Below are positions 1-64,000 of a stretch of DNA of 64,000 bases, in pieces. Numbering within the stretch: position 1 is the first letter of the stretch; each line of letters opens with the position of its first letter. The position numbers were made by a program, and so were the translations under genes. The notes below the pieces were generated by a model that did no database searches, was not told where the DNA came from, and saw only the letters and a list, made by a program, of their open reading frames with translations. The DNA lies in the NCBI RefSeq assembly GCF_019890615.1, contig NZ_JAINVZ010000023.1, positions 1-64,000 on the forward strand, written 5' to 3'. Source of the DNA: Streptantibioticus parmotrematis. Lineage in GTDB: Bacteria > Actinomycetota > Actinomycetes > Streptomycetales > Streptomycetaceae.

Positions 1-1
1 G

Positions 2-406
2 CGGCACGAGGGCTGGATGCACAACCGCGGCCGTCTGCTGACCGCCTCGTTCCTGGCCAAGCCGCTCTACGTGGACGGGGGGGGGGGCGCCCGCCACTTC
101 CTGGATCTGCTGGTGGACGGCGACGTGGCCAACAACCAGCTCAACTGGCAGTGGGTGGCGGGCACCGGCACCGACACCCGGCCGAACCGGGTACTCAACC
201 CCGTTGCGCAGGGCCGCCGTTACGACCCGGAGGGCGCCTACGTACGGCGGTGGGTGCCCGAACTCGCCGGGGTGGAAGGCCGTTCGGTCCACGAGCCGTG
301 GAAGCTCAAGGGCGCGGCGCGGGCGGCCTGCGGCGACTACCCGGAGCCCTTGATCGACCTCGCGGACGGGCTGGCCCGGTTCAGGAGGGCGCGCGGCAAG
401 GAGTGA
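2..406 (+). CDS. phr: Deoxyribodipyrimidine photolyase, C-terminal part (5' end outside window)
   Basis: The frame is open from the left edge and ends at TGA 404-406. The 134 visible residues carry the C-terminal FAD/DNA-binding signature of class I CPD photolyases: GWMHNRGR, then DVANNQLNWQWVAGTGTD and NPVAQGRRYDPEGAYVRRWVPEL. The enzyme repairs cyclobutane pyrimidine dimers using blue light and reduced FAD. One oddity: bases 77-87 are an uninterrupted run of 11 G, so the protein reads VDGGGGARHF where I recall homologues having Trp-Arg before the Gly (VDWRxGARHF). The frame survives, so this is either two real substitutions or a base-calling artefact. The family call is firm; activity of this copy is uncertain. 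Confidence 0.93.
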   Translation, partial: RHEGWMHNRGRLLTASFLAKPLYVDGGGGARHFLDLLVDGDVANNQLNWQWVAGTGTDTRPNRVLNPVAQGRRYDPEGAYVRRWVPELAGVEGRSVHEPWKLKGAARAACGDYPEPLIDLADGLARFRRARGKE

Positions 407-418
407 CCCCGGGCGTCG

Positions 419-853
419 TCATCCGGCCAGGAGCCTGCCCAGCACCCGGCCGAACAGCAGGCGCCCCGACCACGCCGTCGCGCCGTCGAAGGCGCTCGGC
501 AGCGCGGCGACCCGCAGGTCCTCGCGCCACTGCACGATCGAGCCGTTGACGCCGGGGCGGACCTCGATCTCCGCCCAGCCGGTGACCACGGAACCGCGCT
601 TGTCCAGGCGGCACAGCCCCGGGCCGCCGTCGCGCGGCGGCTGCCAGCGCGTCACCTCCATCGGGTCGTCGAACCCGACCGGCCCGACGGAGGTACGCGC
701 GGTGAACCGGGTGCCGGGTCCGGTGGGCGGCGCGGTCGTCACCGTGATCGCGGTGAGCGGCACGGGGGCGGCGTGCCGCTCCCAGTCCGTCACCCGCCGC
801 CACGCCTCGGCGGCGGTCAGCGGAGTGCGGCGGGTGATCCGGAAGAGGGCCAT
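419..853 (-). CDS. SRPBCC (START-like) family protein
   Basis: A 144-residue protein starting at ATG 853, convergent with the photolyase gene 12 bp away. It opens with an ALFRITRRTPLTAAEAWRRVTDW segment and alternates strands as in the polyketide cyclase/START-like (SRPBCC) fold. It ends with a helix (SGRLLFGRVLGRLLAG) that would close over the cavity. It has no signal peptide or membrane segment, so it is probably cytoplasmic and binds a small hydrophobic ligand. No catalytic residues can be named and the function is unknown. The family call rests on overall pattern. Confidence 0.75.
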   Translation of the reverse strand: MALFRITRRTPLTAAEAWRRVTDWERHAAPVPLTAITVTTAPPTGPGTRFTARTSVGPVGFDDPMEVTRWQPPRDGGPGLCRLDKRGSVVTGWAEIEVRPGVNGSIVQWREDLRVAALPSAFDGATAWSGRLLFGRVLGRLLAG

Positions 854-917
854 GGGGCGATCGTAGGCACGGGCGCGTCGGGGAGGGCGTGAGGCGCGAT
901 CGCCGGCCCCGACCGCC

Positions 918-1454
918 TCAGCCGCCGCCCGGCACCGCGCCCGGCTGGTGGTCCGTGCGGCCGCGGCCCGGACGGCCTTCCGCGCGGCGACGGGAGGCCG
1001 CGATCTCCTCGTAGGTGCGGTCCCGGCCCTCCCAGTGCGAGCCCTCGACCGACTTGCCGGGTTCCAGGTCCTTGTAGACCTCGAAGAAGTGGGTGATCTC
1101 CAGCCGGTCGAACTCCGGCACGTCGGTGACCTCCTGCACCCCGGCGTACCGGGGGTCGTGCGCCGGTACGCACAGCACCTTCTCGTCCGGCCCGTTCTCG
1201 TCCGACATGCAGTACATGCCGACCGCGCGGCACAGGATCGCGCAGCCGGGGAAGGTCGGTTCGCCGACCAGCACGAGGGCGTCCAGCGGATCGCCGTCGC
1301 GGCCCAGGGTGCCGTCGATGAAGCCGTAGTCGGCCGGGTACTTGGTCGAGGTGAACAGCAGCCGGTCCAGCCGGATGCGGCCGGTGTCGTGGTCCATCTC
1401 GTACTTGTTGCGGGAGCCCTGCGGGATCTCCACGATCACGTCGAAGTCGTCCAT
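918..1454 (-). CDS. ppa: Inorganic pyrophosphatase (family I)
   Basis: A 178-residue soluble enzyme that hydrolyses pyrophosphate to phosphate. It starts MDDFDVIVEIPQGSRNKYE, has the family I signature DGDPLDALVL with its metal-binding aspartates, and carries the conserved GEPTFPGC and HFFEVYKDLEPGK segments. The length fits the bacterial family, although the last 20 or so residues (Gly, Arg and Pro-rich) do not look conserved. It is a single gene between an SRPBCC gene and a DUF2630 gene on the same strand, with a 63-bp gap from the latter. Confidence 0.96.
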   Translation of the reverse strand: MDDFDVIVEIPQGSRNKYEMDHDTGRIRLDRLLFTSTKYPADYGFIDGTLGRDGDPLDALVLVGEPTFPGCAILCRAVGMYCMSDENGPDEKVLCVPAHDPRYAGVQEVTDVPEFDRLEITHFFEVYKDLEPGKSVEGSHWEGRDRTYEEIAASRRRAEGRPGRGRTDHQPGAVPGGG

Positions 1455-1517
1455 CGCGGCCTGACCGCCTCCTCGCGGCTCGTCGGTCCCTCGTCCGCGT
1501 GTGCGCCTGCCCGGCGC

Positions 1518-1799
1518 TCAGCCCTCGTACCCCTCGACCTGCCAGGACGGGCGCACCCGGGTCTCGTCGGGATCCTCCCCGTACTGCGCCCTGGCGCGCC
1601 GCTGACGCAGCAGGTCCCAGCACTGGTCGAGTTCCCGCTCGACCTCGGCGAGCCGCTCGTGTTCCGTGCGGCTGTCGATCCGGCCCTCGGCGAGCTGGTC
1701 GCGCAGGGTCTTCTCGTCGTCGATCATCGAGCTGATCCGGTGCAGGATGCCCTGCTCGGTGGTCCTGCCGGGCTGCCGGAAGGTGTGCTCCTCGGACAC
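1518..1799 (-). CDS. DUF2630 family small protein
   Basis: A 93-residue protein. I chose GTG at 1799 because GAGGAGG lies just upstream on the minus strand; the frame stays open far upstream but only by GC-rich chance. It is helical and highly charged, with the LAEVERELDQCWDLLRQRRAR stretch and the PDETRVRPSWQVEGY tail that I associate with actinobacterial DUF2630. It is probably a coiled-coil cytoplasmic protein. No function is known. Confidence 0.85.
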   Translation of the reverse strand: MSEEHTFRQPGRTTEQGILHRISSMIDDEKTLRDQLAEGRIDSRTEHERLAEVERELDQCWDLLRQRRARAQYGEDPDETRVRPSWQVEGYEG

Positions 1800-1946
1800 G
1801 GGACGCCTCCTCGGCTCGAATCCGTGTGCCTCGGCTCCCATGCTTCCACCGTCGCCGGTCCCGCGCCTGCCGCGCGGGTGGCGCACGGCCGCCGCGGGTG
1901 CGGCGAAGGGGTACGGCGCGCGGCGGGCGGTGGATAGCCTGCGGTC

Positions 1947-3248
1947 ATGGACGATCTCGTGCGGTCCCGGCCGCTGCTGGAGGAGACGCGGGCCCTGCGG
2001 GCGGGAGGCGAGGCCGTCCTGGCGTCGGCGGCCCGCACCTGCGACCGGATCGACGCGGTCGACCCGCTGATCGAGGCGTTCGTGCCGGAGCCCGGCAGGC
2101 GCGAGCGGGTGACGGCCCGCGCCCGCGAGCTCGCCGAGCGCTGGCCGGACCCCGCCGAGCGGCCCGCGCTGTACGGGGTGACGGTGGGCGTCAAGGACGT
2201 GGCGCACGTCGACGGGCTCCCGACGCACGGCGGTTCGGCTCTCCCCGCAACGGAGTTGACTGGGCGTCAGGCCGAGGTGGTGGACCGTCTGCTGGCGGCC
2301 GGGGCGGTCGTGGCGGGCAAGACGGTGACGGCGGAGTTCGCCATCGCCGCGCCCGGGCCGACGCGCAACCCGCACCACCCCGAGTACGCGCCGGGCGGGT
2401 CGAGCAGCGGTTCCGCGGCGGCGGTGGCGGCCGGGATGGTCCCGCTGGCCATCGGGACGCAGACGGTCGGCTCGACGATCCGGCCGGCCGCGTACTGCGG
2501 CGTGGTCGGCTACCGGCCCGGGCACGACCGGGCGATGACGGACGGCATGATCGCCAACGCGCCCACGCTGGACACCGTGGGGTTCTTCGCGGCGCGTGTC
2601 GCGGACGTGGCGTACGCGGCCGGGGCGCTGTACGACGACTGGCGCCCGACCGACGGCGACGGCCCGGCGCCGGTGCTCGGCGTGCCGGCCGGGGCGTACC
2701 TGCGGCGTACGGAGCCGGTCGCGCTGGACGCCTTCGGGGCGCAGGTGAAGGCGCTGCGGGAGGCGGGGCTCACGGTGCGCGAGGTGCCGCTCCTCGACGA
2801 CTTCGACGAGATCAGGGCGCAGCTGTTCACCGTCAACCGCTACGAGACGGCACAGGTGCACGCGGAATGGTTCGAGCGCCACGGCGGCCTGTACCGCGAG
2901 CAGAGCGCCCGGGCGGTCCGCGAAGGGCGGGCGGTCGAGCCCGAGCGGTACGAGGCGGCCCTGCGGTGGCGGACGGCCTTCCGCGAGCGGCTGGAGTCGG
3001 TCATGGCCGACGAGGGCGTGGGGATGTGGATCACGCCGAGCGCGACCGGGCCCGCCCCGCACGGCCTGGAGCGCACCGGCGACCCGGCGATGTGCGTGCC
3101 GTGGAGCCTGGCCGGCATGCCCGCGGTGAACGTCCCGGCGGGCCGCACCGCGGAAGGCCTGCCGCTGGGCGTGCAGTGCGTGGCGGGGGTCGGCTCGGAC
3201 GAACACCTGCTGACCTGGGCCCAGCCCGTCGAATCGGCGCTGCGATGA
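1947..3248 (+). CDS. Amidase signature family hydrolase
   Basis: A 433-residue cytoplasmic protein of the amidase signature family, which hydrolyses amides through a Ser-cisSer-Lys triad. The triad is visible: Lys83 in VGVKDV, Ser152 in the GGSSSGSAAAVAAG loop, and Ser176 in TVGSTIRPAAYCG. The spacing (69 and 24 residues) is that of the family. The substrate cannot be read from sequence. The protein is slightly shorter than GatA-type members and has no GatB or GatC neighbour, so it is not the tRNA amidotransferase. It is transcribed alone, divergently from the DUF2630 gene. Confidence 0.9.
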   Translation: MDDLVRSRPLLEETRALRAGGEAVLASAARTCDRIDAVDPLIEAFVPEPGRRERVTARARELAERWPDPAERPALYGVTVGVKDVAHVDGLPTHGGSALPATELTGRQAEVVDRLLAAGAVVAGKTVTAEFAIAAPGPTRNPHHPEYAPGGSSSGSAAAVAAGMVPLAIGTQTVGSTIRPAAYCGVVGYRPGHDRAMTDGMIANAPTLDTVGFFAARVADVAYAAGALYDDWRPTDGDGPAPVLGVPAGAYLRRTEPVALDAFGAQVKALREAGLTVREVPLLDDFDEIRAQLFTVNRYETAQVHAEWFERHGGLYREQSARAVREGRAVEPERYEAALRWRTAFRERLESVMADEGVGMWITPSATGPAPHGLERTGDPAMCVPWSLAGMPAVNVPAGRTAEGLPLGVQCVAGVGSDEHLLTWAQPVESALR

Positions 3249-3375
3249 TCACGGCGGCGTCCACGCGCGGCGTCGGCTGATCCGGGAGAGTGAACGACCG
3301 GAACCTCCTCTTGCGTCGCGAGTTGTTCAGTTTGCTCCGACACAGGAGCCCTTGGGTACCGAAGGGAACACTCGC

Positions 3376-3768
3376 GTGATCAAGAAGATTCTCGCCACGG
3401 CCGCAGTGGTGGTCTCCGCCGCCGGCGTCACCGCCACCCCGGCGATGGCCATCGGCAACCACCACGGCCCCAGCTCGGCCAACGGCAACGGTTCCAAGCA
3501 GGCGTACGGGAACACGACGACCGGCGGTCAGCTCAGCCCGCAGGTCGGCCTGGTCCAGGGCAGCGCCAACAAGCCCTGCCTCGGCATCCCGGTCAAGCTC
3601 GACGTGGGCTCCGTGGTCGGCCTGGTCCCGATCACCGTCCAGGACATCCTGACCCAGCCGCAGATCCAGCAGTGCGCCGAGAACTCCAGCCAGGTCAAGG
3701 GCGACGACCCGCTGTCGCACCTGGTCGACGACATCCCGATCCTGTCGGGCAACGGCGCCAACCGCTGA
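3376..3768 (+). CDS. Rodlin, secreted aerial-surface protein
   Basis: A 130-residue protein from GTG 3376, preceded by GAAGGGA at a suitable distance. It opens with a signal peptide (VIKKILATAAVVVSAAGVTA) ending near AMA-IG. The mature part has rodlin hallmarks: IGNHHGPSSANGNGSKQ, SPQVGLVQGSANKPC, VGLVPITVQD, QQCAENSSQ and LSHLVDDIPILSGNGA, with two cysteines. Rodlins align chaplin fibrils into rodlets on hyphae and spores. Usually two divergent rodlin genes sit beside chaplin genes; here there is one, without a chaplin neighbour. A strong hairpin follows. Confidence 0.93.
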   Translation: MIKKILATAAVVVSAAGVTATPAMAIGNHHGPSSANGNGSKQAYGNTTTGGQLSPQVGLVQGSANKPCLGIPVKLDVGSVVGLVPITVQDILTQPQIQQCAENSSQVKGDDPLSHLVDDIPILSGNGANR

Positions 3769-3904
3769 GTCCCACCCCGGGAGCCCGACGTACGCGACGG
3801 GCCCCCGGGGCCGCTCCCGCGGCCGGCCCACGGCTGGCACCGATCCGTCGGGCGTGGTCTCGTACCGGATACGGGAGCGCGCCAACCGCACCTCGAGTTG
3901 GCAA

Positions 3905-3936
3905 CGGCCGGTCCCCGTCTCAGCGGGGGCCGGCCG
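3905..3936. terminator. Intrinsic terminator between rodlin and uracil-DNA glycosylase genes
   Basis: A 13-bp stem (3905-3917 with 3924-3936, one G.U pair) closes a 6-nt loop, followed by a short T run on the plus strand. It lies 137 nt past the rodlin stop and 20 nt before the end of the convergent glycosylase gene, so it can serve both. Confidence 0.85.
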
Positions 3937-3956
3937 CTCCGTTTTCCCGGAACCGC

Positions 3957-4754
3957 TCAGAGCAGGCCCGCCGCCCGTGCCGCGTCAGCCAGCACCTCGC
4001 GCAGCATGGCCGGGGTGAGGGTGCGGGTCGAGATGTTGCGCTGACTCGGGTGGTAGCAGCCGAACAGCCTCAGCTCCGCCGCCGGTTCGCCCTCCGCCCG
4101 GGAGAGCCGGACCTGCCGCCCGTGCCCGAAGGCCGGGCGCGGACGCGGCACCGCCCAGCCCGCGTCCCCGAGCACCGGCAGCAGCGCCTGCCAGCCGAAG
4201 CCGCCGAGCACGACGACCGCGCGCAGCGTCGGCCGCAGCAGTTCCAGGTCGCGGGCGAGCCAGGGGCGGCAGGTGTCGCGTTCGGCGGGGGTGGGGCGGT
4301 TGTCGGGCGGGGCGCAGTGCACGGGCATCGCGATCCGCACCCCGTTCAGGCGCAGTCCGTCGTCGCGGTGCGTGGCGGTCGGCTGCGAGGCGAGTCCCAC
4401 GTCGTGCAACGCGGCGAACAGCACGTCGCCGGAGGGATCACCGGTGAACGCCCTGCCGGTGCGGTTCCCGCCGTGCGCCGCCGGGGCGAGGCCCACGATG
4501 GCCAGCGCGGCGTCCGGCGGGCCGAAGCCGGGCACCGGCCGGGCCCAGTACGCCCAGTCGCGGTACGCCCTGCGCCTGACCCGGCCGGCCTCCTCGCGCC
4601 AGGCGACCAGGCGCGGACAGGCCCGGCAGGTGGTGACCGCCTCGTCCAGTTCCGCCAAATCCCGTGCGCGAGGGGCGCGTTCGGCGGGGAAACCGGGATA
4701 CTCGGCAGAAGGCGGCCCGGACGCGTCCGCGTCGCCACCGGCACTCGCGTTCAT
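3957..4754 (-). CDS. Family 5 uracil-DNA glycosylase (UdgB-type)
   Basis: A 265-residue DNA repair enzyme that excises uracil and related deaminated bases. ATG 4754 is chosen because GGTGAGGAGGGC precedes it. Motif A is GLAPAAHGGNRTGRAFTGD and motif B is HPSQRNIST, the family 5 pattern. Four cysteines positioned for a [4Fe-4S] cluster are visible: Cys43 and Cys46 in TTCRACPRLV, one in HCAPPDNRP and one in DTCRPW. Like other family 5 members, motif A lacks the polar catalytic residue of family 1 enzymes. It is a single gene divergent from a small membrane protein gene. Confidence 0.92.
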   Translation of the reverse strand: MNASAGGDADASGPPSAEYPGFPAERAPRARDLAELDEAVTTCRACPRLVAWREEAGRVRRRAYRDWAYWARPVPGFGPPDAALAIVGLAPAAHGGNRTGRAFTGDPSGDVLFAALHDVGLASQPTATHRDDGLRLNGVRIAMPVHCAPPDNRPTPAERDTCRPWLARDLELLRPTLRAVVVLGGFGWQALLPVLGDAGWAVPRPRPAFGHGRQVRLSRAEGEPAAELRLFGCYHPSQRNISTRTLTPAMLREVLADAARAAGLL

Positions 4755-4929
4755 CGCCGCTGCCCTCCTCACCGAGCACCACGCCCGTCCCCGCACACCG
4801 ATCCACCGCGGCGCGGGTGCCGGACCCCAGAGCGACCCTAGGCCACGACCACGGCCCGGGGCCGTGATCGACTTGCCGAGCCGGTCGGCCGGGTGTGCCC
4901 TGGTGGGAAGGGGAGAGAGGAGTTCCGCC

Positions 4930-5346
4930 ATGCCCAGTCACACTCCGGCACTCCGACACCAGGGGACGCGCGCCTCGGCGCGAGGCGCCTCCGGTCGTTC
5001 CATGGCCTCCTGGGCGGTCCCGGCCTCCCTGGCCGTGGTCTACATGCTGTACACGGTCTTCCTGGCCGGGAACAACGGCTACACCGGCGGCCAGGGCTGG
5101 CTGATGGGCTTCATCTCCGCGATCGTCGTCTTCGCGCTGTGCTACGCGATCGGACAGCTCCAGCACCGGGTGCAGCCGGAGACGGCCTCGGCGCTGTACG
5201 CGGTCGTCTTCGGCTGCGCGATGGGCTGGCTGCTCAGCCTGAGCGGACAGACCTGGCTGAAGGCGGGATTCCTCGGCCTGGCGCTGGCGATCTCGATGGG
5301 GGTGGCGATCTTCTACGTCGACCACTCGCACCGCCGCGCCGTCTGA
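4930..5346 (+). CDS. Small integral membrane protein, unknown function
   Basis: A 138-residue protein from ATG 4930 with GAGAGGAG upstream. After a polar N-terminus of about 30 residues there are about four hydrophobic segments: around AVPASLAVVYMLYTVFLA, LMGFISAIVVFALCYAIG, ALYAVVFGCAMGWLLSL and AGFLGLALAISMGVAIFYV. The C-terminus is short and basic. No enzyme motifs are seen. It is probably a plasma-membrane protein found in many streptomycetes; I do not recognise a function. Confidence 0.82.
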   Translation: MPSHTPALRHQGTRASARGASGRSMASWAVPASLAVVYMLYTVFLAGNNGYTGGQGWLMGFISAIVVFALCYAIGQLQHRVQPETASALYAVVFGCAMGWLLSLSGQTWLKAGFLGLALAISMGVAIFYVDHSHRRAV

Positions 5347-5367
5347 CCGGCGGCGCACCGGATCCGG

Positions 5368-5988
5368 TCAGGACCGCGGTTCGCGCCACATCGGCCACAT
5401 CCGCGGTCCGTCCGGCAGGCCCACCGGCGTGCCGGTGAAGGCGAAGCCCAGGCGTTCGTAGAGCGCCTTGCTGCGCTCGTTGCTCGCCTCCAGGTACGCG
5501 GGCATGCCCTCGTCGTCGCAGCGCCGCAGCACCGGCGCCAGCAGCGTCCGGCCCAGGCCGCGGTTCTGGTGGCCGGGCGCGACGGCGATGATGGGCAGGT
5601 AGTAGTGCGGGCGGGCGGGGTGCGCCTCGTCCAGCAGGCGGCCGACGATGCCACCGCGGTCGTTCTCCGCGACCCGCGCGAGCAGGGCGGCCACGTCGTC
5701 CCCGGGCCCGGCGGAAACAGAACCGGAAGCCGCGTCGCCGCCGACCGGCAGCCAGAGCGCCGCCGCGAGGTGGCCTTCGGCCACGTCGACCCAGCCGTCG
5801 CGCAGCGCCTCGTCGAGGAAGACCCCGAAGAACTCGGGATGGACCGCGCGGCGCCGTGCCTCGTCGGGGAAGACCCAGCGGCTGACGGGGTCGTCCATGA
5901 ACGCCTCGCCGACCAGTCGGCTGATCGGGCCCCGGTCCGCTGATCCGGCACGGCGGATGACCGGCTGGAGGGCGGTGGTCGGCTCCAC
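5368..5988 (-). CDS. GNAT family N-acetyltransferase
   Basis: A 206-residue protein from GTG 5988 with AAGGGA upstream. The acetyl-CoA site of the GNAT fold is clear: LPIIAVAPGHQNRGLGRTLL (motif A, Q/RxxGxG/A), then EASNERSKALYERLGFAFTG (motif B). The acceptor substrate is not predictable. It is convergent with the small membrane protein gene; the 21-bp gap contains the palindrome ACCGGATCCGGT. Confidence 0.9.
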   Translation of the reverse strand: MEPTTALQPVIRRAGSADRGPISRLVGEAFMDDPVSRWVFPDEARRRAVHPEFFGVFLDEALRDGWVDVAEGHLAAALWLPVGGDAASGSVSAGPGDDVAALLARVAENDRGGIVGRLLDEAHPARPHYYLPIIAVAPGHQNRGLGRTLLAPVLRRCDDEGMPAYLEASNERSKALYERLGFAFTGTPVGLPDGPRMWPMWREPRS

Positions 5989-6124
5989 GGTCGTGGTTCC
6001 CTTCGCTGGGGCTTCGTCGCGTCGGCGCGGGGACGCCTCCGTGCGGTGGGCGGCGCCCCGGTGATCGTACGGGCGCACGGCCGCCGCGCAAGAGGGCGTC
6101 GCCGGTGCCCGGTCACGGTGACAC

Positions 6125-6166
6125 GTCGGCGCCGCCCGGTCCGGCAGCGGACCGGGCGGCGCCGAC
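6125..6166. terminator. Terminator of the glucoamylase gene
   Basis: A perfect 19-bp stem (6125-6143 with 6148-6166) closes a 4-nt loop and begins 4 nt past the minus-strand stop of the glucoamylase gene. It is one of the strongest hairpins in the window. It lacks a long U tract, as is common in streptomycetes. Confidence 0.9.
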
Positions 6167-6170
6167 TCCC

Positions 6171-8651
6171 CTATCGCCAGGAGTCGTTGAGCGTGACGGA
6201 TCCCGAAGCGCCTGTGGTGTAGGAGCGGTTGGGGTCGCTCTCCCAGGTGATCGAGCCGTCCGGGTTCTTCTTGATATACTTGTACTGGAACGAGGTGTTC
6301 GCCGGCAGGCTCACCGTCCCGCTCCACACGGGGTAGCCGGCCGAGGACAGCGGCACGGCGGCGCCGGTGTTCCAGTCGCCGAGCGCGGGGATCGAGCCGA
6401 CGACGTAGACGTTCTGTCCCCAGGTGGTGGTGGCGTTCTCGTCGAAGGTGACGGCGACCTGGGCGGTGGGGTTGCCGTTGGCGTAGCGCTGGGCGACGAT
6501 CGCCGGGGTCTCCACGGTCCTGCCCGCCGAGATGTCGATCGCCAGGCGCACGTACTGCGCCATCGCCCACATCAGCGGGGTGGCGGAGTTGTCGGGCTTG
6601 CCCTGGGTGAAGCCGTCGGCGCTCGCGGTCGGCCAGATCTGCTCGGAGATCTGGTAGCCGTCGTTCGCGGCGTCGGCCATGCTGGAGAGCATCGACTTCG
6701 CGTCGGTGGTGTCACCGGTCTGCACGTCGTACTCGCCGCGTTCCCCGCTGAGCACCGGCCACACCCGGCCGATGCCCTGGCCGGTGTAGTCGCCGCCGGT
6801 CGAGGTCTCGCCGTAGCCGTCGTGGTCGTAGCGGCCCCAGTAGGTGCCCTCGCCGGGGATGGTGGTCTTGATGGTGGCGTCCACGGCCGCCAGCGAGTTG
6901 GTGATCTGCGAGGAGTCGGCGGGCTTCACGCCGAGCCGGGACAGCTCCAGGAATCCGGCGTCGACGATGGACCTCTCGTCGTAACTCCCGCCGCCGTTGG
7001 CGATGTTGACGGTGTCGCCGTTGTTCGGGTTGCCGTTGGGCGTGATGCGCACGTAGTACGAGCCGCCCGCGAGAGAGCCGGTGGTGGTGTAGGTGTCGGT
7101 GTCCACGGCGGCCTGGATGGAGTCGGCCTTGGCGAGGTAGGTCGTGGCCTTGGCGGTCGCGCCGTTGGCGGTGGCGATGTTCGCGGCGCAGACCAGGCCC
7201 GCGACCTCGGCGGCCATGGTGGAGGGCGAGTAGCCGCCGTTCTCCTCCCAGCGCTCCTCACCGGTGGCCGGGCCGTTGGCGACGAGGTAGTCGGCGAGCA
7301 GCTGGACCTTCGACCAGGTCGCGGCGTCGGACCTGCCGAGCTGGTAGGCGAGGACGATGGGGAAGGCGACCTGGTCCTCCTGGACGCCGCCCCACTCCTG
7401 GGTGCCGTCCAGCCAGCTGTTCTGCTTGACGTAGCCGGTGGAGGTCTCCTCGTACTGGAAGATGTAGTTCAGCGCGTCGTTGGCGTCCGTGCTGTCGCCC
7501 GCGGCCAGCAGCGCGGTCGCCATCTGGTACTCGTCGCGCGTCCACACCAGGTGGTAGCCGTGCTGTCCGGCGCTGTCGGCGCTGACGCTCGCGCCCCACG
7601 GGGTGACGGGCGCGGCGACGAAGCCTCCGGTGTACGTCTTGTCCTCGTCGGCCTTGACCTCCATCAGGGAGACCTCGTACTGCTCCTTGAGCTTGGCGTC
7701 GCCGGTGACGGAGGACGGCGGGGCGTTCAGCCCGGACTGCCAGCTGTGCCAGCCGGAGCGGAACGCGCTCTCGGCGGCGGGGAATCCCGCGTTCAGCGAG
7801 GCGGTGGCGGCCGAGACGGCGGCGCTCTGGCTGGTGTCGAAGGCGAGCGCGAGGGTGAACGTGGTCGTGCCGCCGGAGACCACCGGGATGCGGGCGGTCT
7901 GCGTGATGTGTCCCGCGGTGGCCGCGGACTGGCCTGCCGTGGTGATCTGGTGACTGCTCGTCAGTTCCTGTGCGCCGTCGCCCGAGGTGCCCGCGTAGCC
8001 GGTGGAGGTCTGGGTGAAGCCGGTGGAGGCGGCGAGCGCGCTGGACACACCGTTGCCGGAGGCGGTCAGGTCACCGGAGGAGCTGTCGGTGCCACCGGTG
8101 TTGCCCATCCCGTCGTTGCCCAGCGCCGGATCGTACTGCGCGTACAGCGACAGCGGGGACGAGGAGAGGTTGTCGAAGGTGGTCCTCACCAGGATCACCG
8201 AGCGGGCCGGGTCGGCCACGTAGGTCTTGGTGATCGTGTAGGCGCCGTTCTTCGCGGTGTTGGTCTGCGTCCACTCCAGCGAGGTGGGGTCGGCCAGCGC
8301 GATGGCGTGGCTGGTGTCGGACACCTCGTCACCGGTGAAGGTGGAGCCGTCGGTGACGTAGTACTGGAGGCCGAACGTGTCGGGGTTGTCCGGCCTGGGG
8401 TAGAAGGCGTTCTCCAGTTCGCCGTCGCCGACGGTGTACCAGACCTTGGAGGCCGTCGCGTTGCCGGACACCGCGTCGGCGAAGCCCTGAACGCTGGGTT
8501 CGTTCCAGTACGCGTCGGCCCCGGGCGCGCCGGGGGCGGAGGCCGCGGCGGCGGGTGCCGACGCGGCCGCGAGAGCGGCGGCGGCCACACTGACCGCCGC
8601 CGTGAACAGGGAGACTGCGCGACGCCATTGCCGCGTCCCGTGTGTGGACAT
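6171..8651 (-). CDS. Secreted GH15 glucoamylase with C-terminal CBM20 starch-binding domain
   Basis: 826 residues if started at ATG 8651 (MSTHGTRQWRR); ATG 8666 is an alternative and neither has a good ribosome site. A signal peptide (about residues 14-40) precedes an N-terminal beta-rich GH15 domain. The (alpha/alpha)6 barrel has the substrate-site motif HLVWTRDEYQMA, a putative acid in GGVQEDQVAFPI, and a putative base in QISEQIWP. The last 100 residues are a CBM20 domain (VYVVGSIPALGDWN, FQYKYIKKNPDGSITWE). It releases glucose from starch and glycogen outside the cell. It is a single gene with a strong terminator and a possible operator at its promoter. Confidence 0.94.
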   Translation of the reverse strand: MSTHGTRQWRRAVSLFTAAVSVAAAALAAASAPAAAASAPGAPGADAYWNEPSVQGFADAVSGNATASKVWYTVGDGELENAFYPRPDNPDTFGLQYYVTDGSTFTGDEVSDTSHAIALADPTSLEWTQTNTAKNGAYTITKTYVADPARSVILVRTTFDNLSSSPLSLYAQYDPALGNDGMGNTGGTDSSSGDLTASGNGVSSALAASTGFTQTSTGYAGTSGDGAQELTSSHQITTAGQSAATAGHITQTARIPVVSGGTTTFTLALAFDTSQSAAVSAATASLNAGFPAAESAFRSGWHSWQSGLNAPPSSVTGDAKLKEQYEVSLMEVKADEDKTYTGGFVAAPVTPWGASVSADSAGQHGYHLVWTRDEYQMATALLAAGDSTDANDALNYIFQYEETSTGYVKQNSWLDGTQEWGGVQEDQVAFPIVLAYQLGRSDAATWSKVQLLADYLVANGPATGEERWEENGGYSPSTMAAEVAGLVCAANIATANGATAKATTYLAKADSIQAAVDTDTYTTTGSLAGGSYYVRITPNGNPNNGDTVNIANGGGSYDERSIVDAGFLELSRLGVKPADSSQITNSLAAVDATIKTTIPGEGTYWGRYDHDGYGETSTGGDYTGQGIGRVWPVLSGERGEYDVQTGDTTDAKSMLSSMADAANDGYQISEQIWPTASADGFTQGKPDNSATPLMWAMAQYVRLAIDISAGRTVETPAIVAQRYANGNPTAQVAVTFDENATTTWGQNVYVVGSIPALGDWNTGAAVPLSSAGYPVWSGTVSLPANTSFQYKYIKKNPDGSITWESDPNRSYTTGASGSVTLNDSWR

Positions 8652-8726
8652 GGAGGGGTAAGCCATCCTCTCGGTCGCCGTGCTCGGCGGGGCTGCGGGC
8701 GTGAGCGTGCTCCGGTGGCGACCAAC

Positions 8727-8739
8727 TGTCAAGGCTTGA
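8727..8739 (-). promoter_or_regulatory. Candidate promoter -35 box overlapped by an inverted repeat, upstream of glucoamylase
   Basis: On the minus strand TTGACA (8732-8727) stands 17 bp from a weak -10-like CACGCT (8709-8704). The 11-bp inverted repeat TCAAG-g-CTTGA (8729-8739) overlaps the -35 box, where a repressor would block transcription. Streptomyces amylase genes are commonly controlled by LacI-family regulators such as MalR, but this site is too short to assign. The divergent methyltransferase gene has a TATGAT at 8832-8837. Confidence 0.4.
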
Positions 8740-8873
8740 AGCGAACATCACTCTTCGGTAGTTCGTTGCGTTCACGAGATGGAGACAAGGGTCGAGGCTA
8801 CCGAGTGGTACCGGCCGACCGGCCCCGCTCCTATGATTGCGCCGTACAACACCGCGGGCCGAAGGGGCAGTTG

Positions 8874-9686
8874 ATGGCTGACGAGCATTCAGAGGTGGAC
8901 CAGACCCGGCCGAGCATCGCTCGCGTCTACGACTACCTGCTGGGCGGCAAGGACAACTACGCCGTCGACCGGGCGATCGGCGACCGCTTCAAGTACGACC
9001 TGCCGGGATCGGTGGCGATCGCGCACGCCAACCGCCAGGCGCTGGTGCGCGGCGTGCGGACCATCGCGCTGGAGACCGGGGTGCGGCAGTTCGTCGACAT
9101 GGGCAGCGGTCTGCCCACCGCCGACAACGTCCACCAGGTCGCCCAGCGGCACGCCCCGGGCTCGCGCGTGGTGTACGTCGACAGCGACCCGATCGTGCTC
9201 GCCCACGGCCGCGCGCTGCTCGTGCAGAACGACGACACCCGGGTCATCCGCGGCGACATCCGCGACTACGAGGCCATACGTCACAACCCGGAGACCACCA
9301 AGCTCATCGACTTCGACGAGCCGGTGGCCGTCATCCTCAGCGCCGTGCTGCACCACCTCAACGACGACGAGAACCCGCAGGAGGTCGTCGCGTACTGGCG
9401 GGAGCAGGTCGTGCCCGGCAGCTACGTCTTCATCAGCCACTTCCGCAGCGGCCACAACGAGGAGACCGCGGAGGCGGAGCAGCTCCTTCAGGAGACCTTC
9501 GGGCGGGGCCGGTGGCGCACCGACGAGGAGATCCGTGACCTCTTCGACGGGTTCGAACTGCTCGCCCCCGGTGTCGTGCAGGCGTCCCACTGGCGCCCCG
9601 ACGAAGGGGCGGACGTCCCGCGGATCGGCCAGGAGGCCTCCGTCTGGGAGCAGTTGATCGCGGCGGGCCTCGGCGTCAAGCGGTAA
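8874..9686 (+). CDS. DUF574-type S-adenosylmethionine-dependent methyltransferase (first of two)
   Basis: A 270-residue cytoplasmic protein from ATG 8874 with GAAGGGG upstream. It has the family's N-terminal block (SIARVYDYLLGGKDNYAVDRAIGD), a SAM-binding loop FVDMGSGLPTADNVH, an acidic strand end VYVDSDPIVLAHGRAL, and the LHHLNDDENP and FDGFELLAPGVV segments. This family (Methyltransf_19) is greatly expanded in streptomycetes; acceptor substrates are mostly unknown. A paralogue is at 23781-24587. It ends 22 bp before a convergent phosphatase gene. Confidence 0.9.
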   Translation: MADEHSEVDQTRPSIARVYDYLLGGKDNYAVDRAIGDRFKYDLPGSVAIAHANRQALVRGVRTIALETGVRQFVDMGSGLPTADNVHQVAQRHAPGSRVVYVDSDPIVLAHGRALLVQNDDTRVIRGDIRDYEAIRHNPETTKLIDFDEPVAVILSAVLHHLNDDENPQEVVAYWREQVVPGSYVFISHFRSGHNEETAEAEQLLQETFGRGRWRTDEEIRDLFDGFELLAPGVVQASHWRPDEGADVPRIGQEASVWEQLIAAGLGVKR

Positions 9687-9708
9687 CGCCGACCGGTGGT
9701 GGCGGGCG

Positions 9709-11997
9709 CTACTCCTGCGGCAGTCGTTCCATCCGGGAGACCAGCAGCGCCACGTCGTCCGGGTCCGCAGCGTGACGCAGGCTGTGCAGCAGCACGTCGC
9801 AGGTGTCCTGGAGCGGGCGCCGGGGCTGGTCCAGCAGCCGCAGCAGTTCCGCGAGGCGGTCGTCGAGCGGCTGGTCGCGGGTCTCCACCAGGCCGTCGGT
9901 GTAGAGCACCAGCTGGTCGCCGGGGGCGAGCCGGAGTTCCACCGACTCGAACGGGACGCCGCCGACGCCCAGCGGCGCCCCGGTGGGCAGCTCCAGCAGT
10001 TCCGGTGGGCGTCCCGGGCGGGCCAGCACGGGCGGCAGATGGCCCGCGTTGGCGATGTGGCAGCACATGGTCTCCGGGTCGTAGACGGCGTAGACGCAGG
10101 TGGCGATGGGGCGTTCCAGGCCGTCGGTGATGCGGTCGAGGTGGGTGAGGACGGCGGCGGGCTCCAGGTCGAGTTCGGCCAGGGTCCTGGTGGCGGTGCG
10201 CACCTGGCCCATCGTGGCGGCGGCGCCGATGCCGCTGCCCATCACGTCGCCGACGACGAGCGCCGTGCGGTTCCCGGACAGCGAGATGACGTCGAACCAG
10301 TCGCCGCCGACCTGGCTCGGGCCCTGCGCGGGCTCGTAGCGGTAGGCGATCTCCAGGCCGGGCCGGTCGGGCGGCTGGTGCGGCAGCAGGTGCCGCTGGA
10401 GGGTCAGCGCGGCCTGCCGCTGGCTCTGGTACCAGCGGGCGTTGTCGATGCAGACGGCGGCGCGGGCCGCCAGCTCGCACGCGAGCGCGACGTCGTCGCT
10501 GGTGAACGGCAGCGGGTTGCGGGCCCGTTTCAGGTCGAGCGCGCCCAGCACCTCGCCGCGGGCGATCAGCGGCACCGCCAGGTAGGAGTGCACGCCCGCC
10601 TGTTCCAGCAGCGCCACCGCGTCGCCGTCGCGGGCGATGCGCCGCAGGTCCTCGTCGGTCACCTGCGGCACGAGCACCGGGCGGCCGGTCTTGGCGCACC
10701 GGGTCACCAGCCGGTCGGGCCCGTACTTGGCCACCTCGCCCGGCGGGTCGGCGGCGCGCACCGCGAGCGTGGGGTGCGCGGCGGCGACCGCCAGCGCCCG
10801 GAAGACGGTGGCCTCGCCCTCCTCGGTGGCGTTCACCGCGAAGGTGCGCTGGCCGCCGAGGACGGTGTCCAGCACGTCCACCGCGGCCACGTCGGCGAGC
10901 GCGGGCACGCACAGGTCGGCGAGTTCGTGGGCGGTGCGGTCCAGGTCCAGGGTGGTCCCGACGCGTTTGGAGGCGTCCGCTATCAGCGCGAGCCGCTGCC
11001 GGGCCTGGGCCGCCTCGGTGGCCGCCCGGTGCCGTTCGCTGACGTCGATGACGGAGGTGGCGATGCCCAGGACGCGGCCCGCGGAGTCCTCCAGCCGGTA
11101 GTACGACACCGACCAGGCGCGGTCGCCGCCCGCCGAGTCCGGGTCCATCCGGCCGACCGCGTACTGGTCCAGCAGGGGCGTGCCGGTGGCCAGGACGTGG
11201 CGCATCGCGGCCTCGACCGAGTCGACGTCCAGGCCGGAGAGCACCTCGCGCACGTGGCGTCCGACGTGCGCCTCGGCGGGCTTGCCGTTGATGCGCTCGA
11301 GCGCCGGGTTGACGGTGACGTACCGCAGGTCGGTGTCGAGGACGGCGAGGCCGATCGGGGACTGCGAGACCAGCCGGACCGACAGCGCGAGGTCGGTCTC
11401 CACCTGGCGGACGGTGGCCTCGGCGGCGGCCAGGCCCAGGGCGTAGCGGCGCCCGCCCGCGTCCTCCAGGCGCATGTTGCGGAACTCGGCGAAGCGGGTG
11501 CTGCCGTCCTTGTGGCGGATCGGGAAGACCCCGGCCCAGCTGCCGCTGCCGCCGCCCATGACGCGTTCGAACAGGTCGAGGGCGAGTTGCAGGTGCTCCT
11601 CGCCGACCATGATCCGCCCGGCGAACCGGCCCAGGGCCTCCTGCGCGGTGTAGCCGAACAGTTCCTCCGCCTGCGGGCTCCACAGCACGATCCGTCCCTC
11701 GGCATCCAGCACGACCGCGGCGACGCCCAGGACGTCGAGCAGCCCGCCGGGCGCGTCGGTGCCGAGCAGCGGGGCCTCGGGGCTCGCGAGCGCTCCGGAG
11801 GCCGGGGGCCGTTCACGGCCGGGCGGCGGGCTGTCGTCGCCGTCCCGGCCGGTCCGGAGTGGTTCGGTGGCACCCAATGTCCCAGGACCCCCATCCGTCT
11901 GCGGCGACGCCTGCGCGGATCGGCACGGACCGGCCCGGTCCGAACCGGTCGTCCCCCTCTCGGTCGCACGGACGCGGGTGGGCCGACGGGCCGGCAC
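9709..11997 (-). CDS. PAS-PAS-GAF-SpoIIE (PP2C) serine phosphatase
   Basis: 762 residues from GTG 11997, supported by GGGAGG nine bases upstream. Order: a disordered N-terminus (about 1-80), a PAS domain (LLDVLGVAAVVLDAEGRIVLWS), a second PAS (SPIGLAVLDTDLRYVTVNPALE), a GAF domain around residues 340-500, then a PPM-type SpoIIE catalytic domain with metal-site motifs GGDWFDVISL, VVGDVMGSG and LVLYTDGLVE and the C-terminal DDVALLV. Such proteins dephosphorylate anti-anti-sigma factors to release alternative sigma factors in response to a signal bound by PAS or GAF. No RsbV or RsbW gene is adjacent, and there is no kinase domain. Confidence 0.93.
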   Translation of the reverse strand: MPARRPTRVRATERGTTGSDRAGPCRSAQASPQTDGGPGTLGATEPLRTGRDGDDSPPPGRERPPASGALASPEAPLLGTDAPGGLLDVLGVAAVVLDAEGRIVLWSPQAEELFGYTAQEALGRFAGRIMVGEEHLQLALDLFERVMGGGSGSWAGVFPIRHKDGSTRFAEFRNMRLEDAGGRRYALGLAAAEATVRQVETDLALSVRLVSQSPIGLAVLDTDLRYVTVNPALERINGKPAEAHVGRHVREVLSGLDVDSVEAAMRHVLATGTPLLDQYAVGRMDPDSAGGDRAWSVSYYRLEDSAGRVLGIATSVIDVSERHRAATEAAQARQRLALIADASKRVGTTLDLDRTAHELADLCVPALADVAAVDVLDTVLGGQRTFAVNATEEGEATVFRALAVAAAHPTLAVRAADPPGEVAKYGPDRLVTRCAKTGRPVLVPQVTDEDLRRIARDGDAVALLEQAGVHSYLAVPLIARGEVLGALDLKRARNPLPFTSDDVALACELAARAAVCIDNARWYQSQRQAALTLQRHLLPHQPPDRPGLEIAYRYEPAQGPSQVGGDWFDVISLSGNRTALVVGDVMGSGIGAAATMGQVRTATRTLAELDLEPAAVLTHLDRITDGLERPIATCVYAVYDPETMCCHIANAGHLPPVLARPGRPPELLELPTGAPLGVGGVPFESVELRLAPGDQLVLYTDGLVETRDQPLDDRLAELLRLLDQPRRPLQDTCDVLLHSLRHAADPDDVALLVSRMERLPQE

Positions 11998-12112
11998 GGC
12001 CCGCCGCCTCCCATGGTGCTCCGCGCCGCGCCCGGACGCAGCCCGGGCGACCGGTAAATTCTGCGCATGGTGACCGTACTGGTCAACGGGTCGCCCGGGA
12101 CGCCTTCCGTGA

Positions 12113-12137
12113 CCGGACGCGCTCGCAGCGCGTCCGG
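12113..12137. repeat. Perfect 11-bp hairpin in the divergent intergenic region before the BKACE gene
   Basis: The arms 12113-12123 and 12127-12137 are perfectly complementary around a 3-nt loop. The hairpin ends 21 nt before ATG 12159, so it would sit in the leader of the plus-strand gene. It is too far from the minus-strand gene's end to be its terminator. It may be an operator or a leader structure. Confidence 0.5.
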
Positions 12138-12158
12138 GTACCTGGCATGGTCTGAGGC

Positions 12159-12887
12159 ATGTTGCAGGTCTGTCTGAACGGCGCCCGCACCCGGGACGAC
12201 TTCCGGCGGCTTCCGGTGGCGCCGGACGAACTGGCGGCGCAGGCCGCGCGGGCCGTCGCGGCCGGTGCGCGCGACGTCCACCTCCACCCGAAGGACGACG
12301 ACGGCGCCGACTCGCTTCAGCCGCGCGACGTGGCCCGGGCGGTCGAGGCGGTCCGGCGCGCCGTTCCCGAGGGCGTACGGGTCGGGGTCACCACGGGGGC
12401 GTGGGCGGTGCCCGAGCCGGAGCGGCGGGCCGAGCTGGTGCGGTCGTGGACCGTGCTGCCCGACCACGCCTCGGTGAACTGGCACGAGGACGGCGCCGAG
12501 CCGGTCGCCCGCGCCCTGCTGGAACGCGGCGTGGGCGTCGAGGCGGGCGTCTGGTCCGGGGGTGACGCGGCCGATCGTTTCCTGGGCTCGCCGCTGGCCG
12601 ACCGGGTGCTGCGCGTGCTCGCCGAAGCCGTGGACACCGACCCGGACACCGCGCCGCACACCGCGTCGGCCCTGGTGTCGAAGCTCGCGGCGGGCGTCCG
12701 GGCGCCCCTCCTGCTGCACGGCGAGGAGACGGGCGCCTGGCCGGTGCTGCGGCTGGCGGTGCGGATGGAACTGGACACCCGCATCGGCCTGGAGGACGTC
12801 CTCGTGCTGCCCGACGGCTCTGCGGCCAAGGACAACGCGGCGCTGGTGACGGCGGCCCGCGACCTGATCAGCACCGGAGGCCGGTAG
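12159..12887 (+). CDS. BKACE family (3-keto-5-aminohexanoate cleavage enzyme-like, DUF849) protein
   Basis: A 242-residue protein with the TIM-barrel features of beta-keto acid cleavage enzymes: the metal-binding HLHPKD motif (residues 41-46), VTTGAW, SVNWHEDG, and the C-terminal GLEDVLVLPDGSAAKDNAALV. Such enzymes condense a beta-keto acid with acetyl-CoA to give acetoacetate and a CoA ester, using zinc. It is shorter than typical 270-310-residue members, so the lid may be reduced. No lysine fermentation or carnitine genes are nearby; the substrate is unknown. Confidence 0.85.
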   Translation: MLQVCLNGARTRDDFRRLPVAPDELAAQAARAVAAGARDVHLHPKDDDGADSLQPRDVARAVEAVRRAVPEGVRVGVTTGAWAVPEPERRAELVRSWTVLPDHASVNWHEDGAEPVARALLERGVGVEAGVWSGGDAADRFLGSPLADRVLRVLAEAVDTDPDTAPHTASALVSKLAAGVRAPLLLHGEETGAWPVLRLAVRMELDTRIGLEDVLVLPDGSAAKDNAALVTAARDLISTGGR

Positions 12888-12917
12888 CGCCACGCGCCCA
12901 CCGCCAACGCCGCACGC

Positions 12918-12953
12918 CATGTCGCGGTCACGCCTCATGTCGCGGTCACGCCT
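12918..12953. repeat. Tandem 18-bp direct duplication
   Basis: The unit CATGTCGCGGTCACGCCT occurs twice head-to-tail (12918-12935, 12936-12953) with no mismatch, between the BKACE stop and the PHP gene start. It looks like a recent replication-slippage duplication. No role is evident. Confidence 0.9.
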
Positions 12954-13007
12954 CCTCGTCGCGCCCGCGCGCCCCCGCTCCCCCTGCGGCACCCTGGAGT
13001 GATGGCC

Positions 13008-14018
13008 ATGGACCCCGTCGACGCGCTGGAACGGATCGCCTTCCTGCTGGAGCGGGGGCAGGCGGCCACCTACCGCGTGAAGGCGTTCCGTACCGCGGCC
13101 CGGGCCGTCGCGGGCATCCCGCGGGACACCCTGCGCCGCCAGGCCGAGGCGGGGACGCTTGCCGCGACGGAAGGACTGGGGCCGAAGACGTCGCACGTCG
13201 TGGCGGAGGCGCTGGACGGGCGGACACCCGGTTACCTGGCCCGGCTGGAGGCCGACGCGGAACAACCGCTGACCGAGGGCGGCGAACGGCTGCGCGAGAA
13301 GCTGCGCGGCGACTGCCACACGCACTCCGACTGGTCCGACGGCGGCAGCCCGATCGCGACGATGGCGCGGGCCGCGGCCACGGAGATCGGCCACGAGTGG
13401 ACCGTGCTCACCGACCACTCCCCCAGGCTGACGGTGGCGAACGGCCTGACCGCCGCGCGGCTGCGCGAGCAGCTCGACGTGGTGGCCGGGGTGAACGAGG
13501 AGCTGGCGCCGTTCCGGCTGCTGACCGGCATCGAGTGCGACATCCTCGACGACGGCTCGCTGGACCAGGACCCGGAGCTGCTCGCCGAGCTGGACGTGGT
13601 GGTCGCCTCGGTCCACTCCAAGCTGGGGATGGACCCGCCCGCGATGACCCGGCGGCTGATCGCGGCGGTCAGCGATCCGCTGGTCGACGTGCTGGGGCAC
13701 TGCACCGGGCGGCGGGTCACCGGCCGCAGCCGTCCCCCGTCCCGCTTCGACGCCGCCGAGGTCTTCGCCGCCTGCGCCGAGCACGGCACGGCCGTCGAGA
13801 TCAACAGCCGGCCCGACCGGCTGGACCCGCCCCGCGCGCTCCTGCGCCAGGCGCTGGAGGCGGGCGTGTACGTCGCCGTCGACAGCGACGCCCACGCCCC
13901 GGGCCAGCTCGACTGGCAGATCTTCGGCTGCGCGCGGGCCGAGGAGTGCGGGGTGCCGGCGGAACGTGTCGTGACCACGTGGGACGTCGACCGGCTGCTC
14001 GCCTGGACCGGCGCCTGA
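13008..14018 (+). CDS. PolX-like PHP-domain protein lacking the polymerase palm
   Basis: 336 residues from ATG 13008, with GGAG eight bases upstream; ATG 13002 and GTG 12999 are in-frame alternatives. Residues 1-95 resemble the helix-hairpin-helix lyase domain of DNA polymerase X (ALERIAFLLERGQAATYRVKAF, TEGLGPKTSHVVAEAL). It then jumps directly to a PHP metallophosphoesterase domain (GDCHTHSDWSDGGSP, TVLTDHSP, ECDILDDGSLD, VVASVHSKLGM, LGHCTG, VDSDAHAPGQL). The nucleotidyltransferase palm and thumb found in the PolX at 20015 are absent. It is probably a nuclease or phosphoesterase acting on DNA ends. The Ogt gene follows on the same strand. Confidence 0.88.
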   Translation: MDPVDALERIAFLLERGQAATYRVKAFRTAARAVAGIPRDTLRRQAEAGTLAATEGLGPKTSHVVAEALDGRTPGYLARLEADAEQPLTEGGERLREKLRGDCHTHSDWSDGGSPIATMARAAATEIGHEWTVLTDHSPRLTVANGLTAARLREQLDVVAGVNEELAPFRLLTGIECDILDDGSLDQDPELLAELDVVVASVHSKLGMDPPAMTRRLIAAVSDPLVDVLGHCTGRRVTGRSRPPSRFDAAEVFAACAEHGTAVEINSRPDRLDPPRALLRQALEAGVYVAVDSDAHAPGQLDWQIFGCARAEECGVPAERVVTTWDVDRLLAWTGA

Positions 14019-14138
14019 CAGGGCCGTCCTCCACCCGCGGATGCCATGTCCGATTTCCGCCAGCAACGGCCCCGTGCGGGCCGCAGGATGGTGAGTGCGA
14101 GACAGTGAACCACCGCGAGGACGGAAGAGGGACGTGTC

Positions 14139-14657
14139 ATGACGGTCCGCACGACGATCGACAGCCCGCTGGGCGAACTGCTGCTGGTGGGCGAGGAGTC
14201 CGCGACCGCGAACGGCGGTTTCGCCGTCGCCTCGCTCTCCCTCGCCGACCACGCCACGCCCGCCCCGCCCGCCGTCCCCGCGGACGTGCGGCGCGACGCC
14301 GACGCGCTGGCCGAGCCGGTGCGTCAGCTGGCCGACTACTTCCGCGGCGAGCGCCGCGTCTTCGACCTGGAGTACACGGTGACCGGCACCGCGTTCCGGC
14401 AGCGGGTGTGGCGGGCGCTGGAGGAGATCCCGTACGGCACCACGGTGACGTACGGCGAGATCGCCGAACGGATCGGCGCGCCGCGTGCGGCGGTACGGTC
14501 CGTGGGCGCCGCGATCGGCGCCAACCCGCTGCTGGTGCTGCGCCCGTGCCACCGCGTGATCGGCGCCGACGGCACGCTCACCGGCTACGCGGCCGGTCTG
14601 GAGCGCAAGGAGTGGCTGCTCACGCACGAGGGCGCGCTCCAGCCGACCCTGGTCTGA
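14139..14657 (+). CDS. ogt: Methylated-DNA--protein-cysteine S-methyltransferase (Ogt/AGT)
   Basis: A 172-residue repair protein that removes alkyl groups from O6-alkylguanine to its own cysteine in a single-turnover reaction. The acceptor is Cys137 in RPCHRVIGADG. Upstream are the DNA-binding helix-turn-helix (YGTTVTYGEIAERIGAPRAAVRSVGAAIG) and the ERKEWLLTHEG tail. At the position where most homologues have Asn in GxANGxNP it reads GAAIGANP, a small departure. The gene is independent, 120 bp after the PHP gene, and no Ada-type regulator is adjacent. Confidence 0.93.
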   Translation: MTVRTTIDSPLGELLLVGEESATANGGFAVASLSLADHATPAPPAVPADVRRDADALAEPVRQLADYFRGERRVFDLEYTVTGTAFRQRVWRALEEIPYGTTVTYGEIAERIGAPRAAVRSVGAAIGANPLLVLRPCHRVIGADGTLTGYAAGLERKEWLLTHEGALQPTLV

Positions 14658-14684
14658 CCGCCTCCTGACCGCCTCCAGCCCGGA

Positions 14685-16307
14685 TCAGGCCGGTTCGGGC
14701 GACGGTTCCCCGGCGAGGTGCCGTACGCCGGAGCGCACCGCCCACCGGAAGACGGCGACCGCGACGACGGCGACGGTCACGGAGTCGTACGGCGCGGGAA
14801 GACGGTCCGACCCCTTGAAGCTGCCCAGCCAGGACAGCAGGGTGAGCACCGCGAGGTAGGCCACCAGCCAGGCGCCGTCGCGCAGTTCGTCGCCGAGCGA
14901 GCGAGCCGCGGTCGCCGGGTCGCGGCGCAGCAGCAGGAAGAGCGGCAGCCCGGCGAGCACCAGCGGCAGCGCGAGCCGCAGGTCGTGCCAGCCGGACCAG
15001 TAGACGAACTCACTGGCCACCATGAAGCTGACCGGCGCGATCCAGCGCAGCCCCGGCACCCAGCCGCTCGTGCGGGCGCCGGGCGCGGCGCGGAAGACGC
15101 CCGCGGCCACCGCGGAGGCGCCGTAGATCAGCAGGTACATGTCGCCCATGACGCTGACGATGTTCTGCCAGCTGCCGAACGGCAGCAGGAAGACCACGAT
15201 GACGGCGAGGTTGAGGGCGAGCGCCCGGTGCGGGATGCCGCGGCGCGGGTCCACCCGCATCACGGGTCGCGGCAGCAGCCCGTTCTTGGCGAGCGCGTAG
15301 GTGTGCCGGGCGTCGATGGCCACGCCCACGTACGCGGAACCGCCCGGGGACAGGACGGCGTCGGCGTACAGCAGGCTGGAGAGCCACTGGAGGTTGAGCA
15401 GCAGCGCGAGTTGGCCGAACGGCGAGTCGAAGTCGACGCCCTTCCAGCCGTGCGCGAGCAGCGAGTCGGGGACGGTGAACAGGAAGGCCAGTTGCAGCGC
15501 CAGGTACATCAGCACCGCGAGGACGATGCCGGCCAGCACCGAGGCGGGCACCGTGCGGCGCGGGTTGCGGGCCTCGCCGGAGAAGTCCAGCGGCGCCTGG
15601 AAGCCGTTGACGGAGTAGACGATGCCGCCGCCGGCCAGGGCGCTCAGGCAGGCGGCGTAGCCGTAGGGCGCGAAGCCGCCGTGCGCGGTGAGCCGTCCGG
15701 AGTGGAATCCGGAGGCGAACAGCGCGGCGACGGTGACGACCGGCACCACGATCTTGAAGACCGACACCACGTTGTTGAGCCGGGCGAAGACCCGCACCGC
15801 GAACCAGTTGAGGCCGGTCAGCACGATGCTCAGGCCCAGCGCGACGCCGAGTCCCGAGGCGGTCAGGGTGTGGCCGTTGTAGATCCAGGGCAGGTAGTGC
15901 GCCGCGTACTGCATGATCGCGCTGATCTCCGCCGCGGTGCCGCCCACCGACAGCAGCACCGACCAGCCGATCATCGTGCCGACGAGCCGCCCGCTGGCGT
16001 ACAGCGGCCAGCGTGCGGTGCCGCCGCCCTCCGGCCGGGACGCGCCGAGTTCGACCATGACCAGGGCCACCAGCGCGCACAGCACGCCCGCGCCGATCCA
16101 CGACAACAGGGCCGCTGGGCCAGCGGTCTGGGCCGCGTACATGGCGGCGAACAGCCAGCCGGAGCCGACGATGTTGGAGAAGCCGATGGCCGTCAGGCCC
16201 CAGAACCCCAGGTCGTGGCGGAGCCTGCGCTCCTCGGTGTGGACGGCCGCCTGTCGGCCGGGTCGTGGCGACGCGGCGGCGTCGCCCGGCGGTTGGCCAT
16301 CCGGCAC
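14685..16307 (-). CDS. APC superfamily amino acid permease
   Basis: 540 residues from GTG 16307, chosen for the CGAGGAG nine bases upstream. About twelve hydrophobic segments follow a polar start. TM1 carries the APC hallmark IGFSNIVGSGWLFAA, the broken helix that binds the substrate amine and carboxylate. Later segments include NGFQAPLDFSGEARNPRRTVP and the long internal TM blocks. It is a plasma-membrane transporter; the overall pattern reminds me of aspartate-proton symporters, but specificity is inference. No metabolic genes for an amino acid are adjacent. Confidence 0.88.
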   Translation of the reverse strand: MPDGQPPGDAAASPRPGRQAAVHTEERRLRHDLGFWGLTAIGFSNIVGSGWLFAAMYAAQTAGPAALLSWIGAGVLCALVALVMVELGASRPEGGGTARWPLYASGRLVGTMIGWSVLLSVGGTAAEISAIMQYAAHYLPWIYNGHTLTASGLGVALGLSIVLTGLNWFAVRVFARLNNVVSVFKIVVPVVTVAALFASGFHSGRLTAHGGFAPYGYAACLSALAGGGIVYSVNGFQAPLDFSGEARNPRRTVPASVLAGIVLAVLMYLALQLAFLFTVPDSLLAHGWKGVDFDSPFGQLALLLNLQWLSSLLYADAVLSPGGSAYVGVAIDARHTYALAKNGLLPRPVMRVDPRRGIPHRALALNLAVIVVFLLPFGSWQNIVSVMGDMYLLIYGASAVAAGVFRAAPGARTSGWVPGLRWIAPVSFMVASEFVYWSGWHDLRLALPLVLAGLPLFLLLRRDPATAARSLGDELRDGAWLVAYLAVLTLLSWLGSFKGSDRLPAPYDSVTVAVVAVAVFRWAVRSGVRHLAGEPSPEPA

Positions 16308-16552
16308 GCTGCGGCTCCTCGGTTCGGTGTGCCCGCTCCTGTGTCGGCACCAGCCTGCCACCACGGTGCCCCGCGGGCCGGGTACCACCGCTCGCGGCGG
16401 TCGTCGTCCGTGGCGTCCGTCCGCTCCGACGGACCGTCGCCCCGGTTCGTACGACAGGATGTTCGTCGTCTCGGGTGCGCGGGCGCGGGCGCGCCGGATG
16501 CGGTCTGGCGTTCGGCGGGTGTCGGGTGCGGCGCCGGGTTAACGGCGGCGGG

Positions 16553-17488
16553 TCAGGCCTGGAGTGTCGCGCGGTCGCCCATGACGATCACCGGATGATC
16601 GGCCGGGTCGAGCGTCCTGAGCAGGTCGACCATGTGGGCACTGGAGAGCGACACGCAGCCGTGGGTGGGGCCGCCGTGGTCCACGTGCACCCACAGGCCC
16701 TGGCCGCGACTCGGCCCGAGCGGGGCACGGGGGTCGAGCGGCGTGGAGCCGGGGACGCGGTTGTAGTCGATGGCGACGACGTAGTCGAAGGCGCCGGTCA
16801 GCGGCTCGCCCTCGAAGCCGGTCCCGCCCGCCTGGAACGCGGTGGAGTGGTCGTAGGGCAGCTTGGTGCCGGGGTTGGCGTTCAGGCCGCCGGCGGCGGT
16901 GAGGGTGAACACGCCGACGGGGCTGCGCAGGTCGCCCTCGTGGTGGTCGGTGCCCCAGCCGCGCAGCGCGTTGTGCGCGGCCCAGGTGGCGCCGGGCTGC
17001 CAGCGCCCTGAGGCGTCGCGCTGCCACAGCACGACCGTGGACGTGGAGGAGTCGGCCGAGGCGCCGGTGACCACGAGGGCCTGGCGGGCGTCGGCCGGGA
17101 TGCGGGCGCCGAACTTCGGCCCGACGCCGGGCAGCAGCGCGGCGCGGCCGGCGGGTGCGATGTCGCGGGCGGTCTGCGGCGCCGGGCGCCGCGGTGGTTC
17201 GGCGGTCGCCTGGACGTGGGTGTGCGGCAGGCCGCGCAACGCGGCGGTGCCCACCACGCCGATGCCGACGCAGGCGAAGGCGGCGACCCGCAGCTTGCGC
17301 GCCTTGCCGCTCTTGCGCGGCGCGCGGTGGCGGGCGCGGGGCGCGCCTGGCTGTCTCGGCGGCGGCACCGCGACACCGGGCGGCACCGCCGCGCCGGGAT
17401 GGTGGTCCTCGCCCCCGGCGGAGCCGGACGGCGACGGCGAATCGTCCTCGGACAACGGTTCGCCGACGACAGCGGCTGGTCGGGGCAC
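16553..17488 (-). CDS. L,D-transpeptidase (YkuD) with N-terminal membrane anchor
   Basis: 311 residues from GTG 17488, directly after AAGGAGG; ATG 17524 is an upstream alternative. A Pro and Ser-rich cytoplasmic tail and a basic stretch (RKSGKARKLR) precede one membrane segment (VAAFACVGIGVVGTAALRG), so the catalytic domain is outside. The C-terminal domain has HVDHGGPTHGCVSLSSAHMVDLL with the catalytic Cys in HGCVS and a paired His. It likely forms 3-3 peptidoglycan cross-links or attaches surface molecules. It is 51 bp downstream of the SpoIIE/ATPase gene on the same strand. Confidence 0.9.
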   Translation of the reverse strand: MPRPAAVVGEPLSEDDSPSPSGSAGGEDHHPGAAVPPGVAVPPPRQPGAPRARHRAPRKSGKARKLRVAAFACVGIGVVGTAALRGLPHTHVQATAEPPRRPAPQTARDIAPAGRAALLPGVGPKFGARIPADARQALVVTGASADSSTSTVVLWQRDASGRWQPGATWAAHNALRGWGTDHHEGDLRSPVGVFTLTAAGGLNANPGTKLPYDHSTAFQAGGTGFEGEPLTGAFDYVVAIDYNRVPGSTPLDPRAPLGPSRGQGLWVHVDHGGPTHGCVSLSSAHMVDLLRTLDPADHPVIVMGDRATLQA

Positions 17489-17539
17489 GTCTCCTCCTTG
17501 GCGGTCCGGTCGGTCCCACACCATAGACGTGCGAGCTCG

Positions 17540-19063
17540 TCAGCTTCGAACCGCGTCCCGGCTGATGCCGTTTGACGACGGTTCGCGTGCGGCGCCCGTT
17601 ACACCCGCAAGTGACCGTTCCGCCCATATGGTCTTACCGCCGGAGCCGTAGCGGGTCCCCCAGCGGTCGGTGAGGCAGCCGACCAGGTACAGCCCGCGGC
17701 CGCCTTCGTCCATCAGTCGGGCGTGGCGCAGATGCGGGGAGGTGCTGCCGGTGTCGGACACCTCGCAGATCAGCGCGTGGTCGTAGATGAGGCGCAGCCG
17801 CACTGGGCCGCCGCCGTAGCGCACGGCGTTGGTGACCAGTTCGCTGACGACGAGTTCGGTGGGGAACAAAGCCTCCGACAGGTGCCAGGTGTCCAACTGC
17901 CGCGCGGTGAGCGTCCGGGCGCGACTCGGGGCCTCGGCAGTGGCGGGCAGCTCCCAGGAGGCGACCCACCGCGGGTCGACGACACGGGTACGGGCCAGCA
18001 GCAGCGCGATGTCGTCGCGGGAGCGGTCCTCGGCCCCGGAGGGCGGCAGGGCGGCCAGCACGCCGTCGCACAGGCTCGCCAGCGGCAGGCCGGTACGCTC
18101 CAGCACCCGGGCCATCGCCTCCTGCGCCGCTTCGGGGCCGCCGGCGCGCAGGGCCAGCAGGCCGTCGGTGTAGAGGGCGAGGAGAGTGCCCTCGGGCAGC
18201 GTCAGTTCGGCGCACTCGAAGCCCGTGCCGCCGAGTCCCAACGGCGGGTTGTCGGGCAGGCGGGGGAAGTCTGCGCGGCCGTCGGGGCGGACGATCGCGG
18301 GCGCCGGGTGCCCCGCGCGGGCGATGGTGCAGCGGCGCGAGACCGGGTCGTAGACGACGTACAGGCAGCTGGCCGCGACGATGCGGTCGGTCTCGTCGTC
18401 GGCCAGCCGGATCACCAAGTCGTCCAGTCTGGCCAGCAGTTCGTCGGGGGCCAGGTCGAGGTCGGCGAGGGTGTGGACGGCGGTGCGCAGCCTGCCCATC
18501 GTCGCGGCGGCGTGCACCCCGTGCCCGGCGACGTCACCGACGACGAGGGCGACGCGGGCGCCGGACAGCTGGATGACGTCGAACCAGTCGCCGCCCACGC
18601 CCGCCTCGCTGTCGGCGGGCAGATAGCGGTGGTGCACCTCGACAGCGTTGGTGGCCTTGACGTCGTGCGGCAGCAGACCGCGTTGCAGGGTGAGCGCCAC
18701 CGCCCGGCTCTCCGTCAACTGCCGTTCGCTCACCCGGGCGCGGCTGATGAGCACGCCGATGACGGCCGCCGCGGCGACGATGCCGAGTTTGATCAGCCAC
18801 ACGGCGGTGTCGCCCGCGGGCACCCGGTAGTGGGCCAGGGCGAAGAAGGCCACGCAGGCGCCGCCGACCAGCGTGGTGGTGCCGACGTTGTGCACCGCCG
18901 CCGACAGCAGCGGGACGACGGCGAGCAGCAGCCCGTAGTGACTGTGCGGGTTGGATCCGAAGACCACGACCACGCAGCCCGCCAGGGCCACGAACGGCGA
19001 GATCCACAGGAGGTTCACGCGCCCGTCCCATGCGGACCCCGACACGCGCGAAGCGGCGGCCAT
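17540..19063 (-). CDS. Membrane SpoIIE phosphatase fused to an RsbW-like ATPase domain
   Basis: 507 residues from ATG 19063 with GAGGAGGT seven bases upstream. About four to five N-terminal membrane segments (residues 15-115) precede a PPM/SpoIIE domain (VGGDWFDVIQL, VVGDVAGHGVHA, LLALYTDGLLA, SRDDIALLLART). The C-terminal HATPase_c domain of the anti-sigma kinase type has an N-box PTELVVSELVTNAVRYGG and a G-loop GGRGLYLVGCL. Having phosphatase and kinase-like domains in one chain is common in streptomycetes. It probably adjusts a partner-switching sigma-factor circuit from a membrane signal. No partner gene is adjacent. Confidence 0.92.
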   Translation of the reverse strand: MAAASRVSGSAWDGRVNLLWISPFVALAGCVVVVFGSNPHSHYGLLLAVVPLLSAAVHNVGTTTLVGGACVAFFALAHYRVPAGDTAVWLIKLGIVAAAAVIGVLISRARVSERQLTESRAVALTLQRGLLPHDVKATNAVEVHHRYLPADSEAGVGGDWFDVIQLSGARVALVVGDVAGHGVHAAATMGRLRTAVHTLADLDLAPDELLARLDDLVIRLADDETDRIVAASCLYVVYDPVSRRCTIARAGHPAPAIVRPDGRADFPRLPDNPPLGLGGTGFECAELTLPEGTLLALYTDGLLALRAGGPEAAQEAMARVLERTGLPLASLCDGVLAALPPSGAEDRSRDDIALLLARTRVVDPRWVASWELPATAEAPSRARTLTARQLDTWHLSEALFPTELVVSELVTNAVRYGGGPVRLRLIYDHALICEVSDTGSTSPHLRHARLMDEGGRGLYLVGCLTDRWGTRYGSGGKTIWAERSLAGVTGAAREPSSNGISRDAVRS

Positions 19064-19211
19064 CTCGAGACCTCCTCGTCCTGTCATCGTACGCCGCATA
19101 CGTGCACCAATCGGGACGTATCCTCATCCATGACAGACGCCTGCCGGGATCTCGCGGTTCCCGGCGCAGGGGGCGGCGGGAGGCAGGAGAGGCGGCGGGA
19201 AGGCGACGGGC

Positions 19212-19877
19212 ATGCGCTACCAGGACCGCGCGCAGGCGGGACGTGAGCTGGCGCGACGGCTGCGGGAGACGCGCGAGCGCGGCGGGCTGCCCGGGGGGAC
19301 GGTCGTGCTGGCGCTGCCGCGCGGCGGGGTGCCGGTCGCCGCCGAGGTCGCGCGGGCGCTGGACGCCCCGCTGGACGTGCTGATCGTCCGCAAGATCGGC
19401 GCCCCGCAGCACGAGGAGTACGCCATCGGCGCGCTCGCGGGCGACGACCCGCCGTACGTCGACGAGTCCGCCGTGGCCGCGCTGCGCCTTGCACCGGAGG
19501 AACTGGACGCGCGCGTGGCGGCGGAACGGGCCGAGGCCCGGCGGCGCGAGGAGTGCTACCGGCGTGGCCGCCCGGCGCCGGACCTCACCGGCCGGTCGGT
19601 GGTCGTGGTCGACGACGGTCTGGCCACCGGCGCGACGGCCCGGGTGGCGCTGCGCCACGTGCGGGGCGCCCGGCCGCGGCGGCTGGTGCTCGCGGTCCCG
19701 GTGGGCGAGGCCGGGGCGGTCGCCGCGCTGGGCGAGGAGGCAGACGAGGTGGTGTGCGGATACCGGCCGCCGCGGTTCATGGCGGTCGGCGAGTGGTACG
19801 ACGACTTCCGGCAGCTGACGGACGCCGAGGTGCTGGACGTCCTGGACGCCCAGGACGGCCGTTCGCCCGGCGGCTGA
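19212..19877 (+). CDS. Phosphoribosyltransferase family protein
   Basis: A 221-residue cytoplasmic protein with the type I PRTase fold. The PRPP loop is VVVVDDGLATGATARVAL, and the N-terminal part has LALPRGGVPVAAEVARAL and a VRKIGAP segment. Stand-alone proteins like this are often found near universal stress proteins and hydrolases, and their base substrate is unknown. It is transcribed alone, divergent from the SpoIIE/ATPase gene, and followed by a hairpin. Confidence 0.88.
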   Translation: MRYQDRAQAGRELARRLRETRERGGLPGGTVVLALPRGGVPVAAEVARALDAPLDVLIVRKIGAPQHEEYAIGALAGDDPPYVDESAVAALRLAPEELDARVAAERAEARRREECYRRGRPAPDLTGRSVVVVDDGLATGATARVALRHVRGARPRRLVLAVPVGEAGAVAALGEEADEVVCGYRPPRFMAVGEWYDDFRQLTDAEVLDVLDAQDGRSPGG

Positions 19878-19922
19878 GGCCCGGTGCGCGCCCGGACGCG
19901 CCGCGCCTGGCACCGGACGACG

Positions 19923-19940
19923 GCCCGGCGCGCGCCGGGC
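19923..19940. terminator. Hairpin downstream of the phosphoribosyltransferase gene
   Basis: An 18-nt perfect palindrome, GCCCGGCGCGCGCCGGGC, begins 46 nt past the stop codon. It is likely a terminator, though the RNA loop would use some of the central pairs. Confidence 0.55.
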
Positions 19941-20014
19941 GGGCGGCCCCCTTCACGCACCGGACGGCGGCGGCCGTATGGCCGGGCGGCGTCCTTCGGG
20001 CCGAGACTGGATCC

Positions 20015-21754
20015 ATGGCCCGGCCCAACGACGAGGTGGCGGCGGTCCTGCAGGAGTACGCCGACCTGCTCGCCATCACCGGCGGTGACGCGTTCAAGTC
20101 CCGCGCGTACGAGAAGGCGGCCCGGGCGCTCGCCGGCCACCCGGCGGACGTCTCGCGGATGGACGCCAAGGCGCTGCGGGCGGTCCCCAACGTCGGCGCG
20201 TCGATCGCCGAGAAGGTCGTCGCGTACTTCCGCGACGGCTCCGTCCCGGAGCTGGACCAGGCGAGGAAGAGCGTGCCGGCCGGGGTGCGGGAGCTGGTCG
20301 CGATCCCGGCGCTGGGCCCGAAGAAGGCCATGACGCTCTACCAGGACCTCGGCATCTCCTCGGTGGACGAGCTGGCCGGGGCGATCCGCTCGGAGCGGCT
20401 GCGCGGCCTGAAGGGCTTCGGGCCGAAGACCGAGGAGAACCTGCTGCACGGCATCGCGCTGCTGCGCCAGTCGGGGCAGCGCGTCCCGCTGGGCACCGCG
20501 ATGGCGGTCGCCGAGGAGGTGGTGGCCGCGCTCACCGAGGTGCCGGGGTGCGAGCGGTGCGCGTACGCGGGATCGCTGCGCAGGATGCGCGAGACCATCG
20601 GCGACGTGGACGTGCTGGTCGCGGCCGACGACTCCGGGCCTGTGATGGAGGCGTTCACCGCCCTGCCGTTCGTCACCGAGATCGTGGCGCACGGCGCCAA
20701 GAAGACCTCCGTACGCACCACCGAGGGGCTCCAGATCGACCTGCGCGTGCTGCCCGCGGACGCCTGGGGCGCCGGGATGGTGTACTTCACCGGCTCCAAG
20801 GCGCACAACGTCCACGTCCGGCAGATCGCCGTGCGCGACGGCCTGAAGCTGTCGGAGTACGGCCTGTTCGACACCGAGTCCGGCGAGCGGGTCGCCTCCG
20901 CGACCGAGGAGGACGTCTACGCGCGGCTGGGCCTGCCGTGGATCCCGCCGACGCTGCGCGAGGACCGCGGCGAGGTGGCCGCCGGGCTCGCGGGCGAGCT
21001 GCCGGACGTGGTGACCCGCGATGCCCTGCGCGGCGACCTGCACACCCACACCGACCTCACCGACGGCGTGGCCACGCTGGAGGAGATGGTCCTCGCGGCG
21101 TCGCGGCTCGGCTACGCGTACTACGCGGTCACCGACCACGCGCCGGACCTGTTCATGCAGCGGATGACCGACGCCAAGATGCTGGCGCAGCGCGAACGGG
21201 TGCGGGAGCTGGACGGCCGCCACCGGCGGATGCGGCTGCTGCACGGCACCGAACTGAACATCGGGCCGGACGGCGCGGTGGACTGGCCGCCTCAGTTCCT
21301 GGCGGGGTTCGACCTATGCGTGGCGTCGGTGCACTCGCACTTCGCCCTCTCGCGCGACGCGCAGACCCGCCGCCTGCTGCGGGCCTGCGAGAACCCGTAC
21401 GTCAACGTCATCGGCCATCCGACCGCCCGCCGCCTCGGCAAGCGCACCGGCATCGACGCCGACCTGGACGCGGTGTTCGCCGCCTGCGCCCGCACCGGCA
21501 CCGCGCTGGAGATCAACGGCCAGCCGGAACGCCTGGATCTGGGCGACGAGGAGATCCTGCGGGCGCGGCAGTACGGGGTGAGGTTCGCCGTGGACAGCGA
21601 CGCCCACTCCACGCCCGGCCTGGACTACGTGCGCTACGGCGTCGGCACCGCCCAGCGCGGCTGGCTCACCGCCGACGACGTGATCAACACCTGGCCGCTG
21701 CGCAAGCTCAAGCGCTTCCTGCGCAAGGAGGGCCGCGAGGAGACCTCGGGCTAG
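20015..21754 (+). CDS. polX: DNA polymerase/3'-5' exonuclease PolX
   Basis: 579 residues, the full bacterial PolX length. Order: helix-hairpin-helix 8-kDa domain (residues 1-90), second HhH (IPALGPKKAMTLYQDLG), fingers (LKGFGPKTEENLLHGI), and palm with the metal-binding pair in RRMRETIGDVDVLVAA. A third palm acid lies in LQIDLRVLPA. The C-terminal PHP domain has GDLHTHTDLTDGVATLEEM, AVTDHAPDLF, GTELNIGPDG, VASVHSHF, VIGHPTARRLG and VDSDAHSTPGLD. It is a gap-filling repair polymerase with an Mn-dependent 3'-5' exonuclease. Its last 4 bp overlap the convergent GH15 gene. Confidence 0.95.
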   Translation: MARPNDEVAAVLQEYADLLAITGGDAFKSRAYEKAARALAGHPADVSRMDAKALRAVPNVGASIAEKVVAYFRDGSVPELDQARKSVPAGVRELVAIPALGPKKAMTLYQDLGISSVDELAGAIRSERLRGLKGFGPKTEENLLHGIALLRQSGQRVPLGTAMAVAEEVVAALTEVPGCERCAYAGSLRRMRETIGDVDVLVAADDSGPVMEAFTALPFVTEIVAHGAKKTSVRTTEGLQIDLRVLPADAWGAGMVYFTGSKAHNVHVRQIAVRDGLKLSEYGLFDTESGERVASATEEDVYARLGLPWIPPTLREDRGEVAAGLAGELPDVVTRDALRGDLHTHTDLTDGVATLEEMVLAASRLGYAYYAVTDHAPDLFMQRMTDAKMLAQRERVRELDGRHRRMRLLHGTELNIGPDGAVDWPPQFLAGFDLCVASVHSHFALSRDAQTRRLLRACENPYVNVIGHPTARRLGKRTGIDADLDAVFAACARTGTALEINGQPERLDLGDEEILRARQYGVRFAVDSDAHSTPGLDYVRYGVGTAQRGWLTADDVINTWPLRKLKRFLRKEGREETSG

Positions 21755-23568
21755 GCGGCCGGCGGCGGGGAGGCCGGGGCGAGCGCGAGTGCCGGTTCGG
21801 TCAGCGCGAACGCGGTGTTGACCAGGGCGACGTGGGTGAAGGCCTGCGGGGTGTTGCCCAGTTGGCGGCCGGCGGCCGGGTCCCACTCCTCCGACAGCAG
21901 CCCCAGGTCGTTGGCGGAGGCCAGCGCCCGTTCGAACAGCTCGTGCGCCTCGCCGCGCCGCCCGATCGCGGCCAGCGCGTCGGCGAGCCAGAAGGAGCAG
22001 GCCAGGAACGCGCCCTCGGTGCCGGGCAGTCCGTCGCAGGCGGTGCCGCCGGAGCGTGCGGGCGGATAGCGGCGCACGAAGCCGCCGTCGTCCAGCTCGT
22101 CGCGCACCGCCTCGACGGTGCGCACCACCCTGGGGTCGTCCGGCGGCAGGAAGCCGGTCCTGACGACGAACAGCGTGGCCGCGTCCAGCTCGCGGCCGCC
22201 GTAGTGGGCGGTGAAGACGCCGCGGCCCGGGTCGTAGGCGCGGGCGCAGACGTCGGCGTGGATGGCGTCGCGCACCGCGCGCCAGCGGTCGATGGGGGCG
22301 GGCAGCCCGGTGGTCTCGGCCATCCGCACCGCGCGGTCGGCGGCCACCCAGGCCAGCACCTTGGAGTGGGTCCAGTGCCTGCGTTCGCCGCGCACCTCCC
22401 ACAGGCCCTCGTCCGCGTCGCCCCAGTGGGCCTCCAGATGGCGCATCAGGGTGCGCAGCAGGCCCCAGACCCGGCGTTCCATCGGGATCCCGGCACGCAG
22501 CGCGAGGTAGAGGGTGTCCACGACCTCGCCGTAGACGTCGAGCTGGAGCTGCCCCACGGCGGCGTTGCCCAGCCGTACCGGCGCGGAGCCCTGGTGGCCG
22601 GGCAGCCAGTCGGCCACGGTCTCGGGCAGCCGCCGCTCACCGGCGACGCCGTAGACGCTCTGCAGGTCGCCGGGCTCGCCCGCGACGGCCCGCACCAGCC
22701 AGTGCCGCCAGGCCTCCGCCTCCTCGCGGAACCCGCCGCGCAGCAGGGCGGACAGCGTCATGCTGGAGTCGCGCAGCCAGCAGAAGCGGTAGTCCCAGTT
22801 GCGCACCCCGCCGAGGGTCTCCGGCAGCGAGGTGGTCGGGGCGGCGACGATGCCGCCGGTGGGCGCGTAGGCGAGCGCCTTGAGGGTGATCAGCGACCGC
22901 AGGACGGCGCCGCGCCACGGACCCCGGTAGCGGCACCCCTCGGTCCAGCGGCGCCACTCCCGGACGGTCTGCTCCAGCTCGCGATCCGGGTCGACCCGGT
23001 GGACGGTGCGCAGGTGGGAGGGCTGCCAGGTCAGGACGAACGGCACGCGGTCACCCGCCCGTACGGTGAATTCCGAGCGGGTGGCGCCGTCGTGCCCGAA
23101 GGTGTGCACACCGGCCGGGACCCGCAGCCAGGCCGAGTCGGGCCCCGCGGTGGCGACGCGGTGGTGCTCGGTGCGCCGCACCCAGGGCGTCACGCGTCCA
23201 TAGTTGAAGCGCGGGCGCAGGTCGCCGCGCATCGGCACGACGCCGCGCAGTCCTTCGACGATGCGCAGCAGGCGGGGCGCGCGGTCGCGGTGCGGCATGA
23301 AGTCGGTGACCCGCACGGCCCCGGTGGCGGTCTGCCAGAACGTCTCGAGCACCAGGCTGTCGCCCCGGTAGGCCCGGCTCTCGCAGGTGTCGGCGCCGAC
23401 CGGCGCGAGCCGCCAGCCGCCGTGCCGCTCGTCGCCGAGCAGGGCCGCGAAGCAGGCGGGCGAGTCGAACCTCGGCAGGCACAGCCAGTCCACACCGCCG
23501 TCCCGTCCCACCAGGGCGGCGGTCTGCAGATCGCCGATCAGGGCGTAGTCCTCGATGCGTCCCGGCAT
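21751..23568 (-). CDS. GH15 family glycoside hydrolase (trehalase/glucoamylase-like, cytoplasmic)
   Basis: A 605-residue protein without signal peptide. It begins MPGRIEDYALIGDLQTAALV with GGVDWLCLPRFDSPACFAALLG, the N-terminal block of actinobacterial cytoplasmic GH15 enzymes. The barrel has VRNWDYRFCWLRDSSMTLSALL and a C-terminal acid region GLLSEEWDPAAGRQLGNTPQAF. Several actinobacterial homologues hydrolyse trehalose and others maltose-type sugars; sequence alone does not decide. It is transcribed divergently from the DUF574/GGDEF-EAL pair. Confidence 0.9.
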   Translation of the reverse strand: MPGRIEDYALIGDLQTAALVGRDGGVDWLCLPRFDSPACFAALLGDERHGGWRLAPVGADTCESRAYRGDSLVLETFWQTATGAVRVTDFMPHRDRAPRLLRIVEGLRGVVPMRGDLRPRFNYGRVTPWVRRTEHHRVATAGPDSAWLRVPAGVHTFGHDGATRSEFTVRAGDRVPFVLTWQPSHLRTVHRVDPDRELEQTVREWRRWTEGCRYRGPWRGAVLRSLITLKALAYAPTGGIVAAPTTSLPETLGGVRNWDYRFCWLRDSSMTLSALLRGGFREEAEAWRHWLVRAVAGEPGDLQSVYGVAGERRLPETVADWLPGHQGSAPVRLGNAAVGQLQLDVYGEVVDTLYLALRAGIPMERRVWGLLRTLMRHLEAHWGDADEGLWEVRGERRHWTHSKVLAWVAADRAVRMAETTGLPAPIDRWRAVRDAIHADVCARAYDPGRGVFTAHYGGRELDAATLFVVRTGFLPPDDPRVVRTVEAVRDELDDGGFVRRYPPARSGGTACDGLPGTEGAFLACSFWLADALAAIGRRGEAHELFERALASANDLGLLSEEWDPAAGRQLGNTPQAFTHVALVNTAFALTEPALALAPASPPPAA

Positions 23569-23780
23569 GCCGGCTCCGTCCGGTGCGGTGCGGCTTCGCC
23601 GTGCTCCATTCTCCCGCCGGGGCGCCCGGGTTCGCCAACGGTCCCCGGCGGCACGCGGGCGCCGCCGCCCGGTGCGGCGGACCGGTGCGGCGCGGTGCCC
23701 GCCCGGTTGCGGCGGGTGGGTGACGGGGGCAGGCTTTCTGTGGCCGAGGGTGGACCTGTCGGCCGAGAAGGGGTGCTCGC

Positions 23781-24587
23781 ATGAAGCGACCGAGGTGGAT
23801 TCCGGAAGGGACGGATCAGGAGACGCCGAACGTCGCCCGGGTCTACGACTGCTACCTCGGCGGGTCGCACAACTTCGCCGCCGACCGGGAGATGGCCCGC
23901 AAGGCCGTGGAGCTGTGGCCCGAACTCCCCAAGATCATGCGCGCCAACCGGGGGTTCCTGCGGCGGGCCGTGCAGTACCTGGCGGAGCGGGGCTTCACCC
24001 GGTTCCTGGACATCGGCTCCGGTATCCCCACCTTCGGCGCGGTCCACGAGGTCGCCCGCCGGATCCAGCCGGATGCGCGAGTGGTCTACGTGGACATCGA
24101 CCCGGTCGCGGTCGCGCACAGCAGGCTGATCCTGGAGGGCGACGAGCGGGCGGCGGTGATCGAGGCGGACATGCGCGAGCCGCGCGCCCTGCTCGCGGAT
24201 CCGGCGGTGGCGGACCTGCTGGCGGCGGGCGAGCCGGTGGCGGTGCTGCTGGTGGCGGTGCTGCACTTCGTCCGCGACGAGGAGGACCCGGTCGGCATCG
24301 TGCGCGTGCTGCGCGACGCCATGCCGCCGGGCAGCGCGCTGGTGCTCTCCCACGCCTCGTTCGAGGGCCGCCCGGACCAGGCGGGCCCGCACCAGGACCT
24401 GTACGCGCGCACCCCGACCCCGTTGACGATGCGGTCCCGGGAGGACGTCGTGCGGCTCTTCGACGGTTTCGAGCTGATCGAGCCCGGGGTGGTCTACCTG
24501 CCCGAATGGCGTCCCGAGCGCCCGGAGTCGGTGGGGCCGCACCCCGAGCGCATGACCGGGCTGGCAGGGGTGGGGCGTCTGTCGTGA
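23781..24587 (+). CDS. DUF574-type SAM methyltransferase (second), coupled to a GGDEF-EAL gene
   Basis: A 268-residue paralogue of the protein at 8874-9686. It shares the N-terminal block NVARVYDCYLGGSHNFAADRE, the SAM loop FLDIGSGIPTFGAVHEVA, the VVYVDIDPVAVAHSRLIL strand, and LHFVRDEEDP and LFDGFELIEPGVVYLPEWRPE. It has no membrane segment. Its TGA overlaps the GTG of the next gene in a GTGA junction, so the two are very probably translated together. Confidence 0.9.
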   Translation: MKRPRWIPEGTDQETPNVARVYDCYLGGSHNFAADREMARKAVELWPELPKIMRANRGFLRRAVQYLAERGFTRFLDIGSGIPTFGAVHEVARRIQPDARVVYVDIDPVAVAHSRLILEGDERAAVIEADMREPRALLADPAVADLLAAGEPVAVLLVAVLHFVRDEEDPVGIVRVLRDAMPPGSALVLSHASFEGRPDQAGPHQDLYARTPTPLTMRSREDVVRLFDGFELIEPGVVYLPEWRPERPESVGPHPERMTGLAGVGRLS

Positions 24588-26725
24588 GCGCCGCACCGAC
24601 GGCGGGCCACGCCGCCGCGCAGGCCGGATTCGAGGAGGCGTGGGCCCGGCTGCTACGGGAGGGCCACGGGGCCGCGGTCCATCCGGGCACCCTCGGCCGC
24701 GTCGTGTCACGCACCATCGAACTGCTGGGCCGGGCACGGGATGCCGAACCGTTCGACCCGGCCCCCGCCGAGCAGGCCGGGGCGCTGCTGGTGGAGGCGC
24801 ACTTCACCGACGCGGCGGTGCTGGCCCGGGCCGTGGAACTGCTGCTGGGCCATCCGGCGGGCGAGCACGCCCCCAAGGTGGCCGGCGCGTTCGCGTCCGG
24901 CTGGACGGTGGCGCTGCGCGACCGCACGCTGCGCGAGCAGGAGGCGATCCGCCTCGCCGCCGACCTGGCCCGCAAGGGCGCGGAGAAGGCCCTGTACGCG
25001 TCGGAGGCGCGGTTCCGGGCGGTCTTCGAGAGCGCCGCGATCGGCATCGGCATCGGCGACGTGAACGGCAACATCCTGGCCGTCAACCGGGCGTTGCAGG
25101 AGATGTTCGGCGCCCGGCCGCAGGACATGCGGGACCTGCGGGTCCCCGAGCTGGTGCACCCGGAGGACACGCCCGGGGTGTGGGAGGCGTACGACGACCT
25201 GGTCAACGGCAGGCGCGAGCACTTCCAGTTCGACAAGCCGTACTACCGCCGCGCCGGCGGCGTGATCTGGACGCATCTGACGGTCTCGCTGATCCGGGAC
25301 GAGGAGGGCGTGCCGCGTTACCAGGTGGCGATGCTGGAGGACATCACCGACCGGCACCGGCTCCAGGAGCGGCTGCGCTTCCAGGCGACCCACGACCCGC
25401 TGACCGGGCTGCCGAACCGGGCGGAGTTCTTCGAGCGGCTGGAGCGGATCTTCGACTCGCCGGAGCCCGGTGCCCGGTTCGGGCTGTGCTCGGTGGACCT
25501 CGACGGCTTCAAGGCCATCAACGACAGCCTCGGGCACGAGACCGGCGACCAGTTGCTGGCGGCGGTCGCGGAACGGCTCGCCTCGACGGTGGCACCGCTG
25601 GGACACCTGGTGGCGCGGCTGGGCGGCGACGAGTTCGTGGTGCTGCTGGAGAGCTGCCTGGGGCACCAGGAGAGCGTCGCGGTGGCGAAGACGGTGCTGG
25701 ACGCGCTCTCCCAGCCGTTCCTGATCGGTGACCAGAAGCTCGCGGTGCGCGCGAGCGTCGGCGTGCTGGAACGCCCGGTCGCGGCGACCACCCCCGGGGC
25801 GGCCATGCGCGCCGCCGACCTGACGCTGTACCGGGCGAAGAAGGAGGGGCGGGGGCGATGGACGCTGTTCGACCCCAAGCGCAACGCGGTGGCGGTCAGC
25901 CGGTACGCGATGTCGGTGCGGATGCCGATGGCGCTGGACCGAGGCGAGTTCTTCATCGACTACCAGCCGTTGTGCTCGCTGCGGGACGGCTCGCTGGCCG
26001 CGGTCGAGGCGCTGGTGCGCTGGCGCCATCCCGAGCTGGGGGTCCTGGGACCGGACGAGTTCGTGGCGACGGCGGAGGAGACCGGGCTGATCATCCCGCT
26101 GGGCCGGTGGGTGCTGGAGCAGGCCTGCGACCAGGCGGCGCGGTGGGCGCGCCGGTTCGGTCCCGGGACGCCGAAGATGAACGTGAACCTGGCCGTGCGT
26201 CAGGCCAGGAACGCGGCGCTGGTCTCGGACGTCGACCGGGTGCTGCGCGGCACCGGTCTCGATCCCTCGGGGCTCCAGCTGGAGATCACCGAGAGCGCGG
26301 TGCTGGGGCCGCGCGACCACGCTTTGCAGGCGATGCACGCGCTGGTGGACATGGGGGTGTCGCTGACCGTGGACGACTTCGGCACCGGCTGGTCGAACCT
26401 GGCGTACCTGCGCGACCTGCCGGTCTCGGGGCTGAAGATCGCCGGGTCGTTCATCTCCGACGTGCACGACCGGCCGAGCCCGCACGACGGCGGCGACGGC
26501 GAGTTGCTCGGCTGGCGGATCGTCAGCGGCCTGGTGTCGCTGGCGCACACCCTGGGCCTGACGGTGACCGCCGAGGGCGTGGAGACCGCGGCGGACGCCG
26601 AACGGCTGCGGGCGATGGGGTGCGACTGGGCGCAGGGCTGGTACTACGGCCGGCCGACCCGGCCGGAGGAGATCACCCGGCGCATCGCGGAGGGGCTCGG
26701 TGACCCCCGGGTACGGCGCGCCTGA
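24584..26725 (+). CDS. PAS-GGDEF-EAL protein (cyclic di-GMP synthesis/degradation)
   Basis: 713 residues from GTG 24584. An N-terminal helical region of about 140 residues, a PAS domain (about 145-260, FESAAIGIGIGDVNGNILAVN), a GGDEF domain with intact GGDEF at 347-351 and THDPLTGLPNRAEFF, and an EAL domain with EAL at 475-477. EAL residues VNLAVRQ, ITES, DDFGTGWSNL, AEGVET and CDWAQGWYYGRP are present, but LKIDRSF reads LKIAGSF (Ala620). No RxxD inhibitory site stands five residues before GGDEF. It appears soluble. Cyclic di-GMP controls development in streptomycetes through BldD, so this may tune differentiation. Confidence 0.92.
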   Translation: MSAAPTAGHAAAQAGFEEAWARLLREGHGAAVHPGTLGRVVSRTIELLGRARDAEPFDPAPAEQAGALLVEAHFTDAAVLARAVELLLGHPAGEHAPKVAGAFASGWTVALRDRTLREQEAIRLAADLARKGAEKALYASEARFRAVFESAAIGIGIGDVNGNILAVNRALQEMFGARPQDMRDLRVPELVHPEDTPGVWEAYDDLVNGRREHFQFDKPYYRRAGGVIWTHLTVSLIRDEEGVPRYQVAMLEDITDRHRLQERLRFQATHDPLTGLPNRAEFFERLERIFDSPEPGARFGLCSVDLDGFKAINDSLGHETGDQLLAAVAERLASTVAPLGHLVARLGGDEFVVLLESCLGHQESVAVAKTVLDALSQPFLIGDQKLAVRASVGVLERPVAATTPGAAMRAADLTLYRAKKEGRGRWTLFDPKRNAVAVSRYAMSVRMPMALDRGEFFIDYQPLCSLRDGSLAAVEALVRWRHPELGVLGPDEFVATAEETGLIIPLGRWVLEQACDQAARWARRFGPGTPKMNVNLAVRQARNAALVSDVDRVLRGTGLDPSGLQLEITESAVLGPRDHALQAMHALVDMGVSLTVDDFGTGWSNLAYLRDLPVSGLKIAGSFISDVHDRPSPHDGGDGELLGWRIVSGLVSLAHTLGLTVTAEGVETAADAERLRAMGCDWAQGWYYGRPTRPEEITRRIAEGLGDPRVRRA

Positions 26726-27165
26726 GACCGCGCCAGGCCCTTCGTTCGCGACACACCACACTTTTCGTAAACAAACGGCAAAATAGCCGCAAATCAGACA
26801 AACGCCCTTGACCTGACCCAACTGCCCTGCCAATGTGGGGGTCCTGGCACCGCGATCGGTACGAACGCAAGATCGCATCCGGCGCGGAGAGCACATTCGC
26901 CAGTTGTGGTGGTCGACGCATCACGCGTCCGAGTCCGACAGACGCACCTGCGCGTCCGGGGCGAACCGCCGGGGCCCATCCCCGCCCCCGTCGCTCCGTA
27001 GGTCGCACTCCCCTTCCGGTACGGGGGCCGGCGCACGTCCTCGCGGCGCACGCCGAACGCCGGCGTACGTACGTCATCGCCGGCCCGCCCCTCGTCACGT
27101 GTCCGGGCCCGTCCGCGCCCGATCGGCGGTCGGGGCCCGTGAGCCTCCCGTTAGGCAGCCCTCCC
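26726..27165. other. 440-bp intergenic leader before the exopolysaccharide operon
   Basis: No gene is seen. The first 80 bp are unusually AT-rich for this genome (around 26757-26800, including CGGCaaaataGCCG at 26776-26789). A possible promoter is TTGACC (26808-26813) with CAATGT (26831-26836) 17 bp on. The remaining 320 nt to ATG 27166 are GC-rich with several local inverted repeats, for example GGGGCCCATCCCC near 26971-26983. The long leader could hold an RNA regulator, but I cannot identify one. Confidence 0.5.
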
Positions 27166-27996
27166 ATGAGCACGCCCCTGCCCTCCCACGCGGTCCAGCG
27201 CGCCGCGCACGACGGCCGGCCGCTGCGCCGCGCGAGCGACCGCGTCGCCGAGCACCAGCCGCTGCGTCGCGCGACCGACGCCGCCGTGATCCGACGCACC
27301 GTCAGCCTGGTCATCCCCGCCCACAACGAGGCCCGCAACGTGCCGTGGGTCTTCAACCAGATCCCGTCCTGCGTCGACGAGGTGATCCTCGTGGACGGCG
27401 GCTCCGACGACGCCACGGTGCGGATGGCCGCGCACTGCCTGCCGACCGTGCGCAGCATCCAGCAGGACGGCCCGGGCAAGGGCGCCGCGCTGCGCACCGG
27501 GTTCCGGGCGGCCACCGGCGAGTACGTGGTGATGATGGACGCGGACGGCAGCATGTGGCCCGGCGAGATACCGCACTACCTGCACTTCCTCGACAACGGC
27601 TACGACTTCGTCAAGGGCTCCCGGTTCATCGCGGGCGGCGGTTCGCTCGACCTGACACGCGTCAGGTCGCTGGGCAACCAGCTGCTGCTCACCGTCGTCA
27701 ACCGCGTCTACCACGCCACCCTCACCGACCTGTGCTACGGCTTCTGTGCCTTCCGGCGCAGCTTCCTCGACGAACTCGACCCGCGTTCCGCCGGGTTCGA
27801 GATCGAGGCGGAGCTGATCGCGCACGCGCTGCGCTCCGGACTGCGGGTCGCGGAGGTGCCGAGCCTCGAACTTCCCCGCCGCAGTGGGCGTTCGCATCTC
27901 CACGCGGTCTCCGACGGCCGCCGGGTGCTGCGCACCCTGATCGCCGAACGCCCCGGCGCCCGGCGCTCCTCCCCCCTGGGGGCGGGGAAGCGATGA
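27166..27996 (+). CDS. GT2 family glycosyltransferase (polyprenyl-phosphate sugar transferase-like)
   Basis: A 276-residue protein from ATG 27166; no strong ribosome site is visible and GTG 27139 is an alternative. After a basic N-terminal tail of about 45 residues there is a GT-A fold: VSLVIPAHNEARNVPWVF, VILVDGGSDDATV, GPGKGAALRTGF and the metal-binding DXD in VVMMDADGSMWPGEI. It ends with a basic tail and lacks membrane segments. It resembles dolichol-phosphate mannose synthase-like enzymes that load a sugar on a lipid phosphate. It is first in a five-gene overlapping operon (ATGA junction with the next gene). Confidence 0.88.
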   Translation: MSTPLPSHAVQRAAHDGRPLRRASDRVAEHQPLRRATDAAVIRRTVSLVIPAHNEARNVPWVFNQIPSCVDEVILVDGGSDDATVRMAAHCLPTVRSIQQDGPGKGAALRTGFRAATGEYVVMMDADGSMWPGEIPHYLHFLDNGYDFVKGSRFIAGGGSLDLTRVRSLGNQLLLTVVNRVYHATLTDLCYGFCAFRRSFLDELDPRSAGFEIEAELIAHALRSGLRVAEVPSLELPRRSGRSHLHAVSDGRRVLRTLIAERPGARRSSPLGAGKR

Positions 27997-29348
27997 CCGG
28001 CCCCGGCCGACGCGCTCCGGCGGCCTGCCCCGGCCTCGCCGCCCGCGACTCGCTCTACACCCCCGCCCACGTCGTGGACGTGGACCTGGAGGCGCCCGGT
28101 GAGCCCCGCTCGCCCGGCGGGGCCAGGACCGACGCGCCGGGCGGACGCGTGTTGGCGTTGGTGCGGCTGCACGGGCACCCGCTCGGACTGGTCAGCGTCG
28201 ACGGTGACTTCACGGACACCGTGCGGCTCGGCCTCGCGCTGGCCGACGCCGCCCATCGCCACCTGGCCGCACCGCTCGCACCGCGGGTCGTGCGCCGGGC
28301 CGCACCGCCACGACTCCACGGGACGGCGGGCGCGCCCGCCGTCAGCGTGGTCGTCGCCACCCACGACCGGCCCTGGATGCTGCGGCGGTGCCTCGACTCG
28401 TTGCTGCGCTGCGACCACCCCTCGTACGAGGTGATCGTGGTCGACAACGCCCCCGCCGACGACGCCACCCGACAGCTGGTCGAAGACCGGTACCGGGACC
28501 GGGTGCGCTACCTGACCGAGCCGGTGCCGGGTCTCGGCCGGGCCCACAACCGCGGGCTCGCCGTGGCCCGCGGCCGCATCTGCGCCTTCACCGACGACGA
28601 CACCCTGGCCGACCCCGGCTGGCTGTCCGCGCTCCAGGACGCCTTCGACGACCCGGCGCACCGAGAAGGCAATGGCGGCGGCCCCGGCTGCGTGACCGGG
28701 CTGATCCTGCCCGCCGAGCTGGAGACGCCCGCGCAGTCCGCGCTGGAACGGCACGGCGGCTTCGGCAAGGGCTTCACCCCGCGCGCCTGGTCGCTGCGGG
28801 ACCCGCCGCCCGATCCGCTCTTCCCGTTCACCGCCGGGCGGTTCGGCTCCGGCGCCAACATGGCGTTCCGCACCGACGTCCTGCGTTCCCTCGGCGGCTT
28901 CGACCCGGCGACCGGCACCGGGACCCCCGCCCGCGGCGGCGACGACCTCCTGGCGTTCTTCCAGGTGATCCGTGCCGGGCACCGCGTCGTCTACCAGCCG
29001 GACGCCGTCATCTGGCACCGCCACCGCCGCACCGACGACGCTCTGGCCGCCCAGGCGTTCGGCTACGGCGCCGGGTTCGGCGCGTTCCTCGCCGCCGCGG
29101 TCCGGCACCGTCCCGGCACGCTGCCCGCTCTGCTGCGCCGCCTGCCGCGCGGCGTCGCCCACGCGGCGGCCAGGGCCCGGGCGCGCGCGGCCGCCGACGG
29201 TCCGTTGCCCGGACCGGCGGACGCCGCCGTGCTGACCCGCCTGGAACTACGGGGGCTGCTGTACGGGCCGTTCGGCTACCTGCGCAGCGTGCTCGCCGCC
29301 CGCCGCGCCGACCGTCTCCCCCGCTCCCCGGACCCGGTGGGTGCGTGA
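27993..29348 (+). CDS. GT2 family glycosyltransferase with extra N-terminal domain
   Basis: 451 residues from ATG 27993, overlapping the previous stop by 4 bp. Residues 1-105 form a separate domain without motifs I know. Residues 108-370 are GT2: VSVVVATHDRPWMLRRCLDSLL, VIVVDNAPADD, and metal-binding FTDDDTLADPGWL. A later acceptor-site region reads FGSGANMAFRTDVLRSLGGFD, followed by RGGDDLLAFFQVIRAG. The C-terminal 90 residues are Ala and Arg-rich. It probably adds a sugar to the growing repeat unit on the cytoplasmic face. The stop overlaps the next start (TGATG). Confidence 0.88.
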   Translation: MTGPGRRAPAACPGLAARDSLYTPAHVVDVDLEAPGEPRSPGGARTDAPGGRVLALVRLHGHPLGLVSVDGDFTDTVRLGLALADAAHRHLAAPLAPRVVRRAAPPRLHGTAGAPAVSVVVATHDRPWMLRRCLDSLLRCDHPSYEVIVVDNAPADDATRQLVEDRYRDRVRYLTEPVPGLGRAHNRGLAVARGRICAFTDDDTLADPGWLSALQDAFDDPAHREGNGGGPGCVTGLILPAELETPAQSALERHGGFGKGFTPRAWSLRDPPPDPLFPFTAGRFGSGANMAFRTDVLRSLGGFDPATGTGTPARGGDDLLAFFQVIRAGHRVVYQPDAVIWHRHRRTDDALAAQAFGYGAGFGAFLAAAVRHRPGTLPALLRRLPRGVAHAAARARARAAADGPLPGPADAAVLTRLELRGLLYGPFGYLRSVLAARRADRLPRSPDPVGA

Positions 29349-32300
29349 TGCCGATGGCCTCGCGCACCGCTCCCCCGGCGCCGCCGCAGGGCGCCACGCC
29401 CGCGCGGTCCTACCCGGCCGTGCTGCGCGGGCGGGTGCGCGCCGCGCTGTCGTACGAGCCGCTGCTGCGCAACGGCCATGTCCTGACGCTCAGTTCGCTC
29501 ATGACCGCGGGGCTCGGCGCGATCTTCTGGGTGCTGGCCACCCACTGGTACAGCGCGGCGACCGTGGGTCGCAGCTACGCCGTGATCGCCGCGGTGTCGC
29601 TGCTCGCGGGCGTCGGACAGCTCAATCTCGCCGACGTCCTGGTGCGTTTCGTTCCCACCGCCGGGCGCCACACCCGCCGGGTCGTGCTGCGCTGCTACGG
29701 GGCGTCCCTCGCGTGCACCGCGATGGTGGCCGCGTGCTTCCTCCTCGTGATCCCGGCCGTCACCCCGGGTCTGGACTTCCTGCGCGGGCCGGTCGCCGGT
29801 CCCTGCTTCGTGGCGGCGACCGCCGGGTACGCGCTGTTCATCGTGCAGGACGGCGCGTTGACCGGTCTGCGACGCACCCACTGGGTGCTGGGCGAGAACG
29901 CGTTGTTCGCCGTCGTCAAGACCGCGCTGCTGCCGCTGGCCGCCGGGCTGGTGTTCGCCTCCGGCATCCTGCTGTCGTGGACCGGGGCGCTGGCCGTCTC
30001 CCTGGTCGTGACCAACGTCTACCTGCTGCGCCACGCGGTGCCCGCGCACGAGCGCGCCGGCCCCGAACTCGGCGCGCCGCCCGCCCGCCTGCTGGGGTAC
30101 GCGGCGGCCGACTACGTGGGGGCGTTCTTCCGGCTCGCCGCGTACAACGTGGTGCCGTTGCTGGTCCTGGACGAGCTGGGGGACGCGAAGAACGCCTACT
30201 TCTCGATCGCCTGGGTCATCGCGTACACCCTCTACCTGGCCGCGTACAACATGGGCAGTTCGCTCATCGTGGAGGCGGCACACGCGCCGGAGCGGCTGGC
30301 CGAGCAGGCCCACCGGGTGCTGCGGCACTGCGGCGGGCTGCTGGTGGTGGGCGTGGTGGCCCTCTGGTTCTGCGGGCCGTGGCTGCTGTCGTTCTTCGGC
30401 GCCGCGTACGCGCGGGAGGCGACCGGGCTGCTGCGGCTGCTGGCGCTGTCCGCGCTGCCCAACCTGCTGCTGAACGTGGCCATCGACGTGGCGCGGGCCC
30501 GGCGGCGGCTGGCGTGGGCGGTGGCGTTGCAGGCGGTGCTGTGCGTGCTGGTGCTGGGGCTGACCGCCTGGCTGCTGCCTGTGATGGGACTGAACGGGGT
30601 CGGCGTGGCCTGGCTGGTGACCGAGTGCCTCATCGGCCTCGCGCTGCTGCTGACACTGCCGCGCTGGCTGCCCGCATCCCACGAGGAGACGGTCGCCGGG
30701 CCGCGCGGCGACAGGCCCGGGCGGCCGGAGGCGACCGGGGAGGCACCGGGCACGCTCAGCCTGACCGTCGTCATCTGCGCGTACACGCCGGAGCGTTGGG
30801 ACGACCTCGCCGACGCGGTCCGCTCGGTCCTGGAACAGCAGCACCCGGCCGACGAGATCCTCCTCGTGGTCGACCACTGCCCCGAGCTGGCCGAGCGGGC
30901 GGCGGCGGAACTGCGCGGCGTGCGGGTGCTGGTCAACACCGAACGCCAGGGTCTGTCCGGGGCCCGCAACACCGGTGTGGCCGCCGCCCGTTGCGACGTC
31001 GTCGCCTTCCTCGACGACGACGCGGCGGCCGAACCCGACTGGACGGCGCGGCTGCTGGCCGCGTACCGCGACCCGGCGGTACTGGGCGTGGGCGGCCTGG
31101 TGCGCGCGTGGTGGGAGACCGGGCGTCCGCCGTGGTTCCCGCCCGAGTTCGACTGGGTGGTCGGCTGCTCGTACCGGGGTCTGCCACGCACCCGCGGCGG
31201 CGTGCGCAACCTCATCGGCGCCAACATGTCCTTCCGCCGCGCCCACCTCCTCGCCGCGGGCGGCTTCCGCACCGACCTCGGGCGGGTCGGCACCCGGCCG
31301 CTGGGCTGCGAGGAGACCGAACTGTGCCTGCGCGTCGCCGCCCGCGACCCCGGCTCGACCCTGCTGTACGAACCGGCCGCCGCGGTACGCCACCACGTGC
31401 CCGCCGCCCGCACCACCCGCCGCTACTTCCGGGCCCGTTGCTACGCCGAGGGGCTGTCGAAGGCGGCCGTCGCGCGGCTCGCGGGCCCGCGCAGGGCGCT
31501 GTCCAGCGAACGCGCCTACCTGCGCTCGGCGTTGCCGCGCGCCGTCGTCCGCGCGCTGACCCCGGGCACCGACGCCGGGCCGCGCACCCTGGGCGCGCTG
31601 ACCATGGGCGTCGGCGCCACCGCGCTCGGCTACGCGGTCGGCCGCGTCCGCCGCCCGCACGACGTCCCGTCCGGCGAACGGACCCGACCGCGCTCGCGGG
31701 CACGGCTGTTCGCGCGGATCGCGCTGCCGCTCGCCGTGCTGCTGTGGCTGGTCTCGCTGCGCCACGTCGACCTGGGCGCGATGCGCGACCTCGGCCTGGT
31801 GCAGGTGCTGCCGGTCAGCTACTGGGCCGGTCTCCTGGTGCTCGCCGCCGGGTTCTGCGCCGCGCTGCGGGATCGCCGCACCTCGGGCTGGACGTACGCG
31901 GCGTTCGTCCTGGCGCTCATCGCGTTCCTGCACGCCACCCCCGCGCTGCTCTATCCCGAACTGCGGTACGCCTGGGCCTGGAAGCACGTGGCGGTCACCG
32001 ACGAACTGCTGCGCTACGGCGCCATCCCGCCGTCGTTCGGGCCGCTGGCGGTCTACGCCCAGTGGCCCGGGTTCTTCGCCCTCAACTACCTGGTGCTACG
32101 CGGCACCGGGCTCGCCTCACCGCTGTCGTACGCGTCCTGGTGGCCGGTGTTGACCAACGTCGCCCTGATCGCGCCGCTCCTGCTGCTCTACCGGTCCTTC
32201 AGCCGCAGCCGCAGGCTGGCGTGGGGCGGGGTGTTCGTCTTCTTCTGCTGCTCCTGGGTCGGCCAGGACTACTTCTCGCCGCAGGCGTTCGCATACGTGC

Positions 32301-33535
32301 TGTACGTGTGCGTGATCGCGCTGGTGGTGCGGCGGCTGCCGAGGCCCTGGGCTTCGCGGACCGCACCGGCGGTCGCCTACGCGGGCGACGCGGTGGCCGC
32401 GCGGCACGCCCGCTCCCGCACCGACCGCGAGGGCCGTGCCGTGGGCCGGGGGGCGCAACGGGCGCCGGGAGCAGGGTGGTTGCTCGCGCTGGCCCTGCCG
32501 ATCGGCGCCATCGTCTGCTCGCACCCGCTGACGCCGGTCATGCTGATCGGCACCCTGCTGGCGCTGGCGATACCGCGCCGCAACCGCCGGGTCGTGCTGC
32601 CGGTGCTGCTGCTGACGACCGCGCTGACGCTCGTCTGGGACGCGACCGAGGCACGCTCCTACCTGTCGCAGAACTTCCACGCCATGCTGCTGGGCCTCAC
32701 CCAGCCCGAGGCCAACGCCGGTTCCGGGCTGCTGGGGCTGACCGGGGTCTCCACCGGCCAGGTCGCGGTGGCCTGGGCGGACCGCGTGCTGTCCGGCGGT
32801 GTCCTGCTGCTCGCGGCGCTCGCGCTGCTGGTGCGTCCGGCACTGCGCCGCACCCCGCTGGCCCTGCTGGCGCTGGCGCCGCTGCCGTGGGTGGTCGCCA
32901 ACAGCTACGGCGGCGAGATGATCTTCCGGGTCTACCTGTTCGCGCTGCCCGCGACCGCGTTCGCCACCGCGACGCTGCTGCTGCGTCCGGCACTGACCAC
33001 CGCGGGCGCGGCCGGGTCCGTGCCGCGCGGCAGGCTGGGACGGCTGCGCGGGGCGGGCGTGCCGGTCCTGGTGGTCGCACTGCTGGCGGCACTGTCGCTG
33101 GCGTACTACGGCAAGGAGGACACCAACTACTTCACGCCCTCGGAGACCGCGGCGGCCCAGTGGCTGTACGCGCACGCGCCCCGCTTCTCGCTGATCGTCG
33201 CCGCGTCCGACAACTTCCCCTACGCGTACTCCGATTACGGCTACCACGACCGGCTGTGGCTGGACGAGGCGGCACCGGTCGACCAGCGGCTGCTGCTGCG
33301 CGACCCGGCCACGGAGCTGCGGGTGCTGAGCGGCGGCGGACCCGCCCGGCCGGTCTACCTGATCCTCACCCGGGCCCAGGAGGCGCAGGTCTCCTCGACC
33401 GGCGCGCTGCCCCCGGGCACCGTGCCGAGGATCGAGACCGCGCTCGCCGCCGACCCGGCGTCCTACCCGGTCCTCTACCGGGGGCCGGACGCGATCGTCT
33501 ACCGCGTCCTGCCCGCGTCGGCGGGAGGTCCGTGA
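29348..33535 (+). CDS. Giant flippase-GT2-polytopic membrane fusion protein
   Basis: One uninterrupted 1395-residue frame. Residues about 40-445 form a multi-spanning MATE/Wzx-type flippase (LSSLMTAGLGAIFWVLATHWY onward, about 12 segments). After a charged linker, residues about 471-770 form a GT2 domain (LTVVICAYTPERWDDLADAV, FLDDDAAAEPDW, VRNLIGANMSFRRAHLLAAGG, CEETELCLR). Residues about 784-1250 form a second polytopic membrane region, and the last 140 residues are soluble and probably extracellular (YYGKEDTNYFTPSETAAAQW onward). The last region resembles GT-C glycosyltransferases or Wzy-like polymerases in layout only. It could join synthesis, flipping and polymerisation of a lipid-linked glycan. 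Confidence 0.85.
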   Translation: MPMASRTAPPAPPQGATPARSYPAVLRGRVRAALSYEPLLRNGHVLTLSSLMTAGLGAIFWVLATHWYSAATVGRSYAVIAAVSLLAGVGQLNLADVLVRFVPTAGRHTRRVVLRCYGASLACTAMVAACFLLVIPAVTPGLDFLRGPVAGPCFVAATAGYALFIVQDGALTGLRRTHWVLGENALFAVVKTALLPLAAGLVFASGILLSWTGALAVSLVVTNVYLLRHAVPAHERAGPELGAPPARLLGYAAADYVGAFFRLAAYNVVPLLVLDELGDAKNAYFSIAWVIAYTLYLAAYNMGSSLIVEAAHAPERLAEQAHRVLRHCGGLLVVGVVALWFCGPWLLSFFGAAYAREATGLLRLLALSALPNLLLNVAIDVARARRRLAWAVALQAVLCVLVLGLTAWLLPVMGLNGVGVAWLVTECLIGLALLLTLPRWLPASHEETVAGPRGDRPGRPEATGEAPGTLSLTVVICAYTPERWDDLADAVRSVLEQQHPADEILLVVDHCPELAERAAAELRGVRVLVNTERQGLSGARNTGVAAARCDVVAFLDDDAAAEPDWTARLLAAYRDPAVLGVGGLVRAWWETGRPPWFPPEFDWVVGCSYRGLPRTRGGVRNLIGANMSFRRAHLLAAGGFRTDLGRVGTRPLGCEETELCLRVAARDPGSTLLYEPAAAVRHHVPAARTTRRYFRARCYAEGLSKAAVARLAGPRRALSSERAYLRSALPRAVVRALTPGTDAGPRTLGALTMGVGATALGYAVGRVRRPHDVPSGERTRPRSRARLFARIALPLAVLLWLVSLRHVDLGAMRDLGLVQVLPVSYWAGLLVLAAGFCAALRDRRTSGWTYAAFVLALIAFLHATPALLYPELRYAWAWKHVAVTDELLRYGAIPPSFGPLAVYAQWPGFFALNYLVLRGTGLASPLSYASWWPVLTNVALIAPLLLLYRSFSRSRRLAWGGVFVFFCCSWVGQDYFSPQAFAYVLYVCVIALVVRRLPRPWASRTAPAVAYAGDAVAARHARSRTDREGRAVGRGAQRAPGAGWLLALALPIGAIVCSHPLTPVMLIGTLLALAIPRRNRRVVLPVLLLTTALTLVWDATEARSYLSQNFHAMLLGLTQPEANAGSGLLGLTGVSTGQVAVAWADRVLSGGVLLLAALALLVRPALRRTPLALLALAPLPWVVANSYGGEMIFRVYLFALPATAFATATLLLRPALTTAGAAGSVPRGRLGRLRGAGVPVLVVALLAALSLAYYGKEDTNYFTPSETAAAQWLYAHAPRFSLIVAASDNFPYAYSDYGYHDRLWLDEAAPVDQRLLLRDPATELRVLSGGGPARPVYLILTRAQEAQVSSTGALPPGTVPRIETALAADPASYPVLYRGPDAIVYRVLPASAGGP

Positions 33536-33936
33536 TGCGTGTCGCCGCCCGTCTGCCGCTCGCCGTCGTCTGCTGGATCGGCCCGGCCGCGATGACCCTG
33601 CCCGCCGGATCCGGCCTGCGGATCGCCGCCGTGACGCTCGCCGTGCTGACGGTGCCCGGCGCGGCGGTGGTCCTGCGGATGGCGCCCGAGCGGGCCGCGG
33701 CGGGCCCCGACCCGGTCGGACGACGCACCCGCGGGCTCGTGCTGACCGTCGCGGTGAGCCTGGCCTACGCGGTGCTCGCGGGCCAAGTGCTGCTGCTCCT
33801 GGGCCGGTTCGCTCCGGAACGCGCCCTGATGGCGGCGGCCGCGCTCGGCACGGTGGTGGCCCTGTGGCCCCGGCGGCACGACACGGCCGCCCCCAGCGGA
33901 CAGGAGGCGCGCAGCGGACAGGGGGCGCGGCCATGA
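33535..33936 (+). CDS. Small membrane protein of the exopolysaccharide operon
   Basis: 133 residues from ATG 33535 in a TGATG overlap with the fusion gene. About four hydrophobic segments: LPLAVVCWIGPAAMTLPAG, IAAVTLAVLTVPGAAVVLRM, LVLTVAVSLAYAVLAGQVLLLL and LMAAAALGTVVALW. The C-terminal tail is polar. No family is recognised. The position between the fusion protein and a deacetylase, with overlaps on both sides, implies a role in the same glycan pathway. Confidence 0.75.
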   Translation: MRVAARLPLAVVCWIGPAAMTLPAGSGLRIAAVTLAVLTVPGAAVVLRMAPERAAAGPDPVGRRTRGLVLTVAVSLAYAVLAGQVLLLLGRFAPERALMAAAALGTVVALWPRRHDTAAPSGQEARSGQGARP

Positions 33937-34757
33937 CCCCGGTGCCCGTCTTCCTCTACCACGCGGTGACCGACGATCCGCCCGACTGGATCGCCCCCTA
34001 CGCGGTCACTCCCCGGGTCTTCACCGAGCAGTTGGACCGGATCGCCGACGCGGGGCTGACCGTCGTACCCCTGCGGCGGCTTGTGACCGCGCTGCGCGGC
34101 GGGACCCGACTGCCGCCGCGCTCGGCCGTGTTGACGTTCGACGACGGCTTCGCCGACTTCTACTGGACGGTCACCCCGCTGCTCACCGATCGCGGACTGC
34201 CCGCGACGGTGTACGTCACCACCGGCGCCGTGCACACCCCCGGCACCGGTCCCAACGGCAGCCTGCTGCCGCCCGCCGACATGCTCAACTGGCGCCAGAT
34301 CGGCACGCTCGACACCTTCGGCTTCGAGATCGGCGATCACACCGTCACCCACCCCCAGCTCGACACCCTCTCGGCCCGGCAGGTGTGGCACGAGGTCTTC
34401 GACAGCAAACGCAGGCTGGAGGACGCGCTGAGCCATCCCGTGTACTCCTTCGCCTACCCGCACGGCTACTCCAGCGCCTCGGTGCGCCGCGCGGTCCGCG
34501 AGGCGGGCTACACCTCGGCGGCCGCGGTCGGCAACGCGATCAGCTCCGCGACCGACGATCCGATGCGCATCGCGCGGCTGATGGTGCGCTCCGACACCAC
34601 GGCCGAGGCCTTCACCCGCTGGACCCGCTGCGCCGGCACCCCTGTCGCCCCTCTGCACGAGTCGCTGCGCACCCGGGGCTGGCGGATGTACCGCAGGGCA
34701 CGGGCGGTGGCCGGACGACCGGTCGGCGGCCCGCCCGGCCCGAGCACGCTGGAGTGA
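33933..34757 (+). CDS. NodB-type polysaccharide deacetylase
   Basis: 274 residues from ATG 33933, overlapping the previous stop (ATGA). NodB motifs are complete: LTFDDGFADFYW (catalytic Asp pair), the metal-binding HTVTHPQL, FAYPHGYSS and a C-terminal region with VRREAGY-like AVREAGYTSAAAVG. It begins PVFLYHAVTDDPPDW, typical of the subgroup that deacetylates extracellular N-acetylhexosamine polymers. No signal peptide is visible, so export or a cytoplasmic lipid-linked substrate is an open question. It is last in the operon; the convergent GH16 gene ends 48 bp later. Confidence 0.9.
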   Translation: MTPVPVFLYHAVTDDPPDWIAPYAVTPRVFTEQLDRIADAGLTVVPLRRLVTALRGGTRLPPRSAVLTFDDGFADFYWTVTPLLTDRGLPATVYVTTGAVHTPGTGPNGSLLPPADMLNWRQIGTLDTFGFEIGDHTVTHPQLDTLSARQVWHEVFDSKRRLEDALSHPVYSFAYPHGYSSASVRRAVREAGYTSAAAVGNAISSATDDPMRIARLMVRSDTTAEAFTRWTRCAGTPVAPLHESLRTRGWRMYRRARAVAGRPVGGPPGPSTLE

Positions 34758-34805
34758 ACTTCCATCCTGGACAAGGTATTTGGCGTGCCGTCAGTCCAGC
34801 GTCTC

Positions 34806-35642
34806 TCAGTGCTGCCACACGTCCACCCAGCCCACCGACATCGCCGCCGAGTCGACTCCGGGCGGCGGTGGTGACGGGTAGCCGACCGCGAGGGTGAGCA
34901 GGACCTCCATCGGCACGTGGGGGATCTGCTGCGCCGAGGTCACCCGGAACCGGGGCGTGCCGTCCACGTACCAGGTCAGCGACGTGGGCTCCCAGTCGAG
35001 GGCGAAGACGTGGTAGCCGGCGGGGAAGTCCACCGGACCGTAGTGCCCGGCCGCGGACTGCTCGGTGCCGTCGTGTCCCTTCCAGTGCGTGGTCATCCGC
35101 ACCGTGGTGGTGCTGCCGAGGCCCTCGGCCACGTCGAGTTCGGGCGGTGTGTGGCGGGAGGCGGGCATCAGCCAGAAGGCGGGGAGCATGCCGCCCTGGG
35201 ACGGGATGCGCACGGCGGCGGCGAAGTAGCCGTAGGTGAAGGTGGAACGCGGCGTGGCGTTCCAGGAGTCACGGCCGGTGGAGACCATGCCGGAGGTCCA
35301 CGGGTAGGTGTGGCCGTCGGTGCCCTTGGTGGTGCGTCGCTGCGCGGTGAGGGTGAGCTTTCCGCCGCCCACGGTGACCTGGCCCGGCAGGTACCACTGG
35401 AGTTCGTGGTTGGTGCTGTTGGTGCAGCCCCCGCGGTTCCAGTCGTAGCAGGTGGTCCACTTCGCCGGGTCGAGCCTGCTGCCGCCGAAGTCGTCGGCGA
35501 ACACCTGGTGCCAGTGGCCCGGGGCGGCGGGGGCGGGCGGCGCCGGCGGAGTGGTCGCCGCCGGCGCGCCGCATCCGGCGGCGACCGCCAGCAGGCAGGC
35601 CGCCAGGGCGCGCAGCGCGGGCCGCGCGCGTCGCACGGTCAC
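34806..35642 (-). CDS. GH16 family endo-glucanase-like lipoprotein
   Basis: 278 residues from GTG 35642, which overlaps the upstream gene's TGA (GTGA). It has a basic start, a hydrophobic stretch and a lipobox ending AAGC near residue 24, so it is an exported lipoprotein. The jelly-roll domain has FADDFGGSRLDPAKW and the catalytic GH16 motif PPELDVAEGLG (ExDxxE), with FHVFALDWEPTSLTWYVDG-like text in the second half. It should cut beta-1,3 or 1,4-linked glycans outside the membrane. Facing the exopolysaccharide operon, it may trim or release the product. Confidence 0.92.
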   Translation of the reverse strand: MTVRRARPALRALAACLLAVAAGCGAPAATTPPAPPAPAAPGHWHQVFADDFGGSRLDPAKWTTCYDWNRGGCTNSTNHELQWYLPGQVTVGGGKLTLTAQRRTTKGTDGHTYPWTSGMVSTGRDSWNATPRSTFTYGYFAAAVRIPSQGGMLPAFWLMPASRHTPPELDVAEGLGSTTTVRMTTHWKGHDGTEQSAAGHYGPVDFPAGYHVFALDWEPTSLTWYVDGTPRFRVTSAQQIPHVPMEVLLTLAVGYPSPPPPGVDSAAMSVGWVDVWQH

Positions 35643-36874
35643 CGCCGTAGGCGGGTCGCGACCCCGGCGCCGATCCGCCGGGCGGCGAAGCCGGTACCGC
35701 ACACGAAGCGCAGCACCGGCCCGAAGGTCGCCGCGGCCGCGAGGCCGGTGAAGTACAGCCCGGGAACCGACGACTCGAAGTCCCCCGTCAGCCGCGGCGC
35801 CCGTCCGATCCGCCGCACCGCCCGGCGCAGCGACTCGTCGAGCAGGGTCAGCCGGTCGACGTCGACGTGGTAGCCGGTGGCGGCCAGCACGTGGTCGACG
35901 TCCAGCACCTCCGTCGACCCGTCCGGGCCGCGCAGCCGCAGCCGCACCCCGTCCGGCGTGTCGTCCGCGGCGCGCACGGCACGCCCGAGCAGCACCGGCA
36001 CCACGCCGTCCACCCGCTCCCGCAGCCACCAGGCCCCCGACGGGCCGAGCACCGTGCGCAGCAGGCGCGCCCTGGCCCGGTCCGGCAGATGGCGGTACGC
36101 GCCGGGGGCCCCGCTGACCGACCGCAGCGACCAGCCGGGGCCGAGCGGTGACGCGGGCTTGACCAGGCGTTCGGCCATCGGGCGGGCACGGGGGTCGCCG
36201 TCGGCGGGAGGGGTGCCGAACAGCAGGCGCGGTGCGCGGGCCACGACCGTGGGGTACGCGCCCGCCTCGCGCAGCAGCGCGGCGCTCTCCAGCGCCGACT
36301 GCCCGGCCCCGAGCACCGCGACCCGCTGCCCGGCGAACCCCGACAGGTCGGCGTGGTCCGCGGTGTGCGAGGCGCGCCCGGCGTCCCGCGGCCCGGCGAG
36401 GACTTCGGGCAGGTACGCGTAGGCCGTCTGGCCGGTCGCCAGCACCACGGCCCGGCTGGTGAACTCCTCGCCGTCGGCCGACGTCAGCCGGAACCCCCGC
36501 CCGTCGAGCGCGACCCCGGTGACCTCCACGCGTTCCACGTCGGGAACGCACTGTTCGGCGAACCATGTCCCGTAGCGCGTGAACTCCCCGCCCGGCACGG
36601 GATGCAGGTCGTCACCCGGCGGGCGGCCCTCGAAGGCGCGGAACGCGGCCAGTCCCCAGGCGGCGCGGGGCGCGGAGATGGACGAGGCGGAGGGGGTGGA
36701 CTTCAGGTACATCCCGGCGGGCATGTGGGCGCGCCAGGTGTCCATCGGCTCGCCGAGGACCCGGGCCGGGATCCCGGCGCCGCGCAGATGGGCGGCGGCG
36801 GCCAGGCCGTAGGGTCCCGCGCCGATCACGGTCACGGGTGTCGTCGGGGCGCCGGCGCGCGCGGTCATCGCCAT
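35639..36874 (-). CDS. FAD/NAD(P)-binding monooxygenase-like oxidoreductase
   Basis: 411 residues from ATG 36874, with GGGGAGGA seven bases upstream. Two Rossmann motifs are seen: FAD site VIGAGPYGLAAAAHL near residue 14 and NADPH site VLGAGQSALESAALL around residue 195. ATGQTAYAYLP and ATGYHVDVD follow the pattern of class B flavin monooxygenases and lysine/ornithine hydroxylases. It is soluble. It is translationally coupled to the GH16 lipoprotein gene, so it probably modifies a compound of the surface-glycan pathway; the substrate is unknown. Confidence 0.88.
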   Translation of the reverse strand: MAMTARAGAPTTPVTVIGAGPYGLAAAAHLRGAGIPARVLGEPMDTWRAHMPAGMYLKSTPSASSISAPRAAWGLAAFRAFEGRPPGDDLHPVPGGEFTRYGTWFAEQCVPDVERVEVTGVALDGRGFRLTSADGEEFTSRAVVLATGQTAYAYLPEVLAGPRDAGRASHTADHADLSGFAGQRVAVLGAGQSALESAALLREAGAYPTVVARAPRLLFGTPPADGDPRARPMAERLVKPASPLGPGWSLRSVSGAPGAYRHLPDRARARLLRTVLGPSGAWWLRERVDGVVPVLLGRAVRAADDTPDGVRLRLRGPDGSTEVLDVDHVLAATGYHVDVDRLTLLDESLRRAVRRIGRAPRLTGDFESSVPGLYFTGLAAAATFGPVLRFVCGTGFAARRIGAGVATRLRR

Positions 36875-37037
36875 CAGTCGTCCTCCCCTGCTTCCGCTGG
36901 ACAGGCCTTGCGGGGGGCAGGAAAATCCTCCCGCATTCCGGCGGGTGCCGCGACCTGCCGGGCCATCGCTGGCGGCGGGCCCGCGGGCCACGGAGAATCG
37001 TGCTGACGGGAGGCCGCCGCTCCGGATCGAGGCCGTC

Positions 37038-38267
37038 ATGCACGACTCAGCGCCCAGGCTCGACCCGAGGGTTCCGGCGCTGCTGGTGAAGGTCGGCCGC
37101 TATCCGCAGCACCACGGTGCCGTGGGGGTCGCCCGCAGCCTGGGGCGGGCCGGCGTGCCGGTGTACGCGATGGTCGAGGACCGCTACACGCCCACCGCGT
37201 TGTCGCGTTACATCACCGGCCGCTTCGTCTGGCCGACCAGCGGGCTCGAACAGCCCCGTCAGTTGGTCGCCGCCCTGGTGATCATCGGCCGGGCGATCGG
37301 GGTGCGCAGCGTGGCCGTGGCCACCGACGACGAGGCGGCCGTCCTGCTGGCCGAGCACGCGCCCCGGTTGTCGGAGCACTTCCTGCTGCCGCCGGTGCCG
37401 CGCGGTCTGCCGCGCAGGCTGGCGGGGAAGGCGGCGCTGTACGAGTTGTGCGTACGGCACGGCGTCCCGGCGCCGCGCAGTTGGGCACCGGCCGACCACG
37501 CGGAACTGCTGGCGGTGGGCCGGGAGTGGGGCTATCCGCTGGTGCTGAAGAACCGCGACCCGTGGACCAGGCTGAGCGACCCGGCGGTGCCCGGCACCGT
37601 CCTGGTGCGCAGCGAGGCCGACCTGCTCGCCCGCTGTCCGCACGAGGTGCGCGCGCCGCTGCTGGTCCAGGAGTACCTGCCGGCTCGGAGTTGCGAGGAC
37701 TGGATCACCCATCTGTACTGCGCGGCGGACGGCGCGACCCGGGTGGTCTTCACCGGCGTCAAGGAGCGTTCCTGGCCGCCGGGCGCCGGGGTCACCACGC
37801 GGGCCCGGGCCGTGGCCAACCCGGAGCTGGCGGCGCTGGCGATCCGGCTGTGCCGCCGCATCGGCTACAGCGGTGTCGCCGACCTCGACTGGCGGCTGGA
37901 CCTGCGCGACGGCCGCTACAAGCTGCTGGACTTCAACCCGCGCACCGGGGCGCAGTTCCGGCTCTTCGAGTCCGAACGCGGGGTGGACGTGGTGCGCGCG
38001 CTCCACCTCGACCTGTCCGGCCGCCCGATCCCGGTGGGCCGGCAGGTGCAGCCGAGGTCGTACGCGGTGGGCCAGCTGGACCTGCCGTCCGCGCTGGCGT
38101 GGGCGGCCCGGGAACACCGACTGCCCGAGTCGTTCCTGCCCCGGCGGCACACCGAACGCGCCTGGCTGTGCCATGACGACCCGGTGCCGGCGCTGGCCGA
38201 GGCGGTGCGGTTCACCGGCACGGTGGCGAGCCGGCTCGCGGCCGAGTGGCGGCGGGCGCGGGCGTGA
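37038..38267 (+). CDS. ATP-grasp carboxylate-amine ligase-like protein
   Basis: 409 residues from ATG 37038. An N-terminal domain (ALLVKVGRYPQHHGAVGVARSLG) precedes an ATP-grasp fold with the adenine-binding lysine segment YPLVLKNRD, VQEYLPARSCED, and the metal site RYKLLDFNPRTGAQFRLFE. Such enzymes form amide or ester bonds through an acyl phosphate. It has no membrane segment. It lies next to the exopolysaccharide island, divergent from the monooxygenase gene, and could amidate a uronic acid or attach an amino acid to the glycan; this is inference. Confidence 0.87.
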   Translation: MHDSAPRLDPRVPALLVKVGRYPQHHGAVGVARSLGRAGVPVYAMVEDRYTPTALSRYITGRFVWPTSGLEQPRQLVAALVIIGRAIGVRSVAVATDDEAAVLLAEHAPRLSEHFLLPPVPRGLPRRLAGKAALYELCVRHGVPAPRSWAPADHAELLAVGREWGYPLVLKNRDPWTRLSDPAVPGTVLVRSEADLLARCPHEVRAPLLVQEYLPARSCEDWITHLYCAADGATRVVFTGVKERSWPPGAGVTTRARAVANPELAALAIRLCRRIGYSGVADLDWRLDLRDGRYKLLDFNPRTGAQFRLFESERGVDVVRALHLDLSGRPIPVGRQVQPRSYAVGQLDLPSALAWAAREHRLPESFLPRRHTERAWLCHDDPVPALAEAVRFTGTVASRLAAEWRRARA

Positions 38268-38338
38268 CGGCGGATCCGGTGGGAGCGTGACAGCCAGGTG
38301 GGCGCCCGGGGCGGTACGGAGGGGTGCCGGGGGGATAT

Positions 38339-39565
38339 ATGACCACAGTGCGCGCTGTTCCCTCCCGTCTCGTCGGGCTCATCAAGCGGCGGAACGAACC
38401 GGTCGTCGTCCAGCTGATCCGTTCGACCGTCGCCGCCGTGATCAGCTACGTCGTCGCGCTGAATCTGGTGAGCTATCCCAGGCCGCTGACCGCGCCGCTG
38501 ACCGCGTTGCTGGTCGTGCAGGTCACCCTGTACACGACGCTGACGACCGGCGTGCGCCGGGTGCTCGCGGTCATCGCGGGGGTGCTGATCGCGGTCGCGT
38601 TCAGTGAGCTGTTCGGGCTCAGCTGGTGGAGCCTGGGCCTGATCATCCTCACCTCGCTGCTGATCGGCCACGCCATCCGGGTGGACGAGTTCGTCGCGGA
38701 GGTGGCGATCAGCGGCATGCTCATCCTGGGCGTCACCGGCCCCGGCAACCAGGCGCTGGACCGGGTCGAGGAGACCCTGATCGGCGCGGTGGTGGGCGTC
38801 GCGCTCAACACGGTCTTCGCTCCCCCGGTGTTCGTGCAGACGGCCGGCCAGGCGGTGGAGGAACTCGCCGACTGGATGCGCCGGTTGCTGCTGCGCATCG
38901 GGTCCGAGCTGCGGCGCGGGGCCAGCGCGCAGGAGGCCGCGTCGTGGCTGCTGGAGGCGCGCACCCTGGACAACGAGATCGCCCGGTTCGACGAGTCGCT
39001 GCGCCGGGCGGAGGAGTCGACCCGTTTCAACCCGCGGGTGCGGCAGGGCGCGATGGCCCGGCTGATCCTGCGCAGCGGGCTGGACACCCTGGAGGTGTGC
39101 GCGGTGGTGCTGCGCACCCTGTGCCGTTCGCTGCGCGACCTGGCGCAGAACGTGGAGCAGCACGAGTCGCTGTACGCGGGCGAGATCGCCGACGCGCTCG
39201 ACGAACTGCTGATCCACGTGGCCACCGCGGTGGACAGCTTCGGCAGGCTCATCACCGCGCAGGTCACCGAAGGCGCGGAACGTGCCGAGGAGGAGCTCGC
39301 GGAGGCGCTGCACCGCGGGCGGGAGGACCGCCACCGCATCTCCGAACTGCTGCGGGAGCGCAGCGAGCGGGAGTGGGAGAGCTGGGAGCTGCACGGCGCG
39401 CTGCTGGCCAACATCGACCGGCTGCTGAACGAACTCGACGTGGAGCGCCGGGCGCGCTGGCTGGCCTCGCAGATCGGCGCCGACGAGCCGGTGCCCGGTT
39501 CGCTGGTCACCCGGCTGCGCAGCGGCGCCCGCTCGGCGTCCCGGCGGCTGCGCCCCGGTCGGTGA
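38339..39565 (+). CDS. FUSC/aromatic acid exporter-like membrane protein
   Basis: 408 residues from ATG 38339 with GGGGGG just upstream. About six N-terminal membrane segments (residues 25-165, for example LIRSTVAAVISYVVALNLVS, LTALLVVQVTLYTTLTTGVRRVL) are followed by a long charged helical cytoplasmic region. The arrangement fits the FUSC or ArAE exporter families, half-size form. The substrate is unknown. It is a single gene downstream of the ATP-grasp gene on the same strand, 71 bp apart. Confidence 0.85.
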   Translation: MTTVRAVPSRLVGLIKRRNEPVVVQLIRSTVAAVISYVVALNLVSYPRPLTAPLTALLVVQVTLYTTLTTGVRRVLAVIAGVLIAVAFSELFGLSWWSLGLIILTSLLIGHAIRVDEFVAEVAISGMLILGVTGPGNQALDRVEETLIGAVVGVALNTVFAPPVFVQTAGQAVEELADWMRRLLLRIGSELRRGASAQEAASWLLEARTLDNEIARFDESLRRAEESTRFNPRVRQGAMARLILRSGLDTLEVCAVVLRTLCRSLRDLAQNVEQHESLYAGEIADALDELLIHVATAVDSFGRLITAQVTEGAERAEEELAEALHRGREDRHRISELLRERSEREWESWELHGALLANIDRLLNELDVERRARWLASQIGADEPVPGSLVTRLRSGARSASRRLRPGR

Positions 39566-39586
39566 GGCGCCCACCGCAGGGGGTGT

Positions 39587-40480
39587 TCACGGCAGGGCGG
39601 CAGGGTCGCCCAGCGCGTCGAGCAGGTCGCCGTGCCGTTCGACACGGTCGAGGACCTGGTCGGGGGTGAGGAGGAGCCGCCCCGGATCGCGGCAGGCCGC
39701 CACCTCGTCCCAGGTGACCGGCGCGGCGACGGCCGGGCGGTCCTTGAGCCGCAGGGTGTAGGGGGCGGCGGTGGTCTTGGCGGTGGCGTTCTGCGACCAG
39801 TCGATGAAGACCCGGCCGGGCCGTGCCGCCTTCGCCATCACGGCGGTCACCCGGCCCGGGTCCTCGGCGGCCAGGCGTTCCGCGAGCTTCTTGGCGTAGC
39901 CGCTCACGGCACGCTGCGGGGCGGGCTCGACGCACGCGTACAGGTGCAGGCCCTTGGAGCCGGAGACGACCGGGCAGGCGGTCAGCCCGTCGGCGGTCAG
40001 CTCCTCGCGCAGCCGCAGCGCCACCCGGCAGCAGTCGGTGAGGTCCGCGCCGGCCCCGGGGTCGAGGTCGAAGACCACGCGGTCGTGGGCGTCCGGGCCC
40101 GCGTCGGCGGTCCACTGCGGCACGTGGATCTCGTACGCGCCGAGATTGGCGACGGCCACCAGCGACGCGGTGGAGTCGACCACGACGTACGGCGCCGGTC
40201 CCTCGCTGCCGGTCACCTCGACGGTGCGCACCCAGTCCGGCAGCCCGGCGGGCGGGGTCTTGGCGTACCAGCGCTGCCCGCCCGGCCCCTCCGGAGCACG
40301 GACGAAGGAGGCGGGGCGCCCAGCGGTGTGCGGCACCATCACGGGGGCGATCCGCGCGTAGTACTGGAGCGCGGCGGCCTTGGTCTCCCCGGTCCGCGGG
40401 AACAGCACGCGGCCGAGGTGGGTGAGGACCAGACGGTGTCCCTCGACGTCGACGGCCTGGCGGTCGGTCGGCTCTGACAT
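39587..40480 (-). CDS. Stand-alone LigD polymerase domain (NHEJ primase-polymerase)
   Basis: 297 residues from ATG 40480. It is an archaeo-eukaryotic primase-type polymerase as in LigD: metal-binding VVFDLDPGAGADLTD, nucleotide-binding VVSGSKGLHLYACVEP, and RVFIDWSQNATAKTTAAPYTLR. There is no ligase or nuclease domain, and the length equals the isolated PolDom found in many actinobacteria. It fills and extends ends during Ku-dependent end joining. Ku and ligase genes are not in this window. It is convergent with the FUSC gene. Confidence 0.93.
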   Translation of the reverse strand: MSEPTDRQAVDVEGHRLVLTHLGRVLFPRTGETKAAALQYYARIAPVMVPHTAGRPASFVRAPEGPGGQRWYAKTPPAGLPDWVRTVEVTGSEGPAPYVVVDSTASLVAVANLGAYEIHVPQWTADAGPDAHDRVVFDLDPGAGADLTDCCRVALRLREELTADGLTACPVVSGSKGLHLYACVEPAPQRAVSGYAKKLAERLAAEDPGRVTAVMAKAARPGRVFIDWSQNATAKTTAAPYTLRLKDRPAVAAPVTWDEVAACRDPGRLLLTPDQVLDRVERHGDLLDALGDPAALP

Positions 40481-40721
40481 GGGTGGGAACCCCGTTCGGG
40501 TGCGGGAGGCGTCCCTTCGGATGCTAGGCGCCTCGGTGGCCCGCGGCCCGCCGGTGGGCGAGGGGCATCGGCATCGGGCGGAGCACCCTCTTTCGGCCGT
40601 GTGTCGGTGCTTGATCCGCGCCGGGCAGGGGCACACAAGGGATAAGGAAGACCGAGGCCCGGTCCCTGCCGCCCCGGCGGAAGGGCCGCGGGCCCTTGGG
40701 CGGCGGAAGCGGGTGAGAGCC

Positions 40722-41039
40722 ATGGCTCTGTCGGAGAAGGAAGACCGGCTGCTGCGCGCGATCGAGGCGACGCTGGTGGCAGACGATCCGGACTGGGCCC
40801 GGCAGTTCGCCGACTCCCGTCCGCTCCGGCCCCGTGGCGCCGTGGCCCGTGGCGGCCTGCTACGCGGGCGGGTCCGCCCGCGGCACCTGGTCTGGGCGCT
40901 GCTGCTCACCGGCTGGGTGGCGATGCTGCTGCTCGGTCTGATGCTGGGCTCCACCGGGCTGACGCTGGCGGCGGTCGGCATCCTGCTGTGGGGCCCGCTG
41001 GTCTGCGTGGTCGCCGGGTCCTACCGCTCGTCGCCGTAG
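40722..41039 (+). CDS. DUF3040 small membrane protein
   Basis: 105 residues starting MALSEKEDRLLRAIEATLVADDP, the N-terminal helix typical of DUF3040. Two adjacent hydrophobic segments follow (LVWALLLTGWVAMLLLGLML and TLAAVGILLWGPLVCVVAG). It is probably membrane-embedded with both ends inside. Function unknown. It is convergent with the next gene, 5 bp apart. Confidence 0.87.
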   Translation: MALSEKEDRLLRAIEATLVADDPDWARQFADSRPLRPRGAVARGGLLRGRVRPRHLVWALLLTGWVAMLLLGLMLGSTGLTLAAVGILLWGPLVCVVAGSYRSSP

Positions 41040-41044
41040 CGCCG

Positions 41045-41329
41045 TCAGGCGGAGGGCAGCCTGCCGCGCAGGGCGTCCACGTAGTCGTCGTAGCTGGCGG
41101 CGACGTCGTCGAGGTCGACCAGCTGCGGGAGTTCGTCCGCCGACTTCTTGTCCCGCAGGAAGTCCATCGTGGCCTCGATGACCCGGCGCTCGTCCCCGGC
41201 CCCGGCGTGCAGGTCCGCCATGACCCGTTCGGTGGCCTGGAAACGCGACTCGACGATCTCGGCGGGGTGGTGGACCCGCACCAGGTACTCGTGGCCGCCC
41301 AGCGGTTCGATATCGCACTGATCCGACAT
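41045..41329 (-). CDS. Small acidic hypothetical protein
   Basis: A 94-residue soluble protein from ATG 41329 with AGGGCCC close upstream. The first half looks like alternating strands (YLVRVHHPAEIVESRFQA) and the second is helical and acidic (FLRDKKSADELPQLVDLDDVAASYDDYVDAL). No known domain. It is coding-like in codon use and sits among stress-type small genes. Confidence 0.65.
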   Translation of the reverse strand: MSDQCDIEPLGGHEYLVRVHHPAEIVESRFQATERVMADLHAGAGDERRVIEATMDFLRDKKSADELPQLVDLDDVAASYDDYVDALRGRLPSA

Positions 41330-41386
41330 GGGCCCTGCCTACCCGGACGTCCGGATTCCATGCCCTTGGCGCGGTCGGGACCACGA

Positions 41387-41430
41387 CGTACGGACAGGCC
41401 CCCGCGGGCGTACGGACAGACCCCCGCGTC
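41387..41430. repeat. Imperfect tandem repeat, 22-bp unit, upstream of the PRC-barrel gene
   Basis: The unit CGTACGGACAGGCCCCCGCG recurs at 41409 with one internal change (G to A) and a different last two bases. The repeats lie between the small acidic gene's start and the PRC-barrel gene, so they could be duplicated regulatory sites or slippage. Confidence 0.7.
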
Positions 41431-41464
41431 GAGCGCCCGTACGAGTGGCTCGGCGGAACGGCAG

Positions 41465-41489
41465 GCCTTAGGACGGTCCGACCGGGTAG
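41465..41489 (+). promoter_or_regulatory. Possible SigB-type promoter for the PRC-barrel gene
   Basis: GCCT (41465-41468), then 15 bp, then GGGTAG (41484-41489) approximates the general-stress consensus GNNT-N14-16-GGGTAY, with the last base off. It lies 59 bp before ATG 41548. The downstream PRC-barrel and small membrane genes are the kind often under osmotic-stress sigma factors. This is a motif match only. Confidence 0.4.
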
Positions 41490-41547
41490 GTAGACCGGAA
41501 AGGCCGGAAGAGGAGGGCGCCCGCCCTCGGGAAGAGAGCGCGCAGCG

Positions 41548-41904
41548 ATGTTCGAGGCCGGAGACATCCGCGAGTGGCGCGGACACGACGTGGTCGACGA
41601 CAGCGGCAAGAAGATCGGCACTCTGGAATCGGTCTACGTGGACACCACGACCGACCTGCCGTCCTTCGCCACCGTCACCGTCGGCATGCTCAAGGGAAAA
41701 CGGCTCGCCTTCGTCCCGCTGGCCGGGGCGACGGTCGGGCCCGGGTACCTGAAGGTGCAGTTCGACAAGAGCCTGGTCAAGGACGCCCCGGCGATCGACA
41801 CCGACGGCGAACTGCCCGCGGAGGACGAGGAAGCCGTCTTCAAGCACTACCAACTGCCGTTCCAGCCGGGCAGTGCCGGCGAACGCAGGCTGGCCCGGCG
41901 CTGA
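41548..41904 (+). CDS. PRC-barrel domain protein
   Basis: 118 residues beginning FEAGDIREWRGHDVVDDSGKKIGTLESVYVD, the beta-barrel entry of PRC-barrel proteins, then LAFVPLAGATVGPGYLKVQFDK. The C-terminal part is acidic then basic. Such small proteins are often stress-induced and bind RNA, membranes or photosynthetic complexes elsewhere; here the function is unknown. It is 37 bp from the following micro-gene, likely one transcript. Confidence 0.88.
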   Translation: MFEAGDIREWRGHDVVDDSGKKIGTLESVYVDTTTDLPSFATVTVGMLKGKRLAFVPLAGATVGPGYLKVQFDKSLVKDAPAIDTDGELPAEDEEAVFKHYQLPFQPGSAGERRLARR

Positions 41905-41941
41905 GCCGCTCGGCCGGACAGGCCCCTAGGAGGAACCCGGG

Positions 41942-42112
41942 ATGGCACTCTTCCTGCTCATCATCCTGGTCGCCATCGCGCTCGGCATCGTCGGCGCGGT
42001 CGTCCACGGACTGCTGTACCTGCTGATCATCGGCGTGATCGTGTTCCTGCTCAACCTGGTCTTCTTCGGCCTGCGCATAGGCCGCAGAACGCACCGCAAA
42101 CCGAACCGCTGA
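41942..42112 (+). CDS. 56-residue hydrophobic membrane micro-protein
   Basis: ATG 41942 follows a textbook AGGAGGAA nine bases upstream. The protein starts MALFLLIILVAIALGIVG, is followed by a second hydrophobic helix (HGLLYLLIIGVIVFLLNLVFF), and ends in a basic tail RIGRRTHRKPNR with TGA 42110-42112. Its hairpin-like two-helix shape fits small actinobacterial membrane proteins of unknown function. It is probably co-transcribed with the PRC-barrel gene. Confidence 0.82.
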   Translation: MALFLLIILVAIALGIVGAVVHGLLYLLIIGVIVFLLNLVFFGLRIGRRTHRKPNR

Positions 42113-42134
42113 GCGTCGGGCCCACCGGGCCACC

Positions 42135-42164
42135 GCCGGAGGGCGCCGTCAGCCGCCCTCCGGC
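42135..42164. terminator. Bidirectional terminator between the micro-protein and MarR genes
   Basis: An 11-bp perfect stem (42135-42145 with 42154-42164) closes an 8-nt loop. It starts 22 nt past the plus-strand stop and overlaps the last codons of the convergent MarR gene (stop at 42149). Confidence 0.8.
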
Positions 42165-42613
42165 TCACCCGCGAGCGCTTCCAGGACCGGGAGCGCGGCG
42201 CGGAGCGCGTCGCACTGTTGCGGGGTGAGTCCGGCGACGCGGTCGGCCAGCAGCTGGGAGCGCTCGCGCCGGATGTCGGCGATCATCGCGACGCCGCTGG
42301 GGGTGATCTCGATCAGCCAGGACCGTCCGTCCTGAGGGTCGGGCGCCTTGCCTACCAGCCCGGCGGCGGTCAGCGGCGCCAGCGTCCGGGTCATCGAGGG
42401 CGCGGCGACCCCCTCCCTGACGGCCAGCTCCCCCAGCCGCAGCGGACCGAACTGCTCGATCCTGGCCAGCGCCGACACCTGCGCGAAGGTGAGGTCCTGT
42501 CCTGCGGAGGCGCGGACCATCTGCCGGTTGAGCCGGGCGATGGCGAGCCGCAGGCGGGAGATCACCGCCGGATCCACCGCGCCGGCCGTCGTCGGGGCAC
42601 TCCGGTCGGTCAT
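42149..42613 (-). CDS. MarR family transcriptional regulator
   Basis: 154 residues from ATG 42613, with GGAGGG some 12 bases upstream. It is a winged helix protein: LTFAQVSALARIEQFGPLRLGELAVREGVAAPSMTRTL (helices 2-4 and recognition helix) and the wing KAPDPQDGRSWLIEITPSG. The C-terminal dimer helix is present. It usually represses a nearby gene in response to small phenolic or hydrophobic ligands; the divergent SH3-protein gene is a candidate target but no operator was identified. Confidence 0.9.
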   Translation of the reverse strand: MTDRSAPTTAGAVDPAVISRLRLAIARLNRQMVRASAGQDLTFAQVSALARIEQFGPLRLGELAVREGVAAPSMTRTLAPLTAAGLVGKAPDPQDGRSWLIEITPSGVAMIADIRRERSQLLADRVAGLTPQQCDALRAALPVLEALAGEPEGG

Positions 42614-42827
42614 GGTTGTGCCGGCCCTCCTCACGTACGACCGCCGACGGACGTTCACGGCGGCGTGCTGCACCTCCACCGTATCCGGCGCCGCGAGCCG
42701 TCAGTTCCCCGGCGGCACACGCCCTCGATCAGGTGGGGCTTGACCCCCGGGCGGGTGGTGGCCGGCCCGGCGGGCGTCCCGGCCGCAATACGGTGCTCGC
42801 CCGTACCCCGCCCGAAGGACGTCTGCC

Positions 42828-43202
42828 GTGACCAGCGCTCATCTGCCCCGTTCCGCCCGGCTGCCGGGGGCGGCCGTCGCCTTCGCCGCGCTCGCCCTGG
42901 GTGCCCTCGGCCCGTCCGCCCCGGCGCGGGCGCTGGTCCCGGCCGCCGCGGGCTGCGCGGCGCCCCGGCTGGATGTGGACGCCAACTCCGGGTGGGCCCA
43001 GGTCGTGGCCGCCGCTGCGGTGGTCCGCCAGGACCCCACGGCCGACTCCGAGTCCCTGGGCGCGTTGCGCCGCTGCGCCGTGGTGCCGCTGCGCTACCGC
43101 ACCGAGGGCGGTGGCGGCCGTCAGTGGTACCGGCTGGACGACCGCGCCGGATGGGTGAGCGACCAGGCCGTACACGTACTGCGCCCGGCACCGCACATCT
43201 GA
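42828..43202 (+). CDS. Secreted SH3-like domain protein
   Basis: 124 residues from GTG 42828. A signal peptide (about residues 8-35, LPGAAVAFAALALGALGPSAPARA) is followed by a compact domain with VRQDPTADSESLGALRRCAVVPLRYRTEG, QWYRLDD and GWVSDQAVHVL, the pattern of bacterial SH3 domains. Two cysteines may pair. It is exported, with a likely role in cell-wall binding. Its stop codon lies in the loop of the terminator shared with the chaplin gene. Confidence 0.85.
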   Translation: MTSAHLPRSARLPGAAVAFAALALGALGPSAPARALVPAAAGCAAPRLDVDANSGWAQVVAAAAVVRQDPTADSESLGALRRCAVVPLRYRTEGGGGRQWYRLDDRAGWVSDQAVHVLRPAPHI

Positions 43203-43217
43203 GGCGGTGCCGGGCGC
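43181..43217. terminator. Bidirectional terminator whose loop holds the SH3 gene's stop codon
   Basis: A perfect 14-bp stem (43181-43194 with 43204-43217) and 9-nt loop 43195-43203. TGA 43200-43202 of the SH3 gene is inside the loop, and the chaplin gene ends 13 bp beyond on the other strand. Confidence 0.88.
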
Positions 43218-43229
43218 GACGCGCGGGCG

Positions 43230-43463
43230 TCAGTGGTTGGCGCAGGTGTTCCCGAAGGCCGGGTTCAGCAGCGCGAGCACGTCGACGCTGTTGCCGCAGA
43301 CGTTGATCGGAACGTCGATCGGGACCTGGATCACGTTGCCGGACAGGACGCCGGGCGAACCCACCGCGGCGCCGCCCGCCCACGAGTCGGCCGAGGCGAC
43401 ACCGGCGGTGCCGACCAGGGCGAGCGCGGCCGCACCGGCGACGACGAGTGCCTTACGGATCAT
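43230..43463 (-). CDS. Short chaplin, surface amyloid protein
   Basis: 77 residues from ATG 43463 with AAGGAG ideally spaced. A signal peptide (IRKALVVAGAAALALVGTAGVASA) leaves a mature domain of about 50 residues: GSPGVLSGNVIQVPIDVPIN, CGNSVDVLALLNPAFGNTC. The two cysteines and the Gly-Asn pattern define a short chaplin (ChpD-H type). It assembles at air-water interfaces into the hydrophobic fibrils of aerial hyphae. It is a single gene; no rodlin lies beside it. Confidence 0.95.
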   Translation of the reverse strand: MIRKALVVAGAAALALVGTAGVASADSWAGGAAVGSPGVLSGNVIQVPIDVPINVCGNSVDVLALLNPAFGNTCANH

Positions 43464-43557
43464 GACGGTCTCCTTGGGGGAGAGAAACGGATTCGTGTCG
43501 ACCGCATCCTGATCCGTTCTACGCGCCCTCCGGTGGCCCGCCACGCGGTGCAAGGCC

Positions 43558-43583
43558 AAGACCACCCGCGAAGACCACCCGCT
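43558..43583. repeat. Tandem 13-bp repeat upstream of chaplin
   Basis: AAGACCACCCGC is repeated head-to-tail with a 13-bp period, 95 bp upstream of the chaplin start. It could be duplicated regulator half-sites or chance. Confidence 0.6.
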
Positions 43584-43659
43584 CAGAGCACCCGCCCCCG
43601 CACGAACGGCCCCGCCGCGTGGCCGGGCGGGTGTCGGTGCCGACGCCGATACTGGTGGA

Positions 43660-44694
43660 GTGGGCAGAGTGGGCAGCGTGGACGGCGTCGAGAGCGGTGG
43701 GCCGCACGGGCGGGTGAACGAGTCTGTCCGGGGTCGTCCGGCGCCTGCCCTGCGCCCGTACGTCGCCTGGTACAGCGGCTACCGCCAGCGCGGTCTGGCG
43801 CCCGCCCGGCACCGCGGGCTGCCCTCGCCGTACCTGACGCTGATCTTCACGCTGGACGAGCCGCTCACCGTGGCCGCCCACCCCGACGCCCGGCAGCCCG
43901 CGCAGGCCTATGACGCCCTGGTCGGCGGGCTGCACACCACGCCCGCGCTGATCACGCACGCGGGAGCCCAGTCCGGCGTCCAGCTGGCACTGGGTCCGCT
44001 CGGGGCGCGGGCGTTGCTGGGGCTGCCCGCCGGTGAGCTGAGCGGCCTCGACCTCCCGGCGGACGCGGTGCTGGGCCGGTTCGCCGACGAGGTGTGCGAC
44101 CGGCTGCGGTCGGCAGGCGACTGGCGGGGGCGGTTCGCCGCGCTGGACGCGGCGCTGCTGGCCCGGTTGCGGCCCGACCGCGCGGCCTCGGAGCCGGTGG
44201 CGCGGGCGTGGCGGGCGCTGCTGCGCGGGGGCGGCGCCGTTCCGGTGGACGCGCTGGCGGCTGAGGCGGGCTGGAGCGGCCGCCATCTGGCCGACCGCTT
44301 CCGCGAGGAGATCGGGCTGACCCCGAAGGCCGCGGCCCGGGTGGTCCGCTTCGACCGGGCGCGGCGGCTGCTGGCGGCCGGAGCGACGGCGTATCCGGGG
44401 ACGGACGGCCTTCCCGGAGGCGAGGCGGGGGCGGCGGGGACCGGCTCGGTACGCGGTCGCGGCGACGGGCTGGGGCTCGCCGCGCTGGCCGTCGGTTGCG
44501 GGTACTTCGACCAGGCGCACCTGGCCCGCGAGTTCCGCGCCCTCGCGGGGTGCCCGCCGAGCCGGTGGCTGGCGGAGGAGTTCCGAAACGTCCAAGTCAC
44601 CGAGGTGCTGGGGGCGCAAGGCTGGGAGGAACAAGGGCCGGACGAGTGGTCCGCCGCCCCCGATCACGACCCCGAGGAGGTCTGGTCCCCATGA
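43660..44694 (+). CDS. AraC family transcriptional regulator
   Basis: 344 residues at most; GTG 43660 is the upstream start and GTG 43669 has better spacing from GGAG. The N-terminal sensor region (RPAPALRPYVAWYSGYRQRG, then LIFTLDEPL) is of the type paired with AraC DNA-binding domains in streptomycetes. The C-terminal two-HTH domain contains AEAGWSGRHLADRFREEIGLTPKAAARVVRFDRARRLL and GYFDQAHLAREFRALAGCPPSRWL. Between the two HTH motifs is a Gly-rich insertion of about 30 residues. The stop overlaps the VOC gene start (ATGA). Confidence 0.88.
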   Translation: MGRVGSVDGVESGGPHGRVNESVRGRPAPALRPYVAWYSGYRQRGLAPARHRGLPSPYLTLIFTLDEPLTVAAHPDARQPAQAYDALVGGLHTTPALITHAGAQSGVQLALGPLGARALLGLPAGELSGLDLPADAVLGRFADEVCDRLRSAGDWRGRFAALDAALLARLRPDRAASEPVARAWRALLRGGGAVPVDALAAEAGWSGRHLADRFREEIGLTPKAAARVVRFDRARRLLAAGATAYPGTDGLPGGEAGAAGTGSVRGRGDGLGLAALAVGCGYFDQAHLAREFRALAGCPPSRWLAEEFRNVQVTEVLGAQGWEEQGPDEWSAAPDHDPEEVWSP

Positions 44695-45152
44695 CCGACA
44701 CCGCACACACCGCGCAGGAAGGCGGCACCACCGGGACCTCGCCGGGCGCCGCGCCCCCGCCGCAGGTCTGGCCGGCGCTGCGGGCCGCCGACGCCCCGGC
44801 GCTGATCCGCTTCCTGGTCGACGCGTTCGGCTTCGAGGAGAACGTCGTCTACGAGGACGGCGGCCTGGTCGTGCACGCCGAGCTGAGCTGGCCGCCTGGT
44901 GGCGGCGTCATGCTGGGTTCCAGCCGCGGATCCGACGCGGACGAGGAGTGCGGCCTGCGGCCCGGCGCCTTCAGCGCGTACGTCGTCACCGACGCGCCCG
45001 ACGAGCTGTGCGCCAGGGCCCGGGCGGCGGGCGCCGAGATCGTCGCCGAACCGCACACGACCGACTACGGCTCCCGCGACTTCGCCGCCCGCGACCCGGA
45101 GGGCAACCGCTGGTCCTTCGGCACCTACCCCGGGGCGCCGCGCAAGGCCTGA
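44691..45152 (+). CDS. VOC (glyoxalase/bleomycin-resistance) family protein
   Basis: 153 residues from ATG 44691, translationally coupled to the AraC gene. After a flexible N-terminus it has two beta-alpha-beta units: LRAADAPALIRFLVDAFGFEE and SAYVVTDAPDELCARARAAGAEIV, ending with FAARDPEGNRWSFGTYPGA, the typical VOC end. Predicted to be a small metal-dependent or ligand-binding enzyme. The pairing with a regulator suggests that the regulator controls it. Confidence 0.88.
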   Translation: MTDTAHTAQEGGTTGTSPGAAPPPQVWPALRAADAPALIRFLVDAFGFEENVVYEDGGLVVHAELSWPPGGGVMLGSSRGSDADEECGLRPGAFSAYVVTDAPDELCARARAAGAEIVAEPHTTDYGSRDFAARDPEGNRWSFGTYPGAPRKA

Positions 45153-45299
45153 GCACGGGCGCGGTGGCCGGGTTCGCCGCGCCTACGTCACCGGGCCCGC
45201 GTCGCGAAGGGCTGAATCGCACGCCGAATCCGGCCGCCGCCGCGCCGCCGTGAGACCGTGGCGGGAGGGTGCCCCACGGCCAGGAAGGATGGGCGGGCG

Positions 45300-45965
45300 A
45301 TGACACGTACCGCGCGCGAGGTACTGGACACCGCGGCCGCGAACACGGCCCCGGACGAGGACGCCAACCGCCTCGTCCCCCGCGTCGTCGACGGCAGCGC
45401 GCCCGTCGAGGCGCTGGCCGCGTTCGCGATGGAGCAGCGGCATGTCATCGACAGCGACCGCCGCGCCTTCCTTCGGCTGGCCGAGCGTTCGGCGGACCGT
45501 CCCGCGACCGCGCGGTTCTTCGCCTCGCTGGCGAACGGCGAGACGCTGGCCGCCGAACGGCTGACCGCGCTGATCGACGCCCTCGGCCTGGACGACGAGA
45601 CCGTCCGCGGCCACCGGCCGCACCCGGGCTGCCAGGCCTATCCGGCGTACGTGGCCTGGCTGGCGCTGAACGCGGAGCCGGTGGACGCGGTGGTTTCGCT
45701 CGGCGCGAACTTCGCCGCGTGGGGCGGCTACTGCGCGGCGGTCGGGCGGGCGCTGCGGACGTCGTACGGCTTCTCCGACGCCGCCTGCGGCTTCTTCGAC
45801 TTCTTCGCCGAACCGGCTCCCGCACTCGAGGCGCAGGCGCTGGAAGCCGTTCAGGAGGGGCTGGACGGCGGGCGGCTGGACACCGGCGAGGCCGACCGCT
45901 ACGGGCGGCTGCTTCAGGCGTACGAGCTGATGTTCTGGAACACGCTGGCGGGCCTGCCCGGCTGA
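45300..45965 (+). CDS. TenA-like/heme-oxygenase-fold protein
   Basis: 221 residues from ATG 45300, with AGGAAGG upstream. It is all-helical, with TAREVLDTAAANTAPDEDANRLV at the start, a central AYPAYVAWLALNAEPVDAVV, FAAWGGYCAAVGRALRTSYG, CGFFDFFAEPAPALEAQ and YELMFWNTLAGLPG. It resembles TENA/PqqC-type proteins often annotated as regulators, but there is no DNA-binding motif. Exact activity unknown; thiaminase-II-like activity is only a possibility. Confidence 0.65.
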   Translation: MTRTAREVLDTAAANTAPDEDANRLVPRVVDGSAPVEALAAFAMEQRHVIDSDRRAFLRLAERSADRPATARFFASLANGETLAAERLTALIDALGLDDETVRGHRPHPGCQAYPAYVAWLALNAEPVDAVVSLGANFAAWGGYCAAVGRALRTSYGFSDAACGFFDFFAEPAPALEAQALEAVQEGLDGGRLDTGEADRYGRLLQAYELMFWNTLAGLPG

Positions 45966-46008
45966 CGGGCCGACGGCTCGCGGCGCTTCAGGGCGGGCCG
46001 GGCCGGAG

Positions 46009-46299
46009 CTACGGCGCGCCCGCCGCGATGGCGGCGACCACGATGGCGTGCAGCGTCTCGATCCCCTCGGCCGGTACGGGGAAGGGGCTGCCCGCGAGGG
46101 GGTGCCACTCGTCGGCCCCGGCACGCCGCGCGCTGACCTCGGCCCGCCCGTCGCGCAGGGCGGCGGTGACCACGGTCAGGTCCCCGGTGATCGTCCTGCC
46201 GTCCCGCGTCATGGCCCCGGCCGGGCCCGTGGTCACCTCGTCGACCAGCCGGACGGCCTTGCGGGCGCCACTCGTGCGGCGCCGGGAGGCATCGGTCAT
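46009..46299 (-). CDS. Small hypothetical protein
   Basis: 96 residues from ATG 46299 (ATG 46344 is an in-frame alternative; ribosome sites are weak for both). It begins basic (SRRRTSGARKAVRLVDEV) and continues with strands (ITGDLTVVTAALRDGRAEVSARRAG) and a hydrophobic end (LHAIVVAAIAAG). No family recognised. Convergent with the TenA-like gene. Confidence 0.5.
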   Translation of the reverse strand: MTDASRRRTSGARKAVRLVDEVTTGPAGAMTRDGRTITGDLTVVTAALRDGRAEVSARRAGADEWHPLAGSPFPVPAEGIETLHAIVVAAIAAGAP

Positions 46300-46446
46300 G
46301 CCCCCGTGGTACCCAACGACCGGCCCGCGCACCGGCATTGTCACCGGTACGTGGGCGAGTCCCGGAAGACGTCCCGTTCCACCCGCGCGTTCCGACTGGC
46401 GGACGCCGGCGGCGAAAGGTGGCCGGTACAGCTAGCCTGCCGGGGC

Positions 46447-47295
46447 ATGGACCCCATTGCTGCCCGGCCCCCGCTCCCCCGCGTCACCGACGGCTCGCCC
46501 GGCCCCGTGGCCGCCCTGGACGGCGTGAGCGTGCGCCGGTTCACGACCGGACAGGTGATCCTCGACGACGTCAGCTGGTCGGTGCGGCCCGGCGAGCACT
46601 GGGCGCTGCTCGGCGCGAACGGCGCGGGCAAGACGACCGTGCTGCGGCTGATCGGCGCGGTCGTCCACCCGACGTCCGGCACGGTCGAGGTGCTCGGCCA
46701 CCGGCTCGGCCGGGTGGACGTGCGCGAACTGCGGGCCCGTATCGGCCTGGTCTCCAGCTCGCAGAAGGTCTCGCTGGACGCCACCGCGCACACCGTGGTG
46801 CTCACCGGCGCGACCGGCACCGTCCAGCCGCTGTGGGGCAAGTACGACGCGGCGGTGCGGGAGCGGGCGTCGCTGCTGCTGGCGGAGCTGGAGTGCAAGG
46901 ACCTGGCCGACCGCCCCTTCGGGGTGTGCTCCGGCGGCCAGCGGGCCCGCGTGCTGATCGCGCGGGCGCTGATGTCCGACCCCGCGCTGCTGCTGCTGGA
47001 CGAGCCCTTCAACGCGCTGGACCTGCCGTCGCGCGAGGACCTGATCGACACGATGCACCGGCTGGCGGCGGGCCGCCCGGAACTGGCGACGATCACGGTG
47101 ACCCACCACTTGGAGGAGCTGTCCCCGGCCATCGGGCACGCGCTGCTGCTCAAGGAGGGCCGGGTGCGGGCCCAGGGGCCGGTGGCCGAGGTGCTGACCG
47201 GGGCCCGGATGAGCGACTGCTTCGGGCGGCCTGTCGAGGTCGCCCGGCTGGACGGCCGCTGGCTGGCCCGCTCGGGGCGGACCCTGCCCGCGTGA
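46447..47295 (+). CDS. ABC transporter ATP-binding protein (stand-alone)
   Basis: 282 residues. Walker A is LLGANGAGKTTVL, the signature is CSGGQRARVLIARAL (Cys replaces the usual Leu), Walker B is ALLLLDEPFNALD, and the H-loop is TVTHHLEEL. It is a single ABC domain with an N-terminal extension. No permease gene is adjacent, so it may pair with a distant membrane partner or be a soluble ModF-like ATPase. The hydrolase gene follows convergently. Confidence 0.9.
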   Translation: MDPIAARPPLPRVTDGSPGPVAALDGVSVRRFTTGQVILDDVSWSVRPGEHWALLGANGAGKTTVLRLIGAVVHPTSGTVEVLGHRLGRVDVRELRARIGLVSSSQKVSLDATAHTVVLTGATGTVQPLWGKYDAAVRERASLLLAELECKDLADRPFGVCSGGQRARVLIARALMSDPALLLLDEPFNALDLPSREDLIDTMHRLAAGRPELATITVTHHLEELSPAIGHALLLKEGRVRAQGPVAEVLTGARMSDCFGRPVEVARLDGRWLARSGRTLPA

Positions 47296-47322
47296 CGACC
47301 GCACCGCGATCGGCCGGGTGGC

Positions 47323-48207
47323 TCACCACCCCCCGGTGAGCCTGCGCGTCACCACGGCGGCCCCGGCACCCATCAGGATCGTGTAGTGGTTGGTGTCCGG
47401 GACCAGTTCGGTGCGCAGCCCCGGCGCCCTGTCGCGCCACGCGGCGACCAGTTGCTCGGGGAGCATCCCGGGCGCCTGGCCGAACATCCCCAGCGGCGCG
47501 TACGTCAACAGGGCGTCCACGGTGAGCCGTTGGAGGTCCTCGCCCAGCGACGCCGCCGACGCGAGCAGGTCACGGCCGTCGGCCCGGACCGCCTCCGGCC
47601 GCACCCGGGACCTCAACCACCCTTCGGGGCCGGTCAGATCGGCGCGGACGTACCGCTCGACGTCCTCGTTCCAGTGCGGCCCGAGCGCCGGGTGGGCCCG
47701 GAAGAACTCCACGTACGCCTCCGGGCTCGCGTACGTCATCCCGAGCCGCGCGATCGCCGGGCCGAGGGAGGCGTCGAGCAGCGCGTCGAGGTCGGCGCCC
47801 GCCGGGACCGGCAGCGGCAGCCCGCCGTCCACGAGCAGGACGCGGTCGAAGAGTTCGGGGTGGGCGGCGGCGGCACGCACGGCCGCGTAGGCGCCCATCG
47901 AGTGCCCGGTCAGCGTGACGGGGGCGCCGCCGCCCAGGTGGCGGGCCGCCGCGCACAAGTCCTCGGCGTGCCGTGCCAGCCCGTACGGCCCGGGCGTCCC
48001 CGCGCTGCCGCCGCGGCCGCGCAGGTCGACGGCGACCAGGGTCCAGTCGTCGGGCAGCAGGCGGGCCACGGCGAGGAAGGCGAGGGCCGAGCCGGTGATG
48101 CCGTGCGCCGCGAGCGCGATCCGCGGTCCGGCACCGAACCGCAGGGCGTGCAGACGGCCGCCTCCGACCGGGATCGACGCTTCCTCGGGCTGCTCCACCA
48201 GGGCCAT
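47323..48207 (-). CDS. Alpha/beta hydrolase
   Basis: 294 residues from ATG 48207, preceded by GGGAGGAG. Oxyanion-hole region ALAAHGITGSALAF, nucleophile elbow LTGHSMGAYAAV, acid region in the cap-following strand, and a catalytic His in VPDTNHYTILMG. It is cytoplasmic. The substrate, an ester, lactone or similar, is unknown. It is divergent from the aldo/keto reductase gene, 113 bp apart. Confidence 0.9.
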   Translation of the reverse strand: MALVEQPEEASIPVGGGRLHALRFGAGPRIALAAHGITGSALAFLAVARLLPDDWTLVAVDLRGRGGSAGTPGPYGLARHAEDLCAAARHLGGGAPVTLTGHSMGAYAAVRAAAAHPELFDRVLLVDGGLPLPVPAGADLDALLDASLGPAIARLGMTYASPEAYVEFFRAHPALGPHWNEDVERYVRADLTGPEGWLRSRVRPEAVRADGRDLLASAASLGEDLQRLTVDALLTYAPLGMFGQAPGMLPEQLVAAWRDRAPGLRTELVPDTNHYTILMGAGAAVVTRRLTGGW

Positions 48208-48320
48208 GGCTCTCCTCCCGAAAGACACCGGGCACCCGGACACCGGGCACTGCCGGCACCCGGACTTCCGGGCGCCGCCGACGGCCGAACCGCGCTCGGC
48301 TCGTTCTAGATTGAACCACC

Positions 48321-49325
48321 ATGGAATACCGTCACCTCGGCCGCAGCGGCCTGATCATCAGCGAGATCGCCTACGGAAACTGGCTCACCCACGGCTCCCA
48401 GGTGGAGGAGGAGGCCGCGACCGCCTGTGTGCGCGCCGCGCTCGACGCCGGGATCACCACCTTCGACACCGCCGACGTCTACGCCGGCACCCGCGCCGAA
48501 TCCGTCCTCGGCCGTGCCCTGAAGGGGGAGCGCCGCGAAGGGCTGGAGATCCTCACCAAGGTCTTCTGGCCGACCAGTCCCGGGCACAACGACCGCGGCC
48601 TGTCGCGCAAACACATCATGGAGTCGATCGACAACTCGCTGCGCCGCCTCCAGACCGATCACGTCGACCTCTACCAGGCGCACCGCTTCGACGTGTCCAC
48701 CCCGCTGGAAGAGACGATGGAGGCCTTCGCCGACGTCGTGCGGGCCGGCAAGGCGCACTACATCGGGGTCTCGGAGTGGACCGCCGACCAGATCCGGCGG
48801 GGGCACGCCCTCGCCCGCGAGTTGCGGGTGCCGCTGGTCTCCAGCCAGCCGCAGTACTCCATGCTGTACCGCGTCATCGAGTCCGAAGTGATCCCCGCGT
48901 GCGAGGAGTTGGGCATCGGGCAGATCGTCTGGTCGCCGATCGCCCAGGGTGCGCTCACCGGCAAGTACCTGCCGGGAAAGCAGCCGCCCGCCGGATCGCG
49001 CGCCACCGACGACAAGGGCGGCGCCGACATGATCGGCCACTTCCTGCGCGACGAGGTGCTCGAACGCGTGGCGCGGCTGCGCCCGCTGGCCGACGAGGCG
49101 GGCCTGTCGCTCGCGCAACTGGCCGTCGCCTGGGTGCTGAGGCAGCCGGGCGTCTCCGCCGCGATCGTCGGCGCCTCCCGGCCCGAGCAGGTCACGGAGA
49201 ACGCGAAGGCGGCAGGGGTGCGGCTGGACGCGGAACTGCTGGCGCGGATCGACGAGATCATCGCACCGGTCGCGGTCACCGATCCGCTCAAGACCCACGA
49301 GATGACTCCGGCGCGCCGCCCCTGA
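48321..49325 (+). CDS. Aldo/keto reductase
   Basis: 334 residues, an NADPH-dependent TIM-barrel oxidoreductase related to Kv-beta-subunit type AKRs. The catalytic tetrad region is visible: FDTADVYAGTRAESVLGRAL (Asp, Tyr), LEILTKVFW (Lys), DLYQAHRFD (His). The cofactor site near the C-terminus is AIVGASRPEQVTENAKAAG. It starts MEYRHLGRSGLIISEIAYGNW. It is a single gene, with a small hairpin (49427-49440) after it. Confidence 0.93.
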   Translation: MEYRHLGRSGLIISEIAYGNWLTHGSQVEEEAATACVRAALDAGITTFDTADVYAGTRAESVLGRALKGERREGLEILTKVFWPTSPGHNDRGLSRKHIMESIDNSLRRLQTDHVDLYQAHRFDVSTPLEETMEAFADVVRAGKAHYIGVSEWTADQIRRGHALARELRVPLVSSQPQYSMLYRVIESEVIPACEELGIGQIVWSPIAQGALTGKYLPGKQPPAGSRATDDKGGADMIGHFLRDEVLERVARLRPLADEAGLSLAQLAVAWVLRQPGVSAAIVGASRPEQVTENAKAAGVRLDAELLARIDEIIAPVAVTDPLKTHEMTPARRP

Positions 49326-49481
49326 GCGGACCTGCGGAAACCGGGCGGCCGGACGCGTGGGCGACCGGCCGCCCGCCCGGGGGAAAGAGTCGCGCGGGGC
49401 CCGGGGAGCAGGCTTAAGCTGTACGCGGCCCTTGAGGGCCTGTGTGCCGGATTGCCCGCCCGCGGCCGGGAGTGTGCTGAC

Positions 49482-50267
49482 GTGACCGGAATGCCGAAGG
49501 AGTGCGTGCCGGGGGCTCCCTGCTGGGTGAGCCTGATGGCCCGCGATCTCGACGCGGCCACGGGCTTCTACGGCCCGCTGTTCGGCTGGCACTTCGAGCC
49601 CGGGCCGGAGCGCTGGGGCCCGTACCTGCGGGTGCACTCCGGCGACTGGGAGGTCGCGGGCATCGGCGCGGTGGCGGCCCGCTGGGAGCTGCCGGTCTCG
49701 TGGACCACGTACTTCGGCACCGACAACGCCGACCGCACCGCCGACGCGATCCGCGAGCGGGGCGGGACGGTGGCGGTGGGACCTCTGGAGTTCGACGCCG
49801 GGCGGCTGGCGCTGGCGGCCGATCCGGCGGGCGCCTCGTTCGGCGTCTGGGAGGGCGCGCAGGGACGGCCGCAGCGTGCCCAGCGGGTCGGCTCCCCGGT
49901 CTGGATCCAGCTGCGCACCCGGGACGCCTTCGCCTCCGCGCTCTTCTACGGCGGCGTGTTCGCGTGGGACGACGCCGATCCGCAACGGTACGAAGTGGTC
50001 TGGGAGCACGACCGGGTCGTGCTGCGGGTCGACGGGCACAGCGTCGCCGCGTTGTCCGGCGGCGGCACGGAGGCGGCCGCCGACCCGCGGGTGCGGCCGC
50101 GGTGGCACGTGTACTTCTCGGTCGAGGACGTGGACGCCACGGTGGAACTCGCCGCCAAACTCGGCGGCGAGGTCACCGGTGCGCCGGAGAACTCCGCCTA
50201 CGGCCGGGTCGCGGGGCTGCGCGACCCGGAAGGCGGGCTGTTCTCCCTGATCAGCAGGCACTACTGA
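49482..50267 (+). CDS. Two-domain VOC family protein
   Basis: 261 residues from GTG 49482 with GGGAG upstream; ATG 49491 is an alternative. Two VOC modules follow one another: the first with CWVSLMARDLDAATGFYGPLFGWHFE and the second with VWIQLRTRDAFASALFYGGVFAWDD, ending VAGLRDPEGGLFSLISRHY. Such doubled glyoxalase-fold proteins include PhnB-like and 27-kDa antigen-type proteins. Metal ligands cannot be assigned with confidence. Soluble. Confidence 0.88.
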   Translation: MTGMPKECVPGAPCWVSLMARDLDAATGFYGPLFGWHFEPGPERWGPYLRVHSGDWEVAGIGAVAARWELPVSWTTYFGTDNADRTADAIRERGGTVAVGPLEFDAGRLALAADPAGASFGVWEGAQGRPQRAQRVGSPVWIQLRTRDAFASALFYGGVFAWDDADPQRYEVVWEHDRVVLRVDGHSVAALSGGGTEAAADPRVRPRWHVYFSVEDVDATVELAAKLGGEVTGAPENSAYGRVAGLRDPEGGLFSLISRHY

Positions 50268-50307
50268 GGCGCGACCTGTCGCGGGCGGCGGAGCCCCGGC
50301 GGCGGCC

Positions 50308-51069
50308 TCATACGGGGAAGTAGCTGGTGAAGTCGCTCTTGCCGACCGCGAAGACCCCGCTGAACGGCTGGTTGAGCTGCTGGATGAGCAGGATCAGGAA
50401 GACCATGAACCCGCCGAGCACCATCGCCATCACCAGATGGCTGCCGCTGCGTTGCACCCCGAAGACGAACATGAACGCGAGCGTGAGGATGCCGCCGACG
50501 AACATGCCCGCCCACAGCACGTCCGACAGGCTGCTGCGCGCGTCGCTCGCGCGGCCCCTGCGGGCCTGGTCCAGCGTGGACAGCTGGGAGATGGCCTCCT
50601 GCCCGGCGTTCTGCTGGGCGGACGTGGCGTTGGCGGCGGGCGCCGTCTCGTAGGTGTCGCGCAGCTTGTCGAGCATCTGCCACCCGGCCGGGCCGAGCGA
50701 CTCGTGCTTGGCCATCCGCGGCCACTCGACGGCGGTCACCTGATGGGCGTACGCGTCGACGGTGGTGCGGATCTCCTGCTGCCCGGCGGGCGGCAGGGCG
50801 TCGCTGAGCAGGTAGACCTGGTGCAGCGCGCCGGCCTCGGTGGAGATGTCGGACTCGGCGTTGGAGTGGGTGTCCCACACCGAGACCAGGGCCAGGCCGA
50901 GGACGAGCGCGTAGATCACGCCGATCATCATCGAGATGTACTCGGCGACGTCGTCGCTGGGCTCCTCGTCGGCCTTGAGCGGGAAGAAGCGGTGCTTGAG
51001 GATCACGCAGACGGCGGCCACCAGGGCGCCGCCCGCGACGATCGCCACGGTGCTGAGCAGATGGGACAA
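50308..51069 (-). CDS. DUF4239 (bestrophin-like) membrane protein
   Basis: 253 residues from TTG 51069, chosen since GAGGAG sits six bases upstream; a GTG further up is possible. It has two N-terminal membrane segments (VAIVAGGALVAAVCVIL, MMIGVIYALVLGLALVSVW), a helical loop of about 110 residues with THSNAESDISTEAGALHQVY, and two C-terminal segments (LWAGMFVGGILTLAFMFVFGVQ, VMAMVLGGFMVFLILLI). It is of the DUF4239 type, whose members are compared to anion channels. Function inferred only. Confidence 0.85.
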   Translation of the reverse strand: MSHLLSTVAIVAGGALVAAVCVILKHRFFPLKADEEPSDDVAEYISMMIGVIYALVLGLALVSVWDTHSNAESDISTEAGALHQVYLLSDALPPAGQQEIRTTVDAYAHQVTAVEWPRMAKHESLGPAGWQMLDKLRDTYETAPAANATSAQQNAGQEAISQLSTLDQARRGRASDARSSLSDVLWAGMFVGGILTLAFMFVFGVQRSGSHLVMAMVLGGFMVFLILLIQQLNQPFSGVFAVGKSDFTSYFPV

Positions 51070-51127
51070 GGGTTCTCCTCGGAAGGTCACCGGCGGTCGT
51101 CGTGGCGGCCACCGGCGGTGTGGAAGG

Positions 51128-52099
51128 TCACCGGGAACGCGACATCGCGCGGGCACCCGCGGCGACGGCGGCGACGGCGGCCGGAAGCAGGACGAGGAAC
51201 AACGCGGCGGGCGTGCCCATCCCGCCCCGCGCCGGGCTCTGCGTCTGCGGCGTCATCCGCAGGTACGCCGTGGGCACGGTCGGCTTGGGCGTCGGCGTGG
51301 GCGTCGGCGGCGCGGCGGGCTTCGGCACCGGGAGGGCCACCAGGCGCGGTGCGGGCGTCGGCGCCGGGCTCGGCGGCGGCGTGCGCGGTGCGGGCCTGGG
51401 CGGCGCGACCGGTCGTGGCCGGGGCGTGGGACGCGGCGCGGGCCGAACGGGCGGCGCGGGCCTGCGGCAGTCGCGGTCGGCAAGACCGGTCAGCCGTCGC
51501 AGCTCCGCGGCGTCGCCCCGGGTGCGTACGACGGCCTCGGCGCCGCCCACGTCGACGGCGAGCAACGGCGCGCACGCCACTCGGCGCACGGCGATCTCGC
51601 AGCCCAGCGGCCCGCCGTGGACAGCGACGGCGAACCCGATGCCGTGCGGGCAGCGCACCGCGGCGCGGACGGCGGCCAGTCCCGGCAGGCGCGACCCGGC
51701 GTCCCCGCGCGGCGTACCGCCGAACGGGAACCCGCCCCGAGGCGCGGGAAGACCACGCCGGGACGCGGACCCGCGCACCCCGTTCCCCCGCGCTGCCGTC
51801 CGCGGTGCGCTGGCGCGCCGGGGCATGGCGGGCATCCGCGTCGGCAGCCCGCTCATCCGGGGCATCCGCAACGTCGGCACGGGCACCGGTGAGCCGCCGC
51901 CCGGCCAGGCGAGCGCCGCGCCGGCGGTCCCGGCCGCCAGCACGATCACGCAGCCCAGCAGCAGCGCCGGAGCCCCCCGGATCAGCAGCCGCGCCACCCG
52001 ACTGCGGCGCCCGGGGGCCGCCGGGGCGCGCCGACGGCGTTCGTTCCACGACCGCGCGGGACCACCCGGTCGTCGTATGGCATGACTCGGCCAGCGCAC
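51128..52099 (-). CDS. Proline-rich protein with two membrane segments, unknown function
   Basis: 323 residues from GTG 52099; AGGAGG lies 13 bases upstream, a rather long distance, so the start is tentative. A basic N-terminus, one membrane segment (APALLLGCVIVLAAGTAGAALAW), a middle with three or four cysteines (RCPHGIGFAV, GCEIAVRRVACAPLL, DRDCRRP), a long Pro, Arg and Thr-rich stretch of about 80 residues, and a C-terminal segment (ALFLVLLPAAVAAVAAGA). The Pro-rich part could span the wall. No family recognised. The DUF4239 gene is 58 bp downstream on the same strand. Confidence 0.6.
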   Translation of the reverse strand: MRWPSHAIRRPGGPARSWNERRRRAPAAPGRRSRVARLLIRGAPALLLGCVIVLAAGTAGAALAWPGGGSPVPVPTLRMPRMSGLPTRMPAMPRRASAPRTAARGNGVRGSASRRGLPAPRGGFPFGGTPRGDAGSRLPGLAAVRAAVRCPHGIGFAVAVHGGPLGCEIAVRRVACAPLLAVDVGGAEAVVRTRGDAAELRRLTGLADRDCRRPAPPVRPAPRPTPRPRPVAPPRPAPRTPPPSPAPTPAPRLVALPVPKPAAPPTPTPTPKPTVPTAYLRMTPQTQSPARGGMGTPAALFLVLLPAAVAAVAAGARAMSRSR

Positions 52100-52323
52100 A
52101 GCGGCACCGCCCCCTCCTGCGTGCTCCCCGCGGACCCGCCGTGTCCCCACGGCGTTCCGCTCCCCCGGGGCACGGCGTCCGCACCTGCGCGGTCCGGCCC
52201 CCTGCGCCGCAGCCTGTCCCAGGACGCGCCCGCGCACGCCGACACGCCGGTGGAGTTCATGCGATAGGCGGACGGATGCGACCGGGAGGTTTGCGGGGTG
52301 CGCGGGCCCGCACGAGGGGGCGG

Positions 52324-52521
52324 CTAGCGCGGGTCGTCGGCGCCGGGCCAGGGCGACTGCCCGGCCAGTTCCGCCCACTCCACGTCGTGTTGTCCCGGCA
52401 CGGTCCGCCCGGCCAGGACCCAGCCTTGGGCCAAGGCTTCGTAGATGGGCGCGTCAGGGATGCGCGGAATCGATTCTTCCCGCTTCCCCAGCGGTCTCCA
52501 GTACATCGTCATGGTGGTCAT
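52324..52521 (-). CDS. Small hypothetical protein
   Basis: 65 residues from ATG 52521, without a clear ribosome site. Starts MTTMTMYWRPLGKREESIPRI and includes EALAQGWVLAGRTVPGQHD and PWPGADDP. Composition is that of a small folded cytoplasmic protein rather than random GC-rich sequence. No homology recognised. Confidence 0.5.
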   Translation of the reverse strand: MTTMTMYWRPLGKREESIPRIPDAPIYEALAQGWVLAGRTVPGQHDVEWAELAGQSPWPGADDPR

Positions 52522-52775
52522 GCACCATCAACGCCGCGGTCCGTAGGGGGTCACAGGAGGCCCCGCGCGTTCACCCGGTCCGGGGTCGCGACTGACGCCT
52601 GTTCGACCCGCCCGTACCGCCTGGCGACTCTCGTCGCGCCTATTACAAGACAGTGACATAGGAGGCGGCAACGATTTTCCTGTGTGCGCCGTCTAACCAC
52701 CTGAGACCGCGCCAATCAGCCCGGATGAGCAGATACCGGCGCGAACCATGAAGTTCTCAGCGAAAAGGACTCGAC

Positions 52776-53180
52776 ATGATCGTCACCAAGCGGAACTCGC
52801 TGCGTCTGGCCGCCGTCGGTGCGATGGGCGCCGTCACCCTCGCCCTGGCCGGCACCACGGCGATGGCCGCGACTCCCGCCGCGCACCAGGCGGCCGTCAC
52901 CGCCGCCCGCGCGTCGCTCACCGCCAAGCCGTCGGTCACCAGCGTGAACGCCTGGCAGCAGTTCCGGGTGACCGGCACCGCGACCGGCCTGAAGGCGGGC
53001 AGCAAGGTGACCCTCCAGCAGGTCCAGCACGGCAAGTGGGTCACCCTGCCGGCCAGCACCACCGTCACCCGCTCCGGCGCCTACTCGCTCCGCGTCGAGC
53101 TGGGCCTGAAGGGCAAGAACCAGCTGCGCATGGTCAGCGGAAGCACCGCCTCCGCGGTCTTCAACGTCACCGTGCGCTGA
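52776..53180 (+). CDS. Small secreted beta-sandwich protein
   Basis: 134 residues with AAAGGA upstream. A signal peptide (LRLAAVGAMGAVTLALAGTTAMAA) precedes a domain of about 100 residues with alternating strands: SVNAWQQFRVTGTATGLKAG, VTLQQVQHGKWVTLPASTTV, YSLRVELGLKGKNQLRMV. This is the pattern of small Ig-like surface proteins of streptomycetes. No cysteine. It is preceded by a 254-bp region that is AT-richer than usual and followed by a strong terminator; likely well expressed. Confidence 0.8.
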   Translation: MIVTKRNSLRLAAVGAMGAVTLALAGTTAMAATPAAHQAAVTAARASLTAKPSVTSVNAWQQFRVTGTATGLKAGSKVTLQQVQHGKWVTLPASTTVTRSGAYSLRVELGLKGKNQLRMVSGSTASAVFNVTVR

Positions 53181-53205
53181 CGCCCGGGCTCCGGCCCACT
53201 CCACT

Positions 53206-53239
53206 CGGATGCCCCGGCGACCGCCCGCCGGGGCATCCG
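53206..53239. terminator. Terminator of the secreted-protein gene
   Basis: A perfect 14-bp stem (53206-53219 with 53226-53239) closes a 6-nt loop, starting 26 nt past the stop. Confidence 0.88.
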
Positions 53240-53382
53240 CGCGTCCGGCTCCGGCATCCCGCGCACCTGGCGCGCGGGCCCGCGTGAACGTCCGCCCGTA
53301 CGCATACGTACGACATGCGCGGGGCGACGCCGCGTGCCAGCCTGGTGGCGCCCGTAGCGTCGAGTTCTCAGGAGGTGCGGAC

Positions 53383-53568
53383 ATGGCTGCCGCGGACGAC
53401 CTCAAGCGCGACGAGTTCAAGCGCAAGGCCAAGGAGATGGCGGAGAAGGCCCGGGCGGCGGCCCAGCGCGAGAAGGCGCGGGGCGGCGGTGCGACCGGGG
53501 AGCGGACCGAGAACGGCGGTGCGGCGCGGCGCGACGACGCCCGGGAGAGCGGATCGGGGCGGCGGTAG
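53383..53568 (+). CDS. Small charged helical protein
   Basis: 61 residues from ATG 53383 with AGGAGGTG ideally placed. It is almost all charged helix (LKRDEFKRKAKEMAEKARAAA) and then a Gly, Arg and Asp-rich tail. It has the look of an abundant nucleic-acid or stress-related micro-protein. No family known. Convergent with the HpnH-like gene 181 bp further on. Confidence 0.7.
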   Translation: MAAADDLKRDEFKRKAKEMAEKARAAAQREKARGGGATGERTENGGAARRDDARESGSGRR

Positions 53569-53729
53569 CCCCGCCGGGGCCGCGCGGGACCGTCACCGGG
53601 ACGGCGGGTCGGCCCGCCACCCGTCCTCGACGGCGGACGTCAGGGCCCGGCCGGTGCGGGGTGGGGCGGGTGCCCCCGCGCGGCTGCGGCCTCGCCGCGC
53701 CTCCCACCACCTGGCCGGGCGGTCCGGGG

Positions 53730-53750
53730 AACCCCGGGGGAACCGGGGTT
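53730..53750. terminator. Hairpin at the 3' end of the HpnH-like gene
   Basis: An 8-bp perfect stem (AACCCCGG with CCGGGGTT) and 5-nt loop touch the minus-strand stop codon. It may end the radical SAM transcript. Confidence 0.55.
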
Positions 53751-54754
53751 CAGTGCGCCGTGACGGCCCGCAGCGACTCCTTCAGGGAGCCCATCGTGGC
53801 CAGCACGGCCGTCGGCTCGTAGCCGCAGTGCGCCATGCAGTTGTCGCACCGCGGGTCCTTGCCCCGGCCGTACTTGTCCCAGTCGGTCTCCTCCAGCAGC
53901 TCCTGGTAGGTCTCCGCGTACCCGTCCGACATCAGGTAGCAGGGCCGCTGCCAGCCGAACAGGGAGTACGACGGGATCGCCCAGGGGGTGCACTCGAAGT
54001 CGGTGCGTCCTTCGAGGAAGTCCAGGTACAGCTCGGAGTGGTTCAGCCGCCACTTGCGGCGCCGCCCCTCGCCGAACGCCTTGCGGAACAGCTGCCGGGT
54101 CTGCTCGACGCCCAGGAAGCGGTCCTGGTCGGGGGCCTTCTCGTACGCGTAGCCCGGGGAGATCTCCATCCGGTCGACCTTCAGCTCGTCGTTGAGGTAG
54201 TCCAGCACCTCGATGACGTCCTGCGGGCTGTCGTTGTTGAAGAACGTCGAGTTGGTGTAGACGGCGAAGCCCGCGGCCTTGGCCTGCCGGATGGCCTCGA
54301 TCGCCTGGTCGAAGACGCCTTCCTTGCTGACCGACTCGTCGTGCCGCTCACGCAGCCCGTCGATGTGCACCATCCACGCGAAGTTGCGGTGCGGCCGGAA
54401 CTTGTGCAGGTGCTTCGGCAGCAGCACGGCGTTGGTGCACAGCACGACGAACTTGCCACGGGAGAGCAACTCCCTGGTCATCACGTCGATCTGCGGGTGC
54501 ATCAGCGGCTCGCCACCGGCCAGCGACACCATCGGGGCGCCGCACTCCTCCACGGCTCCGATCACCTGCGCCACCGGCATCCGCTTCTTCAGCACTCCGG
54601 CGGGGTGCTGGATCTTGCCGCAGCCGTTGCACTTGAGATTGCAGGCGAAGAGCGGTTCCACCTCGACGATGAGCGGGAACTTCTCCCGGCGCAGCAGCTT
54701 CTGCTTGACCAGGTACGTGCCCATCTTGACGGTGAGGTTGAGCGGGAGTCCCAT
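53750..54754 (-). CDS. HpnH-type radical SAM enzyme (adenosyl-hopene transferase family)
   Basis: 334 residues from ATG 54754 with CGGAG upstream. The [4Fe-4S] motif is CNLKCNGC (Cys38, Cys42, Cys45) in VEVEPLFACNLKCNGCGKIQ. GGEPLMHPQID, FAWMVHIDGLRERHDESV and the C-terminal SPASM-like CDNCMAHCGYEPTAVL complete the HpnH pattern. HpnH adds adenosyl to diploptene in the hopanoid pathway. No other hopanoid gene is here; the neighbour is a divergent TetR regulator. It may be a second, separately controlled HpnH or act on another polyprenyl lipid. Confidence 0.88.
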   Translation of the reverse strand: MGLPLNLTVKMGTYLVKQKLLRREKFPLIVEVEPLFACNLKCNGCGKIQHPAGVLKKRMPVAQVIGAVEECGAPMVSLAGGEPLMHPQIDVMTRELLSRGKFVVLCTNAVLLPKHLHKFRPHRNFAWMVHIDGLRERHDESVSKEGVFDQAIEAIRQAKAAGFAVYTNSTFFNNDSPQDVIEVLDYLNDELKVDRMEISPGYAYEKAPDQDRFLGVEQTRQLFRKAFGEGRRRKWRLNHSELYLDFLEGRTDFECTPWAIPSYSLFGWQRPCYLMSDGYAETYQELLEETDWDKYGRGKDPRCDNCMAHCGYEPTAVLATMGSLKESLRAVTAH

Positions 54755-54841
54755 CGCGTCTCCGTTCCCGAGCCGCCGCGGGCTCTGGCCGGTGCGGCGG
54801 GGACCGGTGGTGCGAAGGCCGATCCCCTCTACCACTACCAA

Positions 54842-54856
54842 CATACAGTCTGTATG
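54842..54856. promoter_or_regulatory. Palindromic operator between HpnH-like and TetR genes
   Basis: CATACAG-T-CTGTATG is a perfect 7+7 inverted repeat in the 117-bp divergent region. It is 15 bp before the TetR start and 87 bp upstream of the HpnH-like start. Size and position fit a TetR-family operator that controls both genes. Half-site-like GTACGTATG follows at the TetR start. Confidence 0.75.
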
Positions 54857-54871
54857 GAACAGGATGTACGT

Positions 54872-55522
54872 ATGAAAGGTCCCCGATTCCCCGGCGGGCG
54901 GGCCAGCCGCCGCACCGAGCACGTCAGCGACACCCGGCGCGCCCTGATGGAGGCGGCCAGGACGCTGTTCGCCGAGCGCGGGTACGCGGCGACCGGTACG
55001 GAGGACATCGTGGGGGCCGCCCGGGTGACGCGCGGGGCGCTCTACCACCACTTCCGCGACAAGGCGGACCTGTTCCGCGCGGTGATGGCGGAGTGCGCGC
55101 AGGAGATGGCGGAGCGGCTGGTCGAGCAGGAGACCCGCAGGGCCGAGGCGCACCCGGGGGACGCCTGGCAGCTGCTGCGCAGCGGATTCCAGTCGTTCCT
55201 GGACGCCTGCACGGACGCCGACTTCCAGCGGATCGTGCTCATCGAGGGGCCGGCCGTGCTGGGGCACAGCGCCTGGGACGCGCTGGTGGAGCAGCACGGC
55301 TACCTGCTCCTGGCCGAGGCGCTCACCGAGTCGATCCAGGAGGGCCGCATCGAGGACCTGCCGGTGGCGCCGCTGACCCGCATGCTGGCCGCGCTGATCT
55401 CCGAGGCCAGCTTGTACATCGCGCGTTCCGAGGACACCGCCGCGGCCCGCGAGGACGCCGGGCTGGTCCTGGACCGCCTGCTGGCGGGCCTGGCCACCCC
55501 CAGCGTCGCCACCGGCACGTGA
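54872..55522 (+). CDS. TetR family transcriptional regulator
   Basis: 216 residues from ATG 54872, chosen because AGGA precedes it by seven bases and the operator lies upstream; ATG 54854 in frame would put the palindrome across the start. HTH domain: DTRRALMEAARTLFAERGYAATGTEDIVGAARVTRGALYHHFRDKADLF. The C-terminal ligand domain is helical (FQSFLDACTDADFQRIVLIEGP). It is predicted to repress itself and the divergent HpnH-like gene until a ligand, perhaps a lipid, binds. Confidence 0.93.
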   Translation: MKGPRFPGGRASRRTEHVSDTRRALMEAARTLFAERGYAATGTEDIVGAARVTRGALYHHFRDKADLFRAVMAECAQEMAERLVEQETRRAEAHPGDAWQLLRSGFQSFLDACTDADFQRIVLIEGPAVLGHSAWDALVEQHGYLLLAEALTESIQEGRIEDLPVAPLTRMLAALISEASLYIARSEDTAAAREDAGLVLDRLLAGLATPSVATGT

Positions 55523-55577
55523 CCTCAGGGCACGGCGGCGGAGGGCGTGGGACGGCTGACGGGGGCGGAACGGCGCG

Positions 55578-56804
55578 TCACGTCGGTCCCCGCGGCGGAG
55601 TCGTGCCCGTCGGCGTGGCGCGGACGCCGGGGCGGTACTTCGGGACGCGCACGGTGATCTTCATGCCCGCGCCCGGCGCGGTCTCCATGACCAGGCCGTA
55701 CGCGTCGCCGTAGGTCTGGCGCAGCCGCTCGTCGACGTTGGCCAGGCCGATGCCGGTGCGGGGGCCGCCGTCGCCGCGCAGGACGGCACGCAGCCGGGCC
55801 GGGTCCATGCCCGCGCCGTCGTCCTCGATCACCACGCGCGCCTGGGCGCCCTCGTCGTCGGCGGTGATGGTGACGCGGCCGTGGTCGGGGCGGCCCTCGA
55901 CTCCGTGCTTGACGGCGTTCTCCACGAGGGGTTGCAGGCACAGGAAGGGCAGCGCGACGGGCAGCACCTCCGGCGCGATCCGCAGGGTGACCGCGAGCCG
56001 GTCGCCGAACCGGGCGCGTACCAGCGTCAAGTACCGCTCGATGGAGTGAAGTTCCTCCGCGAGCGTGGTGAAGTCGCCGCTGGAGCGGAAGGAGTACCTC
56101 GTGAAGTCGGCGAACTCCAGCAGGAGTTCGCGGGCCCGCTCGGGGTCGGTCCGGACGAAGGAGGCGATGGCGGCCAGGGAGTTGAAGATGAAGTGCGGGG
56201 AGATCTGCGCCCGCAGCGCCCGCGTCTCGGCGTCGCGCAGCCGCGTGCGCAACGCGTCGAGTCCGGCCAGTTCCAGCCGCAGCGAACACCAGCGGGCCGC
56301 CTCGGCGACCTCTCGCGCGAGGCCGGGCCCGTCGGCGCGGGCGTGGACGGCCAGCGCGCCGAGCACTCGGCCCTCCGCGACGAGCGGGGCCGCGGCGAGG
56401 CGCAGCACGGCACCGGACGCGTCGTCGCCCGGGAGACGAGCCGGGGCCGGTGACGTGACGACCACGCGTCCCTCGTCCAGCGCGCGGCGGACGTCCCGCA
56501 TCGCCGCGTCGCGGCGGCCTTCGTCCGGGCCGTCCCAGGCGAGGACGGCGTGCGTGTCGGTGAGGCAGACCGCGACGGCGTCCAGCGCGGGCCGCAGTGC
56601 GCGTACCGTCCTGCGTGCCGCCGCCGGTCCGAGGCCGTCGCGCAGCGGCTCACCGGCCGCCGCCACGCGGCACGCCACGGACGTGCCCGGTCGGCGCCGC
56701 GGGCCACCCGCCCTCGACACCCGGTCCAGCACCGCGCCCAGCACGGCGGCGCCCCCGCACGCCAGCGCGCAGACGGCGAGCGGGACCCCCGCCTGGGCGC
56801 TCAC
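55578..56804 (-). CDS. LytS-type sensor histidine kinase
   Basis: 408 residues from GTG 56804, overlapping the symporter gene's TGA (GTGA). One N-terminal membrane segment (VPLAVCALACGGAAVLGAVL), then a GAF-like domain (about 70-180), a coiled region, and the His_kinase motif ISPHFIFNSLAAIASFVRTDPE with phospho-acceptor His204. The HATPase has LQPLVENAVKHG, DDGAGMDP and GIGLANVDERLRQTYG. It lacks the usual 5TM LytS sensor. Coupling to the symporter suggests the transporter provides the input. Its partner is the LytTR regulator at 58719. Confidence 0.92.
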   Translation of the reverse strand: MSAQAGVPLAVCALACGGAAVLGAVLDRVSRAGGPRRRPGTSVACRVAAAGEPLRDGLGPAAARRTVRALRPALDAVAVCLTDTHAVLAWDGPDEGRRDAAMRDVRRALDEGRVVVTSPAPARLPGDDASGAVLRLAAAPLVAEGRVLGALAVHARADGPGLAREVAEAARWCSLRLELAGLDALRTRLRDAETRALRAQISPHFIFNSLAAIASFVRTDPERARELLLEFADFTRYSFRSSGDFTTLAEELHSIERYLTLVRARFGDRLAVTLRIAPEVLPVALPFLCLQPLVENAVKHGVEGRPDHGRVTITADDEGAQARVVIEDDGAGMDPARLRAVLRGDGGPRTGIGLANVDERLRQTYGDAYGLVMETAPGAGMKITVRVPKYRPGVRATPTGTTPPRGPT

Positions 56805-58345
56805 CGGCCCGCCCCGCGCCACGGACGCGGCACGCGCGCCGCACGCGGCACGCCCGCCGGGTCGCGGGGCGTCGGCGGCACGGGTTCCGGGCGGTGCAGC
56901 CGGTGCATCGCAGCCGTGGTGCCGGGCGGGATCGCGCCGCGGGTGGCGAGCGAGACCGCGATCATGGTGACGAAGCCCACCGGGACCGACCAGACCGCGG
57001 GCCACGCCATCAGAGCCTGCGGCCAGCCGTGGCGGGGCCATCCGGCGATCGTGGCGGCGACCGCGCCCAGGGCGAGACCGCCGCCCGCCAGCATGCCCGC
57101 GGCGGCGCCCGGTGGTGTCAGCCCGCGCCACCAGATGCCCAGCAGCAGCAACGGGCAGAACGACGAGGCGGCCACCGCGAAGGCCAGACCGACCGTGTCG
57201 GCCACCGGCAGTCCGGCCGCCGAGAGGGTGAGCGCGGCCGGCGCGGCCACCGCGAGCAGCGTGGCCCAGCGGAACGACCGCACTCCGACCGAGGGCAGCA
57301 CGTCCTGGGCCAGCACTCCGGCCGTCGAGACGGTCAGCCCGCAGGAGGTGGACAGGAAGGCGGCGAACGCCCCGCCGACCAGCAGCGCGCCCAGCAGTCC
57401 TCCCCCGGTGCCGCCGATCATGCGCTCCGGCAGCACGAGCACGGCCGCGTCCGGGTCGCCGGTGGCGGCCAGGTCGGGCGCGTAGACCCGGGCCAGCGCC
57501 CCGTACAGCGGCGGCAGCAGGTAGAAGGCGCCGACCAGGACGAGGACCACCAGGGTGGTGCGGCGGGCGGCGCGGCCGTGCGGGCTGGTGTAGAAGCGGA
57601 CGACGACGTGCGGCAGGCCCATCGCGCCGAGGAAGGTGGCGAGGATCAACCCGTAGGTGGCGTACAGCGGATGGGGCCCGGTGCCGCCTCCGGTGACCGT
57701 CGCGTGGACGGCGGCCGGTCCGCCGGGGCTGCCGTCGCCGTGCCAGACCAGCAGCAGGAAGACGACGGGCACCAGCAGCGCGGTGAGCTTCAGCCAGTAC
57801 TGGAACGCCTGCACGAGGGTGATGCTGCGCATGCCGCCCGCGGCGACGTCGGCGGCGACCACGACCGACACAACGGCCCCGCCGGCCCAGCGCGGCGCCC
57901 CGGTCGCCGTGCGCAACGTCAGCCCCGCGCCCTGGAGTTGGGGCAGCAGGTACAGCCACCCGATCCCGACGACGAGGACCGCGGCGATCCGGCGCACCGT
58001 CACCGACTCCAGCCGGTCCTGCGCGAAGTCCGGCAGCGTGTACGCGCCCGACCTGCGCAGCGGCGCGGCTACGAGGACCAGCAGCACCAGGTATCCGGCC
58101 GTGTAGCCGACCGGGTACCAGAGCATGTCCGCGCCGTGCGCCAGGACGAGGCCCGCGATGCCGAGGAACGACGCGGCGGACAGGTACTCGCCGCTGATGG
58201 CCGCCGCGTTGAGTCCGGGCCGCACCGTGCGGGACGCGACGTAGAAGTCGTCGGTGGTGCGCGAGACGCGCAGGCCGAGCGCGCCGACCAGCACGGTGGC
58301 CAGCGCCACCGCGGCGACCGCCACGCCGCCGTACGCGCCGCTCAC
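56801..58345 (-). CDS. SLC5/SSS-family solute symporter (ActP-like)
   Basis: 514 residues from GTG 58345, overlapping the DUF485 gene by 4 bp. About 13 membrane segments, with family features TTDDFYVASRTVRPGLNAAAISGEYLSAASFLG in TM1-2, GGMRSITLVQAFQYWLKLTALLVP, ATFLGAMGLPHVVVRFYTSP and AFAAFLSTSCGLTVSTAG. This is the ActP/MctC-type cation-acetate or monocarboxylate symporter. The C-terminal tail is Pro and Arg-rich. Neighbours are acetate genes, so acetate or a similar short acid is the likely substrate. Confidence 0.9.
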   Translation of the reverse strand: MSGAYGGVAVAAVALATVLVGALGLRVSRTTDDFYVASRTVRPGLNAAAISGEYLSAASFLGIAGLVLAHGADMLWYPVGYTAGYLVLLVLVAAPLRRSGAYTLPDFAQDRLESVTVRRIAAVLVVGIGWLYLLPQLQGAGLTLRTATGAPRWAGGAVVSVVVAADVAAGGMRSITLVQAFQYWLKLTALLVPVVFLLLVWHGDGSPGGPAAVHATVTGGGTGPHPLYATYGLILATFLGAMGLPHVVVRFYTSPHGRAARRTTLVVLVLVGAFYLLPPLYGALARVYAPDLAATGDPDAAVLVLPERMIGGTGGGLLGALLVGGAFAAFLSTSCGLTVSTAGVLAQDVLPSVGVRSFRWATLLAVAAPAALTLSAAGLPVADTVGLAFAVAASSFCPLLLLGIWWRGLTPPGAAAGMLAGGGLALGAVAATIAGWPRHGWPQALMAWPAVWSVPVGFVTMIAVSLATRGAIPPGTTAAMHRLHRPEPVPPTPRDPAGVPRAARVPRPWRGAGR

Positions 58346-58707
58346 CGGGGGCCGTCCTCCTGGTCGGGGCAACCACCTTGGTAGCGGGCCTCGTTGGCCT
58401 CGGCCCGGGTGACGTACCAGCGGCCGATGAGGTACATCAGCGGGTAGCCCGCGACACCGAGCAGCGGCCAGGTGACGCCCACGCCGCCGATCCTGGTGCG
58501 GGAGACGGCAGGTACGCGGTCCAGCAGCAGGGGCAGCGCGCCGAGCGGCACCGCGAGGGCGGCCACGGCGGTCAGGGCGGCGCGCAACTGCGCCCGCACC
58601 AGGGCGCGCAGCCGCGCGTCGTCCCGAGTCGACGGCTCGGTGTCAGTCGCTCCCGCCGCGCCGCGCGACGGGTCGCACCGGCCGCCGGTGACCACCTCGC
58701 GCCGCAC
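58342..58707 (-). CDS. DUF485-like small membrane protein (symporter partner)
   Basis: 121 residues from GTG 58707 (GTG 58695 also possible). After a polar start of about 35 residues there are two membrane segments (AALTAVAALAVPLGALPLLL and VTWPLLGVAGYPLMYLIGRWYVTRAEANEARY). The WYVTRAEANEARY end and its place just before an ActP-like gene match the DUF485/YjcH partner. It likely assists the symporter. The TGA overlaps the symporter GTG. Confidence 0.82.
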   Translation of the reverse strand: MRREVVTGGRCDPSRGAAGATDTEPSTRDDARLRALVRAQLRAALTAVAALAVPLGALPLLLDRVPAVSRTRIGGVGVTWPLLGVAGYPLMYLIGRWYVTRAEANEARYQGGCPDQEDGPR

Positions 58708-58718
58708 CGGCCCGCCCG

Positions 58719-59588
58719 TCAACTGCCGCCCCGCACACGGTGTGCCGCGCCGCGCACCAGCAGGTCGCGCAGCTCGCGGGCGTGGCGGCGGCTCACCGAC
58801 AGCCGTTCGCGCCCCACCCTCACGCTCATGTTGCCGCCGTCCGTGCGCAGTTCGTCGATGGCCCACAGCGCCACCAGATAGCGGCGGTGCACCCGGACGA
58901 ATCCGCGTTCGCGCCACCGGTCCTCCAGCGTGGACAGCGCGACGCGCACCAGGTGGCCGCCCGCGCCGCCGACGGTGTGCAGCCGAGCGTAGTCGCCGTG
59001 TGCCTGAGCGTACGTCACCTCGTCGGGGCGCACGAAGCGGGTGACGCCGCCGAGTTCGACCGGGATCACCTCGTCCGCGGGGGCGCCGCGGGCGGTCACG
59101 GGCGTGCCGTGCACCAGCTCGTCGACCCTGCGCACGGCTTCCGCGAGACGTTCGCGGCGGACCGGCTTGAGCAGGTAGTCGACCGCCTCCAGGTCGAAGG
59201 CGCGCACCGCGAACTCCTCGTGGGCGGTGACGAAGACGATCAGCGGCGGCCGGGCGAAGCGCCCCAGCAGCCGTGCCAGGTCCAGCCCGCCGAGGCCCGG
59301 CAGCCGGATGTCGAGGAAGACCGCGTCGAGCACCCCCGGCCCGTCCGGTCCACCGCCATAAGCGCCGCCGCCCCCGTCCTGCGCGCAACTCCGCTGCCCC
59401 GCATCGCCGGTGAGGTCGTACGGGTCCGGGCCGCCGAAGGGCTCCCCCGGGGTGCGGCCGAGGCGGCGCAGCACGTCGGTGGCGTCGGTCGCGCCGTCCG
59501 CCCGGGCGATCCGCGGGTCCGCGCGCAGCAGATAGAGCAGTTCCCCCAGCGCGGGAACCTCGTCGTCCACGGCCAGCACGCGCAGCAT
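58719..59588 (-). CDS. LytTR family response regulator
   Basis: 289 residues from ATG 59588; no strong ribosome site. An N-terminal receiver domain has acidic VLAVDDE and phospho-acceptor Asp93 in DAVFLDIRLPG, then FVTAHEEFAVRAFDLEAVDYLLKPV. Asp93 is displaced by a Gly and Asp-rich insertion of about 40 residues (45-85) compared with usual receivers (Asp near 53-58). The C-terminal LytTR DNA-binding domain has VTYAQAHGDYARLHT, FVRVHRRYLVALWAIDEL and RLSVSRRHARELRDLL. It probably binds the repeats at 59685-59714. Confidence 0.92.
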   Translation of the reverse strand: MLRVLAVDDEVPALGELLYLLRADPRIARADGATDATDVLRRLGRTPGEPFGGPDPYDLTGDAGQRSCAQDGGGGAYGGGPDGPGVLDAVFLDIRLPGLGGLDLARLLGRFARPPLIVFVTAHEEFAVRAFDLEAVDYLLKPVRRERLAEAVRRVDELVHGTPVTARGAPADEVIPVELGGVTRFVRPDEVTYAQAHGDYARLHTVGGAGGHLVRVALSTLEDRWRERGFVRVHRRYLVALWAIDELRTDGGNMSVRVGRERLSVSRRHARELRDLLVRGAAHRVRGGS

Positions 59589-59945
59589 GGCGCCGGAGTC
59601 TAGTTGAGCCGCCGGGGCGACGGGCCGTCCCACGGCGTGCGTCAACCGCCCGTACCGCGTCTTCACTCCTGCCGGTGCGTCAGGACCGTTCGTCGCACCG
59701 GAGTGACCGTTCGGCGACGGCCGGTGGCGGGTCCCCTCGTTGTCCGCGTGTCGCGTTCCTAGCGTGACCGCCGGGCGCCGCTGTCCGCGCGGGGGCCCGC
59801 GGTCCGCAACGGCGGCGCGCCCCGGACGCCGTCCGCCGCGCGCCCCCACACCCGCCCGTGAGCAGCCGCGACGCCGCGCGTCCGTGGACCCGAACACCCG
59901 TGTGCCCGACGACCCGATGACTTCGACGAGACCAGGAGGCCAGCC
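59589..59945. other. 357-bp divergent intergenic region of the acetate module
   Basis: No gene is seen. It holds the LytTR-type repeats (59685-59714, listed separately) and a possible plus-strand -10 box TAGCGT (59760-59765) with TTGTCC upstream at 14 bp. A Pro and Arg-coding-looking stretch after 59780 is GC-rich filler. A long leader of about 170 nt would precede the SatP gene. Confidence 0.6.
59685..59714. promoter_or_regulatory. LytTR response-regulator binding site (two direct repeats)
   Basis: ACCGTTCGT (59685-59693) and ACCGTTCGG (59706-59714) are direct repeats with a 21-bp period. Both match the general LytTR-domain consensus [TA][AC][CA]GTTN[AG][TG] at every position, and 12 bp between repeats is the expected spacing. 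They lie 97 bp upstream of the LytTR gene and 231 bp upstream of the SatP gene. Binding by the adjacent regulator is inferred. Confidence 0.78.
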
Positions 59946-60578
59946 ATGGCCAGTACCGTTCCGCCCGCCGCTCCCGAGACCCCGTCGAGCCCGCCGCCCG
60001 CGTCGGCCACCGGGACCGGCGTCGCCGATCCGGCACCGCTGGGCCTGGGCGCGTTCGCCACCACCACGTTCGTCCTGAGCTGCTTCAACGCCAATCTCAT
60101 CAACGCGGGGCTGGCGGGCGTCGTGCTGCCGCTGGCGCTGGCCTTCGGCGGGCTCGCCCAACTCCTGGCCGGCATGTGGGAGTTCCGCAACCGCAACACC
60201 TTCGGCGCGACCGCGTTCACCTCCTACGGCGCGTTCTGGCTGTCGTACGCGCTCCTCGCGCGCTACGTGGCGCCGACGCTGCCCCTGGCCACCGCGCACC
60301 AGGCGACGGGCCTGTACCTGCTGGTGTGGGCGATCTTCACGGTGTACATGACGGTGGCCGCGCTGCGCGTCAACGGCGCCGTGCTCGGGGTGTTCGTGGC
60401 GCTGTCGATGACGTTCATCCTGCTCGCGGCGGGCGAGTTCGCGCAGTCGGCCGACGTCGCCAAGGCGGGCGGCTGGGTCGGGCTGATCACGGCGGTCATC
60501 GCCTGGTACGCGTCGTTCGCGGTCGTGACCAACGCGACGTGGAAGCGTTCGGTGGTGCCGACCTGGCCGTTGTCCTGA
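59946..60578 (+). CDS. SatP/GPR1-FUN34-YaaH family acetate uptake transporter
   Basis: 210 residues from ATG 59946 with CCAGGAGG upstream. The family N-terminal motif is PAPLGLGAFATTTFVLSCFNANLI, and there are six membrane segments, with FGGLAQLLAGMWEFRNRNTFGATAFTSYGAFWLSYAL in the middle. It is a proton-coupled acetate or succinate permease. It is 60 bp before the acetyl-CoA synthetase gene on the same strand and likely co-transcribed. Confidence 0.92.
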   Translation: MASTVPPAAPETPSSPPPASATGTGVADPAPLGLGAFATTTFVLSCFNANLINAGLAGVVLPLALAFGGLAQLLAGMWEFRNRNTFGATAFTSYGAFWLSYALLARYVAPTLPLATAHQATGLYLLVWAIFTVYMTVAALRVNGAVLGVFVALSMTFILLAAGEFAQSADVAKAGGWVGLITAVIAWYASFAVVTNATWKRSVVPTWPLS

Positions 60579-60638
60579 ACCGGCAGTACCGACCGGCGGC
60601 ACCCGGCCGCACAGCACCGACCAGCCCCAGGAGTGATG

Positions 60639-62600
<1,962 letters not shown>

Positions 62601-62613
62601 GCGCGCACGTGCG

Positions 62614-62654
62614 GGGCCCGGGACCGCCGTCCGTCGGGCGGCGGTCCCGGGCCC
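62614..62654. terminator. Terminator after acetyl-CoA synthetase
   Basis: A perfect 16-bp stem (62614-62629 with 62639-62654) and 9-nt loop, 14 nt after the acs stop and 19 nt from the end of the convergent oxidoreductase gene, so it can serve both. Confidence 0.9.
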
Positions 62655-62672
62655 GTCGTACCTCCGCCCGGA

Positions 62673-64000
62673 CTACCGGTCGCGGTACGCCTCCAGCAGC
62701 CGCAGCCACACCTCGCTGATCGTCGGGTACGAGGGAACGGCGTGCCACAGGCGGCTGATCGGGGTCTGCGCGGCCACCGCGACGGTCGCGGAGTGCAGCA
62801 GCTCGCCGACGCCCGGGCCGACGAAGGTGACGCCGACCAGGCGTTCGCTGTTGGCGTCCACCACCATCCTGGCCCGGCCCCGGTAGTCGTCGCCGTACAG
62901 CGCCGAGCCCGCCACCTGCGCCAGGTCGTAGTCGACGACGTGGACGCGGCGGCCCGCCTCCTCGGCCTCCTTGGCCGTCGGGCCGACCGAGGCGGCCTCC
63001 GGGTCGGTGAAGACGACCTGCGGCACGGCCTCGACGTCGGCGGTGGCCCGGTGCGGGCCCCAGGGGGCGGGGTCGAGGGGCTCGCCCTGCGCGACGGCTC
63101 CGATGACGGCGCCCGCGATCCGCGCCTGGTACTTGCCCTGATGGGTCAGCAGCGCACGGTGGTTGACGTCCCCTGCGGCGTAGAGCCAGTCGCCGTCGAC
63201 CCCGGTCACCCGGCAGGAGTCGTCCACCGTCAGCCAGTCGCCGGGAGCCAGGCCGACCGTCTCCAGGCCGAGGTCGTCGGTCCTCGGGGCGCGTCCGGTC
63301 GCGAACAGCACCTCGTCGGCGACGAGTTCACCGCCGACGTCGAGCGTCAGGGTCACCGGTGCCGCGGGCGCCGGGCGGTCCACCGCGGACACCGAGACCC
63401 GGTTGCTGATCTTCACTCCGGTGGCGGTCAGCCCCTCGGCGACCAGCTCACCGGCGAACGGCTCCATGCGCGGCAGCAGTCCGTCGCCGCGCACCAGCAG
63501 GGTGACCTCGCTGCCCAGGGCCCGCCACGCGGTCGCCATCTCCACGGCCACCACGCCGCCGCCGACCACCGCGAGGCGACCCGGCACCTCCTTGGCGCTG
63601 GTGGCCTCCCGGCTGGTCCACACGCCCGCCGCCGCGAGGCCCGGCAGGTCGGGCAGCGCGGCGCGGGTGCCGGTGCAGACGGCGACCGCGTGGCGTGCGG
63701 TGAGCAGCACGCGGGAGCCGTCGGGAGTGTCCACGGCGACCCGGCGGGGCCCGTCGAGCCTGCCGTGTCCGCGTACCAGGTCGAGTCCGGCGCCGCGCAC
63801 CCACTCGGCCTGGCCGTCGTCCTTCCAGTGCGCGGCGAAGTCGTCGCGCCGGGCGAGCACGGCCGCCGCGTCCAGGGTGGCGCCGACCGCCTCGCGGGCG
63901 CCGGGGAGCCTGCGGGCCTCGGCGAGCGCGGTGTGCGGGCGCAGCAGCGCTTTGCTCGGCATGCAGGCCCAGTACGAGCACTCGCCGCCGACGAGTTCGC
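62673..64000 (-). CDS. Pyridine nucleotide-disulfide oxidoreductase (5' end outside window)
   Basis: The C-terminal 442 residues of a flavoprotein of the dihydrolipoamide dehydrogenase/mercuric reductase family. The frame is open to the right edge, where GGECSYWACMPSKALLRP shows the redox pair CxxxxC. Then an NAD(P) Rossmann motif LAVVGGGVVAVEMATAWRALG, FAD-site DWLYAAGDVNHRALLTHQGKYQAR, and the dimer domain with the active-site His region LWHAVPSYPTISEVWLRLLEAYR. The exact substrate is uncertain; no E2 or mer genes are here. Confidence 0.9.
   Translation of the reverse strand, partial: ELVGGECSYWACMPSKALLRPHTALAEARRLPGAREAVGATLDAAAVLARRDDFAAHWKDDGQAEWVRGAGLDLVRGHGRLDGPRRVAVDTPDGSRVLLTARHAVAVCTGTRAALPDLPGLAAAGVWTSREATSAKEVPGRLAVVGGGVVAVEMATAWRALGSEVTLLVRGDGLLPRMEPFAGELVAEGLTATGVKISNRVSVSAVDRPAPAAPVTLTLDVGGELVADEVLFATGRAPRTDDLGLETVGLAPGDWLTVDDSCRVTGVDGDWLYAAGDVNHRALLTHQGKYQARIAGAVIGAVAQGEPLDPAPWGPHRATADVEAVPQVVFTDPEAASVGPTAKEAEEAGRRVHVVDYDLAQVAGSALYGDDYRGRARMVVDANSERLVGVTFVGPGVGELLHSATVAVAAQTPISRLWHAVPSYPTISEVWLRLLEAYRDR

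What the first reader, a model, noticed from the sequence alone, without database searches (positions are those of the whole stretch)
29348..33535. Three-module fusion: lipid-glycan flippase, GT2 glycosyltransferase and polytopic membrane module in one chain
The sequence shows a single uninterrupted frame of 1395 codons with, in order, a Wzx/MATE-like multi-span region, a GT2 domain with FLDDDAA, and a second multi-span region with an extracellular C-terminal domain. In known polysaccharide systems (Wzx/Wzy) these are separate proteins. If translated as one chain it could pass a lipid-linked glycan directly from synthesis to flipping and polymerisation.
Basis: partly seen in the sequence, partly recalled or inferred. 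Interest (0 to 1): 0.72.

Follow-up and report, generated by a model that had tools for sequence, protein, structure and literature searches.

The report
Fused glycan-building, flipping and transfer protein
One gene of a Streptomyces-like soil bacterium joins in a single chain a sugar-adding enzyme, a flippase for lipid-linked sugars and an outer-face sugar transferase, parts that many relatives carry as separate genes, which suggests that the three work together as one machine.

Summary
In detail: 29348-33535 (+) is one open frame of 1395 aa with three modules. Module 1 is a MOP flippase (model's best PDB match WzxE, Z 33.8). Module 2 is a GT2 glycosyltransferase nearest AglG. Module 3 has no Pfam or NCBIfam match; its confident model has a GT-C_A fold (oligosaccharyltransferases, AftA, ArnT; Z up to 23.4), so it is probably a lipid-donor glycosyltransferase, not a Wzy-type polymerase. 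The genome shows no PF02397, PF04932 or PF02516 match.

In the sibling species the flippase is a separate gene overlapping the GT2-GT-C gene at GTGA. The window differs by a 78-bp deletion between CGGTCG repeats, which took stop and start, plus a 1-base indel. No ATG/GTG/TTG start of its own is left for GT2. Among relatives every pairing of the three modules occurs fused, and full fusions occur in two other lineages.

Best reading: an oligosaccharide is built on a polyprenyl carrier, flipped and transferred by one chain. Composition and fusion are well supported; en bloc transfer is inferred, and the junction's single base needs resequencing. New variant of the known multi-component transmembrane glycosylation systems.

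The parts
29348..33535 (+). fusion gene, 1395 aa: flippase + GT2 + GT-C-fold transferase
   Evidence: open frame; coding signature
29348..30688 (+). module 1 (aa 1-447), MOP-superfamily flippase
   Evidence: AlphaFold2 model pLDDT 90.6, WzxE Z 33.8 over 396 residues; PF01943 in 16 of 42 relatives at E<=0.1, not in the window's own sequence
30656..30758 (+). flippase/GT2 junction: 77 bases shorter than in the sibling, stop and start codon lost
30758..31657 (+). module 2 (aa 471-770), GT2 glycosyltransferase, AglG-like
   Evidence: PF00535 E 9.3e-24, over cut-off; NCBIfam AglG 209.6 bits, cut-off 440; DDD and E192 invariant in 27 relatives
31694..33532 (+). module 3 (aa 783-1395), GT-C_A-fold membrane glycosyltransferase, no Pfam family
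   Evidence: model pLDDT 90.2, pTM 0.91; OST, AftA, ArnT matches; no family match over cut-off
33116..33532 (+). C-terminal alpha/beta domain of module 3, presumably extracellular
   Evidence: helix/strand order of the model; side of the membrane inferred from GT-C relatives
27166..27996 (+). AglJ/DPM-like GT2, putative lipid-charging enzyme
   Evidence: PF00535; TIGR04182 123.6 bits, cut-off 325; similar sequences in 70 of 109 loci, GT2 cross-matches possible
27993..29348 (+). MftF-like GT2
   Evidence: PF00535; TIGR03965 100.6 bits, cut-off 280; 82 of 109 loci
33532..33936 (+). 134-aa hydrophobic protein of unknown function
   Evidence: no family over cut-off; similar in 7 of 109 loci
33933..34757 (+). 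polysaccharide deacetylase
   Evidence: PF01522 E 8.8e-25; 89 of 109 loci
34806..35642 (-). GH16 glycoside hydrolase
   Evidence: PF00722 E 3.8e-22; 48 of 109 loci

Best explanation
The gene makes one polypeptide that carries three steps of an extracellular glycan pathway. An AglJ-like GT2 (27166-27996) charges a polyprenyl phosphate with a first sugar; an MftF-like GT2 and the GT2 module of the fusion extend it on the cytosolic face; the WzxE-like flippase module turns the lipid-linked oligosaccharide to the outer face; the GT-C module takes it as donor and transfers it to an outer acceptor (a growing polysaccharide, or possibly a protein); the deacetylase and GH16 then modify or trim it. Shown: one open frame, module identity by profile or predicted fold, repeated fusion of the modules in relatives, recurring neighbours. 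Inferred: sugars, lipid carrier, order of steps, en bloc transfer, and hand-over between modules.
For: One open frame without a usable start for GT2. Flippase fold: WzxE Z 33.8. GT2 profile over cut-off. GT-C_A fold: yeast OST Z 23.4, AglB 22.4, PglB 17.7, AftA 17.5, ArnT 16.8. All pairings fused somewhere: flippase+GT2 in 1 ORF (L107), GT2+GT-C in 20 of 80 loci, flippase+GT-C in 8 of 29 loci, all three in window, L066, L067 and, with a kinase domain between, L101 and L125. Full fusion needs at least 3 changes on the tree. Where separate, flippase and GT2 overlap as ATGA/GTGA in 16 of 18 pairs, from 20 loci that I picked. Of 66 loci with 7 kb on both sides of module 3, 45 hold both other modules. 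AglJ-like and MftF-like GT2s and a deacetylase recur. No PF02397 or PF04932 match in the genome.
Against: No biochemistry. The AglG, AglJ and MftF resemblances all lie far below the curated cut-offs. The GT-C matches have rmsd about 4-7 A and 7-13% identity, and the usual acidic residue of the first outer loop is not clearly present; D885 (D/E in 70 of 71), D974 and E1190 (71 of 71) are candidates. In 58 of 80 loci module 3 stands alone in its frame, so fusion is not needed for function. Among the 66 loci with both flanks, 16 lack the GT2, 4 the flippase and 1 both. PF00953-type initiation and other Wzy families were not tested. The window's junction rests on one base.
Confidence: 0.5

Rival explanations
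1. A one-chain three-component side-chain system: a polyprenyl-phosphate monosaccharide is made on the cytosolic face, flipped by module 1, and module 3 adds single sugars to a polymer made elsewhere.
For: GT-A enzyme, Wzx/MATE-type flippase and GT-C enzyme are the parts of published three-component systems (passages of PMC11127046 and PMC8035078). ArnT and AftA, which use lipid-linked single sugars (recalled), are among the fold matches.
Against: The fused GT2 resembles AglG, a chain-extending enzyme, and not the DPM/GtrB type; a DPM/AglJ-like GT2 is a separate gene, so at least three GT2s serve the operon. The best fold matches are enzymes that transfer whole oligosaccharides, though the fold alone shows no function.
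Confidence: 0.28
2. A Wzx-GT-Wzy chain: module 3 polymerises lipid-linked repeat units.
For: Polysaccharide-type neighbours (deacetylase, GH16), and no other polymerase gene seen in the operon. Polymerisation by a GT-C_A enzyme cannot be excluded.
Against: GT-C_A fold nearest OST, AftA and ArnT; no PF04932 and no PF02397 in the genome. Absence of Wzy structures from the listed fold matches excludes nothing by itself.
Confidence: 0.12
3. The fusion in the window is a sequencing or assembly error, or a recent pseudogene step; the system is normally two or three proteins.
For: The sibling (92-95% identical) has two genes here, and the frame change rests on a 1-base difference beside a C run.
Against: The 78-bp deletion also removed the stop and the GT2 start, so without the extra base GT2 would have no ATG/GTG/TTG start. 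dN/dS is low in all modules, though a very recent break would not show in it. Full in-frame fusions exist in other lineages.
Confidence: 0.1

Closest known systems
Multi-component (three-component) transmembrane glycosylation systems: GT-A enzyme + flippase + GT-C enzyme (Citrobacter youngae pentofuranose system with GT136; GacI/GacK/GacL), seen as passages of PMC11127046 and PMC8035078
   Same: The same three kinds of part, with a MATE/Wzx-type flippase in both cited systems
   Different: Separate proteins there, one chain here; donors there are single sugars; the GT2 here resembles AglG; module 3 has no family in Pfam or NCBIfam
Haloarchaeal Agl N-glycosylation (AglJ, AglG, AglR flippase, AglB); roles recalled, papers seen as listing and abstract starts only
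   Same: AglJ-like and AglG-like GT2s, a flippase, and an AglB/STT3-like fold of the transferase
   Different: GT2 scores far below the equivalog cut-offs; no PF02516 match and no WWDxG motif in 71 relatives
Wzx/Wzy-dependent polysaccharide pathway
   Same: WzxE-like flippase and polysaccharide-modifying neighbours
   Different: No PF04932 or PF02397 in the genome; transferase of GT-C_A fold
Actinoplanes missouriensis imp/wps/gsf clusters (PMC13390465, passages)
   Same: Actinomycete clusters with GT2 enzymes and Wzx or GtrA transport genes, needed for the sporangium matrix
   Different: Described with separate proteins; no fused chain appears in the passages; homology to this family was not tested

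Membership tests
MOP flippase (Wzx type), module 1 | MOP fold | tested here: met
   WzxE Z 33.8, MurJ and MATE Z 21-31
MOP flippase (Wzx type), module 1 | PF01943 profile match | tested here: inconclusive
   16 of 42 relatives at E<=0.1, best 1.5e-9; none in the window sequence
MOP flippase (Wzx type), module 1 | flips a lipid-linked sugar | not testable with these tools
   needs an assay
GT2 / GT-A glycosyltransferase, module 2 | PF00535 over cut-off and DxD-type acids | tested here: met
   84.7 bits against 23.3; DDD invariant in 27 relatives
AglG equivalog, module 2 | NF041394 over its cut-off of 440 bits | tested here: not met
   209.6 bits
GT-C_A superfamily, module 3 | GT-C_A fold | tested here: met
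   OST, AglB, PglB, AftA, ArnT, Pmt matches at Z 15-23
GT-C_A superfamily, module 3 | catalytic acid in an outer loop | tested here: inconclusive
   D974 and E1190 invariant, D885 nearly so in 71 relatives; their place in a catalytic site not mapped
Oligosaccharyltransferase STT3/AglB/PglB | PF02516 match | tested here: not met
   0 matches in the genome at E<=0.001; control rings in 4 of 14 genomes
Oligosaccharyltransferase STT3/AglB/PglB | WWDxG motif (recalled) | tested here: not met
   0 of 71 relatives
Wzx/Wzy pathway | Wzy polymerase (PF04932) | tested here: not met
   0 matches in the genome, control rings in 9 of 14; other Wzy families not tested
Wzx/Wzy pathway | initiating phosphoglycosyltransferase | tested here: inconclusive
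   no PF02397 in the genome, control rings in 9 of 14; PF00953 not tested
Multi-component transmembrane glycosylation system | GT-A enzyme, flippase and GT-C enzyme together | tested here: met
   all three in one chain
Multi-component transmembrane glycosylation system | GT-A enzyme makes a polyprenyl-phosphate monosaccharide donor | tested here: inconclusive
   fused GT2 is AglG-like; the AglJ/DPM-like GT2 is a separate gene

The most novel reading that the evidence does not exclude
A bacterial counterpart of the archaeal Agl pathway in which extension, flipping and en bloc transfer of a polyprenyl-linked oligosaccharide are done by one polypeptide, with a GT-C family not yet in Pfam as the transferase; in relatives whose parts are separate they form a true complex.
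Probability: 0.3. Interest if true: 0.8.

Novelty: new variant of a known kind. Interest (0 to 1): 0.56.

Why it matters
Whether the glycosyltransferase, flippase and outer-face transferase of one glycan pathway work as a complex is hard to show. Here they are fused in every pairing in different lineages, and fully fused in at least three, so that one expressed chain makes the question testable. The work also points to a large GT-C-fold family without a Pfam or NCBIfam model (571 confirmed loci in one capped scan, in several phyla).

Tried and rejected
Module 3 as a Wzy polymerase: GT-C_A fold, no PF04932 in the genome. Wzy, WaaL or RodA structures are not among the 50 rows shown, which alone excludes nothing. 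Module 3 as a protein oligosaccharyltransferase proper: PF02516 and WWDxG not met. Weak Pfam names for modules 1 and 3 (INSIG, DUF6594, DUF4131) lie below cut-off or in 1-2 members and were set aside. Profile searches of PDB sequences with modules 1 and 3 found no credible relative. Rfam: no match in the window at gathering scores. A phosphotransferase (APH) partner, present in 28 of 80 loci and in the flippase's frame in 11 of these, has no match in the window at E<=0.001 (profile built from five of those loci). Plasmids: 7 distant relatives of module 3, none covering 80%. Literature: searches list no paper on a fused flippase-GT2-GT-C chain; I saw listings, abstract starts and passages of four papers, no full text, and most subscription journals are not held. 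The c-di-GMP lead was not carried further.

Limits of the counts: the 80 loci are the best of 571, so shares are not population frequencies. Seven rows were dropped before the tree as duplicates; six share contig lengths with kept loci, but L050 (G005) is a different genome and was dropped wrongly. The tree is the quick method, with weak forks and long branches, and does not prove independent origins. One search scored at most 10 candidates a genome, so misses there are not firm. The 109 loci hold duplicates and the window's own locus, and GT2 proteins cross-match. Residue numbers are one too low; those are used.
Full report
Observation. The frame at 29348-33535 (+) is open for 1395 codons and starts on the last base of the upstream gene's stop codon. 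It has the highest summed codon-position score in the window, which is also its longest coding frame. The genome is 7.4 Mb in 83 contigs, 99.99% complete by the tool's figure. The nearest named relative of module 3 is Streptomyces sp. ICBB 8177, 95% identical.

Modules. Module 1 has no Pfam match over cut-off itself, but 16 of 42 relatives match PF01943 at E<=0.1. Its AlphaFold2 model (42 rows, pLDDT 90.6, pTM 0.87, 12 long helices) fits WzxE best (Z 33.8, 396 residues, rmsd 3.6), then MATE and MurJ proteins. Module 2 is a GT2 enzyme, nearest the haloarchaeal AglG model at about half its cut-off. Module 3 has no Pfam or NCBIfam family over cut-off and no PDB relative by sequence. Its model (71 rows, pLDDT 90.2, pTM 0.91) fits GT-C enzymes: yeast OST Z 23.4 (449 residues, rmsd 5.0), archaeal AglB 22.4, PglB 17.7, AftA 17.5, ArnT 16.8, Pmt4 16.5. 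Most of these matches begin near model residue 60, so two helices precede the shared core. Invariant in 71 rows are, among others, Y874, W876, W878, K879, H880, Q973, D974, Y975, Q979, H1059, Y1187, E1190, R1194 and E1266.

How the window's fusion arose. In the sibling the flippase ends in a TGA that overlaps the GTG of the GT2-GT-C gene. The window is 77 bases shorter there: one 78-bp stretch between two CGGTCG copies is missing, with stop and start, and one base is gained just upstream, which brings the two frames together. No ATG, GTG or TTG remains in frame between residues 424 and 507. Linker third positions are G/C in 28 of 30 codons, and dN/dS against the sibling is 0.15-0.19 (NG86) in each module. 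The fusion therefore looks real and young, but it hangs on one base that only resequencing can settle.

Fusion in relatives. In these, module 3 is alone of the three in its frame in 58, joined to GT2 in 20, and to flippase and GT2 in 2, Rhodococcus sp. CH91 and Mycolicibacterium elephantis, where an APH kinase domain lies between flippase and GT2. One locus, Streptomyces massasporeus L107, joins flippase and GT2 without module 3. Of 61 genomes searched around the window's own, 25 match. In 29 loci taken from these and the sibling, 8 join the flippase directly to module 3, one of them a paralogue in this genome (L020), and two, from G043 and G046 of another family of the order, have the full three-module frame; in that genus 2 of 10 genomes match. 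On a tree of 101 rows the full fusion needs at least 3 changes, GT2+GT-C 7 and flippase+GT-C 1. Where flippase and GT2 are separate neighbours, 16 of 18 pairs (from 20 loci that I picked) overlap as ATGA or GTGA; in the other two, L114 and L117, an in-frame ATG lies 8 bases before the stop. Of 66 loci with at least 7 kb on both sides of module 3, 45 hold both other modules, 16 the flippase only, 4 the GT2 only and 1 neither. This is indirect but strong evidence that the three act together.

Surroundings. The operon seems to run 27166-34757 with overlapping genes: an AglJ-like GT2, an MftF-like GT2, the fusion, a 134-aa hydrophobic protein and a deacetylase; a GH16 gene faces it. In 109 loci (duplicates included) similar sequences occur in 70 for the AglJ-like GT2, 82 for the MftF-like GT2, 89 for the deacetylase, 48 for GH16 and 22 for the PAS-GGDEF-EAL protein of 24584-26725; because GT2 proteins cross-match, the first two are upper bounds. 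G046 (L067) has a similar order: MftF-like GT2, fusion of 1420 aa, a small gene, deacetylase, a relative of the window's 37038 gene, and a GH16-like gene just below cut-off. The paralogue locus L020 has a small GT2, an AglG-like GT2, a deacetylase, the flippase-GT-C fusion and a gene with a marginal GH39 match.

What it is not. The genome has no match to PF02397, PF04932 or PF02516, while the 14 control genomes ring in 9, 9 and 4. WWDxG occurs in 0 of 71 relatives. So it is neither a textbook Wzx/Wzy set nor an STT3 protein by the features tested; PF00953 and further Wzy families were not tested.

Mechanism. I take the chain to be the core of a glycan pathway on a polyprenyl carrier: charging by the AglJ-like enzyme, extension by the MftF-like and fused GT2 modules, flipping by module 1, transfer by module 3 to an outer acceptor, then deacetylation and trimming. 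That GT2 lies in the cytosol follows from the helix numbers of module 1 and the presumed outer C-terminal domain of module 3 (inference). En bloc transfer is my preferred but unproven reading; single-sugar side-chain transfer, as in published three-component systems (passages of PMC11127046 and PMC8035078), is the main rival.

Novelty. The parts and their separate arrangement are known. In searches I saw no paper on the one-chain form. I call it a new variant of a known kind.

Noticed in passing
L020:6054-9779 (G000:C23): A paralogue in the same genome joins flippase and GT-C module directly in one frame of 1242 codons, with the AglG-like GT2 as a separate upstream gene.
   Followed up: partly
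L086, L101, L105, L125, L126, L144, L145, L146, L149, L150, L152: An APH-family kinase domain shares the flippase's frame in 11 loci from Actinomycetota, Chloroflexota, Deinococcota and others; 17 further loci of the 80 have it outside the flippase frame. Its role in the glycan pathway is unknown.
   Followed up: partly
L107:12166-14802: Flippase and GT2 are fused without the GT-C module in Streptomyces massasporeus.
   Followed up: no
window 24584-26725: A PAS-GGDEF-EAL protein upstream of the operon recurs in 22 of 109 loci, a hint of c-di-GMP control.
   Followed up: partly
plasmid hits H1-H7: Distant relatives of the GT-C module lie on plasmids of rhizobia, Deinococcus and actinomycetes, none covering 80% of it; where annotated the match is a hypothetical protein.
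   Followed up: no
window 37038-38267: A protein with a weak ATP-grasp-like match (PF02786) whose relatives recur near this system in 33 of 109 loci.
   Followed up: no
window 20015-21754 and 39587-40480: Ordinary neighbours: a DNA polymerase X/PHP protein and a LigD-type primase-polymerase.
   Followed up: no
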